Made by a program: the position numbers and the translations under genes | Part shown: positions 1 to 64,000 of the stretch, one piece after another | Position numbering within the stretch: position 1 is the first letter of the stretch | Layout of the letters: the number at the start of each line of letters is the position of its first letter | Notes under the pieces: model-generated | Seen by the model: the letters and a program-made list of their open reading frames with translations, nothing else | Database searches by the model: none | What the model was told of the DNA's origin: nothing | From: Kineosporia sp. NBRC 101731 | GTDB taxonomy: Bacteria > Actinomycetota > Actinomycetes > Actinomycetales > Kineosporiaceae | DNA length: 64,000 nt | Direction of reading: 5' to 3' | Assembly (NCBI RefSeq): GCF_030269305.1 | Contig: NZ_BSTC01000017.1 | Span: 1-64,000, forward strand

Positions 1-133
1 AAGTCCGCACCAAATGAGCATTCCGACGCACCGCCCCGCCCGCGGCCTTCATCTTGAACTCATTGGCCGCCGGATACTTCACACCGGTAATGGCCTCAAG
101 AAGAAGCTTGGTGTCCGTGCTGTAGATCGACAC
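1..133 (-). CDS. Unknown protein, N-terminal 44 residues (runs off left edge)
   Basis: Only the first 44 residues lie in the window. The GTG at 131-133 is chosen because an in-frame TAG sits immediately upstream and a purine-rich GGAAGAGGAG ribosome site lies 6 bases before it. The start reads MSIYSTDTKLLLEAITGV, then a short basic stretch (KMKAAGGAVRRNAHLVRT). I do not recognise the family. The strong ribosome site and clean start make it likely to be a real gene; its function cannot be judged from this fragment. Confidence 0.6.
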   Translation of the reverse strand, partial: MSIYSTDTKLLLEAITGVKYPAANEFKMKAAGGAVRRNAHLVRT

Positions 134-394
134 CTAGTACTCCTCTTCCCTTCGTTGCAGCAGATCAGCCTCGTCGATGACGCGGCTGGGGCCTTGTCAG
201 AGCACTGCCGTAACAGGTTCCCGCAAGCCGTTCATACTGCGTTTACACGGATGAAACCGGTCAGCAGTTCAGGCCGGGTATGACCGTTCGTCGCAAGGAC
301 GGGTGCGCAAACGAAGGAGCCCGCCGGCCAGGTACATGGCCGACGGGCTGAGGTTCGGTGGAGCCCTCCGGGGCTCAGGCTCCGGCGGTGTCCA
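134..394. other. Intergenic region, promoter side of the left-edge gene
   Basis: About 260 bases with no convincing gene. Short forward frames here have no ribosome site and are chance readings of GC-rich DNA. It should hold the promoter of the leftward gene ending at 1 and, near its right side, the terminator hairpin of the gene at 395-2845. I see no clear -10/-35 pair. Confidence 0.4.
318..349 (-). terminator. Hairpin after the DUF2637 gene
   Basis: Two 13-base arms (318-330 and 337-349) pair with one mismatch around a 6-base loop, about 45 bases past the stop codon at 395. There is no clear T run, as is common for actinobacterial terminators. Confidence 0.55.
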
Positions 395-2845
395 CTACTG
401 CACGGCCCGCAGCGCCGGCGCCTCCCGGGCCTCGACGAGGATGCGGCTCGCGGTGCGGCTGCTGGTGTCCCAGCCGAGCTTGGCCAGCTCGATGCACAAC
501 TGACCGCCGGTGACGTCCGGCTGGGCCCGGACGATGCGGATGGCTGCGGACAGGCGCTCCTCCTGCTGCTGCAGGGTCATCCGTCCTTTGCGGACGCGGG
601 TGGGCACCGTAGGGGACACGTCCTCGTCCTCGGCGCCGTAGGCGTCCGGCAGGATGATGGTGTGGCTCTGGGTCGTCGCCGGGGTGGGTTCACGATGTGT
701 CGGAGCCGATTGATGGACGCGCTGGGTCTCCTGAGACGCCTGATTCGACCGGGTCGCCCGGCTCACCGGGAGGTCGGGGGCCTCGTAATCAGGAACCTCG
801 TCGCCGATCGCCTCGTAGTCGGGCGCCTGGTCACCGATGGCGTCGAAGTCGTAGTCGGCGGCCTCACCGTCGGACACCAGCCAGGAAGGTCGCTGCGCCG
901 GCTTCGGAACGGGTCGGGGCTCACGGGCAACCGGGGTCTCCTCGGCGGTCAACCAGGAAGGTCGCTGCTCGGGCTCCGCCACCGTCCGGGCACGCCCCAC
1001 ACCGGTCTCGTCCACACCGATCGCATCCACACCGGTCTCGTCCACACTGTTCTCGGATGCCCGCCATGACGAAACCGGGGCTTCCGCGTTCTCCGTCGGA
1101 GCACCCGTTCCATCGACCTGGGTGCGGTCCGACCGGCCGGCTGCGTACGGCGAGCCCGGCGCCGTCTGGGGACCGGGCTGCTGCGTCGCCTGGGCGAACT
1201 GCGCCGTGCGCTGCGGCTCGTACGCGAACCGGGCTCCCCGCGCGAACTGTGTCTGCTCACCGAACTGCGGCTCAGGCACCCACGGCGCGTGCTCCTGCTC
1301 GACCGGGCCGGCGTAGGACTGCTCCGCCAGGACCGCAGGCTGCGCGATTCCGGGCCGAGTGGTTCCGGGCTGGGCCATCCCGGACTGGGCGGTTCCGGAC
1401 TGGGCGGTTCCGACCGGCTGAGCGTCTCCAGCGGCTGTGCGGCGCCCACCACGCTCACCCGGCTCCAGCACGCTCTGGTCCCGGAACTCACCCCGGGGCG
1501 ACATCACCGATCCGGCGTACGCACCCCGCTCCGCGCCACCCGACCCGACGTACTCATCCCGACCGACGCCATGCGATCCGGCATACCCGCCCTGCCGCAT
1601 ACCGTTCGCCGCGAGGTACTCGTCCCGCCCGGACTCGGTCTGTCCGTCCCGGTCCACCTGCGCGGCCGGCCCCACCCCGACCGTCCCGGCATAACCGCTC
1701 TGTCCAGGCACGAGTGGCCCGGGATACTCACTCGGCTCCACCCGCGCCGGAGAAGCGTTCCCCTCCGGCGGCGTCGCAGCGCCCCGCGCCGTCGCGTTCA
1801 GCAGGCCACGGTTCGACCCGGCGTGCCCGTTCGACCCGGCGTGCCCGTTCGACCCGGCGTACTCACCGGCATCGCCGCGTTCCGACCCGGCGTACCCGTC
1901 CTGCTCCGACGACTCACCCGGCCGATCAGACCGGCCCCGCGCCGCCGTCTCCGCACCCGCATACCCACCCCGTGCGGTACGTGAGCTGACCGCAGCGGTG
2001 TGCGGATCGTCCTCCATCTCATGGTGGCCCGACCCCCGCAGAATGGTCTGCACCACGGCCCGCAGGATCGATTCCGGGCTCCGGTCGGGAAGCTGGTCGG
2101 GGTTGGTCCAGCCGACGGCGTCGAGCACCGCGGACGGCGGCAGGCTGCCGGCGCGCAGCTGGCGGTTGACCACGCGACGGACGCGCTTGGCGTCCTTGCG
2201 CGGGCTGACGCGGCGCGGCAGCGACAGGTTCAGCGCCTCGCGGGCGGCGGCCGCGGTGCCGACACCGATGCGGGCCTGGTGCGCGTCGGCCACGCCGGTG
2301 CGGGCCATCAGCAGGCGCGTGCGCACCGACTCGACCGGTGCCGACAGCCACAGCGACGGCGCGATCGACGCGGCCGGGCCGTGATGAACGGCCTTCCACT
2401 GCCCGAGCACCTGCTTGCCGGTGAGTTCCACCAGCACCGCCCACACCGCGGGCGCGGTGACGTGCCACGGCACCTCGCCCAGCTCCCGCGCGGCCAGGGC
2501 ATTGAGCACCAGGGTCCCGGCGACACCGCAGTGCGCGGTCAGGCGCCAGCCGGTCATCGGGCGCCCGATCTTGGCGCCGGCCACGTACTGCAGCGACGCG
2601 CCGAGGATCAGCAGGTCGACCAGCAACGGGAAACCCGCGGCCAGATACGGGCCGAACGTGGGCAGGGCCGCCTTGTACAGGCTCTGGTATGACAGAACCG
2701 CACCGATGACGGCGACCGGCACCAGCACGACACGCGCCCACATGCTCAGGCGGCGTGCCTGCCGGGCCAGGTCGGCAGCATCGTTCGCGGCGTCACCCGT
2801 GAGCTCGTTCTCGGGCCGCAGGTCGGGGCTGGGCTGATTGAGCAC
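395..2845 (-). CDS. DUF2637 membrane protein with long repeat-rich tail and C-terminal HTH-like segment
   Basis: About 816 residues from the GTG at 2845, where the text reads VLNQPSPDLR; an upstream in-frame start at 2899 is possible but adds an unconvincing basic leader. Residues 36-145 contain four hydrophobic helices typical of DUF2637, a family common in actinomycetes and related to Spd plasmid-spread proteins. A basic segment follows, then a low-complexity middle of about 450 residues rich in G, A, S, Q and E with GYAGS, GHAGSN and AQSG-type repeats. The last 60 residues (QQQEERLSAAIRIVRAQPDV onward) look like a small helix-turn-helix domain. Function is not established; DNA binding at the membrane, perhaps linked to mobile-element maintenance, is inference. 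Confidence 0.75.
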   Translation of the reverse strand: MLNQPSPDLRPENELTGDAANDAADLARQARRLSMWARVVLVPVAVIGAVLSYQSLYKAALPTFGPYLAAGFPLLVDLLILGASLQYVAGAKIGRPMTGWRLTAHCGVAGTLVLNALAARELGEVPWHVTAPAVWAVLVELTGKQVLGQWKAVHHGPAASIAPSLWLSAPVESVRTRLLMARTGVADAHQARIGVGTAAAAREALNLSLPRRVSPRKDAKRVRRVVNRQLRAGSLPPSAVLDAVGWTNPDQLPDRSPESILRAVVQTILRGSGHHEMEDDPHTAAVSSRTARGGYAGAETAARGRSDRPGESSEQDGYAGSERGDAGEYAGSNGHAGSNGHAGSNRGLLNATARGAATPPEGNASPARVEPSEYPGPLVPGQSGYAGTVGVGPAAQVDRDGQTESGRDEYLAANGMRQGGYAGSHGVGRDEYVGSGGAERGAYAGSVMSPRGEFRDQSVLEPGERGGRRTAAGDAQPVGTAQSGTAQSGMAQPGTTRPGIAQPAVLAEQSYAGPVEQEHAPWVPEPQFGEQTQFARGARFAYEPQRTAQFAQATQQPGPQTAPGSPYAAGRSDRTQVDGTGAPTENAEAPVSSWRASENSVDETGVDAIGVDETGVGRARTVAEPEQRPSWLTAEETPVAREPRPVPKPAQRPSWLVSDGEAADYDFDAIGDQAPDYEAIGDEVPDYEAPDLPVSRATRSNQASQETQRVHQSAPTHREPTPATTQSHTIILPDAYGAEDEDVSPTVPTRVRKGRMTLQQQEERLSAAIRIVRAQPDVTGGQLCIELAKLGWDTSSRTASRILVEAREAPALRAVQ
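1811..1864. repeat. Three 18-base tandem repeats inside the DUF2637 gene
   Basis: Units at 1811-1828, 1829-1846 and 1847-1864; the first two are identical and the third differs only in its last bases. Read on the minus strand they encode the in-frame hexapeptide GHAGSN or EYAGSN. They form the cleanest part of a wider family of degenerate repeats in this gene. Confidence 0.85.
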
Positions 2846-2981
2846 GGCCCCATGCTGTCGGCTCGACCGGGGGCCTGTCACCCGAAAGCATCGGCGCACA
2901 TCCCGCGTGTTGGGCCGAACACCTTGCGTGACACCGTGAAACGAGCCGTAAATGCTCTACCCACAGGGGAAAGGGACCACC

Positions 2982-3977
2982 ATGCGCTATCGCAAGCTCG
3001 GCCGTTCGGATCTCGAGGTGTCGGAGATCTCGCTCGGTTCCTGGCTCACGTTCGCCGGGGGCATCGCCCAGGAGCAGACGCGGGCCTGCACCGAGGCGGC
3101 CTTCGACGCGGGCATCACGTTCTTCGATACCGCCAACGTCTACGGGCAAGGTGTGGCGGAGTCCGCGTGGGGCGAGATCCTGTCCGCCCACCCGCGCGAC
3201 TCCTACGTCCTGGCCACCAAGGTCTGGGGACGGATGTCTCCCGACGACGCGGGCCTGGCCCCCGACCAGATCGCACGGCAGATCGATGCCTCGCTCACCC
3301 GCCTGCGCACCGACTACGTCGACCTCTACCAGGCCCATCGGTTCGACCCGGCGGTGCCGCTGGAAGACACGCTCGAGGCACTGCAGAAGGTCGTCGAGCA
3401 GGGCAAGGCCCGATACCTGGGCTTCAGCGAGTGGACCCCGGAGCAGATCAGCGCGGGCATCGAGGTCGCCGGCCCGGACCTGTTCGTCTCCTCGCAGCCG
3501 CAGTACTCGATGCTCTGGCAGGCGCCGGAGGCCGAGCTCTTCCCCCTCTGCCGGCAGTACGGCATCTCGCATGTCGTCTGGTCGCCCCTGGCTCAGGGCG
3601 TGCTCACCGGTAAATATCTTCCCGGACAGCCCGTTCCGGACGACTCGCGGTTCGCCGACGAGGGCATGAGCTACGCCCAGCACCTGGTCTACAGCGAAGC
3701 CAGCCTGGAAGCCGTGCAGCGCCTGATCCCGATCGCCGAGGGCGCGGGACTCACACTGCCGCAGCTGGCTCTGGCCTGGGTGCTGCGCAATCCGGAGGTG
3801 GCCTCGGCCATTACCGGCGCCTCCCGCCCGGAACAGGTGCACGCCAACGCCTCGGCCGCCGGCATCAACCTGTCCCCCGACGTCCTGAGTGCTGTCGACG
3901 AGGCCCTGGGCGACGCGCCGGTGCGCAAGCCCACGCTGGCCGTGTCGGCGACCGAGGGCGTGCTGCGCAGGAGCTGA
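2982..3977 (+). CDS. Aldo/keto reductase
   Basis: 331 residues starting at ATG 2982 (MRYRKLGRSD), preceded by GGGGAAAGGGA; a longer frame from 2952 lacks family similarity at its start. It is an NADPH-dependent TIM-barrel oxidoreductase of the aldo/keto reductase family, closest in style to the YghZ/potassium-channel beta-subunit branch. The catalytic tetrad is visible: D49, Y54 (ANVYGQG), K80 (ATKVWG) and H119 (YQAHRFDP). The cofactor-binding end ITGASRPEQVHAN is intact. It stands alone between divergent and convergent neighbours, so its substrate cannot be inferred. Confidence 0.93.
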   Translation: MRYRKLGRSDLEVSEISLGSWLTFAGGIAQEQTRACTEAAFDAGITFFDTANVYGQGVAESAWGEILSAHPRDSYVLATKVWGRMSPDDAGLAPDQIARQIDASLTRLRTDYVDLYQAHRFDPAVPLEDTLEALQKVVEQGKARYLGFSEWTPEQISAGIEVAGPDLFVSSQPQYSMLWQAPEAELFPLCRQYGISHVVWSPLAQGVLTGKYLPGQPVPDDSRFADEGMSYAQHLVYSEASLEAVQRLIPIAEGAGLTLPQLALAWVLRNPEVASAITGASRPEQVHANASAAGINLSPDVLSAVDEALGDAPVRKPTLAVSATEGVLRRS

Positions 3978-3984
3978 CACGGAG

Positions 3985-4019
3985 GACGCCCGCCGGCCCT
4001 CACGGGTCCGGCGGGCGTC
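3985..4019. terminator. Strong bidirectional hairpin between convergent genes
   Basis: Perfect 12-base arms at 3985-3996 and 4008-4019 around an 11-base loop. It lies between the aldo/keto reductase stop (3977) and the GH26-like gene stop (4040) and probably ends transcription from both sides. Confidence 0.8.
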
Positions 4020-4039
4020 TTCGGGTGGGCGTCTCCGGG

Positions 4040-5926
4040 CTACTTCCCGAGCAGCTTCTTGAATTTCGCGCCTGCGGTGGTGTGGGTCTCGAGCATGTGG
4101 GTGCCGCTGCTGCCCACGTTGAACTCGAAGTACGACTGGTAGCCCACGTTGTTGGACGGGTCGTAGATGAAGTCGAGCATCTGCTGGATGTAGTAGGCGT
4201 TGTCGCCACCGCCGTGACCGTCGGGGCGCTCCCACAGGCCCCACTCCGGCAGCGTCATCGGCTTGCCCTTGCTCTTGGCGAAGTCCGACCAGAAGTTCAG
4301 GCCGAACGTGCCGTTGAGCGTGCTCTCCCAGGCGGCCTCACGACGCTCCTGCTTACAGGCCGCGCTGCAGCTGCTCGGGAACGGGTACGACCCCTCCACC
4401 CAGGAGATGTCGTAGGTGTCGATGCCGATGTAGTCGACGTACGCGTTACCCGGGTAGTAGTTCGTCGAGTCGTAGACCTCGCCGCCGATGTTCGGGTTCC
4501 AGTCGAACGCGAGATTGTCCGTGCCCGGCACCGAGCGCATCGCCTTCACGATGTGCTGCCAGTAGTTGATGAAGTTCGCCTTCGTGTCCGGGTGCCAGCG
4601 GGAGGCACTCAGGTTGAACTCCCAGCCCAGCCGCAGGATCGAGTCACCCTGCCCGGCCGCGACCAGGTTCTTCGCGAGTGTCTTGAAGTACTGGTCGTAC
4701 TCCCCGTTCGCACCGGCCGCCATGGTCGCCGAGTCGTCCTGGGTGGGCAGCATGGCCGTGGCGTAGATCATGCGGTAGCCCGAGCCCTTCCAGGTGTCCA
4801 GCATGTAGCTCGGGTCGGAGATCTCGTCCCACGAGGTGCGGCTGGAGAAGTCCATCGCGTAGTCGACGTCGTTGCCCAGCCAGGCGCCGAACGACGCCAC
4901 CTCGGACGGTGACGTTCCGCGGAACACCCCGAGTTTCACCGGGGACGAGGCATAGGTCCCGGCCGAGGTGGTCGTGGTCGCAGCCTTCTTCTTCGTCACC
5001 GTCGTGACCTTCTTGGCCTTGGCCTCGGCCTTCTTCACGACCTTCTCGGTCTTCTTCTTCGCGTGCGTGGCCTTCGCCGAGGGAGTGGCGGTGGGCGTCG
5101 TGTTGCCCAGGTCGAGCGATGCGGACGTGGAGGCGCTGACCGTGGAGGCAAGCGCCGCGGTGTTCTCCGGTGTCTTGTCACCGGGGATCCGGTCGATCGC
5201 TACCACCACGCCGCCCAGCACGGCCAGCACCGCGACCGCGCCACCGGCGATCTGCATCAGGCGTGGCTTGCGGGAACGCTCAGCCCGGCGGCCCTTCTCG
5301 ACATCACGACGCGCCCGGCGACTCGGCGGACGGCTCACATTGCCCAGGGAGTGAACCTCACGGCGGGAGCCACCGTCACGGGCCGCCTCGCCCTCGAGTT
5401 CCAGATCGCCCTCGGGCGCGGCGCCACTCACCGGCACGGACCGGCCCCGCGCCGAACCTTGGCTGAGTGACTCGGCCGGACCCGCTGCCGATACCGGACC
5501 AACCCGACCAGCGCGCCTACCCGAGCCTGCCAGTTCGTCCTGACCGAGCAGACCACCCTGCCCGAGCGACGCAGCTTCTTCCAGCGACCGATGTCCTGGC
5601 GGAGCCCAAACGTCGTTAGTCGCCAGATGTTCCGCCGGCGCCCCACCCGAACCCTGATCACGATCGTGCCGATCTTCCTGGATCCGCTGGTTCTGCGCGG
5701 TCTCCGCCAGGCGCTGCTGTGCCCGGGCCTCACGACGGGACTGGGCCGGTCGCCCTGCCACGGCCGGAGCCGGTCGTCCGGTCGCCGCCGTAGTGGGCAT
5801 CGGCCGACGCGACCCGGTCTGCCGACGGGTGCGGGCCTCGGCGCGCGCCGGTTCAGGACGGGAAGAAGGAGCGTTCAGCTCCTCGTCGGGGGCCAGCCCG
5901 TACGGGTGCGAGGGACGATCAGGCAT
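4040..5926 (-). CDS. Membrane-anchored GH26-like glycoside hydrolase
   Basis: 628 residues from ATG 5926 (MPDRPSHPYG); GCAGGAGG lies about 13 bases upstream. Residues 1-220 are a basic, low-complexity cytoplasmic region. A single helix at 224-244 anchors the protein, followed by a Thr/Ser and Lys/Ala-rich linker (about 255-325) and a catalytic domain from about 330. GH26 enzymes cleave beta-mannans and related beta-glucans with two glutamates. Here E436 in LGWEFN fits the acid/base and E561 in LPEWGLW the nucleophile. The polarity implies an extracellular catalytic domain. A paralogue lies at 46792-47874. Substrate is unknown and distant GH26 assignment is from motif and fold, not alignment. 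Confidence 0.82.
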   Translation of the reverse strand: MPDRPSHPYGLAPDEELNAPSSRPEPARAEARTRRQTGSRRPMPTTAATGRPAPAVAGRPAQSRREARAQQRLAETAQNQRIQEDRHDRDQGSGGAPAEHLATNDVWAPPGHRSLEEAASLGQGGLLGQDELAGSGRRAGRVGPVSAAGPAESLSQGSARGRSVPVSGAAPEGDLELEGEAARDGGSRREVHSLGNVSRPPSRRARRDVEKGRRAERSRKPRLMQIAGGAVAVLAVLGGVVVAIDRIPGDKTPENTAALASTVSASTSASLDLGNTTPTATPSAKATHAKKKTEKVVKKAEAKAKKVTTVTKKKAATTTTSAGTYASSPVKLGVFRGTSPSEVASFGAWLGNDVDYAMDFSSRTSWDEISDPSYMLDTWKGSGYRMIYATAMLPTQDDSATMAAGANGEYDQYFKTLAKNLVAAGQGDSILRLGWEFNLSASRWHPDTKANFINYWQHIVKAMRSVPGTDNLAFDWNPNIGGEVYDSTNYYPGNAYVDYIGIDTYDISWVEGSYPFPSSCSAACKQERREAAWESTLNGTFGLNFWSDFAKSKGKPMTLPEWGLWERPDGHGGGDNAYYIQQMLDFIYDPSNNVGYQSYFEFNVGSSGTHMLETHTTAGAKFKKLLGK

Positions 5927-6284
5927 GGACGGGCACCGGCCTCCTGCTCCGGCTGCGTCACAGAGAGGATCGCACGAGCGGTCCTGCCTGCTGCCGGAAC
6001 GACGAATGATTACGTACTGAAATCGTATCCGCCCGGAGAGCCCGATTCGCTTGCTTGAGGAAGATTTGACCTCGCTATCAGTAATCACCGAAGGACGATG
6101 CCGACCGGGCAGGTCAACGCCGTCCCTCTGAGTTAATTCATGCCCACCAGACGCCTCAATCAGCGCCCCATACGGCTCCGCGGGTCGCTCCGGCGGCAGG
6201 CTGACGCCTGGGGACCAAGGCATAAACCGCCGCATATACCCCGGAAACATGCCAGAAGTCCCATGAACGACAATCAATGTTCAA

Positions 6285-6308
6285 GTTCACCATCAGCACA
6301 TCGTGAAC
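6285..6308. promoter_or_regulatory. Inverted repeat GTTCAC-N12-GTGAAC
   Basis: Perfect 6-base arms (6285-6290, 6303-6308) in the divergent region between the GH26-like gene and the LuxR-type regulator. It could be an operator, possibly autoregulatory. If the regulator starts at the GTG 6303 the site would overlap its start. Confidence 0.3.
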
Positions 6309-6413
6309 GTGATCCCGATCCTGCCCGTGAAGCAGGGTGACGGGGGTGCACTCCTGTACCCCGCTCAGGGGCAGACCAGCGAAAGGGCTCGGAGGTTGCA
6401 GACGCATCGTGAG

Positions 6414-7019
6414 ATGACGGCACATTCCGTCATGGTGGACCCGGCCCGCGAGGCGCCGCCGTCGCAGGTGGTGGTGCTGGCCCCCGACCGCCTGGACGAG
6501 CTGGGCGTGATCGAGTTACTGCGACAGGGCGAGGAGTTCAGCCTGATGCCGGCGCGCCGAGCCCGGCACGCGGATCTCCTGGTGGTGGTCGCCGGATCAG
6601 CCTCGGAGCTGCTGTTCCAGCAGGTCCAGCAGCTGGAGCTGAGGCCCGGCGCGCCCGTCGTGCTGTTCCTCGACCAGATCGAGGGCGTCCGCCTGCCCCC
6701 CGGTATCAGCCCGTCCACCTGCACCGTCGCGCCTCGCGGCCGGCTCACCTCGGACCGCTTCGCCGCCACGCTCCGCTCCGCCACCTCGGCCGGCCGAGGT
6801 GTGCCGACGGCCGGGCCGGAATACCCGGCGGACTTCGACCAGCGCGAGGTCGCGGTGCTCACCCTGGTCGCGCAGGGGTTCGAGAACGCCGAGATTGCCC
6901 GGCGGCTGAACTATTCCGAGCGAACGATCAAGTATGTGCTGGCCGGCCTGATGACACGTCACGGCCTGCGCAACCGGGCCCACGCGGTGGCCCAGGCCAT
7001 CCGCACCGGGCTGATCTGA
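6414..7019 (+). CDS. LuxR-type transcriptional regulator with degenerate receiver
   Basis: About 201 residues from ATG 6414; starts at GTG 6303 and ATG 6432 are also open, and no candidate has a good ribosome site. The N-terminal half (VVVLAPDRLDELGVIELL and following) resembles a response-regulator receiver fold, but I see no convincing phosphorylation Asp cluster. The C-terminal 60 residues are a LuxR/FixJ helix-turn-helix: DQREVAVLTLVAQGFENAEI, then SERTIKYVL and RNRAHAVAQAIRTGLI. It probably controls a neighbour, either the divergent GH26-like gene or the downstream glycosyltransferase. Confidence 0.82.
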   Translation: MTAHSVMVDPAREAPPSQVVVLAPDRLDELGVIELLRQGEEFSLMPARRARHADLLVVVAGSASELLFQQVQQLELRPGAPVVLFLDQIEGVRLPPGISPSTCTVAPRGRLTSDRFAATLRSATSAGRGVPTAGPEYPADFDQREVAVLTLVAQGFENAEIARRLNYSERTIKYVLAGLMTRHGLRNRAHAVAQAIRTGLI

Positions 7020-7154
7020 CAGCTCCCCCCGATCGGCCCGCCGGGGCGCGTGGCTCACCCCCCTCCGCCCGCGCTCCGGCGAGGCTCTCACGACACCCGG
7101 ACGAACTTCTCCAGAGGGGCGAAATCCTCTGCCCGGATCGCTATTCTGACGGCG

Positions 7155-8342
7155 ATGAGGGTCCTGTTCTCCGCCGCCCCACTGACGGGCCGGTCGTCGG
7201 CGCTCCTGCCGCTCGCCCGGGCCTTCGCCGCGCGCGGTGACCGGATCGCCTTCCTCTCCCCCTGCCTTCCGGGGCCCGCCGTACAGGAGCTGGGTTTCAC
7301 TCATCTGCACAGCGGGCCCGCCGGGGACCTGTTCCAGGGCCCCGGGGCCGCCGCCTCCCGCCTGGAGGCCCACGGCGAGCGTTCGCTGCACCTGGCCCAG
7401 GACTGGCGCCCCGACCTGGTGGTCAACGAACCGTACGACTTCACCGGTGTTTTCGTCGCCCAGGCACTGCGCCGCCCCCTGGCGACGGTGGCCAACGGCC
7501 CGGCGGCCCCGGCCGACTACGTCAGCGCCCTCACGGGCAGCGTCACGAACTGGTTCGCTCGCCATCGTCTCGCTCCCCCGGGCACGGTTCCCGCCGGGCA
7601 GTGGATGATCAACACTCGCCCCGAGGCCCTGGGTGCGTGGCCGGTCCCCTCAGGGGTGACCGCGCTGACGCTACGAGCTCCCCGCCGTGAGGGAGACGGC
7701 CTGCCACCGCCGACGGGCCGGCGTCCTCGCGTGGTGGTGGCTCTGGGCGCGCACTTCGGCGACCGCAGCACGATGCACCGGGTCCTGAACGGCCTCACCA
7801 CCGGCAGGCATCCGGAGATCGTGGTGCGCAGCAGCAGCCTCGCCGCCACCTCACCGCTCTCGAAGTACGTCACCCGGGCGACCTTCCGGCCCTCGTCCGA
7901 CCGGATCAGCCAGGTCGGGGCGGCGCTCGTGCACGGCGGTGGCGAGACCGTGCTGAACCTGCTCTCCCAGGGCATCCCGCTGGCCGTGCTGCCCCTGGGT
8001 CCGGGCCAGTTCGTCGAGGCGGTCCTGACCCAGCGGGCCGGCTGCGGGATCGCGGTACTGGTGCCGCCCGGTCAGCTGCGGCACCTCGACACCCTGAAGC
8101 TGCGGGCGGTCATGGCCGAGGTGATGGGCAACCCCTGGTACCGCGCGAACGCCGAGCGGGTGCAGCAGGAGATGGCCGCGATGCAGACGGCACCGGACGT
8201 GGCCGGGACGATCGCCCGCACCCTTGACCCGGGCCCCCGCATCCGGCCGGCCCGGATTCGGATGACGCCCCCGACCGGCACCGAAAAGATCGACCAGACG
8301 AGAGTTTCCCGCCGGTCCCTGGGGGTCAGTACACCTAGCTGA
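7155..8342 (+). CDS. GT1-like glycosyltransferase
   Basis: 395 residues from ATG 7155 (MRVLFSAAPLTGRSSALLPL); the earlier in-frame start at 7050 would add a leader without similarity. The N-terminal pattern (SAAP.GR...LLPLARAFAARGD) and the C-terminal nucleotide-sugar segment (VGAALVHGGGETVLNLLSQG, then PLAVLPLGPGQFVEAVLTQR) are those of UDP-glycosyltransferase/macroside glycosyltransferases with a GT-B fold. The usual HGG-x-GT is here HGGGET. Its acceptor is unknown. It converges on the lectin gene and the two coding regions overlap by 8 bases at their stops. Confidence 0.85.
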   Translation: MRVLFSAAPLTGRSSALLPLARAFAARGDRIAFLSPCLPGPAVQELGFTHLHSGPAGDLFQGPGAAASRLEAHGERSLHLAQDWRPDLVVNEPYDFTGVFVAQALRRPLATVANGPAAPADYVSALTGSVTNWFARHRLAPPGTVPAGQWMINTRPEALGAWPVPSGVTALTLRAPRREGDGLPPPTGRRPRVVVALGAHFGDRSTMHRVLNGLTTGRHPEIVVRSSSLAATSPLSKYVTRATFRPSSDRISQVGAALVHGGGETVLNLLSQGIPLAVLPLGPGQFVEAVLTQRAGCGIAVLVPPGQLRHLDTLKLRAVMAEVMGNPWYRANAERVQQEMAAMQTAPDVAGTIARTLDPGPRIRPARIRMTPPTGTEKIDQTRVSRRSLGVSTPS

Positions 8343-9297
8343 CGGTCCAGATGTGGTCGTCGTCCGGCGTGCAGGTGAACAGGGTCAAAGCCTGACCGGC
8401 GTTCTTGTTACCACCGTTGGTGTTCGAAACATCCAGGCACAGACCGCTCTTCACGTTCACAAGGTAGTAGCCACCACCCTGCGGCCGGGCCCGGAACATC
8501 TGGTTGTCCGACTCACCGGCCTGGCAGGGGCTCGCCAGCACCCCCGTGCTCTCGCCGACCGTGCCGGTACCGGGCAGGTCGAGGCAGTAGTTCGTCTTGA
8601 GGTTGCGGATCAGGTACTGCCCGTACTGCTCGACCAGCTGGAAGTCCTGGTTGTCGCCGACGCCGGGGATGCAGTCGTACTGGCTGACCGCGGCACCCGC
8701 CTGCGGCACGTCCGCACCCATCAGGTCGACACAGAAGCCGGTGCTGAGGTTCTTGATGACGCCCATCTCGGCGGGCGGGGCGGCCTGGCGGATCTTCGGG
8801 GTGGCCGGCTTCCGGTCGGCGACCTGATCCACCTGCTTGCGCTCGGTGCTCGAGCCGTTACCGGAATCGTCCTCGCTGCCGGACTTCTCGCCGGACACCG
8901 CGGCCTTTTTGGAAGCGACCGGGGAACTCGGCGAGGACTTGGGTGTGGGGGACGCCTTGTCGCTGTCGATCGTGGTGGTGTCGTCCGTGTCCGTCACCGG
9001 TGCGGGAGGCTGGGCGTCGAGCTCCTGGTTCTCGAGCAGGGCAGAGGCACCGTCGTTACGCCCGTCGTCGAACCGGGCGACCGAGTCGACCGCCATCGAA
9101 CCACCGACCACGGCGCAGGCCACGACGGTCACGAAACCGAGCACCGCCGCCGCACCCCTCAGGCCACGCGCGGAGAGACCGAACGGAAGACGGCGGTCCG
9201 AGTCCGTTTCCGGACCGGGCGAGGGAGACTCACCCAGATCAAGCTCACTCTCCGTGTGCTCTTCGGAACTCAGTTGACGGGTCTCCACGGAACCCAC
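8335..9297 (-). CDS. Membrane-anchored ricin-type beta-trefoil lectin
   Basis: 320 residues from GTG 9297; GAGAGG lies 7 bases upstream, which decides this start over 9342. An acidic N-terminus (about 1-45) precedes one membrane helix (GAAAVLGFVTVVACAVVGGS). A Ser/Thr/Lys/Asp-rich linker of about 100 residues follows. The last 130 residues form a ricin B/CBM13-like trefoil: VIKNLSTGFCVDLMG, LIRNLKTNYCLDLPG and LVNVKSGLCLDVSN mark three repeats, each with a Cys and an Asp. It probably displays a carbohydrate-binding domain outside the cell; no catalytic domain is present. Confidence 0.88.
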   Translation of the reverse strand: MGSVETRQLSSEEHTESELDLGESPSPGPETDSDRRLPFGLSARGLRGAAAVLGFVTVVACAVVGGSMAVDSVARFDDGRNDGASALLENQELDAQPPAPVTDTDDTTTIDSDKASPTPKSSPSSPVASKKAAVSGEKSGSEDDSGNGSSTERKQVDQVADRKPATPKIRQAAPPAEMGVIKNLSTGFCVDLMGADVPQAGAAVSQYDCIPGVGDNQDFQLVEQYGQYLIRNLKTNYCLDLPGTGTVGESTGVLASPCQAGESDNQMFRARPQGGGYYLVNVKSGLCLDVSNTNGGNKNAGQALTLFTCTPDDDHIWTVS

Positions 9298-9399
9298 CTT
9301 TGCACCTCTCAGGGGGTTGTGGAAACGGCCTGATGTCACCATCTGTGAAAGGTGCGGTGCCGGGTACCGTTCACGGCCGCCCGAGCACCGTCGGACGCC

Positions 9400-9888
9400 T
9401 CAGCGCACGAGCCGCAGAGCACCGATCAGGTCGTTGTAGCCGTCCGGGGTCATCGACATCGGCAGCCGGACCAGGCGCCGAGGCAGGTGCGCCACCCTCG
9501 GGACGAGCTCGGCCTTCCAATAGCTCATGGTGCCCGGCTGGATCGCCGTCAGGTTGCCACGCCAGTAGCCGTCCAGCTCGATCAGCACACTGCCGTCGTT
9601 CTGCACCACACCGCTCTCGGACGGGACGGCCAGACGCGGCCCCCCGAAGTTGACGTCCCGGAACAGCACACACAGCACCCCACCCGGCGCCAGGCGGTCG
9701 ACCGTGACCTCCGCGTGCTTCATCCGCCCGATCCCCGACAACATCGAGTCGATGTCCGGCACATCGGGCACCGCCAGGAACGCGTCCGACTCCCCGACCT
9801 CGTACTCCCGGCCCGCCCGGCGCCTCGCGGCCGGCCGCTCCGGCTGCCGGGGCTCTTCACGTCGTAGGGCCCGCTGCTCGTGATCCAT
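9400..9888 (-). CDS. Conserved-looking protein of unknown function
   Basis: 162 residues from ATG 9888, with GGAG about 9 bases upstream. The first 25 residues are basic and disordered; the rest (from EYEVGESDAFLAVPDVPDID) looks globular and beta-rich, including GGVLCVLFRDVNFGG and LIELDGYWRG. It has no signal peptide or membrane segment. It lies behind the lectin gene on the same strand with a gap of about 100 bases. Codon use is normal for the window, so it is probably real. Function not recognised. Confidence 0.6.
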   Translation of the reverse strand: MDHEQRALRREEPRQPERPAARRRAGREYEVGESDAFLAVPDVPDIDSMLSGIGRMKHAEVTVDRLAPGGVLCVLFRDVNFGGPRLAVPSESGVVQNDGSVLIELDGYWRGNLTAIQPGTMSYWKAELVPRVAHLPRRLVRLPMSMTPDGYNDLIGALRLVR

Positions 9889-9964
9889 GCGTGGAACTCC
9901 GTCCGTGGGCGATCCTCACCCAGGGGTACGGACGACGGGGTAACAGAGTTCATCGCGCCCGACT

Positions 9965-10002
9965 CTTCCTTTGGCCGGAAGATGTCTTCCGGCTAAAGGA
10001 AG
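9965..10002. promoter_or_regulatory. Long 17-base inverted repeat between divergent genes
   Basis: Arms 9965-9981 and 9986-10002 pair with one mismatch around a 4-base ATGT loop. The repeat lies between the start of the unknown gene (9888) and the secreted GH114-like gene (10188). No gene ends here, so a terminator is unlikely unless for an unseen transcript; an operator or structured leader is more plausible. Confidence 0.45.
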
Positions 10003-10187
10003 CGCCCGGCGCGGACCATGCAAAGGCCTAGGCGGTTTTTAACACTCCGCACTCACTCGGTTTCCTAGGTTCGGGGCCGTTACGGAGCATTCAGCCGGCG
10101 TACCGCACGCAGTGTGGTCGATCCGGTACTGGTCGCCAGGGGTGAGCCCGAGGCGGGATGCTTCGCAGTGAGGAACGAAGAGCGAGC

Positions 10188-11228
10188 ATGAGCATCAAGC
10201 GCACGAGCCGGCGTCGGGTGGCCGTGGCCTCCGCGAGCGCACTGGTCGTCCTTCTCGGAGTTGGATCGTTCACGGTCGCGAGCGCGGCCAACCACGGGAA
10301 CCGAGGCCACGAGCACACGAAACGGCCGACGCGACCGACCGCCACCGCGACGGCATCGCCCAGCTCAACGCCCACCGGTGAGACACCGGCGACCGCAGCG
10401 CCGGCTGCGCCCTCCAGCACCTCGGCGTCTGCCACGACATCCACCTCCACCACGACGTCCACCACGACGTCCACCACCACGGCCGCAACAGCCGCCGGCG
10501 ATGTCACCCTGCCGCCGGTGAACGGGCAGTTCGACTACCAGATCGGCGGGGCCTACACCCCGGTCTCGTCGGTGAAGATCGTCGACCGCGACCGCGAGTC
10601 GAAGCCGGTGAGCGGCAAGTACAACGTCTGCTACGTCAACAGCTTCCAGACCCAGCCCAGTGAGGCCGACTTCTGGACGGGCAGCCACGACGACCTGCTG
10701 CTGAAGAAGGGCGGCGAGTACGTCGAGGACTCCGAGTGGGGCGAGTTCCTGCTCGACACCTCGACGGCGGCCAAGCGCACGGCGCTCGCCGAGATTGTGG
10801 GCGGCTGGATCGATGGTTGCGCGACAGCCGGTTTCGACGCGGTAGAGCCCGACAACCTGGACACCTACTCACGTTCGGACGGTCTGCTCACCAAGGCGAA
10901 CAACCTCGCCTTCGCGAAGCTGCTGGTGCAGAAGGCTCACGCCAAGGGCCTGGCGATCGCCCAGAAGAACACCGCCGACATCACCAAGAGCGAAGCCACG
11001 ACCGCCGGTTTCGACTTCGCGGTGGCTGAGGAGTGCCAGGTCTGGACCGAGTGCGACGCCTACACCGACATCTACGGTGACCAGGTGTACGAGGTCGAGT
11101 ACACGGACAACGGCAAGTCCGCCTACACCAAGGCCTGCGCGGCCCAGGGCAAGGACATCTCGGTGATCCTGCGCGACCGCAACGTGGTGGCGTCGGGCAA
11201 CTCGAAGTACTACTACGAGAACTGCTGA
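10188..11228 (+). CDS. Secreted GH114-like endo-alpha-1,4-polygalactosaminidase
   Basis: 346 residues from ATG 10188 (MSIKRTSRRR); GAAGAG lies 6 bases upstream. A signal peptide is visible (basic start, then VAVASASALVVLLGVGSFTV, ending near ASA). A Thr/Ser/Pro/Ala linker follows to about residue 105. The rest matches the GH114 family of (alpha/beta)8 enzymes: YNVCYVNSFQTQ, WGEFLLD, FDAVEPDNLDTY and AIAQKNTADI. GH114 members cleave alpha-1,4-linked galactosamine polymers, which occur in some microbial and fungal exopolysaccharides. The stop is followed by a second in-frame TGA three codons later. Confidence 0.88.
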   Translation: MSIKRTSRRRVAVASASALVVLLGVGSFTVASAANHGNRGHEHTKRPTRPTATATASPSSTPTGETPATAAPAAPSSTSASATTSTSTTTSTTTSTTTAATAAGDVTLPPVNGQFDYQIGGAYTPVSSVKIVDRDRESKPVSGKYNVCYVNSFQTQPSEADFWTGSHDDLLLKKGGEYVEDSEWGEFLLDTSTAAKRTALAEIVGGWIDGCATAGFDAVEPDNLDTYSRSDGLLTKANNLAFAKLLVQKAHAKGLAIAQKNTADITKSEATTAGFDFAVAEECQVWTECDAYTDIYGDQVYEVEYTDNGKSAYTKACAAQGKDISVILRDRNVVASGNSKYYYENC

Positions 11229-11258
11229 CACGACTGACGGCGTGACGCGGGCTGCCCA

Positions 11259-11711
11259 CTAGAGAGGCAGCCCGCGTCCCTCCACCACGCTTTTCATCAC
11301 CAGCGTCGAATTCAGCCGCTGCACCCCGGGAAGCGTGGCCAGCTGGTCGTCGTAGAGCCTCTGGAACGCGGTCAGGTCTTCGGCCACAACCCGCAGCAGG
11401 TAGTCGGGGCTACCGAACAGCCGCTGGGCCAGCAGCACATTCGGGAGGCCGGCCAGTGCCTCCTCCAGCGCCGCTACGGTGCGGGCCCCGCTCTCGGTCA
11501 TCGTGACGAACACCAGGGCCTCGAACCCCAGGCCGACGCTGGCCGGATCGATCTGGGCGGTGTATCCGGTGATCACCCCGTCCCGCTCCAGCGACCGTAG
11601 CCGTCGGTGGCACGGCGAGACGGTCAGGCCGACCCGATCGGCCAGCTCGGTGAGCGTCAGCCGGCCGTCAGCCTGGAGCTGGGCAATAATCTCGCGATCA
11701 AGAGCATCCAC
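11259..11711 (-). CDS. Lrp/AsnC-family transcriptional regulator
   Basis: 150 residues from GTG 11711. The N-terminal helix-turn-helix is standard (DALDREIIAQLQADGRLTLT, then ELADRVGLTVSPCHRRLRSLE) and the C-terminal RAM/ligand-binding half is present (GFEALVFVTM, LFGSPDYLLRVVAEDLTAFQ, VQRLNSTLVMKSVV). Such proteins sense amino acids. It is divergent from a LysE-type exporter with 127 bases between the starts, an arrangement in which the Lrp protein usually controls the exporter. Confidence 0.93.
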   Translation of the reverse strand: MDALDREIIAQLQADGRLTLTELADRVGLTVSPCHRRLRSLERDGVITGYTAQIDPASVGLGFEALVFVTMTESGARTVAALEEALAGLPNVLLAQRLFGSPDYLLRVVAEDLTAFQRLYDDQLATLPGVQRLNSTLVMKSVVEGRGLPL

Positions 11712-11838
11712 GGCTTCATTCTTTCTCCTGAAAGGCCCGAGCCGGGCCAGATTCGGTCAGCACTTCCCGCAGAATTCTCCGTACTTTCCTCATGTCGGCA
11801 CAGCAGTGCCGTCGTGGCGTGGAAAGTCGAGGCAACAC

Positions 11839-12453
11839 ATGACGTTCGGGATGATTGCCGGGTTCTGGGCAGTTTCGGTCCTGCTCGTGCTCACCCCGGG
11901 GGCCGACTGGGCCTACGCGATCTCGGCCGGGCTGCGTCATCGCTCGCTGGTACCGGCGATCTCCGGTCTGCTCGCGGGTTACCTGGCCATCACCGTGGTG
12001 GTCGCCGCCGGGGCCGCCGCGCTGATCGCCGGCACTCCGGGCGCGCTCCCGGCCCTGACCCTGGCCGGGGCCGCCTACCTGGGATGCCTGGGCATCTCGA
12101 CGATGCTGAATCCACCCACCCCACAGGCCGGTTCCGGTACCCCTGACGGTTCCTGGCTGAACCAGGCCGGGCGTGGCGCGATGATCAGCGGTTCCAATCC
12201 CAAGGCTCTGCTGCTGTTCTTGGCCCTGTTGCCGCAGTTCACCGATCCCGGGGCCGGCTGGCCGCTGACCGTGCAACTACTCACGCTCGGATGCCTGCAC
12301 ATCCTGATGTGTGCCCTGGTCTACACCGGCGTGGGCACGGGCTCCCGCGCGGTGCTGCGGGCCCGGCCCACAGCGGCCCGGATCGTGACCCGCTGCTCGG
12401 GCGTGGTCATGACCGGGATCAGCATCGGCCTGCTGATCGAGGCCCTCCGCTAG
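11839..12453 (+). CDS. LysE/RhtB-family amino-acid exporter
   Basis: 204 residues from ATG 11839 (MTFGMIAGFWAVSVLLVLTP). The family hallmark follows at once: a first membrane helix ending in LLVLTPGADWAYAISAGL, then about five more hydrophobic helices, with the conserved NPKALLLFLALLPQF segment in the middle. These carriers export amino acids or homoserine-like compounds by proton exchange. Earlier starts in the frame are antisense to the Lrp gene and are rejected. Its TAG stop shares the palindrome CTAG with the stop of the opposing small gene. Confidence 0.92.
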   Translation: MTFGMIAGFWAVSVLLVLTPGADWAYAISAGLRHRSLVPAISGLLAGYLAITVVVAAGAAALIAGTPGALPALTLAGAAYLGCLGISTMLNPPTPQAGSGTPDGSWLNQAGRGAMISGSNPKALLLFLALLPQFTDPGAGWPLTVQLLTLGCLHILMCALVYTGVGTGSRAVLRARPTAARIVTRCSGVVMTGISIGLLIEALR

Positions 12454-12674
12454 AGGAGAGGCTCTCCGCCGAAGGATCCGGCGACGTCCAGGTGATCGAG
12501 ACCGTCATCGGTGCGCACCCGCACCACCCGCAGGCACGCAATGGACTCACGGGCCCCCACCGGCACCGACCTCTGCGCGACGACCGGCCCCGCGGCCAGC
12601 GTCTCGTTCATCATGAGAGCCGTCACCCCCACCTCCGTCCACCGTTGATCCAGCGCCCAGACGAGCGGCGACAA
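12450..12674 (-). CDS. Small protein of unknown function
   Basis: About 74 residues from TTG 12674 (alternative TTG 12695). A GCAGGAGG ribosome site lies about 11 bases before 12674. The codons keep G/C at most third positions and the text (WTEVGVTALMMNETLAAGPV, ESIACLRVVRVRTDDGLDHL) reads like a real small domain. No family recognised. It is divergent from the iron-boxed monooxygenase, so it could be iron-regulated, but this is inference. Confidence 0.45.
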   Translation of the reverse strand: MSPLVWALDQRWTEVGVTALMMNETLAAGPVVAQRSVPVGARESIACLRVVRVRTDDGLDHLDVAGSFGGEPLL

Positions 12675-12738
12675 CCCGCACGGAGCCTCCTGCAAAAGCG
12701 GTTTTGTCTGGGCCTGGACTATGTCATCCCATCGTTCG

Positions 12739-12757
12739 TTAGGGTAGCCTCACCTAA
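12739..12757. promoter_or_regulatory. DtxR/IdeR/DmdR-type iron box
   Basis: The 19-base site TTAGGGTAGCCTCACCTAA matches the actinobacterial iron-box consensus (TTAGGTTAGSCTWACCTAA) at 17 positions and keeps the outer TTAGG and CCTAA arms. It lies 65 bases before the N-hydroxylating monooxygenase start, where an iron-loaded repressor would block transcription. The site also faces the small leftward gene. Confidence 0.85.
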
Positions 12758-12821
12758 GAAGTTGCGGCTTTGGTGCACTCGTTGCGATGACGCGCACGAT
12801 CGGTGCGCCCGGAGGACATTC

Positions 12822-14237
12822 ATGAGCTCCCTTCCATCTGGCGGATCGTCGGACGGACCCGACGGCGGCCCCTTGCCGTCGGCCTCGCTTCCCACCCACG
12901 ACGTGATCGGGATCGGGTTCGGCCCCTCGAACCTGGCCCTCGCGATCGCGGCGGTGGAGCACAACGGCCAGGCTAACGACGCCGAGCGCGTGGCGGTTCG
13001 CTTCTTCGAGCGCCAACCGGCATTCGGATGGCATCGGGGCATGCTGCTCGACGACGCCACGATGCAGGTGTCGTTCCTGAAAGACCTGGTCACCCTGAGA
13101 AATCCGGCCAGCGGTTTCAGTTTCCTGTCCTACCTGCACGACTGCGGCCGGCTCGTCGACTTCATCAACCACAAGACCCTCTTCCCGCTGCGCCTGGACT
13201 TCCACGCCTACCTGGAGTGGGCGGCTGCGCGGGTGGCCGACCTGGTCGACTGGGGTCACGAGGTCACGCGCCTCGAGCCGGTGATGAGCGACGACGAGGT
13301 GGTGGCCGTCGACGTCACGGCCCGCGAGCTGACGGCCGACGGCACCGGTCGCGAGGTGACCTACCGCGCGCGCAACGTGGTCATCGGAACCGGCCTGCAA
13401 CCGCGTTTCCCCCAGGGAATCTCGGGGTCGGAGCATGTCTGGCACAACCAGCAGTTGCTGCATCGGGTCGAGGAGATCGACGGTGCCGCCGCCAAGCGTT
13501 TCGTGGTGGTCGGGGCCGGGCAGAGCGCGGCCGAGGTGACGGCGTTCCTGCACCAGCGGTTCGCCGATGCCGAGGTGGTGTCGGTGTTCTCCCGTTACGG
13601 CTACAGCCCGGCCGACGACAGCCCCTTCGCCAACCGGATTTTCGATCCGAACGCGGTGGACGACTTCTTCGAGGCCCCGGCCTCGGTGAAGGAGATGCTG
13701 ATGGGCTACCACGCGAACACCAACTACTCGGTGGTGGACGGTGACCTCATCGAGGAGCTGTACCGGCGGCAGTACCAGGAGAAGGTCGTCGGTCGCGAGC
13801 GGCTCACCATGATGAACGTCGCCCGGGTCGAGGCAGTGCGCGAGCAGGGCGACAGCGTGGCCGTGACCGTGCGGTCCCTGACCAGCGACCGCACTTTCGA
13901 CATTGACGCCGATCTGGCAGTTTTCGCCACCGGTTACGATCCGGTCGATCCGCTGCCGCTGCTCGGCGGGCTGGGTGCCTATTGTCCTCCCGACCACAAC
14001 GGGCGGCTCCGGGTGCAGCGTGACTACCGGGTGGCGACCACCCCAGGCATCCGTTGTGGCATCTACCTGCAGGGCGGCACCGAGCACACGCACGGGCTGT
14101 CCTCGTCACTGCTCTCCACGATCGCCGTGCGGGCCGGGGAGATCCTGGACTCGGTGGTCAGCGGGATCGCCACGGCGCGGTTGCCCCAGGGCGGCGCCAA
14201 GGCACCCGTTGCCGCACTGCGCCACCTCATCTCCTGA
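12822..14237 (+). CDS. L-ornithine/L-lysine N-hydroxylating monooxygenase (siderophore biosynthesis)
   Basis: 471 residues from ATG 12822 with a strong GGAGG ribosome site 6 bases upstream. It is an FAD- and NADPH-dependent enzyme of the SidA/IucD/PvdA/MbtG family, which hydroxylates the side-chain amine of ornithine or lysine to start hydroxamate siderophores. The FAD motif GIGFGPSNLALAIA is at residues 30-43, the NADPH motif VVGAGQSAAEV at about 228-238, and the family signatures MQVSFLKDLVTLRNP, FATGYDPVDPLPLL and TEHTHGLSSSLLS are all present. The iron box just upstream supports the role. Ornithine versus lysine cannot be decided. Confidence 0.93.
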   Translation: MSSLPSGGSSDGPDGGPLPSASLPTHDVIGIGFGPSNLALAIAAVEHNGQANDAERVAVRFFERQPAFGWHRGMLLDDATMQVSFLKDLVTLRNPASGFSFLSYLHDCGRLVDFINHKTLFPLRLDFHAYLEWAAARVADLVDWGHEVTRLEPVMSDDEVVAVDVTARELTADGTGREVTYRARNVVIGTGLQPRFPQGISGSEHVWHNQQLLHRVEEIDGAAAKRFVVVGAGQSAAEVTAFLHQRFADAEVVSVFSRYGYSPADDSPFANRIFDPNAVDDFFEAPASVKEMLMGYHANTNYSVVDGDLIEELYRRQYQEKVVGRERLTMMNVARVEAVREQGDSVAVTVRSLTSDRTFDIDADLAVFATGYDPVDPLPLLGGLGAYCPPDHNGRLRVQRDYRVATTPGIRCGIYLQGGTEHTHGLSSSLLSTIAVRAGEILDSVVSGIATARLPQGGAKAPVAALRHLIS

Positions 14238-14279
14238 AGGGCCGGTCGTGCTCATTTCCCCGACAACCTGGCGGTCACG

Positions 14280-16586
14280 ATGACGCCGTTGACACCCGCC
14301 TCAGCCGGCGAACCTCCGGCGGACGAGAGCCGACCGGATTCCGGTGCGGCGCTGAAGGCCCGCAGGGAGACTCTGAGCGGTCTGGAACAGGGGACGCGAG
14401 TCACCCCGGCGGGTCCCCCGCCCACTCAGCTGCCCACTCAGCTGCCCGGTCACCTGGTGCGGGAACTGGATCCCGCACTCACCGCGCGGCTGCGCGCCCT
14501 TGCCCACGACGAGCAGGTCGATCTGAACACCGTGGTGCAGGGCGCCTGGGCGCTCGTGATGGCCACGCTGACCGGCTCGGACGACGTGGTGCTCGACGTC
14601 ACCGGGTCCGGCCGCCCACCGGGTCCGGCGGCGATCGGGTCGTCCACGAGCACGGTTCCGGTGCGGGTCCGGTGCGAGCCGGCGCAATCTCCGGGAAAGA
14701 TGTTCCGCCGTCTGCGCGATGGCCGCGACGCCGGGCTCGGACACCACCGTCTCGGGCTCGCCCCGATCCAGCCGCCCGCCGGGGTGGGTGAGCTGTTCGA
14801 CGACGAGCCCCGGCCCCGGTTGGACGATGTGGAGATCACGAATGTTGTGGTCCGCGAGTCCACGTCCGGCCCTCTCAGTCTCACGGTTCGTGCGGGCCAA
14901 TCCCTTTGCCTGGAGCTTGAATTCACGCCCGACCGGCTAGACCCCGAGACCGCGGGGACGGTGCTTGAGCGACTCGGTGGTGCACTGCGGCAACTTTCTC
15001 GCGGTACGATTTCCGCAGTCGGGCGGCTCGACCTGCTCCTGGAGGGGGAACAGGCCGAGTTGCTCGGTGCTCGCTGCCACGGCGAGAAGCCCGGCCAGGT
15101 GCCCGCATCCGTGCTGGACACCCTGCGCGAACAGGCCGAGAAGACCCCCGACGCGGTCGCGCTGGTCACCCAGGAACAACGCTGGACCTACTCCGAGCTC
15201 GAGGAGTGGTCGGGCCGGGTCGCCGCCGGGCTGCGCGCCACCCGTCCGCTGGACGGCGAGATCGTGGCTCTCTCCCTGCCGCGCGCCTGGATCCTGCCCG
15301 CGATGCTCGCCGTGATGAAGACCGGCGCCGCGGTGCTGCCCATCGACCTGGGCGCGCCCGCCGGGCGGACCTGCACCGTGCTCGCCGACGCCGCTCCCAG
15401 CCTTGTCATCCGCTCCGTCGAGCAGCTCGAGAATGCCTGGTTCGCAGCCACGTCCGTGCTTCCTCCGATCATCGGCGGGGCACCCGCCCAGATCGTCTAC
15501 ACGTCCGGTTCGACCGGTGTGCCCAAGGGTGTGGTAACCACACACGCGGCGTCGGCCAACCTCCTGGCCGGCCACCGGCGTCAGCTGATGTCCCGCCACC
15601 CCGGGCGGCTGCGTCTGGGGCACGTGCAGTCGTTCAGCAACGACGCCTCGTGGGACCCGGTGCTCTGGATGCTGGCCGGGCATCAGCTGCATGTCATCGA
15701 CGAGAGCACCTACCACGACCCGGCCGCGCTGATCACCTATCTCGACCGGCACGGTGTCGACGGTATCGACGTCACCCCTGCGCAGCTGCGCGAGCTACTG
15801 CCCGCCGGACTGCTCGAGTGCCGGCTGAAGGTGCTCACGGTCGGCGGTTCCGCCATCGATCCGGGGCTCTGGCAACAGGTCTGCGAAAAGCCCGGCCTGC
15901 AGGTGTATGACCTGTACGGGCCGACCGAGACAACGGTGGACGCGTACGGCTGGGTCGGCGACCCGGCCGGCGGCCGGGCGCCCCACCGGATCGACGGGGT
16001 GCGCACCTATCTGCTCGACAGCTCGCTGCGCCCGGTGCCGGCCGGGGTGACGGGCGAGGTCTACGTCGCCGGGTCCGGTCTCGCCCTCGGCTACCTGAAC
16101 CGGCCCGGCCTGACGGCCGTTCATTTCGTGCCCGACCCTTTCGCCACCGGCGAGCGCGCCGGTGAGCGGATGTACCGCACCGGCGACCGGGCCCGCTGGA
16201 ACAGCCGCGGGGCGCTGGAACTGCTCGGGCGCGCCGACCGGCAGGTGCAGTTCCGCGGGGTGCGCCTGGAACCCGGCGAGATCGAGGCCGCCCTGCGAGA
16301 CCTGCGGATGGTCGCCCAGGCCGCGGTGATCGTGCGGGAAGACACCCCGGGCGACCAGGAACTCGTCGCCTACGTGACCACGCACCGCGAGGCCCGGCCG
16401 GACGAGATCCGGGCCGCCCTGACCGGGCGACTGCACCGTGACCTGATCCCCTCCACCGTGATCGTTCTCGACCGGCTGCCGCGGGGAACCGGTGGCGAGC
16501 CGGTGGCCGACCTACTCCTTGCGACGCCGGCCCTTCCGGTCAGCGATCAGCGATCAGCGTCGGCAGTACGAAACCGGCGGGGCTGA
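14280..16586 (+). CDS. NRPS-like adenylation protein with half condensation domain and degenerate A10 motif
   Basis: 768 residues from ATG 14280, 42 bases after the monooxygenase. Residues about 55-260 match the C-terminal half of a condensation domain, without the N-terminal half and its HHxxxDG motif. Residues about 280-745 are an AMP-binding adenylation domain with A3 YTSGSTGVPKG (407-417), A4-like NDASWD, A5 YGPTE (546-550), A7 YRTGD (632-636) and A8 GRADRQVQFRGVRLEPGEIE. In the A10 position the usual GK-x-D lysine is Glu (TGGEPVAD, E740). No carrier domain follows. It probably belonged to, or still serves, hydroxamate siderophore assembly; activity is doubtful without the lysine. Confidence 0.85.
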   Translation: MTPLTPASAGEPPADESRPDSGAALKARRETLSGLEQGTRVTPAGPPPTQLPTQLPGHLVRELDPALTARLRALAHDEQVDLNTVVQGAWALVMATLTGSDDVVLDVTGSGRPPGPAAIGSSTSTVPVRVRCEPAQSPGKMFRRLRDGRDAGLGHHRLGLAPIQPPAGVGELFDDEPRPRLDDVEITNVVVRESTSGPLSLTVRAGQSLCLELEFTPDRLDPETAGTVLERLGGALRQLSRGTISAVGRLDLLLEGEQAELLGARCHGEKPGQVPASVLDTLREQAEKTPDAVALVTQEQRWTYSELEEWSGRVAAGLRATRPLDGEIVALSLPRAWILPAMLAVMKTGAAVLPIDLGAPAGRTCTVLADAAPSLVIRSVEQLENAWFAATSVLPPIIGGAPAQIVYTSGSTGVPKGVVTTHAASANLLAGHRRQLMSRHPGRLRLGHVQSFSNDASWDPVLWMLAGHQLHVIDESTYHDPAALITYLDRHGVDGIDVTPAQLRELLPAGLLECRLKVLTVGGSAIDPGLWQQVCEKPGLQVYDLYGPTETTVDAYGWVGDPAGGRAPHRIDGVRTYLLDSSLRPVPAGVTGEVYVAGSGLALGYLNRPGLTAVHFVPDPFATGERAGERMYRTGDRARWNSRGALELLGRADRQVQFRGVRLEPGEIEAALRDLRMVAQAAVIVREDTPGDQELVAYVTTHREARPDEIRAALTGRLHRDLIPSTVIVLDRLPRGTGGEPVADLLLATPALPVSDQRSASAVRNRRG

Positions 16587-16590
16587 GCAG

Positions 16591-16651
16591 GGCCACGGGG
16601 GGAAAGCCCGCGACGAAGGGAGTGCTGGCCCGTCGTCGTCCCCCCGTGGCC
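16591..16651. terminator. Long hairpin between convergent NRPS-like and FAD genes
   Basis: Perfect 13-base arms (16591-16603 and 16639-16651, GGCCACGGGGGGA and its complement) enclose a 35-base loop with a smaller GACGA/TCGTC stem. It lies 4 bases past the NRPS-like stop and 79 bases from the end of the opposing FAD gene. Confidence 0.75.
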
Positions 16652-16729
16652 CCGCCCAGTCCCGCACCTTCCCGCAGAACCGGAATTGTGCTGACGCTCG
16701 AGCAGTACGAGACGCCGACGGCGTCACAC

Positions 16730-18100
16730 CTAGCGTTCCAGCGGGAGCACCGGGGCCGGGCGGCGGTGACGGATCGCCAGCACGGCTCGGCCCATTACTG
16801 CGGGAGACGCGAGTTCGCTGGGGTGGCGCAGCATCTGGGTCACCTCGACGAAGACGCGGTTCACCGAGGCATCGGTCAGGTTGGCAGTGACCACCCGCCC
16901 GAGCAGCCGGCCCCGCACACGCCGGGCCAGGGACGGGCGGGCCGGGCCGGCGCCGGCGCCGCTGGTCGCGATCGACCAGGCAGCGTCCACCACCACTTTC
17001 TGCAGGGCCAGGAAGTCGCGGGCCGGGGTGTTCAGGTCAGGTTCCGACTGCAGGTATTTCGCCAGGGCCGACGCCTGTAGCGCGGCCGAGCTGATGCCCT
17101 GGGCGAAGATCGGGTCGAACGAGGCCACGGCATCGCCGACCGACACCAGCCGGGCCGGAAGCCTTTCGCAGGCGCCGTAGTCGCGGCGCCGGCTGTCGCT
17201 CTGCCGGTAGGTGGCGACGTCACCGAGCATCTCGTTCCCGACCACGTGGCCGAAGGGTTCGGGGTAGTCACGGCGGCAGCGGGCGATCATGTCCTCGTTG
17301 GTGTGGCCGGGCCTGAAATCGCCGTACCCGGCCTGGATCACCATCCAGCGGTCGTCCTCCACCGTCATGTAGATGGCGCCGCCCCTGACCGGGGAGCCGA
17401 CCAGAGCCATGCCCAGCCCGATCGGCTGGTCCCCGGGCGGACGGCGGAAGAAGGCCGTGGCGTAGTTCAGGCCGTTGGGCACCCGGACGAGCGCGGGCTT
17501 CTCCCAGCCGCCCTCCTCGAGCCAGTCACCCAGCCGGCTCCCTCGGCCCAGGGCGTCGACGACCAGGTCGGCCGGCTCGACCCCGGACCCGTACCTGACC
17601 CCGGTGACGGCGGTGTCGTCGAACTCCAGGCCGGTCACCCGCTCGGCCACGAACTTGACGTTCGGCACCTCGTGAAGTTCGGCCCGGATCAGCTGCTCCA
17701 GGAACGGCCGGGTCAGAGCCAGACGGTTCAGCTGCGATCCGCTGACCCGGGGAATGAGGTCGTCGTAGACCGCCACCCGGTCGCTGGTCAGGGGCAGGGC
17801 CCCGGCCGCCACGGCCCGGTCGGTGAAGCCCGGGAACCAGCGCTCCAGGTGCCGGCCCCCGGCAGCGAGCAGTACGTGTGCCTGATTGCCCTGCGGGACA
17901 CCGTTTCTGTGCCCGTCCGCAGTGGTCAGGTCGTCGCGGTCGACGATCAGCACGGTCTCGGCATGATCGGCCAGCACCCGCGCGGCCAGCATGCCGGCGA
18001 TGCTCCCACCGAGCACCACGGCCGTACCCAGGCTCACCGTGGGAGAGGCCGGGGGCTCGGTGGCGCCGATCTCGGCGAACGTCTTCGCAGCACTCGTCAT
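16730..18100 (-). CDS. FAD-dependent monooxygenase/oxidoreductase
   Basis: 456 residues from ATG 18100 (MTSAAKTFAEIG); TTG 18127 is a possible longer start, and neither has a clear ribosome site. It has a Rossmann FAD motif at the start (VVLGGSIAGMLAARVLADHA), followed by DRDD at the end of the second strand. A second flavin motif is ARLVSVGDAVASFDPIFAQG, typical of the PHBH/geranylgeranyl-reductase/halogenase superfamily. The product is soluble with no signal. It follows the LLM-BBE fusion gene after about 60 bases on the same strand, so the two flavoenzymes probably act in one pathway. Substrate unknown. Confidence 0.85.
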   Translation of the reverse strand: MTSAAKTFAEIGATEPPASPTVSLGTAVVLGGSIAGMLAARVLADHAETVLIVDRDDLTTADGHRNGVPQGNQAHVLLAAGGRHLERWFPGFTDRAVAAGALPLTSDRVAVYDDLIPRVSGSQLNRLALTRPFLEQLIRAELHEVPNVKFVAERVTGLEFDDTAVTGVRYGSGVEPADLVVDALGRGSRLGDWLEEGGWEKPALVRVPNGLNYATAFFRRPPGDQPIGLGMALVGSPVRGGAIYMTVEDDRWMVIQAGYGDFRPGHTNEDMIARCRRDYPEPFGHVVGNEMLGDVATYRQSDSRRRDYGACERLPARLVSVGDAVASFDPIFAQGISSAALQASALAKYLQSEPDLNTPARDFLALQKVVVDAAWSIATSGAGAGPARPSLARRVRGRLLGRVVTANLTDASVNRVFVEVTQMLRHPSELASPAVMGRAVLAIRHRRPAPVLPLER

Positions 18101-18163
18101 CGGTACAAAATAGGCCAGTACGGTCAAACCTGGATATGTACAGAAGGGTGCTTCCCGGTGCCC

Positions 18164-20389
18164 TCAGGCCGGCGGGATGAAGAAGTTGTCCCGGAACAGC
18201 CCGGTCGGGTCGTACTTCCCCTTGAGCCCGCGCAGCCGGGCCAGGTTGGCCGGAGGGAAGGCCCGGGTCAGCGCCTCGTCCCCGAGATCCGACTCGAAGC
18301 TCAGGTACAACCCCTCCAGGTGCGGTAGGAGTCGCGGCCAGTACTGGTCCAGACCCGACTGTTCCGACCCGAAGGCGACGATCGAGAAATTGGCGTCCCT
18401 CCAGCCGTAAGCCGTTGCGTCGGAAGGAACGTCGGACACTGCTCCCCCAACGGCCCGGATCTGGAAGAAGTACGTCGCCCCGGCTTCCAGCATCGCCGCG
18501 ACCTGCCGGGCGAAGCCCGGCGTCAGGTGCCCGACCATGCCCGAGTGGGCCAGCGGCTCGCCCTGCCCCTGCTGCGGCTCGTCACTGACGAACGCGGAGA
18601 TCACCTCGTCGTACGCCGCCAGCGCCACCGACTGGTCCACCAGGGGCGCGATATCGGCGATCGGCTGCAATCTTTCGACGATCAGCGCCGGGTCGTCCGA
18701 CTCGACCACCAGCATCGCCTGGGCATACTGCTTCTCACCCCGCGGCGGCCCGAGAATCACCTGCCCGGTCACGCTGCGATCGGCCGACTCGATCGCCGCA
18801 CCCCACTTCTCCAGAAAAGAAGCCAGATGGTGGACGTCGAACACCAACTGCGCGAAGGCCACCTTCTCCACGTGCGGTGCGGCGAACTCGAACGACACCG
18901 CCACCCCGAAATTGGCCCCGGCACCGCGCATCGCCCAGAACAGGTCCGCGTTCTCCTCCGCCGAGGCGTGTTTCAGCGTGCCGTCGGCCAGCACCACGTC
19001 CACCGACCGGAGGTGATCGATGGTCAGGCCGTGTGAGCGGGCGAACCAGCCGATCCCGCCGGCCGTGGCCAGACCCCCGACGCCCACGCCGCCGTAGTCC
19101 CCGCTGGTGATGGCCAGCCCGTGCGGTGCCAGCGCCCGGGCCACGTCCACCCACCGCGCACCGGGACCGATCCGCACGACTGAGGCCTCCGCGTCCACCA
19201 GGTCGATGGTGTTGAGGGAACTCACGTCGATGACCAGGCCGTCGTGGTTGAGCGAGCGCCCGGACAGCCCGTGCCCGGCGCTGAAGACACCCAGCGGCAC
19301 CTCCCGGTGCTTCGTCGCGAAAGCGACAGCGTCCTGGACCTGCTCGACGGTCTGTGGACGCAGCACGAGACCGGGGGCGCCACCGCGCAGGTAGCCGGAC
19401 CGGTAGCGCGCATACGCCGGGTCGGAAGGCTCGACGGCCCGGTCGGCCAGGGACGCGGGCACGTCGTCGTAGGCGATACCGGGCACCCGCCGGGCCAGTT
19501 GCGCCGCGGTCCGGATCCGGCCCCGGGTGGACACGCCGCGCCGGGACCGTTCGGCGTCGACCCGCTCCCGCACCGCCGGGGCGATCTCCTGGGCGAAACG
19601 CCTCAGCCCACGGGCATCGTCCCCCATCACGACGAACGTGCTGATGCCCTCGTCGACGGCCAGTCCCACCAGGTCGTCGGCGCTCTCCTGGGGGGTGATG
19701 TTCAGCAGGCGCACGATCTGCGCGGGTTCGCGGCCGGCCGACCGCGCCGCCTCGTCGATGACGGTGTTGCCCCGCGCCAGATCACCCGGTTTCAGGTACG
19801 GCAGCGAGGGCAGCCAGCCATCACCCTTCTGGGCGGCCAGCCGCAGCATCCGGGGCTTGTAGGCGCCGATCCAGAGCGGGATGTCGTGGGCCGGGGCCGG
19901 TCCCCGCTGGGCCCCGTCCACCCGGTGGTACTCACCGCCGACGTGCAGCGGCCGGGTCTGCGAGACGTCCCAGATCCCCCGGATCACGTCGATGGCCTCG
20001 GACAGCGCGTCCACCCCCTGACCAGGCGTCAGGCGTCGTCCGCCCATCGCCTCGATCCCGTCCCAGAAGGCCCCGCTACCCAGCCCCAGGCTCACACGTC
20101 CATGGCTCAGCAGGTCCAGGCTCGCGGCCGCACGGGCCAGTACCGCCGGCTGACGCAGCGGCAGGCTGAGCACGTTCCCGGCCAGATGAACGCGCTCGGT
20201 GCGGGCTGCGACCCAGGTCAGGAGGGTCCAGGTGTCGAGGAAGGACGCCTGGTAGGGGTGGTCCTGGAAGGTCACCAGGTCCAGGCCCAACTCCTCGCTG
20301 AGCACGGCCAGCTCACCCGGGCGGGACGCCGGGGCGTTCGTGGGGGTGATGAACGATCCGAACCGCAGCGGATGACCGTAATCAGGCAT
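18164..20389 (-). CDS. LLM flavin-dependent oxidoreductase fused to a berberine-bridge-type FAD oxidase
   Basis: 741 residues from ATG 20389. Residues 1-290 form a luciferase-like monooxygenase barrel (LRFGSFITPTN, RVSLGLGSGAFWDGIEAMGG, IPLWIGAYKPRML). After a linker, residues about 335-510 are a PCMH FAD-binding domain (VLRPQTVEQVQDAVAFAT, GVFSAGHGLSGRS). The C-terminus carries a BBE-type end (KYDPTGLFRDNFFIPP). H373 sits where these enzymes attach FAD covalently; the second, cysteinyl attachment position appears absent (TSGDYGGVGVGGL). One polypeptide therefore couples an FMN/F420-type oxidoreductase to a covalent FAD oxidase. A divergent HxlR regulator lies 64 bases away. Confidence 0.9.
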   Translation of the reverse strand: MPDYGHPLRFGSFITPTNAPASRPGELAVLSEELGLDLVTFQDHPYQASFLDTWTLLTWVAARTERVHLAGNVLSLPLRQPAVLARAAASLDLLSHGRVSLGLGSGAFWDGIEAMGGRRLTPGQGVDALSEAIDVIRGIWDVSQTRPLHVGGEYHRVDGAQRGPAPAHDIPLWIGAYKPRMLRLAAQKGDGWLPSLPYLKPGDLARGNTVIDEAARSAGREPAQIVRLLNITPQESADDLVGLAVDEGISTFVVMGDDARGLRRFAQEIAPAVRERVDAERSRRGVSTRGRIRTAAQLARRVPGIAYDDVPASLADRAVEPSDPAYARYRSGYLRGGAPGLVLRPQTVEQVQDAVAFATKHREVPLGVFSAGHGLSGRSLNHDGLVIDVSSLNTIDLVDAEASVVRIGPGARWVDVARALAPHGLAITSGDYGGVGVGGLATAGGIGWFARSHGLTIDHLRSVDVVLADGTLKHASAEENADLFWAMRGAGANFGVAVSFEFAAPHVEKVAFAQLVFDVHHLASFLEKWGAAIESADRSVTGQVILGPPRGEKQYAQAMLVVESDDPALIVERLQPIADIAPLVDQSVALAAYDEVISAFVSDEPQQGQGEPLAHSGMVGHLTPGFARQVAAMLEAGATYFFQIRAVGGAVSDVPSDATAYGWRDANFSIVAFGSEQSGLDQYWPRLLPHLEGLYLSFESDLGDEALTRAFPPANLARLRGLKGKYDPTGLFRDNFFIPPA

Positions 20390-20435
20390 GAGACCAGCGT
20401 CCGGCCCTCGACCGGAACTGCCAATCCGAGGGTTA

Positions 20436-20458
20436 GTCGCTTACTCTTGATAAGTGAC
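20436..20458. promoter_or_regulatory. Candidate HxlR operator
   Basis: An imperfect inverted repeat, GTCGCTTA (20436-20443) and TAAGTGAC (20451-20458) with a 7-base spacer, overlaps the GTG start of the HxlR gene and lies in the divergent promoter region of the flavin genes. It matches at seven of eight positions. Confidence 0.4.
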
Positions 20459-20813
20459 CAACCGCCCTACCCTGCCTTCGGGCGAACTGATCAGCGACGA
20501 CGAGTGCCGGCGGGCTACCGCCGTCGTGGAGATCGTGACCAAGCGCTGGACCAGTGCCGTCATGCTCGCCCTGGGCCGCGGCGCCACCCGCTTCGGTCAG
20601 ATGGAGGCGCTGGTGGAGGGTATCTCCGCCCGCCTGCTCTCGGCCCGTCTGCGCGAGCTCGAACACCATCGTCTGGTCGAGCGCGTCGTCACCCCGACCG
20701 TCCCGGTCTCGGTGCGCTACCACCTCACGCCGCGGGGGCACACGGTGTTGACCTCGATGCACAACCTGGCGCTGCAGGAACGGCACCGGTCCGCGGACCA
20801 GGAGGTGGCGTAG
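20454..20813 (+). CDS. HxlR-family transcriptional regulator
   Basis: 119 residues from GTG 20454. The winged-helix HxlR pattern is clear: DDECRRATAVVEIVTKRWTS, FGQMEALVEGISARLLSARL, RELEHHRLVERVV and VRYHLTPRGHTVL. HxlR proteins are small dimeric regulators that often respond to electrophiles or redox stress and control adjacent oxidoreductases. Its divergent position suggests control of the LLM-BBE fusion and FAD monooxygenase genes. An N-terminal Cys (C18) could be redox-sensing; this is inference. It ends 4 bases before the stop of the opposing DUF2071 gene. Confidence 0.92.
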   Translation: MTNRPTLPSGELISDDECRRATAVVEIVTKRWTSAVMLALGRGATRFGQMEALVEGISARLLSARLRELEHHRLVERVVTPTVPVSVRYHLTPRGHTVLTSMHNLALQERHRSADQEVA

Positions 20814-20817
20814 GTCC

Positions 20818-21594
20818 CTACCGGACGCGCGGCCCGAAAGTGGCGTGCACGCCCGACGAGAAGAGCACGCTGTCCGGAGTTCTCGCCGCCAGCTCACCGA
20901 AACCGGCCGCGGCGAGGATCTCGTCGTCGAACTCCGCGAGGGAAGCCCGGCGCAGCGGCCAGCTCCCGTGCTCGTTGGGCCAGTAGTACCGGGACTGGTG
21001 CAGCCCCCAGCGTGCCGTCAGCCAGTGCTCGAGCTCGCCGACCCGATCGGCCGGGATCTCCTCGCCCACCTCCACGCCGATCCGGGAAGTGGCTGTGTGC
21101 TGCGGGAAACGACTTTCCCAGGGAGTCACCACCGGGCTGGTCGAGAGGCGCCGGGCGTACGGACGCCGTCGGCAGGTGTACGTGATCCGGTCCCCCTCGC
21201 GCTCGTACCCCATGGACGACCAGAGATACGGCAACCCCGGGCCCAGTCGCGCCACCAGCACCGGGGCCAGGCGCTCGGCGTCGAGGCTGACGAAGACGAC
21301 GCCACGACGGCCCTTCTCATCGACGGAATACAGCCGGACGTTGGTCTCGAGGAAGTCACCGAAGTACGGCACCCCCGGCGAGCCGAGCAGACCGATGCCC
21401 TGCATCCGGAAGGGCACCAGCGCCACGTAGGTCTTCCCACCGAACGTGTCCGGCCGCACGCCCGGCGGCAGGTAGGCCGCCACCCGCTCCGGTTCGACCG
21501 CCCAGTGCAGGAACGTCAGCTCGGCCCAGGTCTGGGTGAAGACGGTGCGCCCCACGGGGCGCGGGGCGAGCGGGGTGATCGGTTCCGGGTCCAC
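20818..21594 (-). CDS. DUF2071 family protein
   Basis: 258 residues from GTG 21594; a longer frame to 21699 has no ribosome site. The family signatures are visible: FTQTWAELTFLHWAVEPERV, AAYLPPGVRPDTFGGKTYVA, GVVFVSLDAERLAPVLVARL and LTARWGLHQSRYYWP, ending in SVLFSSGVHATFGPR. DUF2071 (YqjF) proteins are related to acetoacetate-decarboxylase-like folds and have no firmly assigned reaction. The next gene on this strand (PhzF) lies about 130 bases upstream, so an operon is possible. Confidence 0.9.
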   Translation of the reverse strand: MDPEPITPLAPRPVGRTVFTQTWAELTFLHWAVEPERVAAYLPPGVRPDTFGGKTYVALVPFRMQGIGLLGSPGVPYFGDFLETNVRLYSVDEKGRRGVVFVSLDAERLAPVLVARLGPGLPYLWSSMGYEREGDRITYTCRRRPYARRLSTSPVVTPWESRFPQHTATSRIGVEVGEEIPADRVGELEHWLTARWGLHQSRYYWPNEHGSWPLRRASLAEFDDEILAAAGFGELAARTPDSVLFSSGVHATFGPRVR

Positions 21595-21729
21595 GGTCAG
21601 ATGGTAACCAGACCCCAAAAGCCACCCGGAATCGTGTGCGCATTCAATCCGCGGGCCCTGGGTCCGCTCGCGGTGCCCGGGGCGAACCACAGCGGCCACA
21701 GCGGGTAGAGCAGCCGGAGAGGCTGCGTC

Positions 21730-22563
21730 CTATACGGCGATCGATCCCGAGATCACGGTGACGGCCTGCCCACCGACCCAGTTCTGCCCCTCGTCCAGCT
21801 TCACGCTGATGCGCCCGTCGCGGCCCCGGTGCCGTCCCTGGAAAGCGCGGTAACCGCCGGCCAGGGCGGTGTCCAGGCCGGACAGCTGCACGTGCCGGGC
21901 CACGCAGGCGTTCCCGCTGCCGCACACCGGGTCTTCCTCGATGCGGTTCTCCTCGCGGAAGAAGGACCGCACGTGAAGGTCCCCGGAATCGTCCACGGCA
22001 TAGAGCGTCACGTCGGGAGTGATCTCGCTGATCTGCGCGTAGGCCTGCGCGTCCAGCTGCAAGGAGTTCAGTTCCTCCAGCGTCACCCGGCCGGTCAGCC
22101 AGCGCGGGCCGATCTCGATCACCGTCGGCTGGTCCGCCTTCACCCCGCCCAGGGCGTGCACCAGCAGCAGCTCGTCCTCCAGCGGCTCCTCGGCCACCGG
22201 CGCGGGGGCCGCGAAGGCCAGGGCACCGTCGTCCAGGCGCCGCAGTTCAACCAGGCCGGCGCCGCACTCCTGGGTCCATGACGAACCGGAGGGGATCTGA
22301 CCTGCGTCCAAAAGCGCCGTGGCCGTGCCGATCGTGGGGTGACCAGCGAACGGGAGCTCACGACCGGGAGTGAAGATCCGCACCCGGTAGTCCGCGCCGG
22401 GCCGGGTCGCCGGGAGCACGAAGGTGGTCTCGGAGAGGTTGGTCCAGTGGGCCAGACGCTGCATCTCCTCGTCGGCGAGCCCTTCGGCATCGAGCACCAC
22501 GGCCACCGGGTTACCCCGGCCGGGTCGAGACGTGAACACATCCACCTGGGCAAATCTGCGCAT
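21730..22563 (-). CDS. PhzF-family isomerase/epimerase-like protein
   Basis: 277 residues from ATG 22563 (MRRFAQVDVF); longer frames upstream lack similarity. PhzF-fold enzymes have two diaminopimelate-epimerase-like halves. The catalytic glutamate is E45 in NLSETTF. The ring of conserved glycines is present: ELPFAGHPTIGTA and EEDPVCGSGNACVA. Most chromosomal members are of unknown substrate and are not phenazine enzymes; no other phenazine genes are seen nearby. Start lies in a divergent region shared with the gene at 22748. Confidence 0.92.
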   Translation of the reverse strand: MRRFAQVDVFTSRPGRGNPVAVVLDAEGLADEEMQRLAHWTNLSETTFVLPATRPGADYRVRIFTPGRELPFAGHPTIGTATALLDAGQIPSGSSWTQECGAGLVELRRLDDGALAFAAPAPVAEEPLEDELLLVHALGGVKADQPTVIEIGPRWLTGRVTLEELNSLQLDAQAYAQISEITPDVTLYAVDDSGDLHVRSFFREENRIEEDPVCGSGNACVARHVQLSGLDTALAGGYRAFQGRHRGRDGRISVKLDEGQNWVGGQAVTVISGSIAV

Positions 22564-22747
22564 GGTTGCCACCGTGCCATTCGCGCAACCGCCGCGACAC
22601 GGCCAATCCTGGCTCCGTGGACCGGTCGGCGTACACGATCCCCGGTTTGTCCACAGGCGCGACTTCTGTGGATGGCCCGGAGAGCTTTCCGCCGATCTCC
22701 GGCAGCCTTGGTCCTGCCGGAAAGAGCGAGAGCGGAGAGGCGTTTCA

Positions 22748-23155
22748 ATGACGGACGAGGTGAGCACCGAACGCATTCGGGTCGAGGTGGTCCCGTGGCC
22801 CGGTGGGCGGGTGCGACGCATTCACACGCGAGGTCTGTGGGCGACCGGGCGACCGGAACTCTTCATCGACGTGCCGGAGAGTTTCCGCCACCCGGCCGGG
22901 ACGGACGAGCGGGCTCTGGTGTTCCTTCTGGCCTCGGCCCTGGTCACACTGGCCTACGAACTGCTCGATGCCGAAGGCCTGGATCCTCAGCCGCATCACG
23001 ACCTGCTCGGCGGACGGCCGGTGCACCTCTGGACGGCCTCGCCGGAGCCGCCCGACGAGGATCTGGCCGCGACCCTGGGCACCTCACCGATGACGGTGGT
23101 CCGGGTGGGGTGCTCGCTCTGGCCCGATCCCGCCGATCTCGGGGAGCCGGGTTGA
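22748..23155 (+). CDS. Protein of unknown function next to the FHA/EccC-like gene
   Basis: 135 residues from ATG 22748; GCGGAGAGG lies 7 bases upstream. It is acidic and has no signal peptide. One hydrophobic stretch (ALVFLLASALVTLAYELL) is more likely a buried helix than a membrane span. Text such as GRPVHLWTASPEPPDEDLAA is typical of actinobacterial accessory proteins, but I do not recognise a family. It is followed after about 100 bases by the FHA/EccC-like gene on the same strand, so a shared role is plausible. Confidence 0.65.
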   Translation: MTDEVSTERIRVEVVPWPGGRVRRIHTRGLWATGRPELFIDVPESFRHPAGTDERALVFLLASALVTLAYELLDAEGLDPQPHHDLLGGRPVHLWTASPEPPDEDLAATLGTSPMTVVRVGCSLWPDPADLGEPG

Positions 23156-23256
23156 GCACAGCTTGTGGTTGCCTGAACACGAACAGACTGGTACCTCCGT
23201 CCCCTTCGTGGCATATTCGGCGCTCTGTCGCTGCCGGATCAGCTGGGGGTTCGTCC

Positions 23257-25029
23257 GTGAGGTTCGCTGTCACGCTGCGGGACGGCCGGGCCGCCGGCAC
23301 CCAGACCGAGGCGCTCGTCGACGCCCATCCCGACGCCGAGCTCGCGGTGCTGCTCCCTCAGCTGCTGCACGCCCTGGACGACGACACCGACCCGGCCCAG
23401 GCCGCGCGGGTCCAGGTCTGGGTGGACGGGCGGCGTGCGGTCACCGACTCCGACAAGGCCGACACACTGCGCTCGGCGGGTATCCGGCCCGGCTGTGTCA
23501 TCGAGCTGCACGCCCACGAGGAGCAGCCCACACCGATCCCCACCGGTGTCGCCGAGATCCGTGTGGTCAACGGGCCGGGTGCGGGCCGGGTGCACCGCCT
23601 GGGACTCGGGCAGACCGTGATCGGTCACGAGGCCCCGGGCCTCGACCTGCCCGATCCTGACCTCGCGGCCGATGCCCTCACCGTCAGTGCCCGGCCCGGT
23701 GGCCTGGTCGAGGTGATGCCCGGCCCGGGAGCGACCTTCCTGCTGGACGACGAGGAGCGCAGCGAGCGCCGCGCCTGGCCCCACAACAGTTACCTACAGG
23801 TCGCCAACACCGTGTTGCAGCTGGCCGAGATCAGCGAACCCGACGCCGACACACAGCCCTTCGAGGGTGGCCTCGGGATGGAGCTGTTCCGTCACACCCG
23901 CTCGGCCCGGCCCCGCAGCGGGGCGCGGTTCGTGCTGCCGCCGCGCCCTCCCGCGGTGCGCTCGATCCCGGGCCGGGAACAGCGTCGCCTGCTCTCCACG
24001 TGGTTGCGCGACCGCGAGCAGGCCACCGAGGAGATCCAGCGGGCCCTCGACCGGGAGACCGAGGAACGACGCGAGGCCACTCCCGACCCAGCGCTGGCCC
24101 TGATGGCCGCGGTCGGGCCGGGACGCCGCCTGTGGGAACGACTTCCGCTCGACGACGACTGGCTGCAACTACGGCTCGGCCTGGCCTCACAGCCACCGCG
24201 CACGGTGATCGACGACCGTGACTCCGGCACCCCGCTGCGGGTGGGCCGGGCCCGCTGGCGCACCCAGCCGCCCGACGGCCTGCCCACCCTGCTGCACAAC
24301 GTGCCGGTCACGCTGAACCTCCAGGCGGTCGGCGTACTCGGGCTCACCGGTAAGTCCTCGGTCGCCCACGCCACCGCCCGCTGGCTGGTGGCGCAGTGCG
24401 CGGCTTTCCACGCACCCCGCGAACTGCGCATCACCGTGCTCACGAGTCATGACTACGCGGCCCGCCGCCGCTGGGAATGGGTTTCGCGGCTTCCGCACGC
24501 CCGACCGGACGAGGCTTCGGGGGTGTCGGTGCTGATCGGCAACGATCACGACTCGGTCGAGCGGCGCCTGCTGGAACTGGGCAGTCTCATCGACGAACGG
24601 CTGCGCCAGGTGCTCCCGCCGGGCCAGCGGGTGACTGCCTCACCCGAGGTGGTGGTGGTCTTCGACGGTGTCCGGCGGCTCTCGAACATACCGGGGGTGC
24701 GAGCCCTGCTCGAGGAGGGCGCGAACGCGGGCGTCCACTCGATCTGCCTGGACGACGACGAACAGGCCCTGGCCGACGTCTGCCGGGCAGTGGTGACCTG
24801 CGCCCCGGACGGCAGCATCGCCTTCCAGCGCGCGGAATCGGTGGTGCTGGACGAGATCCGGCCCGACCTGGTCGAGGCCGCCTGGGCCGACCGGCTGTCC
24901 CGCTCGATCGCGGCCGTGCGCATGGCCACGGTGCACCACCACCCCGATCAGACCCCGATCGAAGATCCGCGGGCCTGGCCGATCAGCTGGGACGACGTCG
25001 GTTACCCGGCCCCTGCCACCCGGGGCTGA
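23257..25029 (+). CDS. FHA-domain protein with EccC/FtsK-like N-terminal region, lacking the main ATPase modules
   Basis: 590 residues from GTG 23257, with GGGGG 7-8 bases upstream. Residues 1-90 look like a ubiquitin-like fold, and residues about 95-205 are a degenerate FHA domain (VNGPGAGRVHRLGLGQTVIG). Residues about 235-580 resemble the region before and around the first FtsK/SpoIIIE module of type VII secretion EccC-type proteins (GRRLWERLPLDDDWLQLRLG, then TRTVI-type segments and LTGKSSVAHATARWLVAQCA). Full-length relatives usually continue for several hundred residues with further P-loop ATPases; here a stop and a strong hairpin follow. No membrane helix is seen. Truncated relic or stand-alone adaptor cannot be decided. 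Confidence 0.75.
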   Translation: MRFAVTLRDGRAAGTQTEALVDAHPDAELAVLLPQLLHALDDDTDPAQAARVQVWVDGRRAVTDSDKADTLRSAGIRPGCVIELHAHEEQPTPIPTGVAEIRVVNGPGAGRVHRLGLGQTVIGHEAPGLDLPDPDLAADALTVSARPGGLVEVMPGPGATFLLDDEERSERRAWPHNSYLQVANTVLQLAEISEPDADTQPFEGGLGMELFRHTRSARPRSGARFVLPPRPPAVRSIPGREQRRLLSTWLRDREQATEEIQRALDRETEERREATPDPALALMAAVGPGRRLWERLPLDDDWLQLRLGLASQPPRTVIDDRDSGTPLRVGRARWRTQPPDGLPTLLHNVPVTLNLQAVGVLGLTGKSSVAHATARWLVAQCAAFHAPRELRITVLTSHDYAARRRWEWVSRLPHARPDEASGVSVLIGNDHDSVERRLLELGSLIDERLRQVLPPGQRVTASPEVVVVFDGVRRLSNIPGVRALLEEGANAGVHSICLDDDEQALADVCRAVVTCAPDGSIAFQRAESVVLDEIRPDLVEAAWADRLSRSIAAVRMATVHHHPDQTPIEDPRAWPISWDDVGYPAPATRG

Positions 25030-25063
25030 TCACGAACGAGGCACGGCCACCTCATTCGTGATC
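25028..25063. terminator. Hairpin ending FHA/EccC-like gene, shared-repeat family
   Basis: Arms 25028-25041 and 25050-25063 pair with one mismatch around an 8-base loop, starting inside the TGA stop. It separates the convergent FHA gene and secreted-protein gene. The left arm GATCACGAACGAGG recurs exactly, in reverse complement, at 58881-58894. Confidence 0.8.
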
Positions 25064-25094
25064 AGACCGTGGTTCGCGGGTGCGGATCAGCTGT

Positions 25095-26135
25095 TCACGG
25101 CTTGACGATGTTCTGGACCTCGGCCACCGGGATGTTCGCGACGACGGTGTTGGTCAGGCCCTCCAGCGCACCGCCGGTGCCGCCCGAACCCACCCAGGCC
25201 GCGCCCCAGTTGGTGCTGGCCTCGACCGGGTAACCGCCGGGGTATCCGGTGGACGCCTTGATGAACTCGACCGTGCAGGAGCCGTTCTCGCTCATGCCCT
25301 GGACGTAGGGCTTGATCGCGATGGGCGGGTCGCAGTGCTTGCTGCCACCGGGCCAGGAAAGATCCAGACCACCTGTCGTCGCGGTGACCTCGGCCCAGAC
25401 CGCGGCACCGGCCCCGACCACGTCGGCGCGGATCGAGCGGGTACCGCCGGCACCGCCGACCGAGGCCGGGTCGGTGACCCAGAAGAAGGTGGGAAGTCCG
25501 ACCAGCGTGGCGTCGTCGGTGTTGTGGACGCGTGGGTTGCGGTCGATCTCCGGATCGGCGATCTCCATGTTGTCACGGGCCGCCTGCGCCAATTCGTCAG
25601 GCGTGACCAGTGGCGCCGGGATCGGCTCACCGGCTCCGAAGGCCCGGTAGAGGTTGACCACGCCGGTGGTGCCGTCACCCTCGATCGGATCGAGTATCTC
25701 GTCGCCGCCCAGGCCGTAGTCCGGGTATTTCGCGGGATCCTTGCAATAGGCCTTGTACCAGGAGATGTCCTGGCCGGCCTCCTCCCGCGCGACCGCGTCC
25801 TCCCACTGCCCCCGGGAGCCGTACTGCGCATAGATACCGGGGCTCTGCACCCCGCCGGTCACCTCGTCGTACCAGTCGAGCATGGCGGCAGCGTCCTGAT
25901 AGGGGCCGGCCGCCGCCTCCCACCAGCAGACGGGGTGGAGGTTCACGGAGACCGTGGTGCCACCGCCGCCACCCGGCGCCGCATCACCGGTGAGGCGAAT
26001 TTGCACGGATACCGAATATCCGCCGGCCTCAACGTCTCCCGGGCCCTGATCGGCGCGGGCGCCGGACATCGACGAGAGCACGGCCAGAGGCACCGCGGCT
26101 GCGGCGAGCGCGAGAATCCCGTTGCGGGGTCTCAT
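25095..26135 (-). CDS. Secreted protein of unknown function beside the Tad locus
   Basis: 346 residues from ATG 26135, chosen because it forms an ATGA overlap with the upstream lipoprotein stop. A signal peptide is clear (MRPRNGILALAAAAVPLAVL, cleavage near GARA). The mature protein is rich in Trp, Tyr and Gly, with paired Cys residues (VNLHPVCWWEAAAGPY, KAYCKDP, SKHCDPP, ENGSCTVEF) suggesting disulfides. A beta-rich opening (YSVSVQIRLTG) may be a fold common to cell-surface proteins. I do not recognise a named domain. Coupling to the lipoprotein and divergence from the Tad operon suggest a role at the pilus or in the envelope. Confidence 0.8.
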   Translation of the reverse strand: MRPRNGILALAAAAVPLAVLSSMSGARADQGPGDVEAGGYSVSVQIRLTGDAAPGGGGGTTVSVNLHPVCWWEAAAGPYQDAAAMLDWYDEVTGGVQSPGIYAQYGSRGQWEDAVAREEAGQDISWYKAYCKDPAKYPDYGLGGDEILDPIEGDGTTGVVNLYRAFGAGEPIPAPLVTPDELAQAARDNMEIADPEIDRNPRVHNTDDATLVGLPTFFWVTDPASVGGAGGTRSIRADVVGAGAAVWAEVTATTGGLDLSWPGGSKHCDPPIAIKPYVQGMSENGSCTVEFIKASTGYPGGYPVEASTNWGAAWVGSGGTGGALEGLTNTVVANIPVAEVQNIVKP

Positions 26136-26860
26136 TTCTTCCATCCCGCGCAGGTCGGGGCCTTGCTCGTGGGCCACGCGGTCACGCGCCAGACCCCCTG
26201 CTCCTTCTGGACTTTCATTCTGATCAGCATTCCTCCGGGAGGCGGAACGAGCACATAACCGTTCTCGTCGAGCTCGGACGTACCGTCGAAGTGGCAGCCG
26301 GTCACGATGAGGGCGTCGCCCTTCACCCGGACCGACGAGACGTTGACGACGAACCGGCCGACGGACCTGCGCCCGGCGGCCTGCTGACTGGCTGCGCGCT
26401 CGCGCGCGCTGGTTCGGGCCTGGCCGGAGGCGACGGCGGCGAGGCCGGACTCGTCCACGGTCCAGGTGTTGGAGATCTGGACGCGCTGCTGCATGTACCC
26501 GACCACCGCGTCCACGGCGTCCTTGGCGTTCTGGGTGCGGGCCCGGACCTTGCCCCGCTCCACCCAGGCACCCTCACCCCGGGCGTCGGCGGGAGTGTAG
26601 GTGACGGCGGTGGACGCCGGGGAGGGTTCGCGGGAGACCTTGGGGATCGATCCGGTGCCGGAGGGAGCGGGGGTGGACGTCGCCCCACCCGCCGCCGGGG
26701 TGCGGTCGGTGCCGGGACTGCCGGACAGCTGGCCGGAGGCTTCGCCGGACCGGTATTCGGGCAGCTCGTAGGGGTTGTCGGAGCCACACCCGGCCAGGGC
26801 CGGACCCAGGACGGCGACCACCACGACGGCCGCGGAAAACACGCCTGCTCGGCGCCTCAT
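26132..26860 (-). CDS. Lipoprotein of unknown function beside the Tad locus
   Basis: 242 residues from ATG 26860 with GGAG 5 bases upstream. The N-terminus is a lipoprotein signal with lipobox LAGC (LGPALAGCGSDN). A Ser/Pro/Thr-rich spacer of about 60 residues follows. The C-terminal half (AWVERGKVRARTQNAKDAVD, then VGYMQQRVQISNTWTVDESG and GVWRVTAWPT) resembles small NTF2-like or extracellular accessory domains often seen beside actinobacterial secretion systems. The 4-base overlap with the next gene shows the two are translated together. Confidence 0.82.
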   Translation of the reverse strand: MRRRAGVFSAAVVVVAVLGPALAGCGSDNPYELPEYRSGEASGQLSGSPGTDRTPAAGGATSTPAPSGTGSIPKVSREPSPASTAVTYTPADARGEGAWVERGKVRARTQNAKDAVDAVVGYMQQRVQISNTWTVDESGLAAVASGQARTSARERAASQQAAGRRSVGRFVVNVSSVRVKGDALIVTGCHFDGTSELDENGYVLVPPPGGMLIRMKVQKEQGVWRVTAWPTSKAPTCAGWKK

Positions 26861-27150
26861 ACCAGCTCCGGCTCCTCTACTACTCACAAGTAGGGCCTAA
26901 CGCCCACCGGCCGCGTACTGGTGCATCAAACGTTTCCTAACCATGACACCTCGATTAGTGCATAAGGTGCGTCAAGGTGGCATTATCGTCACCCTTCGTT
27001 GATTACCTAGATCATTGGCGTCACGGGCGATCGCGAAGTGCATCAGAGCATGTCGACTGCGTAATCAAGCATGCCAATCAGACCAGACTGGAAGATCAAG
27101 AACAAACCATCCGGAAACGACACCAGCACTGGGTGGCCCGAGGAGAGCTC
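26861..27150. promoter_or_regulatory. AT-richer divergent control region of the Tad operon
   Basis: About 290 bases between the lipoprotein start and the SAF gene start, with a lower GC content than anywhere nearby. It holds four copies of a GTGC(A/G)T(C/A)A motif at 26921, 26958, 26967 and 27038. These could bind a regulator; no matching factor is known to me. Promoters for both directions must lie here. Confidence 0.45.
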
Positions 27151-27870
27151 TTGAGCACGCAGGAACGCACCGACGTCCGGTCCCGGGAGTCCGGCGGCCG
27201 GGGCTCCACGGCCGGCACGTCCAAGGCCACGCCCGGCACCGAGCGACTCCCCCGCCCACCCGGCACCCGCCGCCCTGGCCTGGCGGTGCTCGCCGTGCTG
27301 CTCATCGTGCTCGGCGCCGCCGTGGCCGGGCTGCTCGCGCTCCGACTCGACGACCGGCAGGACGTGCTGGTCGCCCGCAGCACGATCGTCGTCGGCCAGC
27401 AGATCACCGCCGAGAACCTGGCCGTGGCCAAGGTCGCCTCCGACGGCGTCGCGGTGATCAGCGCCGACCAGGCCGACGCCGTGATCGGCCGGTTCGCCAG
27501 CGCCGAGATCCCGCCCGGCCGGCTGCTCGACCCCGGGATGCTGGCCAGCACCAGCCTCCTGGGTGCCGACAAGGCCGGGGTCGGGGTGTCGCTGGGCGTG
27601 GGCCGGTACCCGGCCGGCGGACTGGAGGCCGGTGACGTGGTGCAGGTCGTGCGAGCCGTCGAGGGCGAGGGCAAGGAGATCGCCGGCCGGGCCACCGTCA
27701 GCTCGGTGAAAACCTCCGACGACAGCGTCTTCGCCTCCGGGGGCGAGAGCCAGGCCGTAGTGACCCTCATCGTCAGCCGCAACGAGGCCGTCCAGGTCGC
27801 CGCTGCGGCCGCCGCCGACCAGATCAGCCTCGTGCTTCTGGAACGCGGGGCCACCACGAAGGGCAACTGA
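27151..27870 (+). CDS. SAF-domain Tad assembly protein (CpaB/RcpC-like)
   Basis: 239 residues from TTG 27151, chosen for the AGGAG ribosome site 5 bases upstream; the longer frame from 26977 runs through the AT-rich control region. A basic cytoplasmic N-terminus precedes one membrane helix (43-65), then an SAF domain (about 72-135: VLVARSTIVVGQQITAENLA). The rest is an extracellular beta-rich domain (DVVQVVRAVEGEG). CpaB/RcpC proteins act at the pilus outlet. It overlaps the next start by one base (TGATG). Confidence 0.85.
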   Translation: MSTQERTDVRSRESGGRGSTAGTSKATPGTERLPRPPGTRRPGLAVLAVLLIVLGAAVAGLLALRLDDRQDVLVARSTIVVGQQITAENLAVAKVASDGVAVISADQADAVIGRFASAEIPPGRLLDPGMLASTSLLGADKAGVGVSLGVGRYPAGGLEAGDVVQVVRAVEGEGKEIAGRATVSSVKTSDDSVFASGGESQAVVTLIVSRNEAVQVAAAAAADQISLVLLERGATTKGN

Positions 27871-30800
27871 TGGCGCTCGTCGTCCTCGTCTCCGCCAAGG
27901 GCGCGCCGGGCGTCACCACGCTCACCGTCGCCCTTGCCGCCCTGACCCCGGGCGCGGTCGCCGCCGACCTCGATCCGGACGGTGGTGACCTGGGACTGCG
28001 CTATCGCCGTCCGGACGGTGCACCGCTCGACACCGACCTGGGCGTGCTGTCCCTCGCCACCGGTCTGCGCCGCGACCTGCCCGGCCACCGCTGGCTGCCA
28101 CAGGTCGACGGCGGCCCGGGAGGTTTCGGCGGTGCGCCCGGATCGGCGCCGGACGGCCCGACCCGGCTGGAAGACCACCTTCAGGTCACCGGCGGCGGGC
28201 TGGACCTGCTGCTCGGGGTCAACGGCCCGGAGCAGGCCGCCGGCCTGGGGCCCCTGTGGAGCGCCCTGGCCCGGGCGCTGTCCGAGGAGGCCGGCCGCAC
28301 GGTCTACGCCGACTGCGGACGCGTCGGCCCGGCCTCCCCCGCCATGCCGGTGCTGCACCAGGCCGACGCCGTGATCGTGGTGGCCCGTCCCGAGGTCGAG
28401 GAACTGGCCCACCTCCGCGAACGACTGCGCTTCCTCAACAGTGCAGTGCCAGGGCGCTTTGCGGCCCGGGCGCAGATCGGCGTGGTGCTGGTGGCGCCCG
28501 AGCGCGATCGGGCCGTAGCCGGCCGCACCGAGCAGTTGCTGCACTCCTCCGGGGTCAGCGTGCCGGTACTGGGGGCGATGGCCCTGGACGCCCGCGGGGC
28601 CGAAGCGCTGCGGGGTATGAACCGCAGTCGGCTGGCCCGTTCCACCCTCATCCGGTCGGTGCGCTCGTTGCTGCCGTCGGTGAGTCTGCTGGCGGGCACG
28701 ATCCCGGAGTTGTCCGACCCACCACCACTGCGGCCGGACGTGCCCCGGCGGTCACCGTCCCAGCCCGTGACTCCGGGCCGGGCGAACGGTGGCCCTGCGC
28801 CGGCAGCCTCGCCGGGTGGGTCGGCCGGGGAGCGGTCCTCGTTCGCCGAGGCCCCGCCGTCAGGCCAGGACCGGCCGTCGGATCCGGCTCATTTGTCGGG
28901 CCAGGCTCAGATGTTGGGCCAGAACCACATGGCAGGCCAGGCCCCGATGTCGACTAGGGGCCAGACATCCGGCCGGGCCCAGATGTCGGGGTCGGCCGGG
29001 CCGTTCGACCAGGCCGATCCGTTCGACCAGACCGATCCGTTCAGCCCTGCCCAGCGGTCCACCCGCGCCGAGTCCCACCACAGCGCCGGACCGTTCAGCG
29101 GGAGCAGCCCTTCCGGTAGCGCCGGTTCTTTCGGTGATGCCGGTTCTTTCGGTAATGCCGGGACCTTCGCCGCCGAGCCCTTCAGCGACAGCGGCACCTC
29201 ACGTCACGCCGAGGCCCCCCGGGAGAGCCGCTGGGAGACCACACCCGAGACCCTGCGAACCTCGGGCACCACGACCACCGCCCCGCAGGCTTCGACACCG
29301 CAGGCTTCGGCACCGGTGGTCGAACTCTCACGCCGTAACTCGTTCTTCGGTGACGCACCCCCGGTCGACGAGGATCCGGACCTGAGCCACATCACCGTCG
29401 CCCCGGGCGTTTTCACCGCGAGAACCAATACCCCGCAGGGAATCGCGCGGAACGAGAGGCAAGTGGACGCCGTCGATCCGGTCGGTCCGGTCCAGCCGGC
29501 CGGTCCGGTACGCGGCTTCGCGGGACTCACCACTCCCCCGGACGCCCCTACCCACCTCGCCGAGCCCCACCCCGAAGACCCGTCCGAGACCACGGACGAA
29601 CTGCGTCACAACCGCTCCCGTCGCGCCGCGTCCGGTCGCGAGCCGGGCGCGTTCGTCACCTCCGAGCGCCGCCGGGCCCGGCGCCACGTGATGCCCTCGG
29701 AAGACTCCGAGACCGGCTACGGAATCGGCAGTTCCAGTAACGAGAACGAGGGCGCCCCGTCCGTCGGCACCTGGCTGCAGGACCGGCGCCCCGAGACCGA
29801 CGCATCCCCCACGCCCACCAGTCAGTCACCGGCACCGGCACCGGCACCGGACAAGCAGGCCTGGAGCGCCCTGCACGACCGTGCCCGCCGGGACGAGGAC
29901 CCGCTGAGCCCGGGCACCGCCACGGAGCCCCGCAGCAATACAGAGCCCCGCAGCAACACCGGCCCACTGATTGCCGGCACCCGGAGCCACACCGAGGCAG
30001 AGACCTCCGATGCACTGGGGACACCGGCACGGAACACCGATGCGCTCGGTGCCCACCCACGGGGTACCGACCCACGGGGTACCGACCCACTCGGCACCAA
30101 CCCACTCGGCGCCGGCCCGCTCGGCGCCAACCCGCGGGAAACCGGTGCGCCGGCGACACCCCCGTGGGGCACCGATGCTCGGGGCCCGGACTCCCGGCCC
30201 CCGAGCACCCGCACCGGTGAGGCCTCGGACGATGTTCCGGCCGAGCCCGACCGACGGGGTGGATCGTGGGACCGCGCCGAACTGGAGCGCGCCGAGCTCA
30301 ATCGTACGGAGCTGAACCGCGCCGACCTCCACGAGGTGGCCAACGCCCTGCGTGCGTCCCTCGAACGCGAGAGCCGGGACGCCGGGCGGGAGCGCTCAGG
30401 ACACGGCGCCCGGAACCGGACCGAACTCAGCCGGACCGAACTGGATCAGAAGGAACTGGACCAGGATGGACCGGGGCCGGATGACCGGCCGGGTCCACTC
30501 GGTTGGGTGGAGCCCCTCCCCCGGCGGCGGCCCCGTCCTGTCCCGGACCCGCTGGACCCCGTGGACCCACAGGGCCCGGCCCTCTCGTCCCCTCGCGTCG
30601 AATTCCGTAATCCCTACCAGACCAACGATCTGGAAGAACCAGCCACCCCTTCCGGCGGCAACGAGCTTCCGGCCCCGCCGAATGCCCGTGAGAACAACGT
30701 CTTCGCCGGGAATTCCGGCCGGGCGGAGGGTACCGGGTGGATCGCGCCGGAGGTGCCGCCGTCCGGTCTGCTGTCGATCCCGGATGCCGTCCCGACAGCG

Positions 30801-31604
30801 GTCGCCCCACCCACGGACGACGAGGACGGGGCCCGATCTCCCGCCCACGGGACCTCCACTCCACAGACGCCCCGCGGCCCGGTGACTCTCAAGGACGCCG
30901 CACCCACCGAGCACATCCACCCGGGCATGCCTCCCGCCGATCCCGCCGGGTCTTCCGATCAGGCAGCCACCCGCCTGTGGGACAGCGGCTCCGCCGGGGT
31001 GACCGCGGCGTCCTCTGCTCCGCAGACCCACCACATGGGGCCCACCGACCCGACCGGGGCGACCACCACGTCCTCTGACCACGGGACCGACCGCACCGGC
31101 CTCCCGCCGGTGCCCGCTGGACCTTCCGGCGCGGTGGCCACCCCCGAGACCGGCTCCTCACCGGCCGAACCGGCCGAACCGGCCGACCAGCCGGGCAACC
31201 AGCCGGGCGGCCCTGCGCCCTACCCACCGGCCGACGGACCGACCACCGGCAGCCTGTCCTACGACCGCGCCGCGGTACTGCGGGACATCCGCAATCGGGC
31301 TCGACTCGGATCGGACGGAACCGGTACCTGGTCCGGGCACACCGGATCGATCCCGGTCGGCCCCGCGACCGGGGAAAGTACCGCCGTGGACGGCGAAACG
31401 CCCGAAGAGCACGGGAAAACCCTGACCAGTGGTCCTGGATCGATCGTCCAGGCGCTACGGGCCTCGGATGCGCCCGCTTCCGGACCGGTGCCGTTCACGT
31501 CCGGTGACGGCCGTAGGCCTTCCCCCGGACCGTCGCAGGGAGCAGACTCGCCGCAGCACCCGGACGGCGACGAACCAGCAGACGAACCGGCAGGGGATCG
31601 CTGA
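27870..31604 (+). CDS. TadZ/CpaE-like P-loop protein with very long disordered tail
   Basis: 1244 residues from ATG 27870. Residues 1-280 have the MinD/ParA-like fold of CpaE/TadZ localisation proteins: SAKGAPGVTTL, DLDPDGGDLGLRY and YADCGRVGPASP. The P-loop lacks the usual lysine (KGG-x-GKT is KGAPGVT), as in some actinobacterial relatives. Residues about 285-1244 are a Pro/Ser/Thr/Gly/Ala tail with blocks of tandem repeats: FDQADPFDQTDPF, GSFGDAGSFGNAG, DPRGTDPLGTNPLGAG and RAELERAELNRTELNRADL. It probably marks the pole or site where pilus assembly occurs; the tail's role is unknown. Confidence 0.85.
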   Translation: MALVVLVSAKGAPGVTTLTVALAALTPGAVAADLDPDGGDLGLRYRRPDGAPLDTDLGVLSLATGLRRDLPGHRWLPQVDGGPGGFGGAPGSAPDGPTRLEDHLQVTGGGLDLLLGVNGPEQAAGLGPLWSALARALSEEAGRTVYADCGRVGPASPAMPVLHQADAVIVVARPEVEELAHLRERLRFLNSAVPGRFAARAQIGVVLVAPERDRAVAGRTEQLLHSSGVSVPVLGAMALDARGAEALRGMNRSRLARSTLIRSVRSLLPSVSLLAGTIPELSDPPPLRPDVPRRSPSQPVTPGRANGGPAPAASPGGSAGERSSFAEAPPSGQDRPSDPAHLSGQAQMLGQNHMAGQAPMSTRGQTSGRAQMSGSAGPFDQADPFDQTDPFSPAQRSTRAESHHSAGPFSGSSPSGSAGSFGDAGSFGNAGTFAAEPFSDSGTSRHAEAPRESRWETTPETLRTSGTTTTAPQASTPQASAPVVELSRRNSFFGDAPPVDEDPDLSHITVAPGVFTARTNTPQGIARNERQVDAVDPVGPVQPAGPVRGFAGLTTPPDAPTHLAEPHPEDPSETTDELRHNRSRRAASGREPGAFVTSERRRARRHVMPSEDSETGYGIGSSSNENEGAPSVGTWLQDRRPETDASPTPTSQSPAPAPAPDKQAWSALHDRARRDEDPLSPGTATEPRSNTEPRSNTGPLIAGTRSHTEAETSDALGTPARNTDALGAHPRGTDPRGTDPLGTNPLGAGPLGANPRETGAPATPPWGTDARGPDSRPPSTRTGEASDDVPAEPDRRGGSWDRAELERAELNRTELNRADLHEVANALRASLERESRDAGRERSGHGARNRTELSRTELDQKELDQDGPGPDDRPGPLGWVEPLPRRRPRPVPDPLDPVDPQGPALSSPRVEFRNPYQTNDLEEPATPSGGNELPAPPNARENNVFAGNSGRAEGTGWIAPEVPPSGLLSIPDAVPTAVAPPTDDEDGARSPAHGTSTPQTPRGPVTLKDAAPTEHIHPGMPPADPAGSSDQAATRLWDSGSAGVTAASSAPQTHHMGPTDPTGATTTSSDHGTDRTGLPPVPAGPSGAVATPETGSSPAEPAEPADQPGNQPGGPAPYPPADGPTTGSLSYDRAAVLRDIRNRARLGSDGTGTWSGHTGSIPVGPATGESTAVDGETPEEHGKTLTSGPGSIVQALRASDAPASGPVPFTSGDGRRPSPGPSQGADSPQHPDGDEPADEPAGDR
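30055..30144. repeat. Tandem repeats coding for PRGTDPLGTN-type motifs
   Basis: A 12- to 15-base motif (consensus near CGACCCACGGGGTACC, later CCCACTCGGCACCAAC) is repeated about six times in the tail of the TadZ-like gene. It encodes DPRGT, DPLGT, NPLGA, GPLGA and NPRET in frame. The copies remain in frame, so the protein has grown by slippage or unequal exchange rather than being broken. Confidence 0.7.
30273..30332. repeat. Four 15-base units encoding R(A/T)(E/D)Lx pentapeptides
   Basis: Four exact-length units (30273-30287, 30288-30302, 30303-30317, 30318-30332) encode RAELE, RAELN, RTELN and RADLH. This is close to the A(D/N)LXX pentapeptide-repeat consensus. A related, looser run lies at about 30414-30465. 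Both are inside the TadZ-like tail. Confidence 0.7.
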
Positions 31605-32917
31605 TGGCCATCGACCAGCGCGTGGTGCGGCGGTTGCGGGAAGAGGTCGCCGACCTCCTCGCCCAGCAGCGACGCGAGGACGCCCTGACCGGTGCCCCGG
31701 TGATGAGCGCGGAGGACGAGCGGCAGTACGCCCGCGCGGTGATCGGCCGGGTGCTGGATCTGCACGCCCGATCGGAACTCTCGCTGGGACGTACGCCGCC
31801 GGAGGCCGACGAGGAGACCGAGCTCGCCGAGGGGATTCACGCGGCGCTGTTCGGGGTCGGCCGGTTGCAGCCGCTGCTCGACGACCCACTCGTGGAGAAC
31901 ATCGACATCAACGGCTGCGACCAGGTTTTCGTGGGGTACGCGGACGGCCGGGAGCTGCCGATGCCGGCGGTGGCCGAGTCGGACGACGAGCTGATCGAGC
32001 TGGTGCAGTTGCTCGGCGCCTATTCCGGACTGGCGAGCCGGTCGTTCGACGCGGCCAACCCGCAGCTGGACCTGCGGCTGCCGGACGGGTCCCGGTTGTC
32101 GGCGGTGATGGGAGTGACTCCCCGGCCGGCCATCTCGATCCGTCGTTCACGGCTGAGCCGGGTCACGCTCGACCAGCTGGTGAAGAACGAGTCGGTGACG
32201 CCGGAGCTGGCGTCGTTCCTCTCGGCGGCGGTACTGGCCCGCAAGAACATCATGATCGCGGGGGCCACGAACGCCGGCAAGACCACACTGCTGCGGGCCC
32301 TGGCCCACGAGATCCCGCCGTACGAGCGGCTGATCACGGTGGAGCGGTCGCTGGAGCTGGGGCTGGGCGAGTTTCCCGACCTGCACCCGAACGTGGTGCC
32401 GATGGAGGAACGGCTCCCGAATTCCGAGGGGGCGGGCTCGATCGGGATGGCCGACCTGGTGCGCCGATCGCTGCGCATGAACCCGAGCCGGGTGATCGTC
32501 GGTGAGGTGCTCGGCGACGAGATCGTCACGATGCTCAATGCGATGAGCCAGGGCAACGACGGCTCACTGTCGACGATCCACTCCAACTCGGCGATCGAGG
32601 TGTTCAACCGGATCTGCACGTACGCGATCCAGTCGGCGGAACGGCTGCCGACCGAGGCCACGATGATGCTCATCGCCGGGGCCATCGACTTCGTGGTGTT
32701 CGTCGAGCGCCGCAACGACTACGCCGAGGGCGGCAAGCTGCGCCGCATCATCACCAGTGTGCGTGAGGTCAACGGCGTGGACGGCCGGGTGCTCTCGAGC
32801 GAGGTGTTCGAGCCGGGCGACGACGGCCGGGCGGTACCGGCGGCGCCGATCTCCTGTATCGACGAGCTGATCCTGAACGGTTACGACCCGGCCGTGGCGG
32901 CGGGGTGGACCTCATGA
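31604..32917 (+). CDS. tadA: TadA/CpaF secretion ATPase
   Basis: 437 residues from ATG 31604, overlapping the previous stop by one base (TGATG). It is the hexameric ATPase that drives Flp pilus extension and retraction. Walker A is GATNAGKTT with K226; the Asp and Walker B boxes (LITVERSLELGL, RVIVGEVLGDEIV) and the HSNSAIEVFNR segment are normal. The N-terminal domain (residues about 1-170) has the usual CpaF layout (LRLPDGSRLSAVMGVTPRPA, SIRRSRLSRVTL). Length is within the family range. Confidence 0.95.
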   Translation: MAIDQRVVRRLREEVADLLAQQRREDALTGAPVMSAEDERQYARAVIGRVLDLHARSELSLGRTPPEADEETELAEGIHAALFGVGRLQPLLDDPLVENIDINGCDQVFVGYADGRELPMPAVAESDDELIELVQLLGAYSGLASRSFDAANPQLDLRLPDGSRLSAVMGVTPRPAISIRRSRLSRVTLDQLVKNESVTPELASFLSAAVLARKNIMIAGATNAGKTTLLRALAHEIPPYERLITVERSLELGLGEFPDLHPNVVPMEERLPNSEGAGSIGMADLVRRSLRMNPSRVIVGEVLGDEIVTMLNAMSQGNDGSLSTIHSNSAIEVFNRICTYAIQSAERLPTEATMMLIAGAIDFVVFVERRNDYAEGGKLRRIITSVREVNGVDGRVLSSEVFEPGDDGRAVPAAPISCIDELILNGYDPAVAAGWTS

Positions 32918-33813
32918 TCTCGGAGTTCGGGGCGACCGGTCAGCTGGCCGGGATCGTCGTGGGCGGAGCGGTGGCCGGCGGCGGTCTGGCCCTGCTCGGC
33001 AACGCCCTGATCCGGCGCGAGCGCGACCTCGGCGGCGCCGACACTCGCTCGCTGAGCGCCCGGACCGTGCGCCGGCTCAAGGGTTTCGGCACCCGCCTGC
33101 CGATCGCCGTGCTGGTGGGCGTGTTCATCCTGCTCATCACCGCCTGGCCGGTGGCCGCGGTCGCCGGGGTGGTGATGATCCTGGCCTGGCCCGCGTTGAT
33201 GGGCGGGGCCCGGGAGGAGCGGCGGCAGGCCGAGCGGCTGGAGGCCCTGGCCCTGTGGACCGAATCGCTGCGCGACACCATCGCCGGGGCGGTCGGCCTG
33301 GAGCAGGCCATCATCGCCACTTCGCGGGCCGCGCCCGGGCCGATCGCCGACGACATCGTCACGCTGGCCGACCGGCTGCGGGTGCGGGTACCGCTGCCGA
33401 ACGCGCTGCATCGGCTGGCCGACGACCTGAACGACGCCAGCGCCGACCTGGTGGTGGCCGCACTGCTGCTGAACTCCCGCCTGCGGGGGCCCGGTCTGCG
33501 GCAGGTGCTGACGAGTCTGGCCGACTCGGTGCGTGCCGAGGTGGACATGCGCGGGCGGGTGACGGCCGGGCGGGCCGCGACCCGGCGCAGCGTGCAGATC
33601 GTGGTCACGGTGACCCTGCTCTTCGTGCTCGGGCTGCGCACGTTCAACCCCAGCTATGTGGAGCCCTACCAGCGCCCGGCCGGCCAGGTCGTGCTGGCGA
33701 TCGTGGTCGGGTTCTTCGCCGCTGGCTTCTTCTGGCTGAAACAGCTCGCCTCGTACGACCTTCCGGAACGTTTCATGCATCACTCGAGCCAGTCCGAGGG
33801 GGTGACACGGTGA
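32914..33813 (+). CDS. tadB: TadB-like membrane platform protein (GspF family)
   Basis: 299 residues from ATG 32914, overlapping the TadA stop (ATGA). It has a first hydrophobic helix, a pair of helices near residues 65-95 (AVLVGVFILLITAWPVAAV), a cytoplasmic GspF-type domain (LEALALWTESLRDTIAGAVG, LEQAIIATSRAAPG) and two C-terminal helices (IVVTVTLLFVLGLRTF, VVLAIVVGFFAAGFFW). TadB and TadC together form the inner-membrane base on which TadA works. Confidence 0.9.
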   Translation: MISEFGATGQLAGIVVGGAVAGGGLALLGNALIRRERDLGGADTRSLSARTVRRLKGFGTRLPIAVLVGVFILLITAWPVAAVAGVVMILAWPALMGGAREERRQAERLEALALWTESLRDTIAGAVGLEQAIIATSRAAPGPIADDIVTLADRLRVRVPLPNALHRLADDLNDASADLVVAALLLNSRLRGPGLRQVLTSLADSVRAEVDMRGRVTAGRAATRRSVQIVVTVTLLFVLGLRTFNPSYVEPYQRPAGQVVLAIVVGFFAAGFFWLKQLASYDLPERFMHHSSQSEGVTR

Positions 33814-34754
33814 TTCCCATCATTCTCGCCGGGGCCCTGACCGGAACCGGCCTGCTGTTGCTCGTCATCGCCCTCGCCCGCCCGGCCATGCGGGGGGCCG
33901 GGGCCCCGGCCACGCTGGCCGCGATGGACGCCGAGCGGCAGAAGCTGCTGGCGCAGGGCCTGGCCTCGGACAGCAGCGCCCAGCGGGCGGTGCGCGACCG
34001 GGCCGTGTCGGGACGAACGTCTTCCATCGGGCGGTTCCTGCGGCAGCAGCTGGAGCTCTCGGGCGTGCACCTGCCGGCCAGTTTGCGCTCCGATCTCTCC
34101 CTGATCGACCGCACGATCGAGTCGCACCTGGCCTACAGCCTTCTGGGGGCGGCGCTCGGCGCGGTGCTGCCGTTCCTGTTCGGCGGGCTGCTGGTCGGGC
34201 TGATCGGCGGCCTGCCGGTCGCCACGCCGATCTTCCTGGCGCTGTCCGGCCTGGTGGTCGGCAGCCTGCTCCCGACCCTCCAGGCCGGGCAGCGGGCCAC
34301 CGTGCGGCGCCGCGACTTCCGCCACGTGGTCGGCTCGTTCCTCGACCTTGTGGCCCTGAATCTCTCCGGTGGACGTGGTGTTCCGGAGGCCCTGAACTCA
34401 GCGGCGTCGGTCAGCGACGGCTGGGCGATGGTGCGGTTGCGCGACACCCTGGCGATCGCCCGGCTTCAGGGAGTCACGCCGTGGGCGGCCCTGAGCCGGC
34501 TCGGCGAGGAGACCGCGATCAGTGAACTGAGCGACCTGGGCGCTGCCCTCGAACTGGTCGCGGACGACGGCGCGAAAGTGCGCGAATCGCTGGCGGCCCG
34601 GGCGGCCTCGATGCGCCGCCGGGAGATGGCGGACACCGAAGGACGTGCCCAGGCCCGCTCGCAGTCCATGCTCATCGCCCAGCTCCTGCTGGCCGTGGGC
34701 TTCCTGATCTTCCTCATCTACCCGGCAATCGTCCGGGTACTGACCACGACCTGA
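33810..34754 (+). CDS. tadC: TadC-like membrane platform protein (GspF family)
   Basis: 314 residues from GTG 33810, in a GTGA overlap with the TadB stop; longer frames antisense to sense-coded TadB are rejected. Helices are visible at the N-terminus (IPIILAGALTGTGLLLLVIA), near the middle (AYSLLGAALGAVLPFLFGGL, LLVGLIGGLPVATPIFLALS) and at the end (SMLIAQLLLAVGFLIFLIYP). The GspF-like cytoplasmic segment reads HVVGSFLDLVALNLSGGRGV and onward. It partners TadB. Confidence 0.9.
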   Translation: MIPIILAGALTGTGLLLLVIALARPAMRGAGAPATLAAMDAERQKLLAQGLASDSSAQRAVRDRAVSGRTSSIGRFLRQQLELSGVHLPASLRSDLSLIDRTIESHLAYSLLGAALGAVLPFLFGGLLVGLIGGLPVATPIFLALSGLVVGSLLPTLQAGQRATVRRRDFRHVVGSFLDLVALNLSGGRGVPEALNSAASVSDGWAMVRLRDTLAIARLQGVTPWAALSRLGEETAISELSDLGAALELVADDGAKVRESLAARAASMRRREMADTEGRAQARSQSMLIAQLLLAVGFLIFLIYPAIVRVLTTT

Positions 34755-34784
34755 TCTGAAGTGTCCCGATGAAGGAGAAACGTG

Positions 34785-35033
34785 ATGAAGAGCGGACCGT
34801 TCCGGTTCGACCCGAGCACGCTGCCCGGGTACGGAGAGATGATCATCCGCGGACGGATCGACCGGGCCCGGGCCCGCGTCATCCGTGGGCCCGTCGACCG
34901 CGGCGCGTCGGTGGTCGAGTGGGTGGTGATCTCGGCGCTGCTGGTCGGGATCGCGGCCGCCGTGGGCCTGCTGCTGGCGAACAAGCTCAAGGCCAAGGCC
35001 GAGAGCATCAACCTGGACACCGGCAAGATCTGA
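34785..35033 (+). CDS. Flp-type prepilin
   Basis: 82 residues from ATG 34785; AAGGAG lies 7 bases upstream. After a 40-residue basic leader the text reads DRGASVVEWVVISALLVGIA. The glycine before A, with glutamate at mature position 5, is the type IV/Flp prepilin cleavage pattern, followed by a hydrophobic helix and a short polar tail (KAKAESINLDTGKI). It is probably the main pilus subunit of this locus. The leader is longer than in many Flp pilins. No prepilin peptidase gene is in the window. Confidence 0.85.
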   Translation: MKSGPFRFDPSTLPGYGEMIIRGRIDRARARVIRGPVDRGASVVEWVVISALLVGIAAAVGLLLANKLKAKAESINLDTGKI

Positions 35034-35431
35034 ACCGCCGGAGTTCTCGCCGCGACCGGGGCGCCAGCACCATCGAACTGGCGCTCTACATGCCGCTCCT
35101 GCTGTTCGTGATCTTCGCGACCGTGCAGGCGGCGCTGTTGTTCCTCGGAAATCAGGCGGCCTCCGCGGCCGCCCGGGAGGCGGCCCGGGTGGCGCGCACC
35201 AACGGCGGTGCCGCGGCGATCGGTATGGCGCAGGCGCGGGGGCGCGCCTATGCGTCCCAGGTCGGTTCGGGTGTCATTGAGGACGTTTCGGTACAGGTGA
35301 CCGCGGTCGGCAACGACGAGGTGCGGGCAGTGGTGACGGGTAAGGGCGTTCAGGTGGTGCCGGGCATCCCGGGAATCCGGATCCGGCAGGTCGTGCAGGG
35401 TCCCATCGAGGAATTCAGGCCGGATCTATGA
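35030..35431 (+). CDS. TadE-like pseudopilin, apparent CTG start
   Basis: 133 residues if translation starts at CTG 35030, which overlaps the pilin stop as CTGA. No ATG, GTG or TTG lies close by in this frame except one about 110 bases inside the pilin gene. The CTG start gives an 11-residue basic leader (MNRRSSRRDRG) before ASTIELALYMPLLLFVIFAT, the expected cleavage site, with glutamate at +5 and a hydrophobic helix. The remainder is a small beta-rich domain (VTAVGNDEVRAVVTGKGVQV). It is a minor pilin of the Tad apparatus. Confidence 0.78.
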   Translation: MNRRSSRRDRGASTIELALYMPLLLFVIFATVQAALLFLGNQAASAAAREAARVARTNGGAAAIGMAQARGRAYASQVGSGVIEDVSVQVTAVGNDEVRAVVTGKGVQVVPGIPGIRIRQVVQGPIEEFRPDL

Positions 35432-35862
35432 CGAGGCAGCAGTTCTCGCAAGGTGCGCGGGACCAGGGTTCGATGAGCGTCGAGGTCGTGCTCATCACCC
35501 CGGTGCTCGTGGCCTTCATGCTGCTCGTGATCGCGTTCGGCCGGTACGTGGCGGTACGGGGCGACGTCGAGGCGGCGAGCCGGGACGCGGTGCGCGCGGC
35601 GTCGCTGGAACGTGATATCGGGGCGGCCCGGGCGGCGGCGACCCGCACCGCGAACGCCTCGCTCGGCGGCCGCTGGACGTGTGAGACCGTCGGCCTGACC
35701 GGTAATTTCGTGGCCGGCGGGATGATCGAGACGGAATTGAGCTGCCGGGTTCCGGTCGACGATCTGGGCCTGCTGGGACTACCCGGCACGGTCACGGTGC
35801 GGGCCACCAGTTCGGCTCCGCTGGACATCTATCGCCGCACCGGCAACGGAGGTGCGCCGTGA
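35428..35862 (+). CDS. TadE-like pseudopilin 2
   Basis: 144 residues from ATG 35428, with an ATGA overlap with the previous stop. The N-terminal leader QFSQGARDQGSMSVEVVLI has glycine followed by Glu at +5, and a hydrophobic helix ITPVLVAFMLLVIAFGRYV. Two cysteines (WTCETVG, ELSCRVP) could form a disulfide in the external domain. It resembles the previous gene in plan and is a second minor pilin. Confidence 0.85.
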   Translation: MTRQQFSQGARDQGSMSVEVVLITPVLVAFMLLVIAFGRYVAVRGDVEAASRDAVRAASLERDIGAARAAATRTANASLGGRWTCETVGLTGNFVAGGMIETELSCRVPVDDLGLLGLPGTVTVRATSSAPLDIYRRTGNGGAP

Positions 35863-36296
35863 GAGCGCCGATCCGACGCGACGACTCCGGCCAGGCCACG
35901 GTGTTCGTGGTGGCCTTCGCCGTGGTCCTGCTCGTGCTGGCCGGGCTCGTGGTGGACGGTGGCCTGGCGATCAACGCCCGGCAACGGGTGACGGACGACG
36001 TGGAGCAGGCCGCGCGCGCCGGAGCCCGGGAGATCCAGGTGGACACCCTGCGCGCCGACGGGACGGTGCTCGTCGATCCGGGGGCAGCCCAGGAGGCGGC
36101 CGCGGATTTCCTCGCCGCCCGGGGCTATCCGGCGTCCGGTGTGGAGATCGACGCGAACACCGCACAGGTCTCGGTGCGGGCGACGATCGAACAGAAGACT
36201 GCATTGCTTTCTCTGATCTTCTTCAACAGTTTCACCGTGACCGCCCAGGGCCAGGCCCGGCCGGCGGTGGGCATCACCGGGGAGGGCTTGCCATGA
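35859..36296 (+). CDS. TadG-like pilus protein
   Basis: 145 residues from GTG 35859, in a GTGA overlap. The start RRDDSGQATVFVVAFAVVLL, VLAGLVVDGGLAINARQRV is the TadG/Flp-associated pattern: an N-terminal membrane helix followed by GG and ARQR. TadG proteins are usually longer and carry a von Willebrand A-type part; here only the short N-terminal unit remains, as in many actinobacterial loci. It is probably exported as a minor component. Confidence 0.85.
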   Translation: MRAPIRRDDSGQATVFVVAFAVVLLVLAGLVVDGGLAINARQRVTDDVEQAARAGAREIQVDTLRADGTVLVDPGAAQEAAADFLAARGYPASGVEIDANTAQVSVRATIEQKTALLSLIFFNSFTVTAQGQARPAVGITGEGLP

Positions 36297-39200
36297 CCGC
36301 GCATTCCGCGGACCGGCCGGCGACAGGGGCCGGCCGGTTCACCCAGCAGGCGCCGCTCGCGCCGCGTCGTTCGAAACTCGGGGCCCTGTTCGCCGGGCTG
36401 GGGCTGCTCGCGCTGGTCGTGGGCCTGCCCGCCGGGCTGTATTTTTTGGCCGAGCCGCTGCTGCGCAACGGCCGGCTCTCCCGGACCCTCACACTGACCG
36501 GCACCCTCGGCATCGACCAGGTGCTCGCCGTGCTGGTGGTCGTGGCCGCCCTGGCCTGGCTCCAGTTCGTGATCTGTGTGCTGGTCGAAATCGGTGCGGC
36601 CCTGCGGGGTGGCGTGCTGGCCGCGCCGGTGCCGCTGTCCGGGCCGAGCCAGCGCCTGGCCCGGTGGCTGGTCGGGTCGATGCTGCTGGTCGGGGTGATG
36701 GCTGGGCAGATGGGTATCGCGCAGGCCGCACCCCGGGCCGACCTGGGGTCCGCCCGGGCCGCGGCGTCCATCAGCGTGGTGGCCTCGTCCGACCCGGACA
36801 CCCTCTACGTCTTCGACGCGAACACCGCGGCGCCACAGGTGCAGTCCGTCAGTCACGGCTCGTCCCGGCACCTGACCGCGCAGCAGGCCGCGGCCGAGGC
36901 CGCCACCGCCCGTCGGGCCGCCGCGCAGGCCGAGCGGGACGCCAGCGGGATGACCAGCCGTGAGGAACTGGCCCTGGACGGACACAAGGTCTATGTCGTG
37001 CAGCCCACGGCCGGGCGTCACCACGACACGCTCTGGGAGATCGCCGAGCGTCATCTCGGTGACGGGCGGCGCTACCACGAGATCTACCGCCTCAATGAAG
37101 GACGCACACAGCCCGACGGGCGCTCGTTGCACCTTGCGCGGTTGATCCAGCCGGGATGGCGGCTGATCATGCCCGAGGACGCGGTGGGGGTCTCCCGGTG
37201 GGTGGCTGACCGCAGTGCCGGTTCGGATTACGGGTCGGATTCCGGGTCGGACGAGGGTGCCCGGCAACCTGATGGACAAGGGCGGGACACCGGTCAGGGA
37301 AGTGGAGACCGGGACCGAAGTGGCACGCAGGGGCAGGGAGGCACCCAGGGCCAGAGTGGCCAGCAGGGTGGATCCGGGCAGGGTTCGGGTGCCGGGCAGG
37401 GTTCGGGTGCCGGCGCGTCTGCTGCGCCGACTGCGGCGCCCACACCGCGACGGTCAACCGCTGGCGGATCGGCGACGCCGGGTCGGTCGGCGGCCCCGAG
37501 CGCCTCGGCCACGAGCGGGTCGGCCTCGGGTGGCTCGACCTCCAGCGGCTCCACTTCGGGATCGGCTGCGGGCGGCTCGGTGTACAGCGGGGTGCCGGAG
37601 CCCGGCGACCCACGGTACGTCGCGTCACAGCATCCGGACGTGGTCGGCCAGGGCATGGTGCTGCCGACCGACCCGACGCCCCCGCGCGGCACCACCCGCC
37701 CGGGTGGCGCGGCGACATCCCCGAGCTCGGCGACATCCGGGGCGGCGTCGTCCGGGGCCGGCGCTCCCGGCGCCGATGTTCCCGGCGCCAGTACCTCCGG
37801 AGCCGGTACTTCCGGGTCTGCGACGTCCGGCGCGACCCCCAGCACCGCACGGGTTTCCCCGCCCACCGGGACGGCGACGGCGACAACTGGGGCGACAACA
37901 ACGTCCTCAAGTAGTGCCGCCCAGGCGCCCCCGAGCGCGAACGAGACCACCGCCCCCTCGACCGCGGTCCCCCGGGACACCGGGCAGGACGACGGCCAGG
38001 TGGTCGGGCAGCCGGAAGTGTCCGCGGATCAAAGCTCTTCGGACGGCCCCGGACTGCCGGCCGAGCTGATCGGCGCGGGCCTGGTGACGGCCGCCCTGCT
38101 GGGCACCCTGTTGCTGATCCGGCGCCGCCGGCGCGGCGGGCCGGACGAACCCGGCGAGGTCGACCGGGACACCGAGGTCTGGCTGCGCACGGGGGCGGAC
38201 GCCGACCGCGGCGCCCTGCTCGACCTGGCGCTGCGCTCGCTGCCGCGGGCCTGCCGCGAGGCCCAGCTCCCGCTCCCCCAGGCCTACGGCGCGGTGGTCG
38301 ACGACGAAGGTCTTGACCTGCTCCTGACCATGGCTCATCCGTCGGCGCCGCCGCCCTGGAGGGGTCTCGACGACGGCCTGCGCTGGCGTCTGACCTACGC
38401 CGACGCCCAGCACCTGGTGGCGCACGGCGACAGTGCCTACCCGCTGCTCGCCTCGGTCGGGCGCGACCAGGCGGGCCGGGACGCACTGATCAACCTGGGT
38501 GCCGCGGCCGGACCGGTCGCGGTGGTCGGCAGCCCGGCGATGTCCGCCGCGGTGGTGCGGGCCCTGGCGCTGGGCCTGGCCGGAAACCCCTGGTCACGGG
38601 GCATCGAGGTGCTGACGGCCGATCTGCCTCCGACGCTGCCGGCGATCGCGGCGGGCCGGCTGATTCCCTGCAACGGCGCGAAAGACCTGACGGAGCAGCT
38701 GGAACAGGGTCAGAGCCGGATGCCGCGCACGGGCCCCGTGCAGATCCTCACCGGTGGCCCGGCCCCGGGCAGCCGCCCGGAACGGGTCGCGATCTACGGA
38801 GCCCCGCTGACCGTGCAGACCGCGTCCCGGTTGCAGGCCGTGGTCGGGCGCGGCGCGGACCTGGCTGTCGTGATCGCCGGCGACCTGCCCGGCGCCCGCT
38901 GGCGTCTGCAGGTGGACGACAACGGAGTGCTGACCTGCGAGGAACTTTCGCTGCAGGTGACAGCGAACCGGCTGGGCGACGGCAGTATCGAGCGACTGCA
39001 CTCGCTGTTCGTCTCGGCCGGCACGCCCGACCTGCCCACCGCGAGCGGGCCGCAGGGCGAGCGGGTGGCCGAGCCGGACGGTGTGGTCGAGACCGACGAC
39101 ATCACCTGGGCCCAGGCCGCGGTACGGGTGGCGATCCTCGGCGAGGTGGAGGTGCAGGCTCCCGGCTCGATCGATCCGCGCCGCCAGATCGTGGCCGAGG

Positions 39201-39874
39201 AGATCCTGGCCTACCTGGCCCTGCACCCGGCCGGTACGCACCCGACCGTGCTCGGCTCGGCGATCTGGCCGCGCGGGGTGACGGCCGACGTGCGCGACGA
39301 CATGCTGGCCGAGGTGCGGGACTGGCTGGGTACCGACGGTTCCGGCCATCCCCGGCTGCGGGAGGGAACGGACGGCCGGCTGCGGCTGAGCTCGGACGTG
39401 CCCTGCGACTGGGACGTACTGCGCACCCTGACCACCCGCGCCGACCGTACGAAAGATCGCACGCGGGAACGTGATCTGCTGGTGCGGGCGCTGCATCTGG
39501 TGCGCGGACCGCTGATCGGGGGCATTGCCCACGGCACGTACACCTGGCTGCCCCGCACGGGCATCGAACGGCAGGCCGAGCACCTGGTGCTCGACGCCGC
39601 GAGCCGCCTGTGCAAGATCGCCTCCGAAGACGGTGACCAGCTGGCTGTCGAGCAGGCCGCGACCGCCGGGCTGCGGGCGGTGCCGCACGCACAGCACCTG
39701 TGGCGCTACATCATCCGGGCCGAGTACGCGCTCGGCGGCCCGTCCCGCCTGAACGACGTGGCCGACCACGTGCGCTTCGTCCTGGCCTCGTCCGGCGTGG
39801 ACATGGAACCGGAGACGACGACCCTGATCGATCATCTGGCGGGCAGCTCACAGGTCCAGACAGGCAGCTACTAG
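36293..39874 (+). CDS. Membrane LysM-BTAD protein of the Tad operon
   Basis: 1193 residues from ATG 36293 (MTAHSADRPATG), in an ATGA overlap with TadG. Three hydrophobic helices lie at about 29-52, 75-98 and 126-146. A LysM-type domain follows (VYVVQPTAGRHHDTLWEIAE, then RLIQPGWRLIMP; about 230-296), then a 280-residue Gly/Ser/Thr/Ala/Pro linker, a fourth helix (about 588-606) and a long cytoplasmic part. The last 250 residues have the SARP-like bacterial transcriptional-activator (BTAD) layout: VAILGEVEVQAPGS, then helical repeats (ERDLLVRALHLVRGPLIGGI). LysM domains bind peptidoglycan. I infer a cell-wall-sensing membrane regulator or assembly scaffold. Confidence 0.85.
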   Translation: MTAHSADRPATGAGRFTQQAPLAPRRSKLGALFAGLGLLALVVGLPAGLYFLAEPLLRNGRLSRTLTLTGTLGIDQVLAVLVVVAALAWLQFVICVLVEIGAALRGGVLAAPVPLSGPSQRLARWLVGSMLLVGVMAGQMGIAQAAPRADLGSARAAASISVVASSDPDTLYVFDANTAAPQVQSVSHGSSRHLTAQQAAAEAATARRAAAQAERDASGMTSREELALDGHKVYVVQPTAGRHHDTLWEIAERHLGDGRRYHEIYRLNEGRTQPDGRSLHLARLIQPGWRLIMPEDAVGVSRWVADRSAGSDYGSDSGSDEGARQPDGQGRDTGQGSGDRDRSGTQGQGGTQGQSGQQGGSGQGSGAGQGSGAGASAAPTAAPTPRRSTAGGSATPGRSAAPSASATSGSASGGSTSSGSTSGSAAGGSVYSGVPEPGDPRYVASQHPDVVGQGMVLPTDPTPPRGTTRPGGAATSPSSATSGAASSGAGAPGADVPGASTSGAGTSGSATSGATPSTARVSPPTGTATATTGATTTSSSSAAQAPPSANETTAPSTAVPRDTGQDDGQVVGQPEVSADQSSSDGPGLPAELIGAGLVTAALLGTLLLIRRRRRGGPDEPGEVDRDTEVWLRTGADADRGALLDLALRSLPRACREAQLPLPQAYGAVVDDEGLDLLLTMAHPSAPPPWRGLDDGLRWRLTYADAQHLVAHGDSAYPLLASVGRDQAGRDALINLGAAAGPVAVVGSPAMSAAVVRALALGLAGNPWSRGIEVLTADLPPTLPAIAAGRLIPCNGAKDLTEQLEQGQSRMPRTGPVQILTGGPAPGSRPERVAIYGAPLTVQTASRLQAVVGRGADLAVVIAGDLPGARWRLQVDDNGVLTCEELSLQVTANRLGDGSIERLHSLFVSAGTPDLPTASGPQGERVAEPDGVVETDDITWAQAAVRVAILGEVEVQAPGSIDPRRQIVAEEILAYLALHPAGTHPTVLGSAIWPRGVTADVRDDMLAEVRDWLGTDGSGHPRLREGTDGRLRLSSDVPCDWDVLRTLTTRADRTKDRTRERDLLVRALHLVRGPLIGGIAHGTYTWLPRTGIERQAEHLVLDAASRLCKIASEDGDQLAVEQAATAGLRAVPHAQHLWRYIIRAEYALGGPSRLNDVADHVRFVLASSGVDMEPETTTLIDHLAGSSQVQTGSY

Positions 39875-39952
39875 GGCACTTCGGTGAGGGTGTCGTGGGT
39901 ACGGAGAACACCCTGGGCCGCGTGGTGTTAGGCCTGACCCGCCAACACCTCT

Positions 39953-40075
39953 CGTGATCATGCAAATCCCCCAGCCTTCGGCCGGGAGGTGCCCCACTCC
40001 CCGGAGTTCTAGAACTCAGTTGTTCACAGTTCTAGAACGCTGGGGAGGTTTTGCATGATCACGGACGAGTTTTTT
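39953..40075 (+). terminator. Large structured terminator after the Tad operon
   Basis: Outer arms at 39953-39975 and 40039-40063 pair over 14 consecutive bases (CGTGATCATGCAAA) plus a C/G-rich block. They are followed by a run of six T (40070-40075). Inside lie two further palindromes. It ends the Tad operon; the facing gene ends at 40074 and takes its TAA stop from the T run. Confidence 0.8.
40004..40038. repeat. Two GTTCTAGAAC palindromes in the terminator loop
   Basis: A perfect 14-base palindrome (GAGTTCTAGAACTC, 40004-40017) and a second 10-base copy (GTTCTAGAAC, 40029-40038) lie in the loop of the outer hairpin. Their spacing is about 11 bases. Confidence 0.85.
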
Positions 40076-41216
40076 AGCTGTAGCGGCCGTACTCGGTGGC
40101 CGGGCTGCTCGCCGGCACGAAGCCCGAGCAGGAGACCCGGCCGCTGAATTTCGGGGTGGTGCGGCGGGTGAGGGCTCCCCTGACCGGGCGGCTGCTGTCG
40201 CCGGTGTTGCTGATCAGCTTCGGGAAGCCGGACAGCGCCGTACTGACCACCTTGTTGCCGCTGCCGGTGACGTGGTTGCCGATCACGGCCGCGTTGTAGT
40301 TCTTCACGTACTGCGCACCGGGCGGGGGCTTCATCAGCTGCTGGGCGATGAGATTGTTCCGGACCTCGACCCTACGGCTGGCGTATCCGATGATCACGCC
40401 GGCGGCGGAGCGGGTGATGGTGTTGCGGCGGATCCGGACGTTGGCGGCACCGGTGGCGGCATTCGGGCCGGCCGCCTTGATCGCGGCGCCGTTCTCGGTG
40501 TCGAACAGGATGTTCCGCTCGATCACGCCCGGGCCGGAGCTGTAACCGGGCATCAGGTAGATGTTGTGGAAGTTCATGAACGCCCCACCGGCGGCGTTGT
40601 TGTCGTGGATGCAGTTGCCGGCGATCCGGTAGTTCTTCGGGGTGCCGTTCTTCGGCGACGAGCTGACCATCACGTTGGACACGCCGATCGTGCCCCAGAC
40701 CTCGGAATTGACGAACGACCAGCCGGTTCCGCCGTCGAACTTGACCAGGAACTCCTTGCGGCCGTCATCGGCGCCGCGGGTGACGTTGATACCGCTGACA
40801 CGCCAGTAGTCCGCGTTCTCCAACTGCAGCGTGCCCTGGATGACGACCCGCTCGCCCGGTGCGTTCTGGAGGCGGATCGGTGCGTCGGAACGACCCGGGG
40901 TGGCTCCGTAACCGGCTGCCCCGACGTAGGTTCCGCCCTTGACCACGATGGTGTCGCCGGGCTGCGCCAGCTTGATCGCCTTGGTGATCGAGGCCAGCGG
41001 GTTCTTGGCGGCGGCCATTCTGGTGGTGCCGTCACTCCCCTGGGGGGAGACGTACAACGTACGGCCCAGCGCCACATCGGCAGTATCGACAGCATCGACG
41101 GCACCGGCCGGGACGGCCGCCGGCACCACGTCAGCGTGTGACGGGGCGGCCAGAGCCGCGGATGCGGCGGCGACGCAGAGGCCGATCGCAATGCGGTGGG
41201 TTCGTCGGGTCAGCAC
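40074..41216 (-). CDS. Secreted right-handed beta-helix (pectate-lyase-like) protein
   Basis: 380 residues from GTG 41216. A signal peptide is clear (RIAIGLCVAAASAALAAPSH). The mature part opens with TLYVSPQGSDGT, typical of secreted polysaccharide-active beta-helix proteins, then shows the parallel-helix pattern of repeating short strands: IVVKGGTYVG, VVIQGTLQLENADYWRVSGI, NYRIAGNCIHDNNAAGG, VIERNILFDTENG, VRIRRNTITRSAAGVII and VEVRNNLIAQ. Such proteins are polysaccharide lyases or epimerases. Catalytic residues cannot be assigned with confidence. Confidence 0.88.
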   Translation of the reverse strand: MLTRRTHRIAIGLCVAAASAALAAPSHADVVPAAVPAGAVDAVDTADVALGRTLYVSPQGSDGTTRMAAAKNPLASITKAIKLAQPGDTIVVKGGTYVGAAGYGATPGRSDAPIRLQNAPGERVVIQGTLQLENADYWRVSGINVTRGADDGRKEFLVKFDGGTGWSFVNSEVWGTIGVSNVMVSSSPKNGTPKNYRIAGNCIHDNNAAGGAFMNFHNIYLMPGYSSGPGVIERNILFDTENGAAIKAAGPNAATGAANVRIRRNTITRSAAGVIIGYASRRVEVRNNLIAQQLMKPPPGAQYVKNYNAAVIGNHVTGSGNKVVSTALSGFPKLISNTGDSSRPVRGALTRRTTPKFSGRVSCSGFVPASSPATEYGRYS

Positions 41217-41320
41217 ACACGGTGTCTCGACCCGGCCTGCCCCCCGCTTGAGTGACGCCCGGCGAGGTGGGACCCGTTCGGAGCAATGCCCGGCCCTGAC
41301 CTGCGCGGCCCTTGATCACG

Positions 41321-42697
41321 TTACCTGTCGGTCACGGCGCGGCGGATGATCACCAGGGCGCGGTCGTCACCCTCCTCGGTGCGGATGGCACCGGTGATGC
41401 GGGCGGCGGCCCCCTCGACCCCGCGCGCGATCAGCGGGTCGGCTCGCCCGACGAGCCGGTCGATGCCCCGCCCGACGTCCAGCCGGCGGCTCTCCACCAG
41501 CCCGTCGGTGTAGAGCATGAGGGCATCGCCCCGGCCGAGACACCCGGTGATCGCCGGATAGGTGGCACCGGCGAGCAGACCCAGCGCGGGCCCCTGTTCA
41601 CCGTCGAGCACCTCCCAGCGGCCCGAACCCGCGTGGTAGTGCGCGACCGGCGGATGCCCGGCACCGTGCACCGCGAACCCGCCCCCGGACAGGTCGAGAC
41701 TGATGTGGACCGCGGTGGCGAAACCCTCTTCGGTGCCCAGGACCGTACTCAGCTGCACCACGTGATGGTTGGCGGCGGAGAGGAAGAGCGACGAGGGCAC
41801 TGTGTCGAGCAGGGCCCGCATCGCCCCGGCGAGCAGCAGTGCCCGGGCCCCGGCCTGGTAGCCGTTGCCGGACACGTCGACCAGCACCACCTCCAGCGCG
41901 TCGGGGCCGGACTGCTGGGTGACGAGGAAGTCGCCGCTGAAGGTGTCACCGTGCGCCGGGCGCAGATCGGTGTCGAACCGCCAGCCGGCCGGCAGGTCGG
42001 GCCCGGCCGAGCGCAGCAGCATCTCGTTGCGCAGGTCGATGAGCACGGCGTCGGCGGTGGTCGCGTCACGCAGGCCGGAATCGGCGGCCTCGCGCTCGCG
42101 GCGCTGCAGCCAGCCCAGCAGCACGGCACCGAGCAGTACCAGGATGACGGGCAGGAGCGACCAGAACTGCTGACCGGTCAGGGCGAGTACGACCAGCACG
42201 ATCACGCCGATCAGCGCGGCGTCGCGCACCAGGTGCCGGGGCCGCACGACGGCCGAGCCGAGCACCAGGAAGAGACCCACGCAGGCGGCGGGCAGATAGT
42301 CGGAGGCATAGCGCGCGACGAGGGCGAACGAGACCGCCGCCGTGACGTTCAGCCCGGCCCGGCGGGGACCGGGACGGCTGCCCTGGTCGACCCAGCGGCG
42401 CACGGCACGCACACCACGGCGCACAACCCGGCCGGCCCGGCGCCGGTTCTTCTCGCTCAGGCCCCGGCCGATCCGGCGGCCCAGTAGCTGCCAGGCCCGG
42501 CGCAGGACGAAGCCGCCCAGGTCGCGGGCGGCGGACGCCGGCGGGGGTACGGCCGGACCACGCCCGGTGCGCGCACCACGGGCCGGCCGCGGCCGGGGCA
42601 CACGCACCGTGTGCCCCGGAGCCTGGCGATCCACGTCCCCCTGATGCGGGGACCGGGGCTCAGGCAGCCGCGACGGGCCGTGGTTCAACGTGACCAT
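41321..42697 (-). CDS. Membrane-bound SpoIIE/PP2C-type serine phosphatase
   Basis: 458 residues from ATG 42697. The first 110 residues are basic and low complexity. Three to four hydrophobic helices follow (AAVSFALVARYASDYLPAAC, LIGVIVLVVLALTGQQFWSL). From about residue 235 is a SpoIIE-type PP2C domain: SGDFLVTQQ, EVVLVDVSGNGYQAGARALL, HGAGHPPVAHYHAG, ALMLYTDGLVESR and GDDRALVIIRR, with the metal-binding Asp residues in place. In actinomycetes these phosphatases act on anti-sigma antagonists. No kinase or antagonist gene is adjacent. Confidence 0.9.
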   Translation of the reverse strand: MVTLNHGPSRLPEPRSPHQGDVDRQAPGHTVRVPRPRPARGARTGRGPAVPPPASAARDLGGFVLRRAWQLLGRRIGRGLSEKNRRRAGRVVRRGVRAVRRWVDQGSRPGPRRAGLNVTAAVSFALVARYASDYLPAACVGLFLVLGSAVVRPRHLVRDAALIGVIVLVVLALTGQQFWSLLPVILVLLGAVLLGWLQRREREAADSGLRDATTADAVLIDLRNEMLLRSAGPDLPAGWRFDTDLRPAHGDTFSGDFLVTQQSGPDALEVVLVDVSGNGYQAGARALLLAGAMRALLDTVPSSLFLSAANHHVVQLSTVLGTEEGFATAVHISLDLSGGGFAVHGAGHPPVAHYHAGSGRWEVLDGEQGPALGLLAGATYPAITGCLGRGDALMLYTDGLVESRRLDVGRGIDRLVGRADPLIARGVEGAAARITGAIRTEEGDDRALVIIRRAVTDR

Positions 42698-42799
42698 GCC
42701 CCGATCTTAGCCACACTGTAACTAAATAACCACGATGAGTAACCGTGAGGCGTCCGGGGCCGGATGGGCGATTTGAGGTTGAGGAAACCGCGGAAAACC

Positions 42800-43267
42800 T
42801 CAGGGAAGAGGCGGCAGGTCGCCCGTGGTCTCGTAACCGGTGAGCTGGTCGATGCGGCGGATGTGTCGCGGGTTCTCGCTGAACGGCTCGGCCAGGAAGG
42901 CCTCGACGAAGGTCGTGGCCTCCTCGAGCGAGTGCATGCGGGCCCCGACGGCCATCACGTTCGCGTTGTTGTGCTGACGGCCGAGCTTGGCGGTCTCCAG
43001 GCTCCAGGCCAGTGCGGCCCGGACACCCTTCACCTTGTTGGCCGCGATCTGCTCACCGTTGCCGGACCCGCCGACCACGATGCACAGGCTGCCCGGATCG
43101 GCGGCCACCGCCTCGCCGGCCCGCAGGCAGAACGGCGGGTAGTCGTCTTCGGGGTCGTACTGGTGCGGGCCGTGATCGACGATCTCGTGCCCGGCTTCGG
43201 CGAGGTGCTGGGCCAGATGCTGCTTCAGTTCCAGACCGGCGTGGTCGGAACCCAGATGGACGCGCAT
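42800..43267 (-). CDS. rpiB: Ribose-5-phosphate isomerase B
   Basis: 155 residues from ATG 43267. It converts ribose-5-phosphate and ribulose-5-phosphate in the pentose phosphate pathway. The phosphate/sugar-binding start HLGSDHAGLELK is intact. The catalytic loop reads GGSGNGEQIAANKVKGVRAA, with Glu in place of the Cys of the E. coli enzyme, as in Mycobacterium tuberculosis. RQHNNANVMAVGARM and a C-terminal ENPRHIRRIDQL complete the active-site pocket. The gene follows the nitroreductase relative on the same strand, separated by a small hairpin. Confidence 0.95.
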   Translation of the reverse strand: MRVHLGSDHAGLELKQHLAQHLAEAGHEIVDHGPHQYDPEDDYPPFCLRAGEAVAADPGSLCIVVGGSGNGEQIAANKVKGVRAALAWSLETAKLGRQHNNANVMAVGARMHSLEEATTFVEAFLAEPFSENPRHIRRIDQLTGYETTGDLPPLP

Positions 43268-43282
43268 GGGACACAGTCTGGC

Positions 43283-43304
43283 ACCCCCGGTGTCGGCCGG
43301 GGGT
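43283..43304. terminator. Small hairpin between nitroreductase relative and rpiB
   Basis: Perfect 8-base arms (43283-43290, 43297-43304) around a 6-base loop, 15 bases before the rpiB start. It may attenuate read-through or shape the rpiB leader. Confidence 0.4.
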
Positions 43305-43314
43305 ACCCCACCCT

Positions 43315-43347
43315 GATCAGACGACGGATCAGACGGCAGATCAGACG
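43315..43347. repeat. Three 12-base repeats carrying in-frame stops
   Basis: GATCAGACG recurs at 43315, 43327 and 43339. On the minus strand the units place three TGA codons in frame, 12 bases apart, beginning with the real stop at 43343-43341. Confidence 0.8.
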
Positions 43348-43952
43348 TCGAACTGCGGCGATTCGGTCCGGGTGCGCTTCAGCTCGAAGAAGTACGGGTT
43401 GCTCGCGACCAGCAGCGTGCCGTCCCACAGCTTCCCGGCGTCCTCACCGGTGGGAACCCGGGTGATGACCGGCCCGAAGAAGGCGGTGTCGTTGAAGGCG
43501 ACCACCGGCGTCCCCACATCCTCGCCGACCTTGCCGATGCCCTCGGCGTGGCTGGCGCGCAGCTGCGGGTCGTACTCGTCCGAGTCCGCGTACTTCGCCA
43601 GATCGGCCGGCAGGCCCACCTCGGCCAGCGCGGTGGCGATGACGGTCGGGAGGTCCTTCTCCTTCTTGTAGTGGATCTGCGAGCCCATCGCGTCGTACAG
43701 CGGCTTCACGTGCTGCTCACCGTGCAGTTCGCGCGCGGCGATGATGACGCGGACCGGGCCCCAGCCGTTGTCCATCATCTTCCGGTAGTCGTCCGGCAGG
43801 TCGCGGCCCTCGTTCAGCACGGACAGGCTCATCACGTGCCACTTCACGTCCACCTCGCGCACCTTCTCCACCTCCAGGATCCAGCGGGAGGTGGCCCAGG
43901 CGAAGGGGCACAGGGGGTCGAACCAGAAATCCGCGGTGCTGCGTTCACTCAT
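43341..43952 (-). CDS. Mycothiol-dependent nitroreductase (Rv2466c)-family protein
   Basis: 203 residues from ATG 43952; GAGAGG lies 8 bases upstream. It is a DsbA-fold thioredoxin-superfamily protein. The opening DFWFDPLCPFAWATSRWI matches the M. tuberculosis Rv2466c type, in which a CPWC motif works with mycothiol. Here the motif is CPFA, so only the first Cys (about residue 16) remains. The rest (VKWHVMSLSVLNEG, then ADSDEYDPQLRASHAEGIGK, and GTPVVAFN) is typical. Mycothiol itself supports an actinobacterial host. A one-Cys enzyme could still work by a monothiol route. Confidence 0.88.
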   Translation of the reverse strand: MSERSTADFWFDPLCPFAWATSRWILEVEKVREVDVKWHVMSLSVLNEGRDLPDDYRKMMDNGWGPVRVIIAARELHGEQHVKPLYDAMGSQIHYKKEKDLPTVIATALAEVGLPADLAKYADSDEYDPQLRASHAEGIGKVGEDVGTPVVAFNDTAFFGPVITRVPTGEDAGKLWDGTLLVASNPYFFELKRTRTESPQFDV

Positions 43953-44171
43953 CGGTAGTGCCTCTCGGTAAGGGTGTGGTGACTCCCGGACTGACAACAC
44001 CACATCGTCCCGTGGTCATCCCCGCACACCGGGACGGCAACCGCCCATCGGTGGTGAGAGGATCCGGATTGAGCAATCCGCACCCAGCGCCCGCCGGTGG
44101 GCAGGTGGGGCGCCGCGACCCGGCGCCCGTCCCGCCCGACCGGACCCGGGCGCCCCACCGAGGAGGACCCT

Positions 44172-46730
44172 GTGCCCGGTACGAACCTGACCCGAGACGA
44201 GGCGGCCGCCCGCGCCGCCGCGTTCACGGTGCAGTCGTATGACATCGACCTGGACCTGACCAGCGGTACATCCGATCCAGCCATCTTCCGGTCCGTCACC
44301 ACGGTGAAGTTCACGGCTGTCGCGTCGCCCGAGCTGTTCATCGACCTCATCGCACCGACCGTGCACGAGGTCGTGCTCAACGGAACCCCTCTGAACGTCT
44401 CCGAGGTCGTCAGCACCGCGCGCATCGCGCTGCCGGGAGTCCTCACCGGTGAGAACGAACTGCGGGTGGTGGCCGACGCCGCCTACATGCAGACCGGCGA
44501 GGGCCTGCACCGCTTCGTCGACCCGGTCGACGGCGAGGTCTACCTCTACTCGCAGTTCGAGGTGGCCGACGCCCGGCGCGTCTTCGCCTGTTTCGACCAG
44601 CCCGACCTGAAGTCCGTCTACACCTGGACGGTGAAGGCACCCGCGCACTGGCAGGTCGTCACGGTCGCCTCCGCGGTCGAGCCCGAGCCCGCGGGCAACG
44701 ACACCGCGGTGTGGCGTTTCGCGACCACCGAGGTGATGAGCCCCTACGTCACCGCACTGGTCGCCGGGCCGTACCACCGGGTCACCGACGAGCTGACCGT
44801 GCGCGACGGCCGCACCATCCCGCTGGGTGTGTTCTGCCGGGCCTCGCTCGCCGAGCACCTCGACGCCGAGAACGTCATCGCGATCACCAAGGCCGGGTTC
44901 ACCTGGTTCGAGGAGACCTTCGACTGCGACTACCCGTTCCCCAAGTACGACCAGCTGTTCGTACCGGAGTTCAACGCCGGGGCGATGGAGAACGCGGGCA
45001 CGGTCACCATCACCGAGGTCTACGTGTTCCGCTCGCGGGTGCCGCAGGCCCTGATCGAGCGCCGCGCCCTGACCATCCTGCACGAGCTGGCGCACATGTG
45101 GTTCGGCGACCTGGTCACCATGCGCTGGTGGGACGACCTCTGGCTGAACGAGTCGTTCGCCGAGTACGCGAGCACCCGGTGCCAGGCCGAGGCCACGCAG
45201 TGGGCCACCTCCTGGACCACTTTCAGCAGCGCGGAGAAGTCCTGGGCCTACCGGCAGGACCAGCTCAGCTCGACCCACCCGATCGTGGCGGACATCCGCG
45301 ACCTGGAGGACGTCGAGGTCAACTTCGACGGGATCACTTACGCCAAGGGCGCTTCCGTGCTGAAGCAGCTGGTGTACTGGGTGGGCCAGGAGGCCTTCGA
45401 CGCCGGACTGCGGCAGTACTTCAAGACCCACGCCTGGAAGAACACCACGCTGAAGGATCTGCTCGGGCACCTCGAGGAGACCAGCGGCCGGGACCTCGAG
45501 GCCTGGTCGGCGGCCTGGCTGCGCACCGCGGGCGTGAACACGCTGCGCCCGGTGATCGAGACCGGTGCGGATCGGGTGATCACCAGCTTCGCGATCGCCC
45601 AGGAGGCCACGGCCGACCACCCGCACCTGCGGCCGCACCGGCTCGTCGTCGGTGGCTACGACCTGGTGGACGGCAAACTGCGCCGCACCACCCGGATCGA
45701 GCTGGACGTGGCCGGCGAGCTCACCGAAGTACCGCAGCTGGTGGGCAGCGCCCGTCCCGACCTGATCCTGATCAACGACGAAGACCTGGCGTACACCAAG
45801 ATCCGTCTGGACGCCGGGTCGCTGGACACCGCGATGGGCCACCTCGGCGACTTCGAGGACTCCCTGTCGCGCACCCTGATCTGGGGTGCGGCCTGGGACA
45901 TGACCCGCGACGCGGAACTGCCCGCGCGCAGCTTCGTCGACCTGGTGCTGGCCAACATCGCCTCGGTCGACGACCCGAGCGTGGCCCAGACCCTGCTGCG
46001 TCAGCTCTCCGCGACGCTGGAGTCGTACGTGGCCCCCGAGTTCCGCGAGGAGACCTCGGCCAAGGCCGCCGACCAGCTGTTCGGCCTGCTGAAGACGGCC
46101 GCACCGGGCAGCGACAGCCAGCTGCTGCTGGCCCGCTCGTTCACCTCGCACGCGAGCACCAAGGAGCAGCTGGCCTCGGTCGAGGCCCTGCTCTCCGGCG
46201 CACTCGTCATCGAGGGCCTGGCCGTGGACACCGAGATGCGCTGGGGCCTGCTGACCGCCCTGGTCGCCGGCGGGGCCGCAGGCGAGAGCGAGATCGCGGC
46301 CGAACTGGCCCGCGACGACACGGCCACCGGCCGGGTGCACGCCGCGGCCGCCCACGCCGCGACGCCGACCCCCGAGGCCAAGGCCGCCGCGTTCACGAGC
46401 GTGGTGACCGACGGCGACCTGCCAAACACCGTGCAGGCAGCCGTCATCGGCGGTTTCAACCGGGTGCACGACCGGTCGCTGCTGGCACCCTACGTCGAGC
46501 CGTACTTCGCCAACCTCACCCGGCTGTACGCCGAGCGCACCAGTGAGATGGCCGGCCAGATCGCGGTCGGCCTCTACCCGTCGGCCCAGCCGGTGGCGCT
46601 GGTGCTGGCGGCGACGCAGCAGTGGCTCGACACCACCGACGCCGAGCCGGCTCTGCGCCGTCAGGTGATCGAGGGTCGCGACGCGGTCGAGCGGGCCGGG
46701 CGCGCACAGGAGCGCGACCGGCAGGGCTGA
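44172..46730 (+). CDS. pepN: Aminopeptidase N (M1 family)
   Basis: 852 residues from GTG 44172, with GAGGAGG about 6 bases upstream; longer frames start in intergenic DNA. It is a zinc metallopeptidase that removes N-terminal residues from peptides. The exopeptidase motif GAMEN is at 270-274 and the zinc motif is HELAH (H304, H308) with the third ligand E327 in LNESFAEY. The N-terminal saddle domain and the C-terminal ERAP1-like helical domain are full length. This is a housekeeping cytosolic enzyme. Its TGA stop is inside a 9-base tandem repeat. Confidence 0.96.
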   Translation: MPGTNLTRDEAAARAAAFTVQSYDIDLDLTSGTSDPAIFRSVTTVKFTAVASPELFIDLIAPTVHEVVLNGTPLNVSEVVSTARIALPGVLTGENELRVVADAAYMQTGEGLHRFVDPVDGEVYLYSQFEVADARRVFACFDQPDLKSVYTWTVKAPAHWQVVTVASAVEPEPAGNDTAVWRFATTEVMSPYVTALVAGPYHRVTDELTVRDGRTIPLGVFCRASLAEHLDAENVIAITKAGFTWFEETFDCDYPFPKYDQLFVPEFNAGAMENAGTVTITEVYVFRSRVPQALIERRALTILHELAHMWFGDLVTMRWWDDLWLNESFAEYASTRCQAEATQWATSWTTFSSAEKSWAYRQDQLSSTHPIVADIRDLEDVEVNFDGITYAKGASVLKQLVYWVGQEAFDAGLRQYFKTHAWKNTTLKDLLGHLEETSGRDLEAWSAAWLRTAGVNTLRPVIETGADRVITSFAIAQEATADHPHLRPHRLVVGGYDLVDGKLRRTTRIELDVAGELTEVPQLVGSARPDLILINDEDLAYTKIRLDAGSLDTAMGHLGDFEDSLSRTLIWGAAWDMTRDAELPARSFVDLVLANIASVDDPSVAQTLLRQLSATLESYVAPEFREETSAKAADQLFGLLKTAAPGSDSQLLLARSFTSHASTKEQLASVEALLSGALVIEGLAVDTEMRWGLLTALVAGGAAGESEIAAELARDDTATGRVHAAAAHAATPTPEAKAAAFTSVVTDGDLPNTVQAAVIGGFNRVHDRSLLAPYVEPYFANLTRLYAERTSEMAGQIAVGLYPSAQPVALVLAATQQWLDTTDAEPALRRQVIEGRDAVERAGRAQERDRQG

Positions 46731-46744
46731 TCCGACTGATCCGA
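46727..46744. repeat. Tandem 9-base duplication over the pepN stop
   Basis: CTGATCCGA occurs twice in tandem (46727-46735, 46736-46744). Because the unit is 9 bases, a second TGA stays in frame after the first. Confidence 0.85.
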
Positions 46745-46787
46745 TGGTGGACGCGGACGGCCGCCGGCCGTCCGCGTCCACCATTTT
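46744..46787. terminator. Perfect 19-base-stem terminator after pepN
   Basis: Arms 46744-46762 and 46766-46784 are perfectly complementary with a 3-base GCC loop, followed by four T (46784-46787). It lies between convergent pepN and the second GH26-like gene and should act in both directions. Confidence 0.92.
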
Positions 46788-46791
46788 CTGC

Positions 46792-47874
46792 TCAGCCGAA
46801 CAGACTCCGGAACTTCGCGCCCGCCGTCGTGAGCGTGGAGAGCCGGTGCGTGCCCTTCTCCCCCACGTCGTACTCGAAATAGGCCTGGTAGGCGACGTTG
46901 TTGGCCGGATCGGCAATGAAGTCGTGCATCTGCTCGATGAAGTAGGGGTCGTCGCCGCCCCCGTGCCCGTCGGGACGCTCCGCCCACAGCCCCCATTCGG
47001 GCAATGACATCGGTTTACCGTGCGCCGCCGCGAATTTCGACCAGGAAGCGAGGCCGAACCGAGAGTTGAGGGTGTTGTCCCAGGCCGCTTTCTGCCGCCG
47101 GTGGCGACAGTCCGCTGCGCACTTCTCGGGATAGGGGTAGGTGTTGTCCGCCCAGGAGATGTCGTACACGTCGACACCCACGTAGTCCACGTAGGCATCG
47201 CCGGGGTAGAACGTGGTCGAGTCGTAGGTGTCGCCGCCGTTGTGCACGTTCCAGTCGAACCGCAGGTTCTCGGCCCCCGGCACCGAGCGCATCACCGTCA
47301 CCACCGAGCGCCAGTAGCCGATGAAATCGTCCGCGTCGTCCGGGTGCCAGCGCCAGCTCCCGAGGTTGAACTCCCATCCCAGCCGCAGGATCGCGTCACC
47401 CTGGTCGTACGCCACCAGGTTCTCCGCCAGCGTCCGGAAGTACCGGTCGTACTCGCCGTCCGCCCCGGCCGCGAGACTGACGTCCAGGTTCTCGTTCTCG
47501 GGCAGCATCGCCAGGCCGTAGACCATCCGGTAGCCGGAGTCCTGCCACGCGCCCAGCTGGTAGGCCGGGTCGGCGATGTCGTCCCAGGTGCGGCGCATCG
47601 AGAAATCCACCACGTAGTCGACGTCCCGGCCCAGCCAGTCACTGAACTTCTGCACGTCGTGCGGGGAAGTACTGCGGAAGACCCCCAGCGCGGTCGGCTT
47701 TTCGGCCCGGTCGGTGGTAGCAGAGGACGACGTGGGCACCTGGGTGGCTGCCTGAGTGATGACCGGGGTGGTTGCCGGGGTGGGCACGCCGGGACGGTCA
47801 TCCGCGAGCGCGTACGTGACACCCCCGGCGGCCAGCAGCAGAATCAGCGCAGCCGTGAGGAGTTTGGGCTTCAG
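46792..47874 (-). CDS. Secreted or anchored GH26-like glycoside hydrolase, apparent CTG start
   Basis: 360 residues if started at CTG 47874. No ATG, GTG or TTG lies near in this frame; the CTG overlaps the upstream TGA (CTGA) and has GGAG 5 bases upstream. The start MKPKLLTAALILLLAAGGVT is a good signal peptide or anchor. A short Thr/Pro linker precedes a catalytic domain from about 62. E168 (LGWEFN) and E293 (LPEWGLWAERPDG) match the catalytic pair of the paralogue at 4040-5926, and both end in a TTAGAKF motif. It is the last gene of a glucanotransferase operon. Confidence 0.8.
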   Translation of the reverse strand: MKPKLLTAALILLLAAGGVTYALADDRPGVPTPATTPVITQAATQVPTSSSATTDRAEKPTALGVFRSTSPHDVQKFSDWLGRDVDYVVDFSMRRTWDDIADPAYQLGAWQDSGYRMVYGLAMLPENENLDVSLAAGADGEYDRYFRTLAENLVAYDQGDAILRLGWEFNLGSWRWHPDDADDFIGYWRSVVTVMRSVPGAENLRFDWNVHNGGDTYDSTTFYPGDAYVDYVGVDVYDISWADNTYPYPEKCAADCRHRRQKAAWDNTLNSRFGLASWSKFAAAHGKPMSLPEWGLWAERPDGHGGGDDPYFIEQMHDFIADPANNVAYQAYFEYDVGEKGTHRLSTLTTAGAKFRSLFG

Positions 47875-48548
47875 GGGATCTCCGGTGGAGCCGTGTCGTC
47901 GATGACCATCCCGAACTCGGCGGCGAGCAACGGGGCGAGCAGGTCGAGCTGGACCGAGCTCACCGTGGTGCCGTTCAGCCGGGACAGGCCGGTGATGCGG
48001 TGCAGGTCGGCACCCCGTAGGTCGAACGCCTTCAGCTGCGCGCGCTGCACGTCGAGGGTCGGCACGGAACTGCCGATGAACACCACGTTCTGCGCGGTGG
48101 CCTCGGCCAGGTCGAGTTCCTCGATTGCACACCGGGTGAAGGCGACGTCGCGCAGGGTGGCACCGCGCAGGTTCAGATAGGTGATCTTGCAGTCGACGAA
48201 GTGAACGCTGCCCCAGTTCATCTCGTACATCTCGGCCGACCCGATGCGGGCCCCCTCGATGCGCACGTCGCGCCAGTCGCCCCGGCCCGCGCGCAGCGAG
48301 GGCAGCCGGGCGGCACTGATCACGCAGTCGCGCACCCGGGCGCCCCGCAGGTCGGCCTCGTCCGCGCCGAGACCGGTGAGGCTGCACTCCATCACCGAGG
48401 CGTCGGACAGGTCGATCCGCTCCACCTCGACGCCCTCGAACGCCAGCCCGTCCAGGCGGGCGCCGGGCAGCAGGTCGGCGGGGTCACCGGCCTCCAGCGC
48501 GGGAAGCCGGATCTCGTCGATCCGGACCGCCGGCTTGCGTTTAGCCAC
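47871..48548 (-). CDS. Pentapeptide-repeat protein
   Basis: 225 residues from GTG 48548. From about residue 40 the text follows the A(D/N)LXX pattern, each turn of a four-sided helix: IDLSDASVMECSLTGLGADE, ADLRGARVRDCVISAARL, LNLRGATLRDVAFTRCAIEE and LDLAEATAQNVVF. Many members are regulators or DNA-mimic gyrase inhibitors; a specific target is not visible here. It lies 6 bases after the 4-alpha-glucanotransferase gene and overlaps the GH26-like gene, so all three are one operon. Confidence 0.88.
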   Translation of the reverse strand: MAKRKPAVRIDEIRLPALEAGDPADLLPGARLDGLAFEGVEVERIDLSDASVMECSLTGLGADEADLRGARVRDCVISAARLPSLRAGRGDWRDVRIEGARIGSAEMYEMNWGSVHFVDCKITYLNLRGATLRDVAFTRCAIEELDLAEATAQNVVFIGSSVPTLDVQRAQLKAFDLRGADLHRITGLSRLNGTTVSSVQLDLLAPLLAAEFGMVIDDTAPPEIP

Positions 48549-48554
48549 CGGCCC

Positions 48555-50996
48555 TCACTCCGGCTCGACCCAGTCGTTCGGGTGCAGGCGGGAGTCGACC
48601 GTGCGGATCAGGCTGAGCACGCGCACGGAGTCCATCAGGTCGTCGAGCAGGATCGGCTGGCCCACCCCGTCGGCCAGGGGCAGCCGCCAGTTCGGGTACT
48701 CGTCGTCGGTGCCCGGCTGGTTCATCGTGCGCCGGTCACCCACGGCGTCGGCCAGCTGCACGCCGATCAGCCGGGCGGGGGTCAGGGCGAGGAACGCGTG
48801 CAGCGCCTCCACCTTGTCGCGCTCGGTCGGGCCGACCTTGAGCAGGCCGAGCTCGGTGAGCTGGTCGAGCACGTCCTGCCGCTGCTCGGCGTCGACCGCG
48901 GCCTCCTGCTCGTAGCTGCGGGTGAGAAGCCCCAGCCGCTCGCGCAGTTCGATGTGCTCACCGGCGAGATAGCCCGCGGTGGGCGGCAGGTCGTGGGTGG
49001 TGACCGTGGCCAGGCACAGGTCGCGCCACTGCGAGGGCTCCAGCGGTTTGCCGTCGCCGTCGTAGTCGCGCTCGAACCAGAGGATCGACGTGCCGAGCAC
49101 GCCGCGCTCCTTCAGGTACTCCCGGGTCGAGGGCTCGACGTTGCCCAGGTCTTCGCCGATCACGAAACAGCCCGCCCGCTGGGCCTCCAGGGCCAGCAGG
49201 CCGATCATCGCCTCGTGGTCGTACTTCACGTAGGTGCCGTCGGCCGGGGAGTTGCCCTCGGGCACCCACCAGAACCGGAAGAGCCCGAGGATGTGGTCGA
49301 TCCGCAGGGCACCGGCGTGACGCAGCAGGGTGCGCAGCATGGCCCGGTAGGGCTCGTAGCCGAGCTCGGCCAGCCGGTCGGGCCGCCACGGCGGCTGCGA
49401 CCAGTCCTGGCCCTGCTGGTTGAACGCGTCCGGCGGGGCGCCGGCGGTGACACCGAGGGCCAGCACGTCGGCCAGCGCCCAGGCGTCCGCACCGTCGGGG
49501 TGTACGCCGACGGCCAGGTCGTGCACCACGCCGACCGACATGCCGGCGTCCTGCGCGACCGCGGCGACCCGGGCGAGCTGCTGGTCCAGGCACCACTGGA
49601 GCCACATGTGGAACTCGACGCGATCGACGAGTTCCTCGCGGACCTGCATCACCGCGTGGCTGTGCGGTTCCCGCAGGTGATCGGGCCAGTTCGAGGTGGG
49701 CAGACCGTACCGCTCGACCAGGGCGCTCCAGGTGGCGAAGTCTTCCAGGCCCTCGCCCTCGCGCAGGCAGAACGCCTCGAACGCGGCCTGCCGTTCGCGG
49801 CTGCGGGGGTGCTCGAAAACCGTCTGCAGCGAGGCCGACTTGGCCTCCCAGACGGCGTCGCGGTCGAGGTCACGGGGGTCGGTGTTCAGGGCCCGCATGG
49901 CCTCGGCCTGCCACTCGATGATCGCGCGCTCGGTGGAGGCCAGGTAGGCGACCTCCGGGATGTCCTCGACCCGCAGGTAGACCGGATTGAAGAAGCGGCG
50001 GGTGGTGGGCAGGTACGGCGACGGCGTCATCGGGGCCACCGGCTCGGCCGCGTGCAGCGGGTTCACCAGCACGTAGTCGGCGCCACCGGCCCGGGCGCTC
50101 CAGCCGGTGAGCTCGGCCAGGTCGCCCAGGTCGCCCAGGCCCCACGACCGGGAGGAACGCACCGAGTACAGCTGGGTCATGAAGCCCCAGGCCCGGCTTT
50201 CCGCCACCGAGGGCGGCAGCTCGATGCGCCGCGGCGTGACCACGTACGGGCGGTACAGCTCGTCGGACTGCACCGGGTTCTCGCTGCCGGGGTGCCGGGC
50301 CTGCGGGAGGTGCCGGGCGATCAGGGTGTGGTCGCCGATCGGGATGTCGCCCAGCACCATGTAGTTCACCCGGCGCAGGGTGCGGCCGTCGAAGGTGGCA
50401 CGGCCCTCGTCCGGGGCCGGCTGGTCGGCGGCGAGCGGCAGCTTCAGCAGCGTGCCGTCCTCCGTCTCGAGCCGGACGTCCAGCCGGTGCAGCGGCAGGT
50501 CGGCCTCCACGTGCACCGGGATGATCGCCGAGTCACCCTCGCGCACCACGGTGATGTCGGGCAGCAACTTCTCCCAGGGCCGGCGCCGCAGCTCGGCCAG
50601 GGCCGCGCGCACGTGCACCCCGGTGCGCACCGGCATGTCCAGCGCCGCCAGCACCCCGCAGAGCGTGTGCGTGGCCACCGGAACCAGGTTGCCCTGCCAG
50701 TCCTTGAACTCGGTCGCGACGCCCAGCCCGGCGGCCAGCTCGACCAGTTCCTCCGGGGCGGGGGCGTCGAGGTCGAGGTTCCCGTCCACCAATCGGGGAC
50801 GGGTGAACGCCGCACTCGCGTCGTCGGGGTCGCGGTCGGGATGGTCGTCCGGTCCGCTCGACTTGGGGTCTTCCCAGAGCGCGCTCAGCGGAATGCCGGA
50901 CGGGGGCGTCGGCGCACTGATGTCGTACACCGACCCCTCGTCGTCGGGGCCCACACTGAGCTCGCTGCGGTCGGGAAGGGGTCGCTGCTCGGTCAC
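48555..50996 (-). CDS. malQ: 4-alpha-glucanotransferase (amylomaltase, GH77)
   Basis: 813 residues from GTG 50996; GGAAG lies 7 bases upstream. It transfers alpha-1,4-glucan segments in glycogen or maltodextrin metabolism. The GH77 catalytic set is present: RIDHILGLFRFWW (nucleophile Asp), IGEDLGNV (acid/base Glu) and TTHDLPPTAGY (third Asp). VDRVEFHMWLQWCLDQQL and DLAVGVHPDGADAW are normal family text. The N-terminal extension (about 130 residues) matches the larger actinobacterial MalQ type. The S9 peptidase is divergent from it. Confidence 0.95.
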   Translation of the reverse strand: MTEQRPLPDRSELSVGPDDEGSVYDISAPTPPSGIPLSALWEDPKSSGPDDHPDRDPDDASAAFTRPRLVDGNLDLDAPAPEELVELAAGLGVATEFKDWQGNLVPVATHTLCGVLAALDMPVRTGVHVRAALAELRRRPWEKLLPDITVVREGDSAIIPVHVEADLPLHRLDVRLETEDGTLLKLPLAADQPAPDEGRATFDGRTLRRVNYMVLGDIPIGDHTLIARHLPQARHPGSENPVQSDELYRPYVVTPRRIELPPSVAESRAWGFMTQLYSVRSSRSWGLGDLGDLAELTGWSARAGGADYVLVNPLHAAEPVAPMTPSPYLPTTRRFFNPVYLRVEDIPEVAYLASTERAIIEWQAEAMRALNTDPRDLDRDAVWEAKSASLQTVFEHPRSRERQAAFEAFCLREGEGLEDFATWSALVERYGLPTSNWPDHLREPHSHAVMQVREELVDRVEFHMWLQWCLDQQLARVAAVAQDAGMSVGVVHDLAVGVHPDGADAWALADVLALGVTAGAPPDAFNQQGQDWSQPPWRPDRLAELGYEPYRAMLRTLLRHAGALRIDHILGLFRFWWVPEGNSPADGTYVKYDHEAMIGLLALEAQRAGCFVIGEDLGNVEPSTREYLKERGVLGTSILWFERDYDGDGKPLEPSQWRDLCLATVTTHDLPPTAGYLAGEHIELRERLGLLTRSYEQEAAVDAEQRQDVLDQLTELGLLKVGPTERDKVEALHAFLALTPARLIGVQLADAVGDRRTMNQPGTDDEYPNWRLPLADGVGQPILLDDLMDSVRVLSLIRTVDSRLHPNDWVEPE

Positions 50997-51142
50997 CGTT
51001 GTGCTTCCGTCGCGTTCGTTCAGGTCATCGTCAGATGTCTTCGCAAGATCCTGCCATGCTTCCGGCCGTCGCGACGGGTGGACTGCCTCTGGGTCTTCAC
51101 CTGCCTCGCGAGCACCTCGGGCACTCCCCCTACTGTGTGTGC

Positions 51143-53296
51143 ATGCCAAACCCCTCCGGCGTGTCCGCCGAGCGCCTTGACCTGGTCGACGAGCTGCACG
51201 GACAGCCGGTGCCAGACCCCTACCGCTGGCTCGAGGACGCCTCCGACGAGCGCACACAGAAGTGGTCGCAGCAGCAGGACGAGCTGTTCGCCGCCGGGTC
51301 GGCGGACTGGCCGGGGCGCGAGCGGATCGGCGCCCGTCTGGGTGAACTGATGGGCGCGGGGGTGGCCGGGGTACCGATCTGGCGGGGCCGGCGGGTGTTC
51401 TCGATGCGCCGCGAACCCGGTCAGGAGCACAGTGTGCTGTACGTGCAGGACTCGCCTGATTCAGACCGCCGGGTCCTCGTCGACCCGATGGCGATCGACC
51501 CGGGCGGCACCACCACGCTCGACGCCTGGCAGCCCGACCGGGAGGGCGCGCGGCTGGCCTACCAACTCTCCGAGGGCGGCACCGAGGAGAGCGTGCTGCG
51601 GATCATCGACGTGACCACCGGTGAGCTGCTCGACGGCCCCATCGACCGGGCCCGCTACTCCCCCGTCTCCTGGATCCCGGGCGGTCTGCCCGCCCCGGGG
51701 ACCGCGCAGGAGCGGGTGCCCGCGTTCTTCTACGTGCGCCGCCTGCCCGCGCAGGAGGTCCCGGCCGGTGAGGAGCAGTACCACCGGCGGATCTGGCTGC
51801 ACCGCCTGGGTTCCGACCCCTCCACCGACGTGCGGGTGTTCGGCGACGGCCACGACCCGCGGACCTACTTCGGGGTCGGCCTGTCGCGCGACGGCCGCTG
51901 GCTGATCGTCTCCGCCGCCGTCGGCACAGCCCCGCGCAACGATGTCTGGATCGCCGACCTCACCGCCCCCGGCGGCCACGAGGCACCGCAGTTCACGCCG
52001 ATCGCCACCGGGCTCGACGCCCAGTTCGGCGCGCACGTCGGACGGGACGGCCGGCTCTACGTCTTCACCGACCTGGACGCCCCGCGCGGCCGGCTGGCGG
52101 TCACCGACCCGAGCACGCCCTCGCCCGCGAACTGGCGCGACCTGATTCCCCAGCACGACGAGGCGGTGCTGCAGAACTACACCGTGCTGGACGGTGAGCA
52201 GCTCATCGACAACCCGCTGCTGCTGGCCACCTGGACGCGTCACGCGGTTTCGGAGATCAGCGTGCACGACCTGGACTCCGGCTCGCGGTACCCGGGCCCC
52301 TCCGGCTCGGTGGAACTGCCCGGCGTCGGCACGGTCGGAGGTCTGGTGGCGCGGCCCGAGGGTGGGCACGAGTGCTGGTTCACCTACACCGACCACGTCA
52401 CCCCGCCGCACGTGTACCGGCTGGACGGGCTCACCGGGAGGGTCGAGCTGTTCGCGGCCCCGCCCGGAACGGTCGAGGTGCCGAAGGTGGTCACCCGGCA
52501 GATCGAATACCCCTCGGCCGACGGCACGATCGTGCGGATGTTCGTGACCTCCCGCGCCGATCTGCTCTCCGGGACCGGCGAGCCGCTCTCCCCGCGTCCG
52601 ACCATTCTCTACGGCTACGGCGGTTTCGGGGTGCCGATGACGCCGGGCTACTCGTCCACGATCCTCGCCTGGGCCGAGGCCGGGGGCGTGTACGCGGTCG
52701 CCAACCTGCGCGGCGGCAGCGAGGAGGGCGAGGACTGGCACCGGGCCGGGATGCTCGGGCACAAGCAGAACGTCTTCGACGACTTCCACGCGGCCGCGGA
52801 ACACCTGATCTCCCAGCAGTGGACGTCCACGAGCCAGTTGGCGATCAGTGGCGGCTCGAACGGTGGCCTGCTGGTCGGGGCCGCGCTCACGCAGCGCCCG
52901 GAGCTGTACCGCGCCGTGGTCTGCTCGGCACCGCTGCTCGACATGATCCGCTACGAGAAGTTCGGCCTCGGGGCGACCTGGAACGTGGAGTACGGGTCGG
53001 CGGACGACGCGGAACAGTTCGGCTGGCTGCTCGCCTACTCGCCCTATCACCGGGTGAAGGAGGGGGTGGACTACCCGGCGACGCTGTTCACGGTCTTCGA
53101 CGGCGACACCCGGGTCGACCCGCTGCACGCCCGCAAGCTCTGCGCGGCCCTGCAGCACGCTCAGGGGGGCGAGCACCCGATCCTGCTCCGGAGAGAGAAG
53201 GACGTGGGCCACGGCGCCCGCTCCCTGTCCCGCACGATCGCCCTGAGCACCGACACGATGACGTTCCTGGCCGCCCAGACCGGCCTGGAGCTGTAG
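51143..53296 (+). CDS. Prolyl oligopeptidase-family serine peptidase (S9A)
   Basis: 717 residues from ATG 51143 ([20 protein letters not shown]). It is a cytoplasmic peptidase that cleaves short peptides. The N-terminal half is a seven-bladed propeller, beginning with the family mark [17 protein letters not shown]. The catalytic part has [10 protein letters not shown] with S572, the Asp at about D655 in FDGDTRVDP and the His at about H690 in DVGHGAR. Whether it is oligopeptidase B or a prolyl oligopeptidase cannot be decided by eye. Length is normal. Confidence 0.93.
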
Positions 53297-53420
53297 GGAC
53301 GTCGCGATCTTGCTCCCCGTGGCCGAACCTCGCCCTGACCTGTGAACCCGGGCCACTTCGTCCTCAATTCGCCCGATGCTGGTTTCACGGTCGTCACCTG
53401 ACGCCGCTAGCCTCGGCCGC

Positions 53421-54692
53421 ATGTTCGCCGCTCCACTCGTCGCCGCCCACACCCAGCTGTACGCGCTCCTCTCGACCTCGACGCCAGACCCGAGCGGGAG
53501 TGCCACCCCGACCCCGACGGCCAGCGTCAGCCCGACCCCCGCGCCGACTGTCACCTCGATCAGCGAGAAGGCCTTCGACAGCCTTCAGGGTGGCGCGCAG
53601 AGCGTGACCTGCACCAAGGACGACTTCTCGATCTGCGGGATCACCCTGCGGACCACCGGCAGTCTGCGGGTCGGCCAGTGGCTCGACTTCATCCTCGGCA
53701 CCCCGCTGCGCGTCGCGTTCATCATCTTCATCGGCTGGCTGGTCCGGAAGATCGTGCACCGGCTGATCGGCCGGCTCGCCGCCCGGATCGCGGCCGGCAC
53801 CACCGCCCCCGGCAAGAACAGCGGCGGCGAGAAGCCGGAAGACGCGGACGCCACCCCGGCCCCGGTCACCCGCCCGATGATCACCCGGCGCAAGGCCCGC
53901 TCGAAAACCCTGGCCCAGGTCCTGCGCAGCGTCACCTCGGTGATCATCTTCGTGGTCGTCGGCCTGATGGTGATGGACGAGATCGGCCTGCCGATCACCC
54001 CGCTGCTGGCCAGCTTCAGCGTGATCGGGGTGGCGCTGGGCCTGGGTGCTCAGAGCGTGGTGCGCGACGTACTCGCCGGCATGTTCATGATCCTGGAAGA
54101 CCAGTACGGCGTGGGCGACTCGGTCAACGTGGGCGAGGCCAGCGGCACGGTCGAGGCGGTCGGGCTGCGTGTGACCCAGCTGCGCGACATCAACGGCACG
54201 GTCTGGTACGTGCGCAACGGCGAGATCCTGTCGGTCGGCAACTCCTCGCAGGGCTGGTCGCGGGCCGTGGTCGACGTCAACGTGGGCTTCGAGGAAGACA
54301 TCGAGCGCGTCGAGGACCTGCTCGAGGAGATCGGCCGCGAGGTGCACGACGATCCCCGGTTCCGGGCGCTGATCATGGAAGACCCGGAGATCTGGGGCGT
54401 CGAGACGATGGCCGCCGACAGCGTGGTGGTGCGGATGGTGGTCAAGACCCTGCCCGACCAGTCCGCCCCGATCGCCCGCGAGATCCGCCGCCGCATCCGC
54501 CTGACCTTCCGCCGCGACCGCATCGTCATGCACTCCACACCGCGCACCGTGATCGTGAACTCGGGCGACCCCACTCCCCCGATGACCCCCGCCTACGGAT
54601 CGGCAGCGGCCCCCGAAGGAACCCCGAGCGGTAACCCGACCGCCGACTCCAGCTCGAAGCGTCACCCGGAGGAACGCGAGCTCGGGAAGTAA
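53421..54692 (+). CDS. Small-conductance mechanosensitive channel (MscS family)
   Basis: 423 residues from ATG 53421. Hydrophobic helices: one near 90-120 (GTPLRVAFIIFIGWLVRKIV), one near 175-195 (SVTSVIIFVVVGLMVMDEIG) and the pore helix ASFSVIGVALGLGAQSVVRD, followed by the amphipathic VLAGMFMILEDQYGVGDSVNV. The cytoplasmic domain follows (GTVEAVGLRVTQLRDINGTV). It opens when the membrane is stretched and releases solutes on osmotic downshock. The first 60 residues are a Thr/Pro-rich external part. Confidence 0.92.
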   Translation: MFAAPLVAAHTQLYALLSTSTPDPSGSATPTPTASVSPTPAPTVTSISEKAFDSLQGGAQSVTCTKDDFSICGITLRTTGSLRVGQWLDFILGTPLRVAFIIFIGWLVRKIVHRLIGRLAARIAAGTTAPGKNSGGEKPEDADATPAPVTRPMITRRKARSKTLAQVLRSVTSVIIFVVVGLMVMDEIGLPITPLLASFSVIGVALGLGAQSVVRDVLAGMFMILEDQYGVGDSVNVGEASGTVEAVGLRVTQLRDINGTVWYVRNGEILSVGNSSQGWSRAVVDVNVGFEEDIERVEDLLEEIGREVHDDPRFRALIMEDPEIWGVETMAADSVVVRMVVKTLPDQSAPIAREIRRRIRLTFRRDRIVMHSTPRTVIVNSGDPTPPMTPAYGSAAAPEGTPSGNPTADSSSKRHPEERELGK

Positions 54693-54703
54693 AATCTGCC
54701 GGC

Positions 54704-55375
54704 ATGACGTACTCCGAGCGGCCCGCCGCCCGGCCCGGCGTCGTTCTCTGGCAGAGCCGTCCGGTCGACGCGCAATCCTCCCTGATCCTTCCCGACGGCT
54801 GCCTGGACCTGCTGTGGGACGGGGCGACCCTGCAGGTCGCCGGCCCGGACACCGTCGCCCGGCTGCACGCGCCCGGACGGCCGGCCGGTTTCACCGCACT
54901 GCGGTTCGCCGCGGCGACGGGCCCCTGCGCCCTCGGAGTGAGCGCCGCCGACGTCGTCGACCAGCTCGTCCCTCTGCGCGACATCTGGGGCGACGTCCGG
55001 ACCGCGCGGCTGGAGGAACAGGTCGCGGCGGGCGGCGCCCCCGCCCTGGAGCAATGGCTGCGTTCGGCCCCGGAACCCTCCGACCCCCTCGGCGCCCGGG
55101 TGTTCGGCCTGGCCCGCACCGGCCTGCCGGTCGGCGAGATCGCCGACCACGTGGGCTTCAGCGCGAGGCAGCTACAGCGCCGCAGCCAGGAGCTCTTCGG
55201 CTACGGCGCCGGTCATCTGGTCCGCGTGCTGAGGCTGCAGAAGGCCCTGGCGAGCGCCCGCTCCGGGCAACCCCTGAGCATGGTGGCGGCCGATGCGGGC
55301 TACTACGACCAGCCCCACTTCTCCCGGGAGATCCGGGCCCTCACCGGCCGCACCCCCACCGACCTGCTCCGGTGA
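54704..55375 (+). CDS. AraC-family transcriptional regulator
   Basis: 223 residues from ATG 54704, 11 bases after the MscS stop. The N-terminal ligand half opens RPGVVLWQSRPVDAQSSLIL and PDGCLDLLWDG, the pattern of an AraC subgroup with a DUF6597-like sensor. The C-terminal helix-turn-helix pair is clear: LPVGEIADHVGFSARQLQRR, then AADAGYYDQPHFSREIRALT. Targets are not visible, though the VOC protein that converges with it is a candidate. Confidence 0.9.
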   Translation: MTYSERPAARPGVVLWQSRPVDAQSSLILPDGCLDLLWDGATLQVAGPDTVARLHAPGRPAGFTALRFAAATGPCALGVSAADVVDQLVPLRDIWGDVRTARLEEQVAAGGAPALEQWLRSAPEPSDPLGARVFGLARTGLPVGEIADHVGFSARQLQRRSQELFGYGAGHLVRVLRLQKALASARSGQPLSMVAADAGYYDQPHFSREIRALTGRTPTDLLR

Positions 55376-55385
55376 TCTAGAACTC

Positions 55386-55784
55386 TCAGGACAGCGGGGC
55401 GAAGAGATCCACCTGGTTGCCGTCCGGGTCCCGGACCACGGCATACCGCTGACCCCAGACGGCGTCCCAGGGCTTGAGCTCACCCTCGTACCCCGCGGCC
55501 GTGACGGCGGCGTAGGCCTTGTCGACCTCGGCCGCCGACGAGGCCAGGAGGGCGATGGCGGACTGGGTGGTCCCCCTCGCCGGGCGCTTCCATTCCGGGT
55601 GGAACGACCTGATCGTGTCCTCGGTGTCGAAGGCAATCTGGATGCCGCCGAGGTCGGCCTGCACATGGAGCTGCGAGCCGGCCCCGGATGGATCGGGCAG
55701 GTCCAGTCCCAGCATCCGGTAGAAGGTCAGGGTGGCGGACATGTCCGAGACGACGAGTTCGATGACGGCCAGGCGAAGTTTCAT
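55386..55784 (-). CDS. Glyoxalase/VOC-fold protein
   Basis: 132 residues from ATG 55784 (MKLRLAVIELVVSDMSATLT). The repeated beta-alpha-beta-beta-beta units of VOC proteins are visible: VIELVVSDMSATLTFYRMLG, LHVQADLGGIQIAFDTED and VVRDPDGNQVDLFAP. Metal or drug binding cannot be assigned from the sequence. A longer frame to 55937 is rejected because its added residues are unrelated. Confidence 0.9.
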   Translation of the reverse strand: MKLRLAVIELVVSDMSATLTFYRMLGLDLPDPSGAGSQLHVQADLGGIQIAFDTEDTIRSFHPEWKRPARGTTQSAIALLASSAAEVDKAYAAVTAAGYEGELKPWDAVWGQRYAVVRDPDGNQVDLFAPLS

Positions 55785-55879
55785 GGCGACCACGCTATGA
55801 CCGGCTGCGATGCCGGGTCTTGGATCCTTCGGACAGGTCTGGCTGTGGTGATCGGGCGGCGGTAGGCGAAACTGGGGGC

Positions 55880-56326
55880 ATGGCGGAACAGGAACGACAG
55901 CCGACCACGCTGGGGATCGTGCCGACAGGCGCCGCACCGGAGGCCGAGGAGAAGATCACCTTCTACGAGGCGGTGGGTGGGCGGCCGGCCTTCGCGCAGC
56001 TGGTGCACGTCTTCTACCAGGGCATCGCGCAGGACGAGGTGCTGCGGCCGATGTACCCGGAGGAAGACCTGGGTCCCGCGCAAGAGCGGCTGCTGATGTT
56101 CCTGGAGCAGTACTGGGGCGGGCCCACCACCTACAGCCAGCAGCGTGGGCACCCCCGGCTGCGCATGCGTCACGTGCCGTTCCGGGTGAACGCCGACGCC
56201 CGCGACCGCTGGCTCACGCACATGCGGGCGGGCGTCGACAGTCTCGATCTGCCACCGGAGCTGGACGCGATGCTCTGGGGCTACCTGGAGCGGGCGGCGT
56301 TCAGCCTGCAGAACACCCCCGATTAG
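55880..56326 (+). CDS. glbO: Group II truncated haemoglobin
   Basis: 148 residues from ATG 55880. The 2-on-2 globin pattern is visible: ITFYEAVGGRPAFAQLVHVF, YQGIAQDEVLRPMYPEEDLG, YWGGPTTYSQQRGHPRLRMRH and DAMLWGYLERAAFSLQN. The proximal haem-binding His lies in the HPRLRMRH region. Group II (GlbO) members bind oxygen tightly and are common in actinobacteria. The gene ends against the convergent unknown gene at 56353. Confidence 0.93.
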   Translation: MAEQERQPTTLGIVPTGAAPEAEEKITFYEAVGGRPAFAQLVHVFYQGIAQDEVLRPMYPEEDLGPAQERLLMFLEQYWGGPTTYSQQRGHPRLRMRHVPFRVNADARDRWLTHMRAGVDSLDLPPELDAMLWGYLERAAFSLQNTPD

Positions 56327-56349
56327 ATCTGACGAGATCTGACGAGATC
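56325..56349. repeat. Tandem 10-base repeats after the globin stop
   Basis: AGATCTGACG at 56325-56334 and 56335-56344, with a partial third copy. They place a TGA in frame two codons after the TAG stop, and a further in-frame TAG at 56354. Confidence 0.75.
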
Positions 56350-56352
56350 CGC

Positions 56353-57072
56353 CTAGATACCCGAGGCCGGGCGGGCGAGAACGTGACCGCGGGTGGTGCT
56401 CAGACGCCACCAGCGGCCGGCTGAGTGCAAGGTGGCGACGTCCTGATCGGGCTGCTCCGGGTCTGACGACCCCCGTCCCAGAAAACCGAAGGTCTCGGCC
56501 GCGAAAGCGGCCCCGGTGGGCAGCCCGACCGACCCGCCCGACGCGTCCGCCAGCAGCGGGCGTCCCCAGATGATGCCCCGCAACTTCGCGACCGCCGCGG
56601 CACCCGACCCGGCCGGCACCCCGGCCGCGACCTCGTCGATCCCCGTTCGCGCGGCCCCGCGCAGCAGATCGAAAGGCACCACGCCCTCGACGTTCCAGCC
56701 GCTGCGCGGAGGCGCCATCCCCGCCCACGACGCGTTCGTCGCGGTGGTGGGAGGCACCGGCAGCTCGATCGGCCGGCCCACGCTGCGGGGGGTGGGCCGG
56801 GCCCCGGCCAGCAGCCGGTCGATGCGGGCGAACCGGTCGGCCATCGCCGCCAGCGGCACCGTGGCATCGATCTGCGCCGGCTCGGCCAGCGTGAGCACCC
56901 GCAGAGCCAGCACGGTCGGGCCGCCGGCCCCGTGCAGGGCGCCCGCGTACATGGCCAGCACCTGGCCCTGGGCCACGAGACGGATCGCCCCGCCGTCGTC
57001 GACCTGCCGGGACCGGCCGACGAAAGTGCGCACGTCGGAGAGCGTTCCGAAATCGGGGAGCAGGAGGTTCAC
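56353..57072 (-). CDS. Protein of unknown function coupled to a thioesterase
   Basis: 239 residues from GTG 57072, in a GTGA overlap with the thioesterase stop; longer frames are rejected because the added part is out of register with this gene. The text is globular with no signal peptide: NLLLPDFGTLSDVRTFVGRS, GAIRLVAQGQVLAMYAGAL and VLALRVLTLAEPAQIDATVP. LARIDRLLAG-type helices follow. Translational coupling suggests that it works with the hotdog protein. No family recognised. Confidence 0.75.
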   Translation of the reverse strand: MNLLLPDFGTLSDVRTFVGRSRQVDDGGAIRLVAQGQVLAMYAGALHGAGGPTVLALRVLTLAEPAQIDATVPLAAMADRFARIDRLLAGARPTPRSVGRPIELPVPPTTATNASWAGMAPPRSGWNVEGVVPFDLLRGAARTGIDEVAAGVPAGSGAAAVAKLRGIIWGRPLLADASGGSVGLPTGAAFAAETFGFLGRGSSDPEQPDQDVATLHSAGRWWRLSTTRGHVLARPASGI

Positions 57073-57548
57073 GGTGCCGTCACCGCCTTGTCGCGCCGGC
57101 GCCGCCATTGGATCGGGCCACCGGCCCACTGCTGCAGGCGTTCCCGTTCGGCCGTGCTGAGCCGGCGGGGCCGGTTCTTCCACTGGTCGAAGGCGAAGAG
57201 CGTGGTCTCGGCGTGGGCGTAGACCACGCGCTCGCCGTCCTGCTCGTCGAGCACCTCGTACCCCATCTCGAAGTCGGCCGCGCCGATCCGGGTCACCCAG
57301 ATGTCGACCGGCACCGGCGGGATGCGGAAGGTCAGCGGGACCATGTACTCGATCTCCTGGCGGGCCACCAGCAGGGCACCCCCGGTCTCGCGCGAGGTGC
57401 TGAGCAGATCCGTGCCGAGCGCGGCGATCCGGGCCTCCTCGAGGATGCGCACGAACATGACGTTGTTGACGTGGCCGTAAGCGTCGACGTCCGACCAGCG
57501 CAACGGAACCAGTACTCGGTGGCGGGGCACCCGCACATGGTCCCCCAT
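57069..57548 (-). CDS. Hotdog-fold acyl-CoA thioesterase (4HBT-like)
   Basis: 159 residues from ATG 57548 (MGDHVRVPRHRVLVPLRWSD); a longer start at 57590 is possible. The 4-hydroxybenzoyl-CoA thioesterase pattern is clear: RWSDVDAYGHVNNVMFVRIL, EEARIAALG, then strands EIEYMVPLTFRIPPVPVDIW and FEMGYEVLDEQDGERVVYAH. Such proteins hydrolyse acyl-CoA. It precedes and overlaps the unknown gene at 56353-57072. Confidence 0.9.
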   Translation of the reverse strand: MGDHVRVPRHRVLVPLRWSDVDAYGHVNNVMFVRILEEARIAALGTDLLSTSRETGGALLVARQEIEYMVPLTFRIPPVPVDIWVTRIGAADFEMGYEVLDEQDGERVVYAHAETTLFAFDQWKNRPRRLSTAERERLQQWAGGPIQWRRRRDKAVTAP

Positions 57549-57554
57549 CCGTGA

Positions 57555-57574
57555 GGTCCCGAATAACCGGGACC
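57555..57574. promoter_or_regulatory. Inverted repeat upstream of the thioesterase
   Basis: Perfect 7-base arms (GGTCCCG at 57555-57561 and CGGGACC at 57568-57574) around a 6-base A/T-rich spacer, just before the start. The half-sites are reversed compared with a DosR box, so that assignment is rejected. It may be an operator or leader hairpin. Confidence 0.4.
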
Positions 57575-57720
57575 TTTGGCCACATGACACAGGTCACAAG
57601 ACCCTGGCCATCCAGGTGTCAAGGTGTTGGCCGGGTGACCGATAACAACACTGCACCCCGGACCGGGCGCCGGGACGGAGGAGGGGCCTGCCGGCGCGGG
57701 TGCGCAGTGCTGCCGGGCCC

Positions 57721-58785
57721 TCAGCCCAGGGCATTCACCGAGACGGTCAGACGCCCGGTGGTCTCCCCCGCCACGAGCCGGGCGATTCCCTGCGGGGCCT
57801 GATCGAACGGCAGGGTCTCGGCCAGCAGGGGACGCAGCGCGCCGGCGTCGAGCAGCCGGATCAGGTCGGCGTGGGCCCGCTGCACCAGCTCCGGCTCGCG
57901 CTCCCGGTAGAGCGCCGAGTTCACTCCCAGCACGGTGAAGTTCGCGGCCCGGACCTGCTCGGGCGCCACCGGCACGGCCTGCTGGGAGGCGAACCCGGCC
58001 ACCACGATGCGGCCCTCGAACCCGATCAGGCGGCAGGACAGCTCGAACATCGGCCCACCCACCGGATCGAAGACGACCTGCACGCCCCGGCCCCGGGTCA
58101 GCTCGCGCACGGCCCCCTCGATGTCCTGCTGGTGGCGGTGCAGCACGACGTGCGCACCCAGCGACCGGGCCGTCTTGTACTTCTCGTCCGATCCCACCAC
58201 CGCGATCACCTTGGCCCCGGCCGCCAGGGCGAGCTGCACGGCGGCGCTGCCCAGGCCGCCCGCCGCGCCGAACACCAGCACCCATTCACCGACGTGCACG
58301 GCGGCCCGCCGGTAGAGGCCGAGCCAGGCCGTCAGGTAGGCCAGGTGGAACACCGAGGCGGGTTCGTCGTCCAGCGCCGTCGGGGCCGGGAAGACGTCCT
58401 GGGCCCGAGCGATCGCGTAGCGGGCGAGCGCACCGCTGGGCAGGGTGGTCTGGCCGACCACCCGCTCGCCCAGCCGGTACTGCGAGACCCCCGGCCCGAC
58501 CCCGACGATCTCGCCACACAGTTCCAGGCCGGGCGTGAACGGGGGCGGCGGGGCGTTCACCGAAAGTCCTTGTGCCAGCGTGGCATCGGTCAGACCGAGA
58601 CCGGCCGCAGCGACCTGCACCAGCACCTGCCCCGGGCCCGGCGAGGGCAACGGGACCTCGTCGAGGCGCATCACCTGCAACGGGTCCCCGGCTCCGACGA
58701 TCCGCCAGGCCCGCATCGTGCTGCCGGTGTCCAGGGTCGTCGAGCGGTCCCCGGGCTCGATGGACTCGATGGCCTCGGTGCTCAC
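57721..58785 (-). CDS. Medium-chain (zinc-free type) NADPH:quinone-type oxidoreductase
   Basis: 354 residues from GTG 58785 with a strong GGAGG 5 bases upstream. The MDR fold is clear: PLPSPGPGQVLVQVAAAGLG, FTPGLELCGEIVGVGPGVS and the nucleotide motif VFGAAGGLGSAAVQLALAAG. The zinc ligands of alcohol dehydrogenase are absent, which fits quinone oxidoreductase or enoyl-reductase types. Its neighbours (SDR, TetR, TesB) point to acyl-CoA or lipid metabolism. Confidence 0.92.
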   Translation of the reverse strand: MSTEAIESIEPGDRSTTLDTGSTMRAWRIVGAGDPLQVMRLDEVPLPSPGPGQVLVQVAAAGLGLTDATLAQGLSVNAPPPPFTPGLELCGEIVGVGPGVSQYRLGERVVGQTTLPSGALARYAIARAQDVFPAPTALDDEPASVFHLAYLTAWLGLYRRAAVHVGEWVLVFGAAGGLGSAAVQLALAAGAKVIAVVGSDEKYKTARSLGAHVVLHRHQQDIEGAVRELTRGRGVQVVFDPVGGPMFELSCRLIGFEGRIVVAGFASQQAVPVAPEQVRAANFTVLGVNSALYREREPELVQRAHADLIRLLDAGALRPLLAETLPFDQAPQGIARLVAGETTGRLTVSVNALG

Positions 58786-58884
58786 TCAATCCTCCGCCTG
58801 GTGGTGGCTCACGGCATCGTGCCGGAACACACTGAACCGTCCAGTCACATGCCGGGTCAACTGGGACCAAGCCCCCACCACCTC

Positions 58885-58933
58885 GTTCGTGATCGGGCGA
58901 AGCCTCCCGGGGAGGTTTCGCCCGATCACGAAC
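58885..58933. terminator. 23-base-stem hairpin after the SDR gene
   Basis: Arms 58885-58907 and 58911-58933 pair at 22 of 23 positions around a 3-base CGG loop, just past the SDR stop at 58938. Part of its sequence is shared with the hairpins at 25028 and 39953. The MDR promoter must lie between here and 58785. Confidence 0.9.
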
Positions 58934-58937
58934 AGGG

Positions 58938-59747
58938 CTAGCCGATGGCCCCGCCCAGCCCGACCCCACCGTCCAGGGTGAGGGTCTGCCCGGTGATCCA
59001 CGAGGCGTCGTCACTGGCGAGGAAGGCCACCGCCGCGGCCACGTCGTCCGGGACCCCGAGCCGGCCGAGCGGGTAACCGGCTGTCAGTTCCCGCTCCCGG
59101 CCCTCGTAGAGAGCGGTGGCGAAGCGGGTCTTCACCACGGCCGGGGCCACGGCGTTGACCCGGATCCGCGGGGCCAGCTCGAGCGCCAGCTGGGAGGTGA
59201 CGTGGATCAGCGCGGCCTTGCTGGCGCCGTACACACCGATTCCTGGCGACGGCCGCAGCCCGGCGATGGACGCCACGTTCACGATCGAGGCCCCGACGTG
59301 ATGCCCCAGCCCGAGCTTGCGCACCTCGTCGGTCCAGGAGAGCGCCGCGATCACGTTGACGTCGAACACCTTGGCCGCGGCCCCGGCATCCGTCCCCGCC
59401 ATCGGCCCGTAGACGGGATTGATGCCGGTGTTGTTGACCAGCACGTCGATCCGCCCGAAGGCGTCGATGGTGGCCTGCACGGCATGGGCGCGGTGCTCGG
59501 CGTCGTCGGCCCGGCCGGCCACCCCGACCGCGACGGCCGCGCCACCCAGCTGCTCCACCGCGTCTTCCAGCGGACCGGACTTGCGGGCGGTGACGCACAC
59601 CCGCGCACCCTCGGAGATCAGCCGGCGCGCGATCGCCAGCCCGATCCCCCGGCTGGCGCCGGTGACCACGGCGACCCGCCCGTCGAACCGTCGATCGGCC
59701 GGTGGGCCCTGCTCGACCCGAATGCCCGTCTCCTCGTCGAGACGCAT
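58938..59747 (-). CDS. Short-chain dehydrogenase/reductase (SDR)
   Basis: 269 residues from ATG 59747; GAGGAGGGG lies 4 bases upstream, which decides the start. The classical SDR set is present: VVTGASRGIGLAIAR (cofactor), VLVNNTGINP, NVASIAGLRP with the Ser, and the YGASK catalytic pair (VYGASKAALIHV). The C-terminus WITGQTLTLDGG is normal. FabG-like; substrate unknown, perhaps an acyl or steroid compound given the neighbours. It is divergent from the TetR gene. Confidence 0.94.
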   Translation of the reverse strand: MRLDEETGIRVEQGPPADRRFDGRVAVVTGASRGIGLAIARRLISEGARVCVTARKSGPLEDAVEQLGGAAVAVGVAGRADDAEHRAHAVQATIDAFGRIDVLVNNTGINPVYGPMAGTDAGAAAKVFDVNVIAALSWTDEVRKLGLGHHVGASIVNVASIAGLRPSPGIGVYGASKAALIHVTSQLALELAPRIRVNAVAPAVVKTRFATALYEGRERELTAGYPLGRLGVPDDVAAAVAFLASDDASWITGQTLTLDGGVGLGGAIG

Positions 59748-59881
59748 CTGGCCCCTCCTCGTCCCGCCGGTGCTCCGTCGCACCGCGCCCGAGTTGCACG
59801 ATTCCTTCACCAGCCTGGCACATGATCACCGTCACATCACGGGCCGTTCGGCCTGCAAGGAGCTTGCCCCTGTTCTTGACG

Positions 59882-59893
59882 GAACGCCCGTTC
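59882..59893. promoter_or_regulatory. Candidate TetR operator
   Basis: A 12-base palindrome GAACG-CC-CGTTC (59882-59893) lies 16 bases before the TetR start in the divergent region shared with the SDR gene. The position suits autoregulation and control of both directions. Confidence 0.4.
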
Positions 59894-59909
59894 GTGACAT
59901 GCTCCCGCC

Positions 59910-60593
59910 ATGGCGACCCGGTCGGCGATGAGCTGGACGGACGACGGCGACGAGCCGAACGACGACCCGGGCGGCGAAGTGGCGCCCAGTAGGTCGGGTG
60001 ATTCGTCGCGGCGACTGATCGAGGCCGCGATCGAGGCCTTCGCCGACCGCGGCTTCCACGCCACCACCACCCGTGACATCGCGACCCGGGTCGGACTCAG
60101 CCCGGCCGCGCTCTACGTGCACTTCCCCTCGAAGCAGGCGCTGCTGGCCGAGATCAGTGTGGTCGGGCACGAGGCCGCGCTGGACCTGGTCGAGCGGTCC
60201 GCGGCCTCGGGGACCGGAAGCGTGAACCGGCTGCGGGCGGTGATCCGCGACTTCACCGCCTGGCACGCCGAGCGCTACCGGGTGGCCCGGGTCGTGCACC
60301 ACGAGATCGCCGCGCTGGCCGACACCGACCAGAGCCGGGTGCTCGACGTACGCCGCCGGATCGAGGGCGTGGTGGAGGCCCAGCTCAGCGCCGGTAACGC
60401 GAGTGGTGAGATGGACGTACCCGACACCCGGGCGGTGGCGCGGGCCCTGCTCTCCCTGAGCGTCGACGTGGCCCGCTGGTACGACCCCCGGGGCAGCCGC
60501 ACCGCCGCGCAGATCGGGGACCTGTACGCGGACCTGGCCACCCGGATGGTGAGTGCCCGGCCGCCGGCCCCGCCCGAAGGAGAACGTACGTGA
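59910..60593 (+). CDS. TetR-family transcriptional regulator
   Basis: 227 residues from ATG 59910. The helix-turn-helix is standard: SSRRLIEAAIEAFADRGFHA, TTTRDIATRVGLSPAALYVH, FPSKQALLAEI. The ligand half is typical of regulators in the KstR2/FadR-like group, but the ligand is not deducible. It is divergent from the SDR gene and its stop overlaps the start of a thioesterase gene, so it probably controls the local acyl-CoA genes. Confidence 0.93.
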   Translation: MATRSAMSWTDDGDEPNDDPGGEVAPSRSGDSSRRLIEAAIEAFADRGFHATTTRDIATRVGLSPAALYVHFPSKQALLAEISVVGHEAALDLVERSAASGTGSVNRLRAVIRDFTAWHAERYRVARVVHHEIAALADTDQSRVLDVRRRIEGVVEAQLSAGNASGEMDVPDTRAVARALLSLSVDVARWYDPRGSRTAAQIGDLYADLATRMVSARPPAPPEGERT

Positions 60594-61459
60594 ACCACGG
60601 ATCGGACGTCCCGATCGACGAACTGGTGCGGATCCTCGCACTCCAGGACGCCGGCGAGGACCAGTACGTCGGGCACAACTACCACGCACCGCACGGCCGG
60701 ATCTTCGGCGGGCAGGTCCTGGCACAGGCTCTCGCCGCGGCCACCAAGACGGTCGAGGGTGACCGTCCACCGCATTCCTTCCACGGCTATTTCCTGCGCC
60801 CGGGCGACCCCTCGGTGCCGATCGAGCTGGCTGTGGAACGTCTGCGGGACGGCCGGTCGTTCAGCGCCCGCCGGGTGCAGGCCGTGCAGCACGGCAAGCC
60901 GATCCTGTCGATGATCGCGTCGTTCCAGACCCCCGCGCAGGGGCTGGATCACCAGGCCCCCATGCCCGAGGTGCCGCGTCCGCAAGACCTGCCCACGTTC
61001 ACCGAGCGCCTGGCCGAGGCCGGGCACCGCCCCGAAGACCTCGGGCCCCTGCTGAGATCGCAGCCGTTCGAGCTGCGGCACGTGCAGAGTCCGCTGTTCT
61101 TCGCCCCGGGCCCGGAGAAGATCGCCGAGCAGGCCGTGTGGATCCGGCCCACCGCGCCGCTGCCGCCCGGCCCGCTGCTGCACGCCGTGGTGCTGGCCTA
61201 CGTCAGTGACTACACCGTGCTCGAGCCCACCCTGCGCGCCCACGGTCTGGCCTGGACCACCCCGGGCATGAAGACCGCCAGCCTGGATCACGCCATGTGG
61301 TTCCACCGGCCGGTCACCTTCGACGACTGGTTCCTGTTCGTCGAGGAGAGCCCTTCGGCCTCCGGTGCGCGGGGCCTGGGCCTGGCCCGGATCTACTCCA
61401 CCGACGGCACCCTGGTCGCGACGGTCGGTCAGGAAGGCATGTTCCGCGTCCCGCAGTGA
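60590..61459 (+). CDS. tesB: Acyl-CoA thioesterase II (TesB family)
   Basis: 289 residues from GTG 60590, in a GTGA overlap with the TetR stop; GAAGGAG lies 7 bases upstream. It hydrolyses medium- and long-chain acyl-CoA. The double hotdog fold shows YHAPHGRIFGGQVLAQALAA in the first half and DHAMWFHRPVTFDDWFLFVE in the second, with the catalytic Asp/Thr/Gln positions in the usual motifs. The end GLARIYSTDGTLVATVGQEG is the family signature. It forms an operon with TetR. Confidence 0.94.
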   Translation: MNHGSDVPIDELVRILALQDAGEDQYVGHNYHAPHGRIFGGQVLAQALAAATKTVEGDRPPHSFHGYFLRPGDPSVPIELAVERLRDGRSFSARRVQAVQHGKPILSMIASFQTPAQGLDHQAPMPEVPRPQDLPTFTERLAEAGHRPEDLGPLLRSQPFELRHVQSPLFFAPGPEKIAEQAVWIRPTAPLPPGPLLHAVVLAYVSDYTVLEPTLRAHGLAWTTPGMKTASLDHAMWFHRPVTFDDWFLFVEESPSASGARGLGLARIYSTDGTLVATVGQEGMFRVPQ

Positions 61460-61579
61460 CCCTGTTCCACCCCGGGGCGATCAGTGGCGGTGTCGTGGTG
61501 GAGCACCGCCCCGGCGTGGCCGCCCAACTACCCCTGCCGGCGTCCTAAACTTCCTCCCAACTCGCCCCAAGGGAGACCA

Positions 61580-62200
61580 ATGTCGCGCACCGAAGAAATC
61601 AGCTCAGAGGTCAAGGCGGTGAACGAGGCGGCCACCGAGGCCGGCACCCGCGCCGACGAGATCCTGGAATACGCCCGCGAGCAGATCGAGATCTCCGTCG
61701 AACACGGCTGGGACGGCGTCGGTCAGTCCATCAACATCGCCGGTGAGGCGCTGGAGAAGATCGCCGCGGAACTGTCCGGACTCGACGACGCCTTCGAGAG
61801 CGCGGCCTCCACACTCGACGAGATCACCGAGCAGATGAGCCGTTCCGAGGTCGCCCAGCACCTCTCCCTCAGCCTGACCGCGCTCGAGGGCACGCAGGAG
61901 ACACTGGAGAACACGGTCAGCCTCGTCGACGAGGCGATGCAGGGTGCCGAGCAGGCCGAGCACGAGGCTCTTGCCAACCGCCTCCAGCTCCTGCGCGAGA
62001 ACGTGGAAGGCCTCTTCGAGCGCCTGGCCCAGTCCCGCTCCGACATCGAGGCCGAGCACGAGGAAGCCCAGAACATGGGTCAGGGCGAGGGCGACGAGAC
62101 CCAGCGCGACCAGAAGCCGGACCAGGACCGCGACCGGGACGGCAGAGACGGCAGGGACCAGGACGACGACCAGAACGAAGGACGCGCACCGGGAAACTGA
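61580..62200 (+). CDS. Helical coiled-coil protein, first gene of a putative toxin cassette
   Basis: 206 residues from ATG 61580; GGGAGA lies 4 bases upstream. Residues 1-160 are almost purely alpha-helical and acidic, with heptad-like spacing (EEISSEVKAVNEAATEAGTR, LEGTQETLENTVSLVDEAMQ, LANRLQLLRENVEGLFERLA). The end is a highly charged QKPDQDRDRDGRDGRDQDDD tail. There is no signal peptide. The layout resembles helical WXG/LXG-type carriers that precede toxin domains in type VII systems. The stop overlaps the possible CTG start of the next gene. Carrier role is inference. Confidence 0.7.
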   Translation: MSRTEEISSEVKAVNEAATEAGTRADEILEYAREQIEISVEHGWDGVGQSINIAGEALEKIAAELSGLDDAFESAASTLDEITEQMSRSEVAQHLSLSLTALEGTQETLENTVSLVDEAMQGAEQAEHEALANRLQLLRENVEGLFERLAQSRSDIEAEHEEAQNMGQGEGDETQRDQKPDQDRDRDGRDGRDQDDDQNEGRAPGN

Positions 62201-62622
62201 GCGCGGGTGCTCCCCAGGGAGGGGGAGCGCCCGGCCCGGGATACCCGTGGCCCAAGGCGCCGGTGCCGGGAACGTGGGAGCACAGCCTCGGCCTCGATCC
62301 ACAGATCAAGAAGTTCCGCAACGGTGAGTACCGCACGGCAATCCGGGTCATGGAGGAACGGGACGTGCGACTCGTCCGGGCGGGCCGCGACGACAGCTGG
62401 GACTGGGTCGACGTCGACGGTCGCACGTACGACGCCGTCGGCGGTTTCCCCGGGCAGTACCTGGACGGGCAGTGGGACCATTTCTGCGGGCAGATCCGGC
62501 GTCACCTGGGTAAGGCCGAGCTGGTGCCGGTCGATGTGTCGCAGTTTCGGGCAGACCAAATAGAACGGGTTCAGAGGTTCATCGCACCGCTGGGCCCCCG
62601 AGTCTTCATGGTGGGTAGGTAG
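62197..62622 (+). CDS. Putative polymorphic-toxin C-terminal domain (CdiA-CT-like), probable CTG start
   Basis: 141 residues if started at CTG 62197 (CTGA overlap); a GTG at 62263 is the first standard start. A Gly/Pro linker (SAGAPQGGGAPGPGYPWPKA) leads into a small domain: SLGLDPQIKKFRNGEYRTAI, VRLVRAGRDDSWDWVDVDGR, TYDAVGGFPGQYLDGQWDHF and ADQIERVQRFIAPLGPRVFM. The YDxVG-x-F-x(8)W segment followed by KAELVPVDVSQF is like nuclease-type toxin domains at the ends of CdiA and related secreted proteins. I cannot verify this by search. The next gene overlaps it by one base. Confidence 0.6.
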   Translation: MSAGAPQGGGAPGPGYPWPKAPVPGTWEHSLGLDPQIKKFRNGEYRTAIRVMEERDVRLVRAGRDDSWDWVDVDGRTYDAVGGFPGQYLDGQWDHFCGQIRRHLGKAELVPVDVSQFRADQIERVQRFIAPLGPRVFMVGR

Positions 62623-62924
62623 TGGCTGGAACAATTTTTCTGCCCGACGGCCGTGACTGGGATGTGCGGTCCGGGATCTTCTTCTGGGCTCTCGACACCC
62701 TCGCCGAGCAGGTCCAGGACCAGGACCTGGCGTCCTGGCTCCGTGAGCTGTCTGAGAACAATGTCGGCCTTCTCGACGTGAAACAGCTCTCCAAGGCGCA
62801 GCAGCAGGATTTCGCGATCTCTGCTCAGCGACTCCCCAGCCTGGCCAGAACAGCGCTCCCCGAGGCCGGTGAATCCTTCTACGACCGAATGGAAGAACTG
62901 GCCGCGCTGGTCGCGGAATCCTGA
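62622..62924 (+). CDS. Candidate immunity protein
   Basis: 100 residues from GTG 62622, sharing the G of the toxin's TAG stop. It is small and acidic, with mixed strand and helix predicted by eye: TIFLPDGRDWDVRSGIFFWA, LDTLAEQVQDQDLASWLREL and LPEAGESFYDRMEELAALVA. Size, charge and tight coupling fit an immunity protein made with its toxin. No family recognised. A hairpin follows at 62971. Confidence 0.6.
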   Translation: MAGTIFLPDGRDWDVRSGIFFWALDTLAEQVQDQDLASWLRELSENNVGLLDVKQLSKAQQQDFAISAQRLPSLARTALPEAGESFYDRMEELAALVAES

Positions 62925-62970
62925 TCGTGTGCAGAAAGTGCGCCTGGGCCGCAACACCTGCACACATTCT

Positions 62971-62991
62971 CCGCTGAGCCCGGTTCAGCGG
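62971..62991. terminator. Hairpin after the putative toxin cassette
   Basis: Perfect 7-base arms (CCGCTGA at 62971-62977, TCAGCGG at 62985-62991) around a 7-base loop, about 47 bases past the immunity stop. Confidence 0.5.
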
Positions 62992-63097
62992 CACGATCTG
63001 CCCCCAACGGCCGGGCTCGCGTTCACCCACCCTGGTTCCACCCTGAACTTCTGCCCCTATTTTCCTGGCCGTGAGCACGCTGTGCGAAGGTGTGAGC

Positions 63098-64000
63098 GTG
63101 TCGTCCGTTCCCGAAACACCCGCCGCGCAGCCTCTACCTGCGCCGGGGCAGTCGCCGGCGCCTCGCTGGCGCACTCTGGCGGGGCGGGCCCTGCTCGTCG
63201 TGGCCTCGGTCCTGGCCGTGTACGTGCTCTCGCAGCAGGTCGATTTCGCCGATCTCTGGCAGCGCCTGCGCAGCGCCGACCCGCTCTGGCTGCTGCTGGC
63301 CGCCCTGGCCGCGGTGCTGCCGGTCGTCGGTAGCGCCCTCAGTTTTCTCGCCTTCGCGCCCGGGCGCGTCCCGTTCGGGCAGATGACGCTGGTCCAGCTG
63401 GCTACATCCTTCGTGAACCTGATCACCCCGGCGAGCGCCGGGGGCCTGGCCCTGAACGTGCGTTACCTGACCCGGCGGGACATCCCGCTGGCCGTCGCCG
63501 TGACGGTGGTGGGGCTGGTGCAGACCATGTCGATCGTGGTCACCGCGGTGCTGGTCGTGGTGCTGCTGGGGGCTTCGGGGCGGTCGTTCAGCGATGCCCC
63601 GCACGTTCCCTGGCTGACCGTGCTGATCGCGGCCGGCATCTTTCTGATCGCGGTGGGGCTGCTGCGTTTCTGGCCGTGGGGCCGGGCCCTGGCCGTGCGG
63701 TACGTGGTGAAGCCGTTCCGCGACGCCGGGCCCCAGCTGCGTGACATCGTCACGAACCGCAAGCGCCTGGCCCTGGCCACGCTCGGGCATCTGACCGTGA
63801 CGCTGGGGTTCGTCGGGGTGCTGGGTGCCGCGCTCCATGCTTTCAACGAAGGTGTTCCCCTGGTGCTGCTGGCCATCGTGGTGATCGCGGGTTCGGCGAT
63901 CGCGGGTTCAGTGCCAGTGCCAGGTGGGATCGGTGCGGCCGAGGCCGCTCTTGCCGGTGGGTTGAAAGTCGCCGGTGTGGAGGATTACGAAGTCGCCGTG
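63098..64000 (+). CDS. Flippase-like (LPG_synthase_TM/UPF0104) membrane protein, runs off right edge
   Basis: At least 301 residues from GTG 63098, where GAAGG lies 7 bases upstream; other in-frame GTG codons at 63071 and 63092 are possible. No stop occurs before 64000, so the C-terminus is missing. It is a multi-helix membrane protein: ALLVVASVLAVYVLSQQVDF, then LLAALAAVLPVVGSALSFLA, and VNLITPASAGGLALNVRYLT, and later AGSVPVPGGIGAAEAALAGG. These are hallmarks of the lysylphosphatidylglycerol-synthase/AglD flippase-like superfamily, which handles lipid-linked or aminoacylated lipids. The exact substrate is unknown. Confidence 0.88.
   Translation, partial: MSSVPETPAAQPLPAPGQSPAPRWRTLAGRALLVVASVLAVYVLSQQVDFADLWQRLRSADPLWLLLAALAAVLPVVGSALSFLAFAPGRVPFGQMTLVQLATSFVNLITPASAGGLALNVRYLTRRDIPLAVAVTVVGLVQTMSIVVTAVLVVVLLGASGRSFSDAPHVPWLTVLIAAGIFLIAVGLLRFWPWGRALAVRYVVKPFRDAGPQLRDIVTNRKRLALATLGHLTVTLGFVGVLGAALHAFNEGVPLVLLAIVVIAGSAIAGSVPVPGGIGAAEAALAGGLKVAGVEDYEVAV

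Follow-up and report, generated by a model that had tools for sequence, protein, structure and literature searches.

In the 64,000-nucleotide stretch of DNA from the soil bacterium Kineosporia sp. NBRC 101731 that was analysed here (referred to below as the window, and its genome as G000), we have identified a polymorphic toxin-immunity cassette whose toxin is probably attached to the carrier through programmed -1 ribosomal frameshifting, a reading to which we assign a probability of roughly 0.7. According to the proposed mechanism, most ribosomes would stop at the TGA at 62198 and release a plain helical carrier, and a minority, held by a hairpin and perhaps also by an upstream AAGGA element, would re-pair from GGA-AAC to GGG-AAA and read on at CTG 62197 to produce the carrier followed by a Gly/Pro linker and a tRNase-like toxin, from which the downstream immunity protein would guard the producer. 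We infer the slippage and its rate, the secretion, and the cleavage of RNA in rival bacteria, and suppose further that carriers with and without a toxin tip co-assemble. What is most likely new here is the way in which carrier and toxin are joined, i.e. the candidate -1 frameshift at the carrier stop.

Layout of the cassette and its junction

The cassette comprises three ORFs on the + strand, all confirmed as genuine in the window sequence. The carrier gene (61580..62200; 206 aa) begins with ATG, 5' of which lies AGGGAG, and ends with TGA at 62198-62200. The toxin ORF, in the -1 frame (62197..62622), encodes a Gly/Pro linker extending to about 62271 and then a PD-(D/E)XK tRNase-like domain, and the immunity gene (62622..62924) starts with GTG and encodes an acidic protein of 100 aa. 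This agrees with a preliminary description of the locus as three same-strand genes with overlaps of 4 and 1 bases, the third encoding a 100-residue acidic protein: the TAG of the toxin ORF and the GTG of the immunity gene do share one base, at 62622, and the 4-base overlap (CTGA, 62197-62200) requires that the reading of the middle ORF begin at CTG. The frame of the middle ORF is open back to 61747, and in the window it contains no ATG, GTG or TTG before the GTG at 62263..62265; in the corresponding frame of the related genome G006 none of these codons occurs before codon 52. The cassette is flanked by an acyl-CoA thioesterase gene on one side and by a gene for an LPG-synthase-like membrane protein on the other. 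A weak remnant of a membrane-permease gene (27 residues, E 0.057) was found at 61462-61545 of the window; G006, G007 and G008 have an intact copy of this gene 5' of the carrier. Here G007 is K. mesophila, whose copy of the locus is L068; the related named contigs belong to K. mesophila, K. babensis and K. rhizophila.

In the window, K. mesophila and G006 the carrier gene ends with CCG GGA AAC TGA, so that an in-frame heptamer of the type X XXY YYZ (G GGA AAC, 62191..62197) abuts the stop codon, and a slip back by one base at the heptamer leads into the toxin ORF at CTG 62197. Eight nucleotides upstream of the heptamer lies a Shine-Dalgarno-like AAGGA (62178..62182), a possible stimulator of slippage, which is also present 5' of the heptamer in K. 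mesophila; G006 is devoid of it and has GGGAG 14 nt upstream instead. The heptamer and the TGA are identical in the three species despite the diverged end of the carrier tail, although the retained GGA AAC alone is unremarkable, because codon use is conservative (90 of the 120 residues identical between the window and G006 carriers, excluding Met and Trp, have the same codon). GGGAAAC occurs in all three carrier orthologues that are accompanied by the toxin and in none of the three that are not. Among the 133 candidate ORFs of the window, which were taken with no overlap filter and include many spurious ones, the carrier alone has an in-frame XXX(AAA/TTT)Z heptamer within its last 10 codons.

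In-frame GGGAAAN is found at four of the 28 carrier loci that were read, exactly those with a C-terminal domain in the -1 frame, with a nominal p of 5e-5 that overstates the independence of the cases, because three of the four loci are orthologous to one another and the fourth seems to be damaged. The sole other A/T heptamer at these loci, GGGTTTC, occurs in two carriers. An examination of all 43 GGGAAACTGA sites in six genomes showed that nine of them follow an ORF of at least 80 codons from a start, 21 have at least 60 open codons in the -1 frame and five have both; only in the three cassettes does the site connect the end of a true gene with a -1 frame that is coding. The other two of the five were judged spurious, one in L088, where the -1 frame has a GC3 of 0.49, an ATG immediately follows the stop and the gene appears LanC-like by eye, and one in L091, where the -1 frame is itself the long gene. 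A sequencing error or fresh mutation at the junction was rejected on the grounds that three genomes have the same junction, and transcriptional slippage on the grounds that there is no long homopolymer in the sequence.

A hairpin of 12 bp with the loop AGGGAG (62204..62233) is separated from the heptamer by a 6-nt spacer and is present in both the window and K. mesophila, where the one differing base still pairs; a stable structure thus lies within the 5-9 nt downstream of the slippery site that are characteristic of programmed -1 frameshifting. When the 43 nt that follow the heptamer are folded, the z-scores are -3.2 in the window, -3.6 in K. mesophila and -0.54 in G006; over 80 nt they are weaker in the window and K. 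mesophila (-1.7 and -2.9), with -1.1 in G006, where another structure is preferred. Stems of at least 12 pairs at a distance of 5-9 nt arise in 224, 216 and 146 of 5000 synonymous recodings of the window, K. mesophila and G006 sequences, respectively, and the hairpin energy is equalled in 337/5000 recodings for the window and 278/5000 for K. mesophila; overall, 4-7% of recodings do as well as these two hairpins. In G006 the linker has diverged, and a stem of 12 pairs is possible 7 nt past the heptamer, with some pairs of changed type that do not amount to aligned covariation, because the 3' arm is shifted by three bases relative to the window arm; the energy of this stem is ordinary, 2669 of 5000 recodings being as stable. 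As support for frameshifting, the hairpin statistics are suggestive but not strong alone.

The carrier family and the toxin-immunity pair

The AF2 model of the carrier (pLDDT 86) comprises six helices (residues 3-42, 45-66, 69-80, 88-102, 105-125 and 129-176) and a disordered charged tail, as anticipated by the preliminary description, which had called the first product acidic and all-helical with a charged tail. A GWDG motif lies between helices 1 and 2, with W44 in the turn after helix 1 and D45-G46 at the start of helix 2. The fold matches are to generic helical bundles; the best 50 matches listed include no ESX chain, which excludes nothing. No match of the carrier to WXG100, LXG or T7SS_signal exceeds the cut-off, and WXG100 matched two of the 26 rows of the carrier alignment, from which two short-fragment loci had been left out, with a best E of 0.004.

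Orthologues of the carrier are present at this locus in all six Kineosporia genomes. Homologues were found at 28 places in six of the 13 genomes of the family, all of them Kineosporia, and a carrier profile matched 34 places, again in these six genomes; the six additional ones are partial matches outside the set that was read (e.g. G006:C2:463617-463925 and G009:C1:5585467-5586024). No match was found at E 1e-6 in the 390 other genomes of a 396-genome sample of the order, and a 396-genome sample of the phylum yielded four weak partial matches; across these samples convincing matches are confined to Kineosporia. Reading of the 28 loci revealed an in-frame C-terminal domain at 17, none at five, a short fragment at two and a C-terminal domain in the -1 frame at four. 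The carrier is accordingly the N-terminal helical domain of a Kineosporia family of polymorphic toxins, with the conserved N-terminal domain, differing C-terminal domains and adjacent immunity gene typical of such systems. DddA-like deaminases were detected by Pfam in two of nine scanned carrier proteins (E 8.5e-22 and 3.1e-17). The paralogues L015, L016, L021, L023, L024, L025, L027, L028 and L032 end in a common domain with text like GHGPQRHG...TDQQLTDRAL, which has no Pfam match in the scanned L015, L016 and L021 and is possibly an undescribed toxin domain. At L020 (G007:C1:544937-545443) the downstream gene resembles that of L031 and a mere remnant of the L031 C-terminal domain is left, by eye a case of a toxin deleted with its neighbour kept.

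The preliminary description had noted that the middle product recalls nuclease-type toxin domains, and this toxin guess holds up: the analysis predicts a PD-(D/E)XK tRNase-like toxin, with CdiA-CT E479 as the best match by both profile and fold. The fold match is supporting only, since the structure model is weak (pLDDT 52.8, built on two sequences). Against PF18664 (CdiA_C_tRNase) the window toxin scores 21.0 bits, below the curated cut-off of 26.5. A relative from G069 (locus L133), 45% identical to the window toxin over 124 aa, scores 26.9 bits and exceeds the cut-off. Acidic and His active-site residues of CdiA-CT E479 are given as E204, D229, D243, H275 and D285 in Table 1 of PMC9086364. 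K. mesophila, both pieces of the G006 copy and G069 all retain residues E44, D72, D79, H103 and D113 of the window toxin, and the H103-D113 spacing equals that of H275-D285 in E479, a comparison made at the level of sequence.

In G069 the toxin domain ends a 437-aa protein bearing a T7SS_signal domain (E=1.4e-11), so that it is in frame with its carrier, and the gene directly 3' of it is homologous to the third gene of the cassette (40% identity over 99 aa). The occurrence of the same pair behind another carrier, which bears out the toxin-immunity pairing suggested earlier, indicates that toxin and immunity genes move between carriers as a module. Both genes are found in the same three of 13 family genomes and adjoin in every one of them; neither has a match at E 0.01 in the other ten. 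In G069 (L138), two homologues of the immunity protein (7348-7650 and 8204-8512) lie behind one toxin gene, and the farther of them, 7348-7650, whose similarity was judged by eye only, is possibly an orphan immunity gene.

A search with PF18664 in 347 genomes of the order returned five matches, namely the three cassettes, G069 and G067, of which the last (L134) is probably spurious, as the ORF looks transporter-like by eye and the best E of the window toxin there is 0.013. In a 394-genome sample of the class the window toxin had two weak matches, in G853 (E 2e-4), whose locus was read, and in G1003 (E 6e-4). The distant relative in G853 (L140) follows pretoxin-like PILVHNAGG text near an ORF with Rhs-like repeats, as judged by eye, and the toxin family may thus also be carried by Rhs proteins; an immunity homologue suspected by eye next to it was dismissed at a BLASTP E of 0.46. 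A mobile source of the toxin was rejected, as the phage and plasmid collections contain no match to it at E 0.01.

Selection, loss and competing explanations

Between the middle ORFs of the window and K. mesophila, 14 codon changes are synonymous and 11 non-synonymous, compared with 6/21 and 2/24 in the other two frames, and random placement of the same 31 changes gives at least 14 synonymous codons in 0.6% of 20,000 trials. These counts indicate that the middle ORF is coding and not open by chance, and that the toxin frame has been under purifying selection between the two genomes. The coding -1 frame from the slippery site is conserved, with one nonsense codon in G006. As this is an in-frame TGA within the toxin ORF, the G006 copy is probably off, which leaves two intact cases out of three orthologous ones, 92% identical to each other (the window and K. 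mesophila). The immunity ORFs are open in all three toxin-holding species. TetR, thioesterase, carrier and membrane protein genes are common to the locus in all six genomes, and toxin and immunity genes are present in the window genome, K. mesophila and G006. Neither gene was found at the locus in G005 and G008, and in G009 (L123) weak collinear matches to both ends of the immunity gene (E 0.06-0.09) directly follow the carrier stop, the toxin being gone. In the three toxin-less genomes the heptamer is absent and the carrier is kept with its charged tail; the carrier is therefore conserved on its own, with the toxin as an optional extension.

The main rival explanation, which we consider unlikely, is the one put forward in the preliminary description, namely that carrier and toxin are separate polypeptides, the latter being made by re-initiation at CTG 62197, which overlaps the carrier stop in CTGA, or from an internal start at GTG 62263, which in the window could be supported by an AAGG five bases 5' of it. 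CTG is, however, a rare start codon, G006 has CAG in place of the GTG, and K. mesophila lacks the AAGG; besides, re-initiation needs neither a slippery heptamer nor a hairpin. That the reading runs on through the Gly/Pro linker suits a fusion, and both the 17 of 28 carrier loci with in-frame C-terminal domains and the G069 relative, in frame behind its carrier, argue against separate products. Of the earlier interpretation, the toxin part has been retained, and the separate-polypeptide arrangement, which missed the frameshift junction and the in-frame paralogues, has been demoted to a rival. We regard it as very improbable that the locus is a former in-frame fusion broken by a frameshift and now decaying, in which the slippery site would be a leftover or would mark where indels happen. 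Such decay would fit the nonsense codon in G006, the possible immunity relic in G009, the two genomes in which the locus has neither gene, and the damaged look of the paralogue L017, yet it is at odds with the purifying selection on the toxin ORF between the window and K. mesophila, with the open immunity ORFs and with the unchanged heptamer and TGA in three species.

Programmed frameshifting, the reading that we prefer, may have a second instance in the same genome. At L017 (G000:C4:562829-563736) a second carrier is followed by a DddA-like deaminase (PF14428, E=1.7e-14) in the -1 frame, and GGGAAAA is the only in-frame XXXYYYZ heptamer of the junction searched; a premature stop close to where the carrier should begin hints at possible damage to the locus, and the other five Kineosporia genomes yielded no orthologue. 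The wider proposal that -1 frameshifting is a general toxin-delivery device of Kineosporia, in which a self-assembling carrier is mostly plain and a fixed minority is tipped with at least two unrelated toxin types (tRNase-like, and DddA-like at L017), is tentative, and we consider it doubtful. If true, toxin tipping set by a slippery site would be the toxin analogue of Gag/Gag-Pol or G/GT stoichiometry.

Relation to known systems

As a rule, a polymorphic toxin is read as a single protein, or toxin and adaptor are encoded by separate genes. If the frameshift join proposed here is real, the ratio of toxin to carrier would be set at translation and most of the carrier would stay harmless, and such rationing of a toxin by slippage at a stop codon would be unusual. 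The toxin would also be hidden from gene finders, as a short ORF without a proper start, which suggests looking in the -1 frames behind other toxin carriers, and the stoichiometry of the carrier would become directly testable. In the open-licence PMC literature, judged by titles and the starts of abstracts, we found no paper joining frameshifting with polymorphic, type VII, contact-dependent or antibacterial toxins, with toxin-immunity pairs or with secretion-system effectors, and among the matches listed for Kineosporia and toxin none was on topic by title.

The cassette resembles the type VII polymorphic toxins (T7SS_signal PF21725, WXG100/LXG) in its helical N-terminal carrier with W-x-G between helices 1 and 2, its variable C-terminal domain and its immunity gene, and a homologue of its toxin is found on the T7SS_signal carrier of G069; it differs from them in that the window carrier has no above-cut-off match to their three signature domains and is convincingly matched in Kineosporia only. 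EccB (PF05108), the ESX gene that was searched, is present in all six Kineosporia genomes, and together with the type VII signal on the G069 relative this makes it likely that the carrier is secreted by a type VII-like route. With the contact-dependent inhibition (CDI) systems of CdiA-CT E479 and PF18664 the cassette shares the match in toxin-domain sequence and fold and the immunity gene directly downstream. In CDI, however, the toxin forms the C-terminus of a large CdiA exoprotein, whereas here the flanking genes encode a thioesterase and an LPG-synthase-like membrane protein, and the toxin lies out of frame behind a 206-aa helical actinobacterial carrier.

The closest parallels to the junction itself come from viruses. 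GGGAAAC directly before TGA has been reported as the predicted frameshift site in the tail genes of phage KL1 (PMC3483164), GGGAAA and GGGAAAA sites have been annotated in actinophages (PMC11749239), and a review cites G_GGA_AAC as a site of the archaeal virus HCTV-1 (PMC5009743). The same review describes this heptamer as very shifty for mammalian ribosomes but, for E. coli, counts as shifty those with AAG at their end, which weighs against the frameshift reading. Like the lambda-type G/GT tail assembly chaperone genes, the Kineosporia cassette has a GGGAAA-type heptamer near a stop codon and a short and a long product (predicted in this case), but the extension there is a tail chaperone, and here a toxin domain encoded in a toxin cassette on the chromosome.
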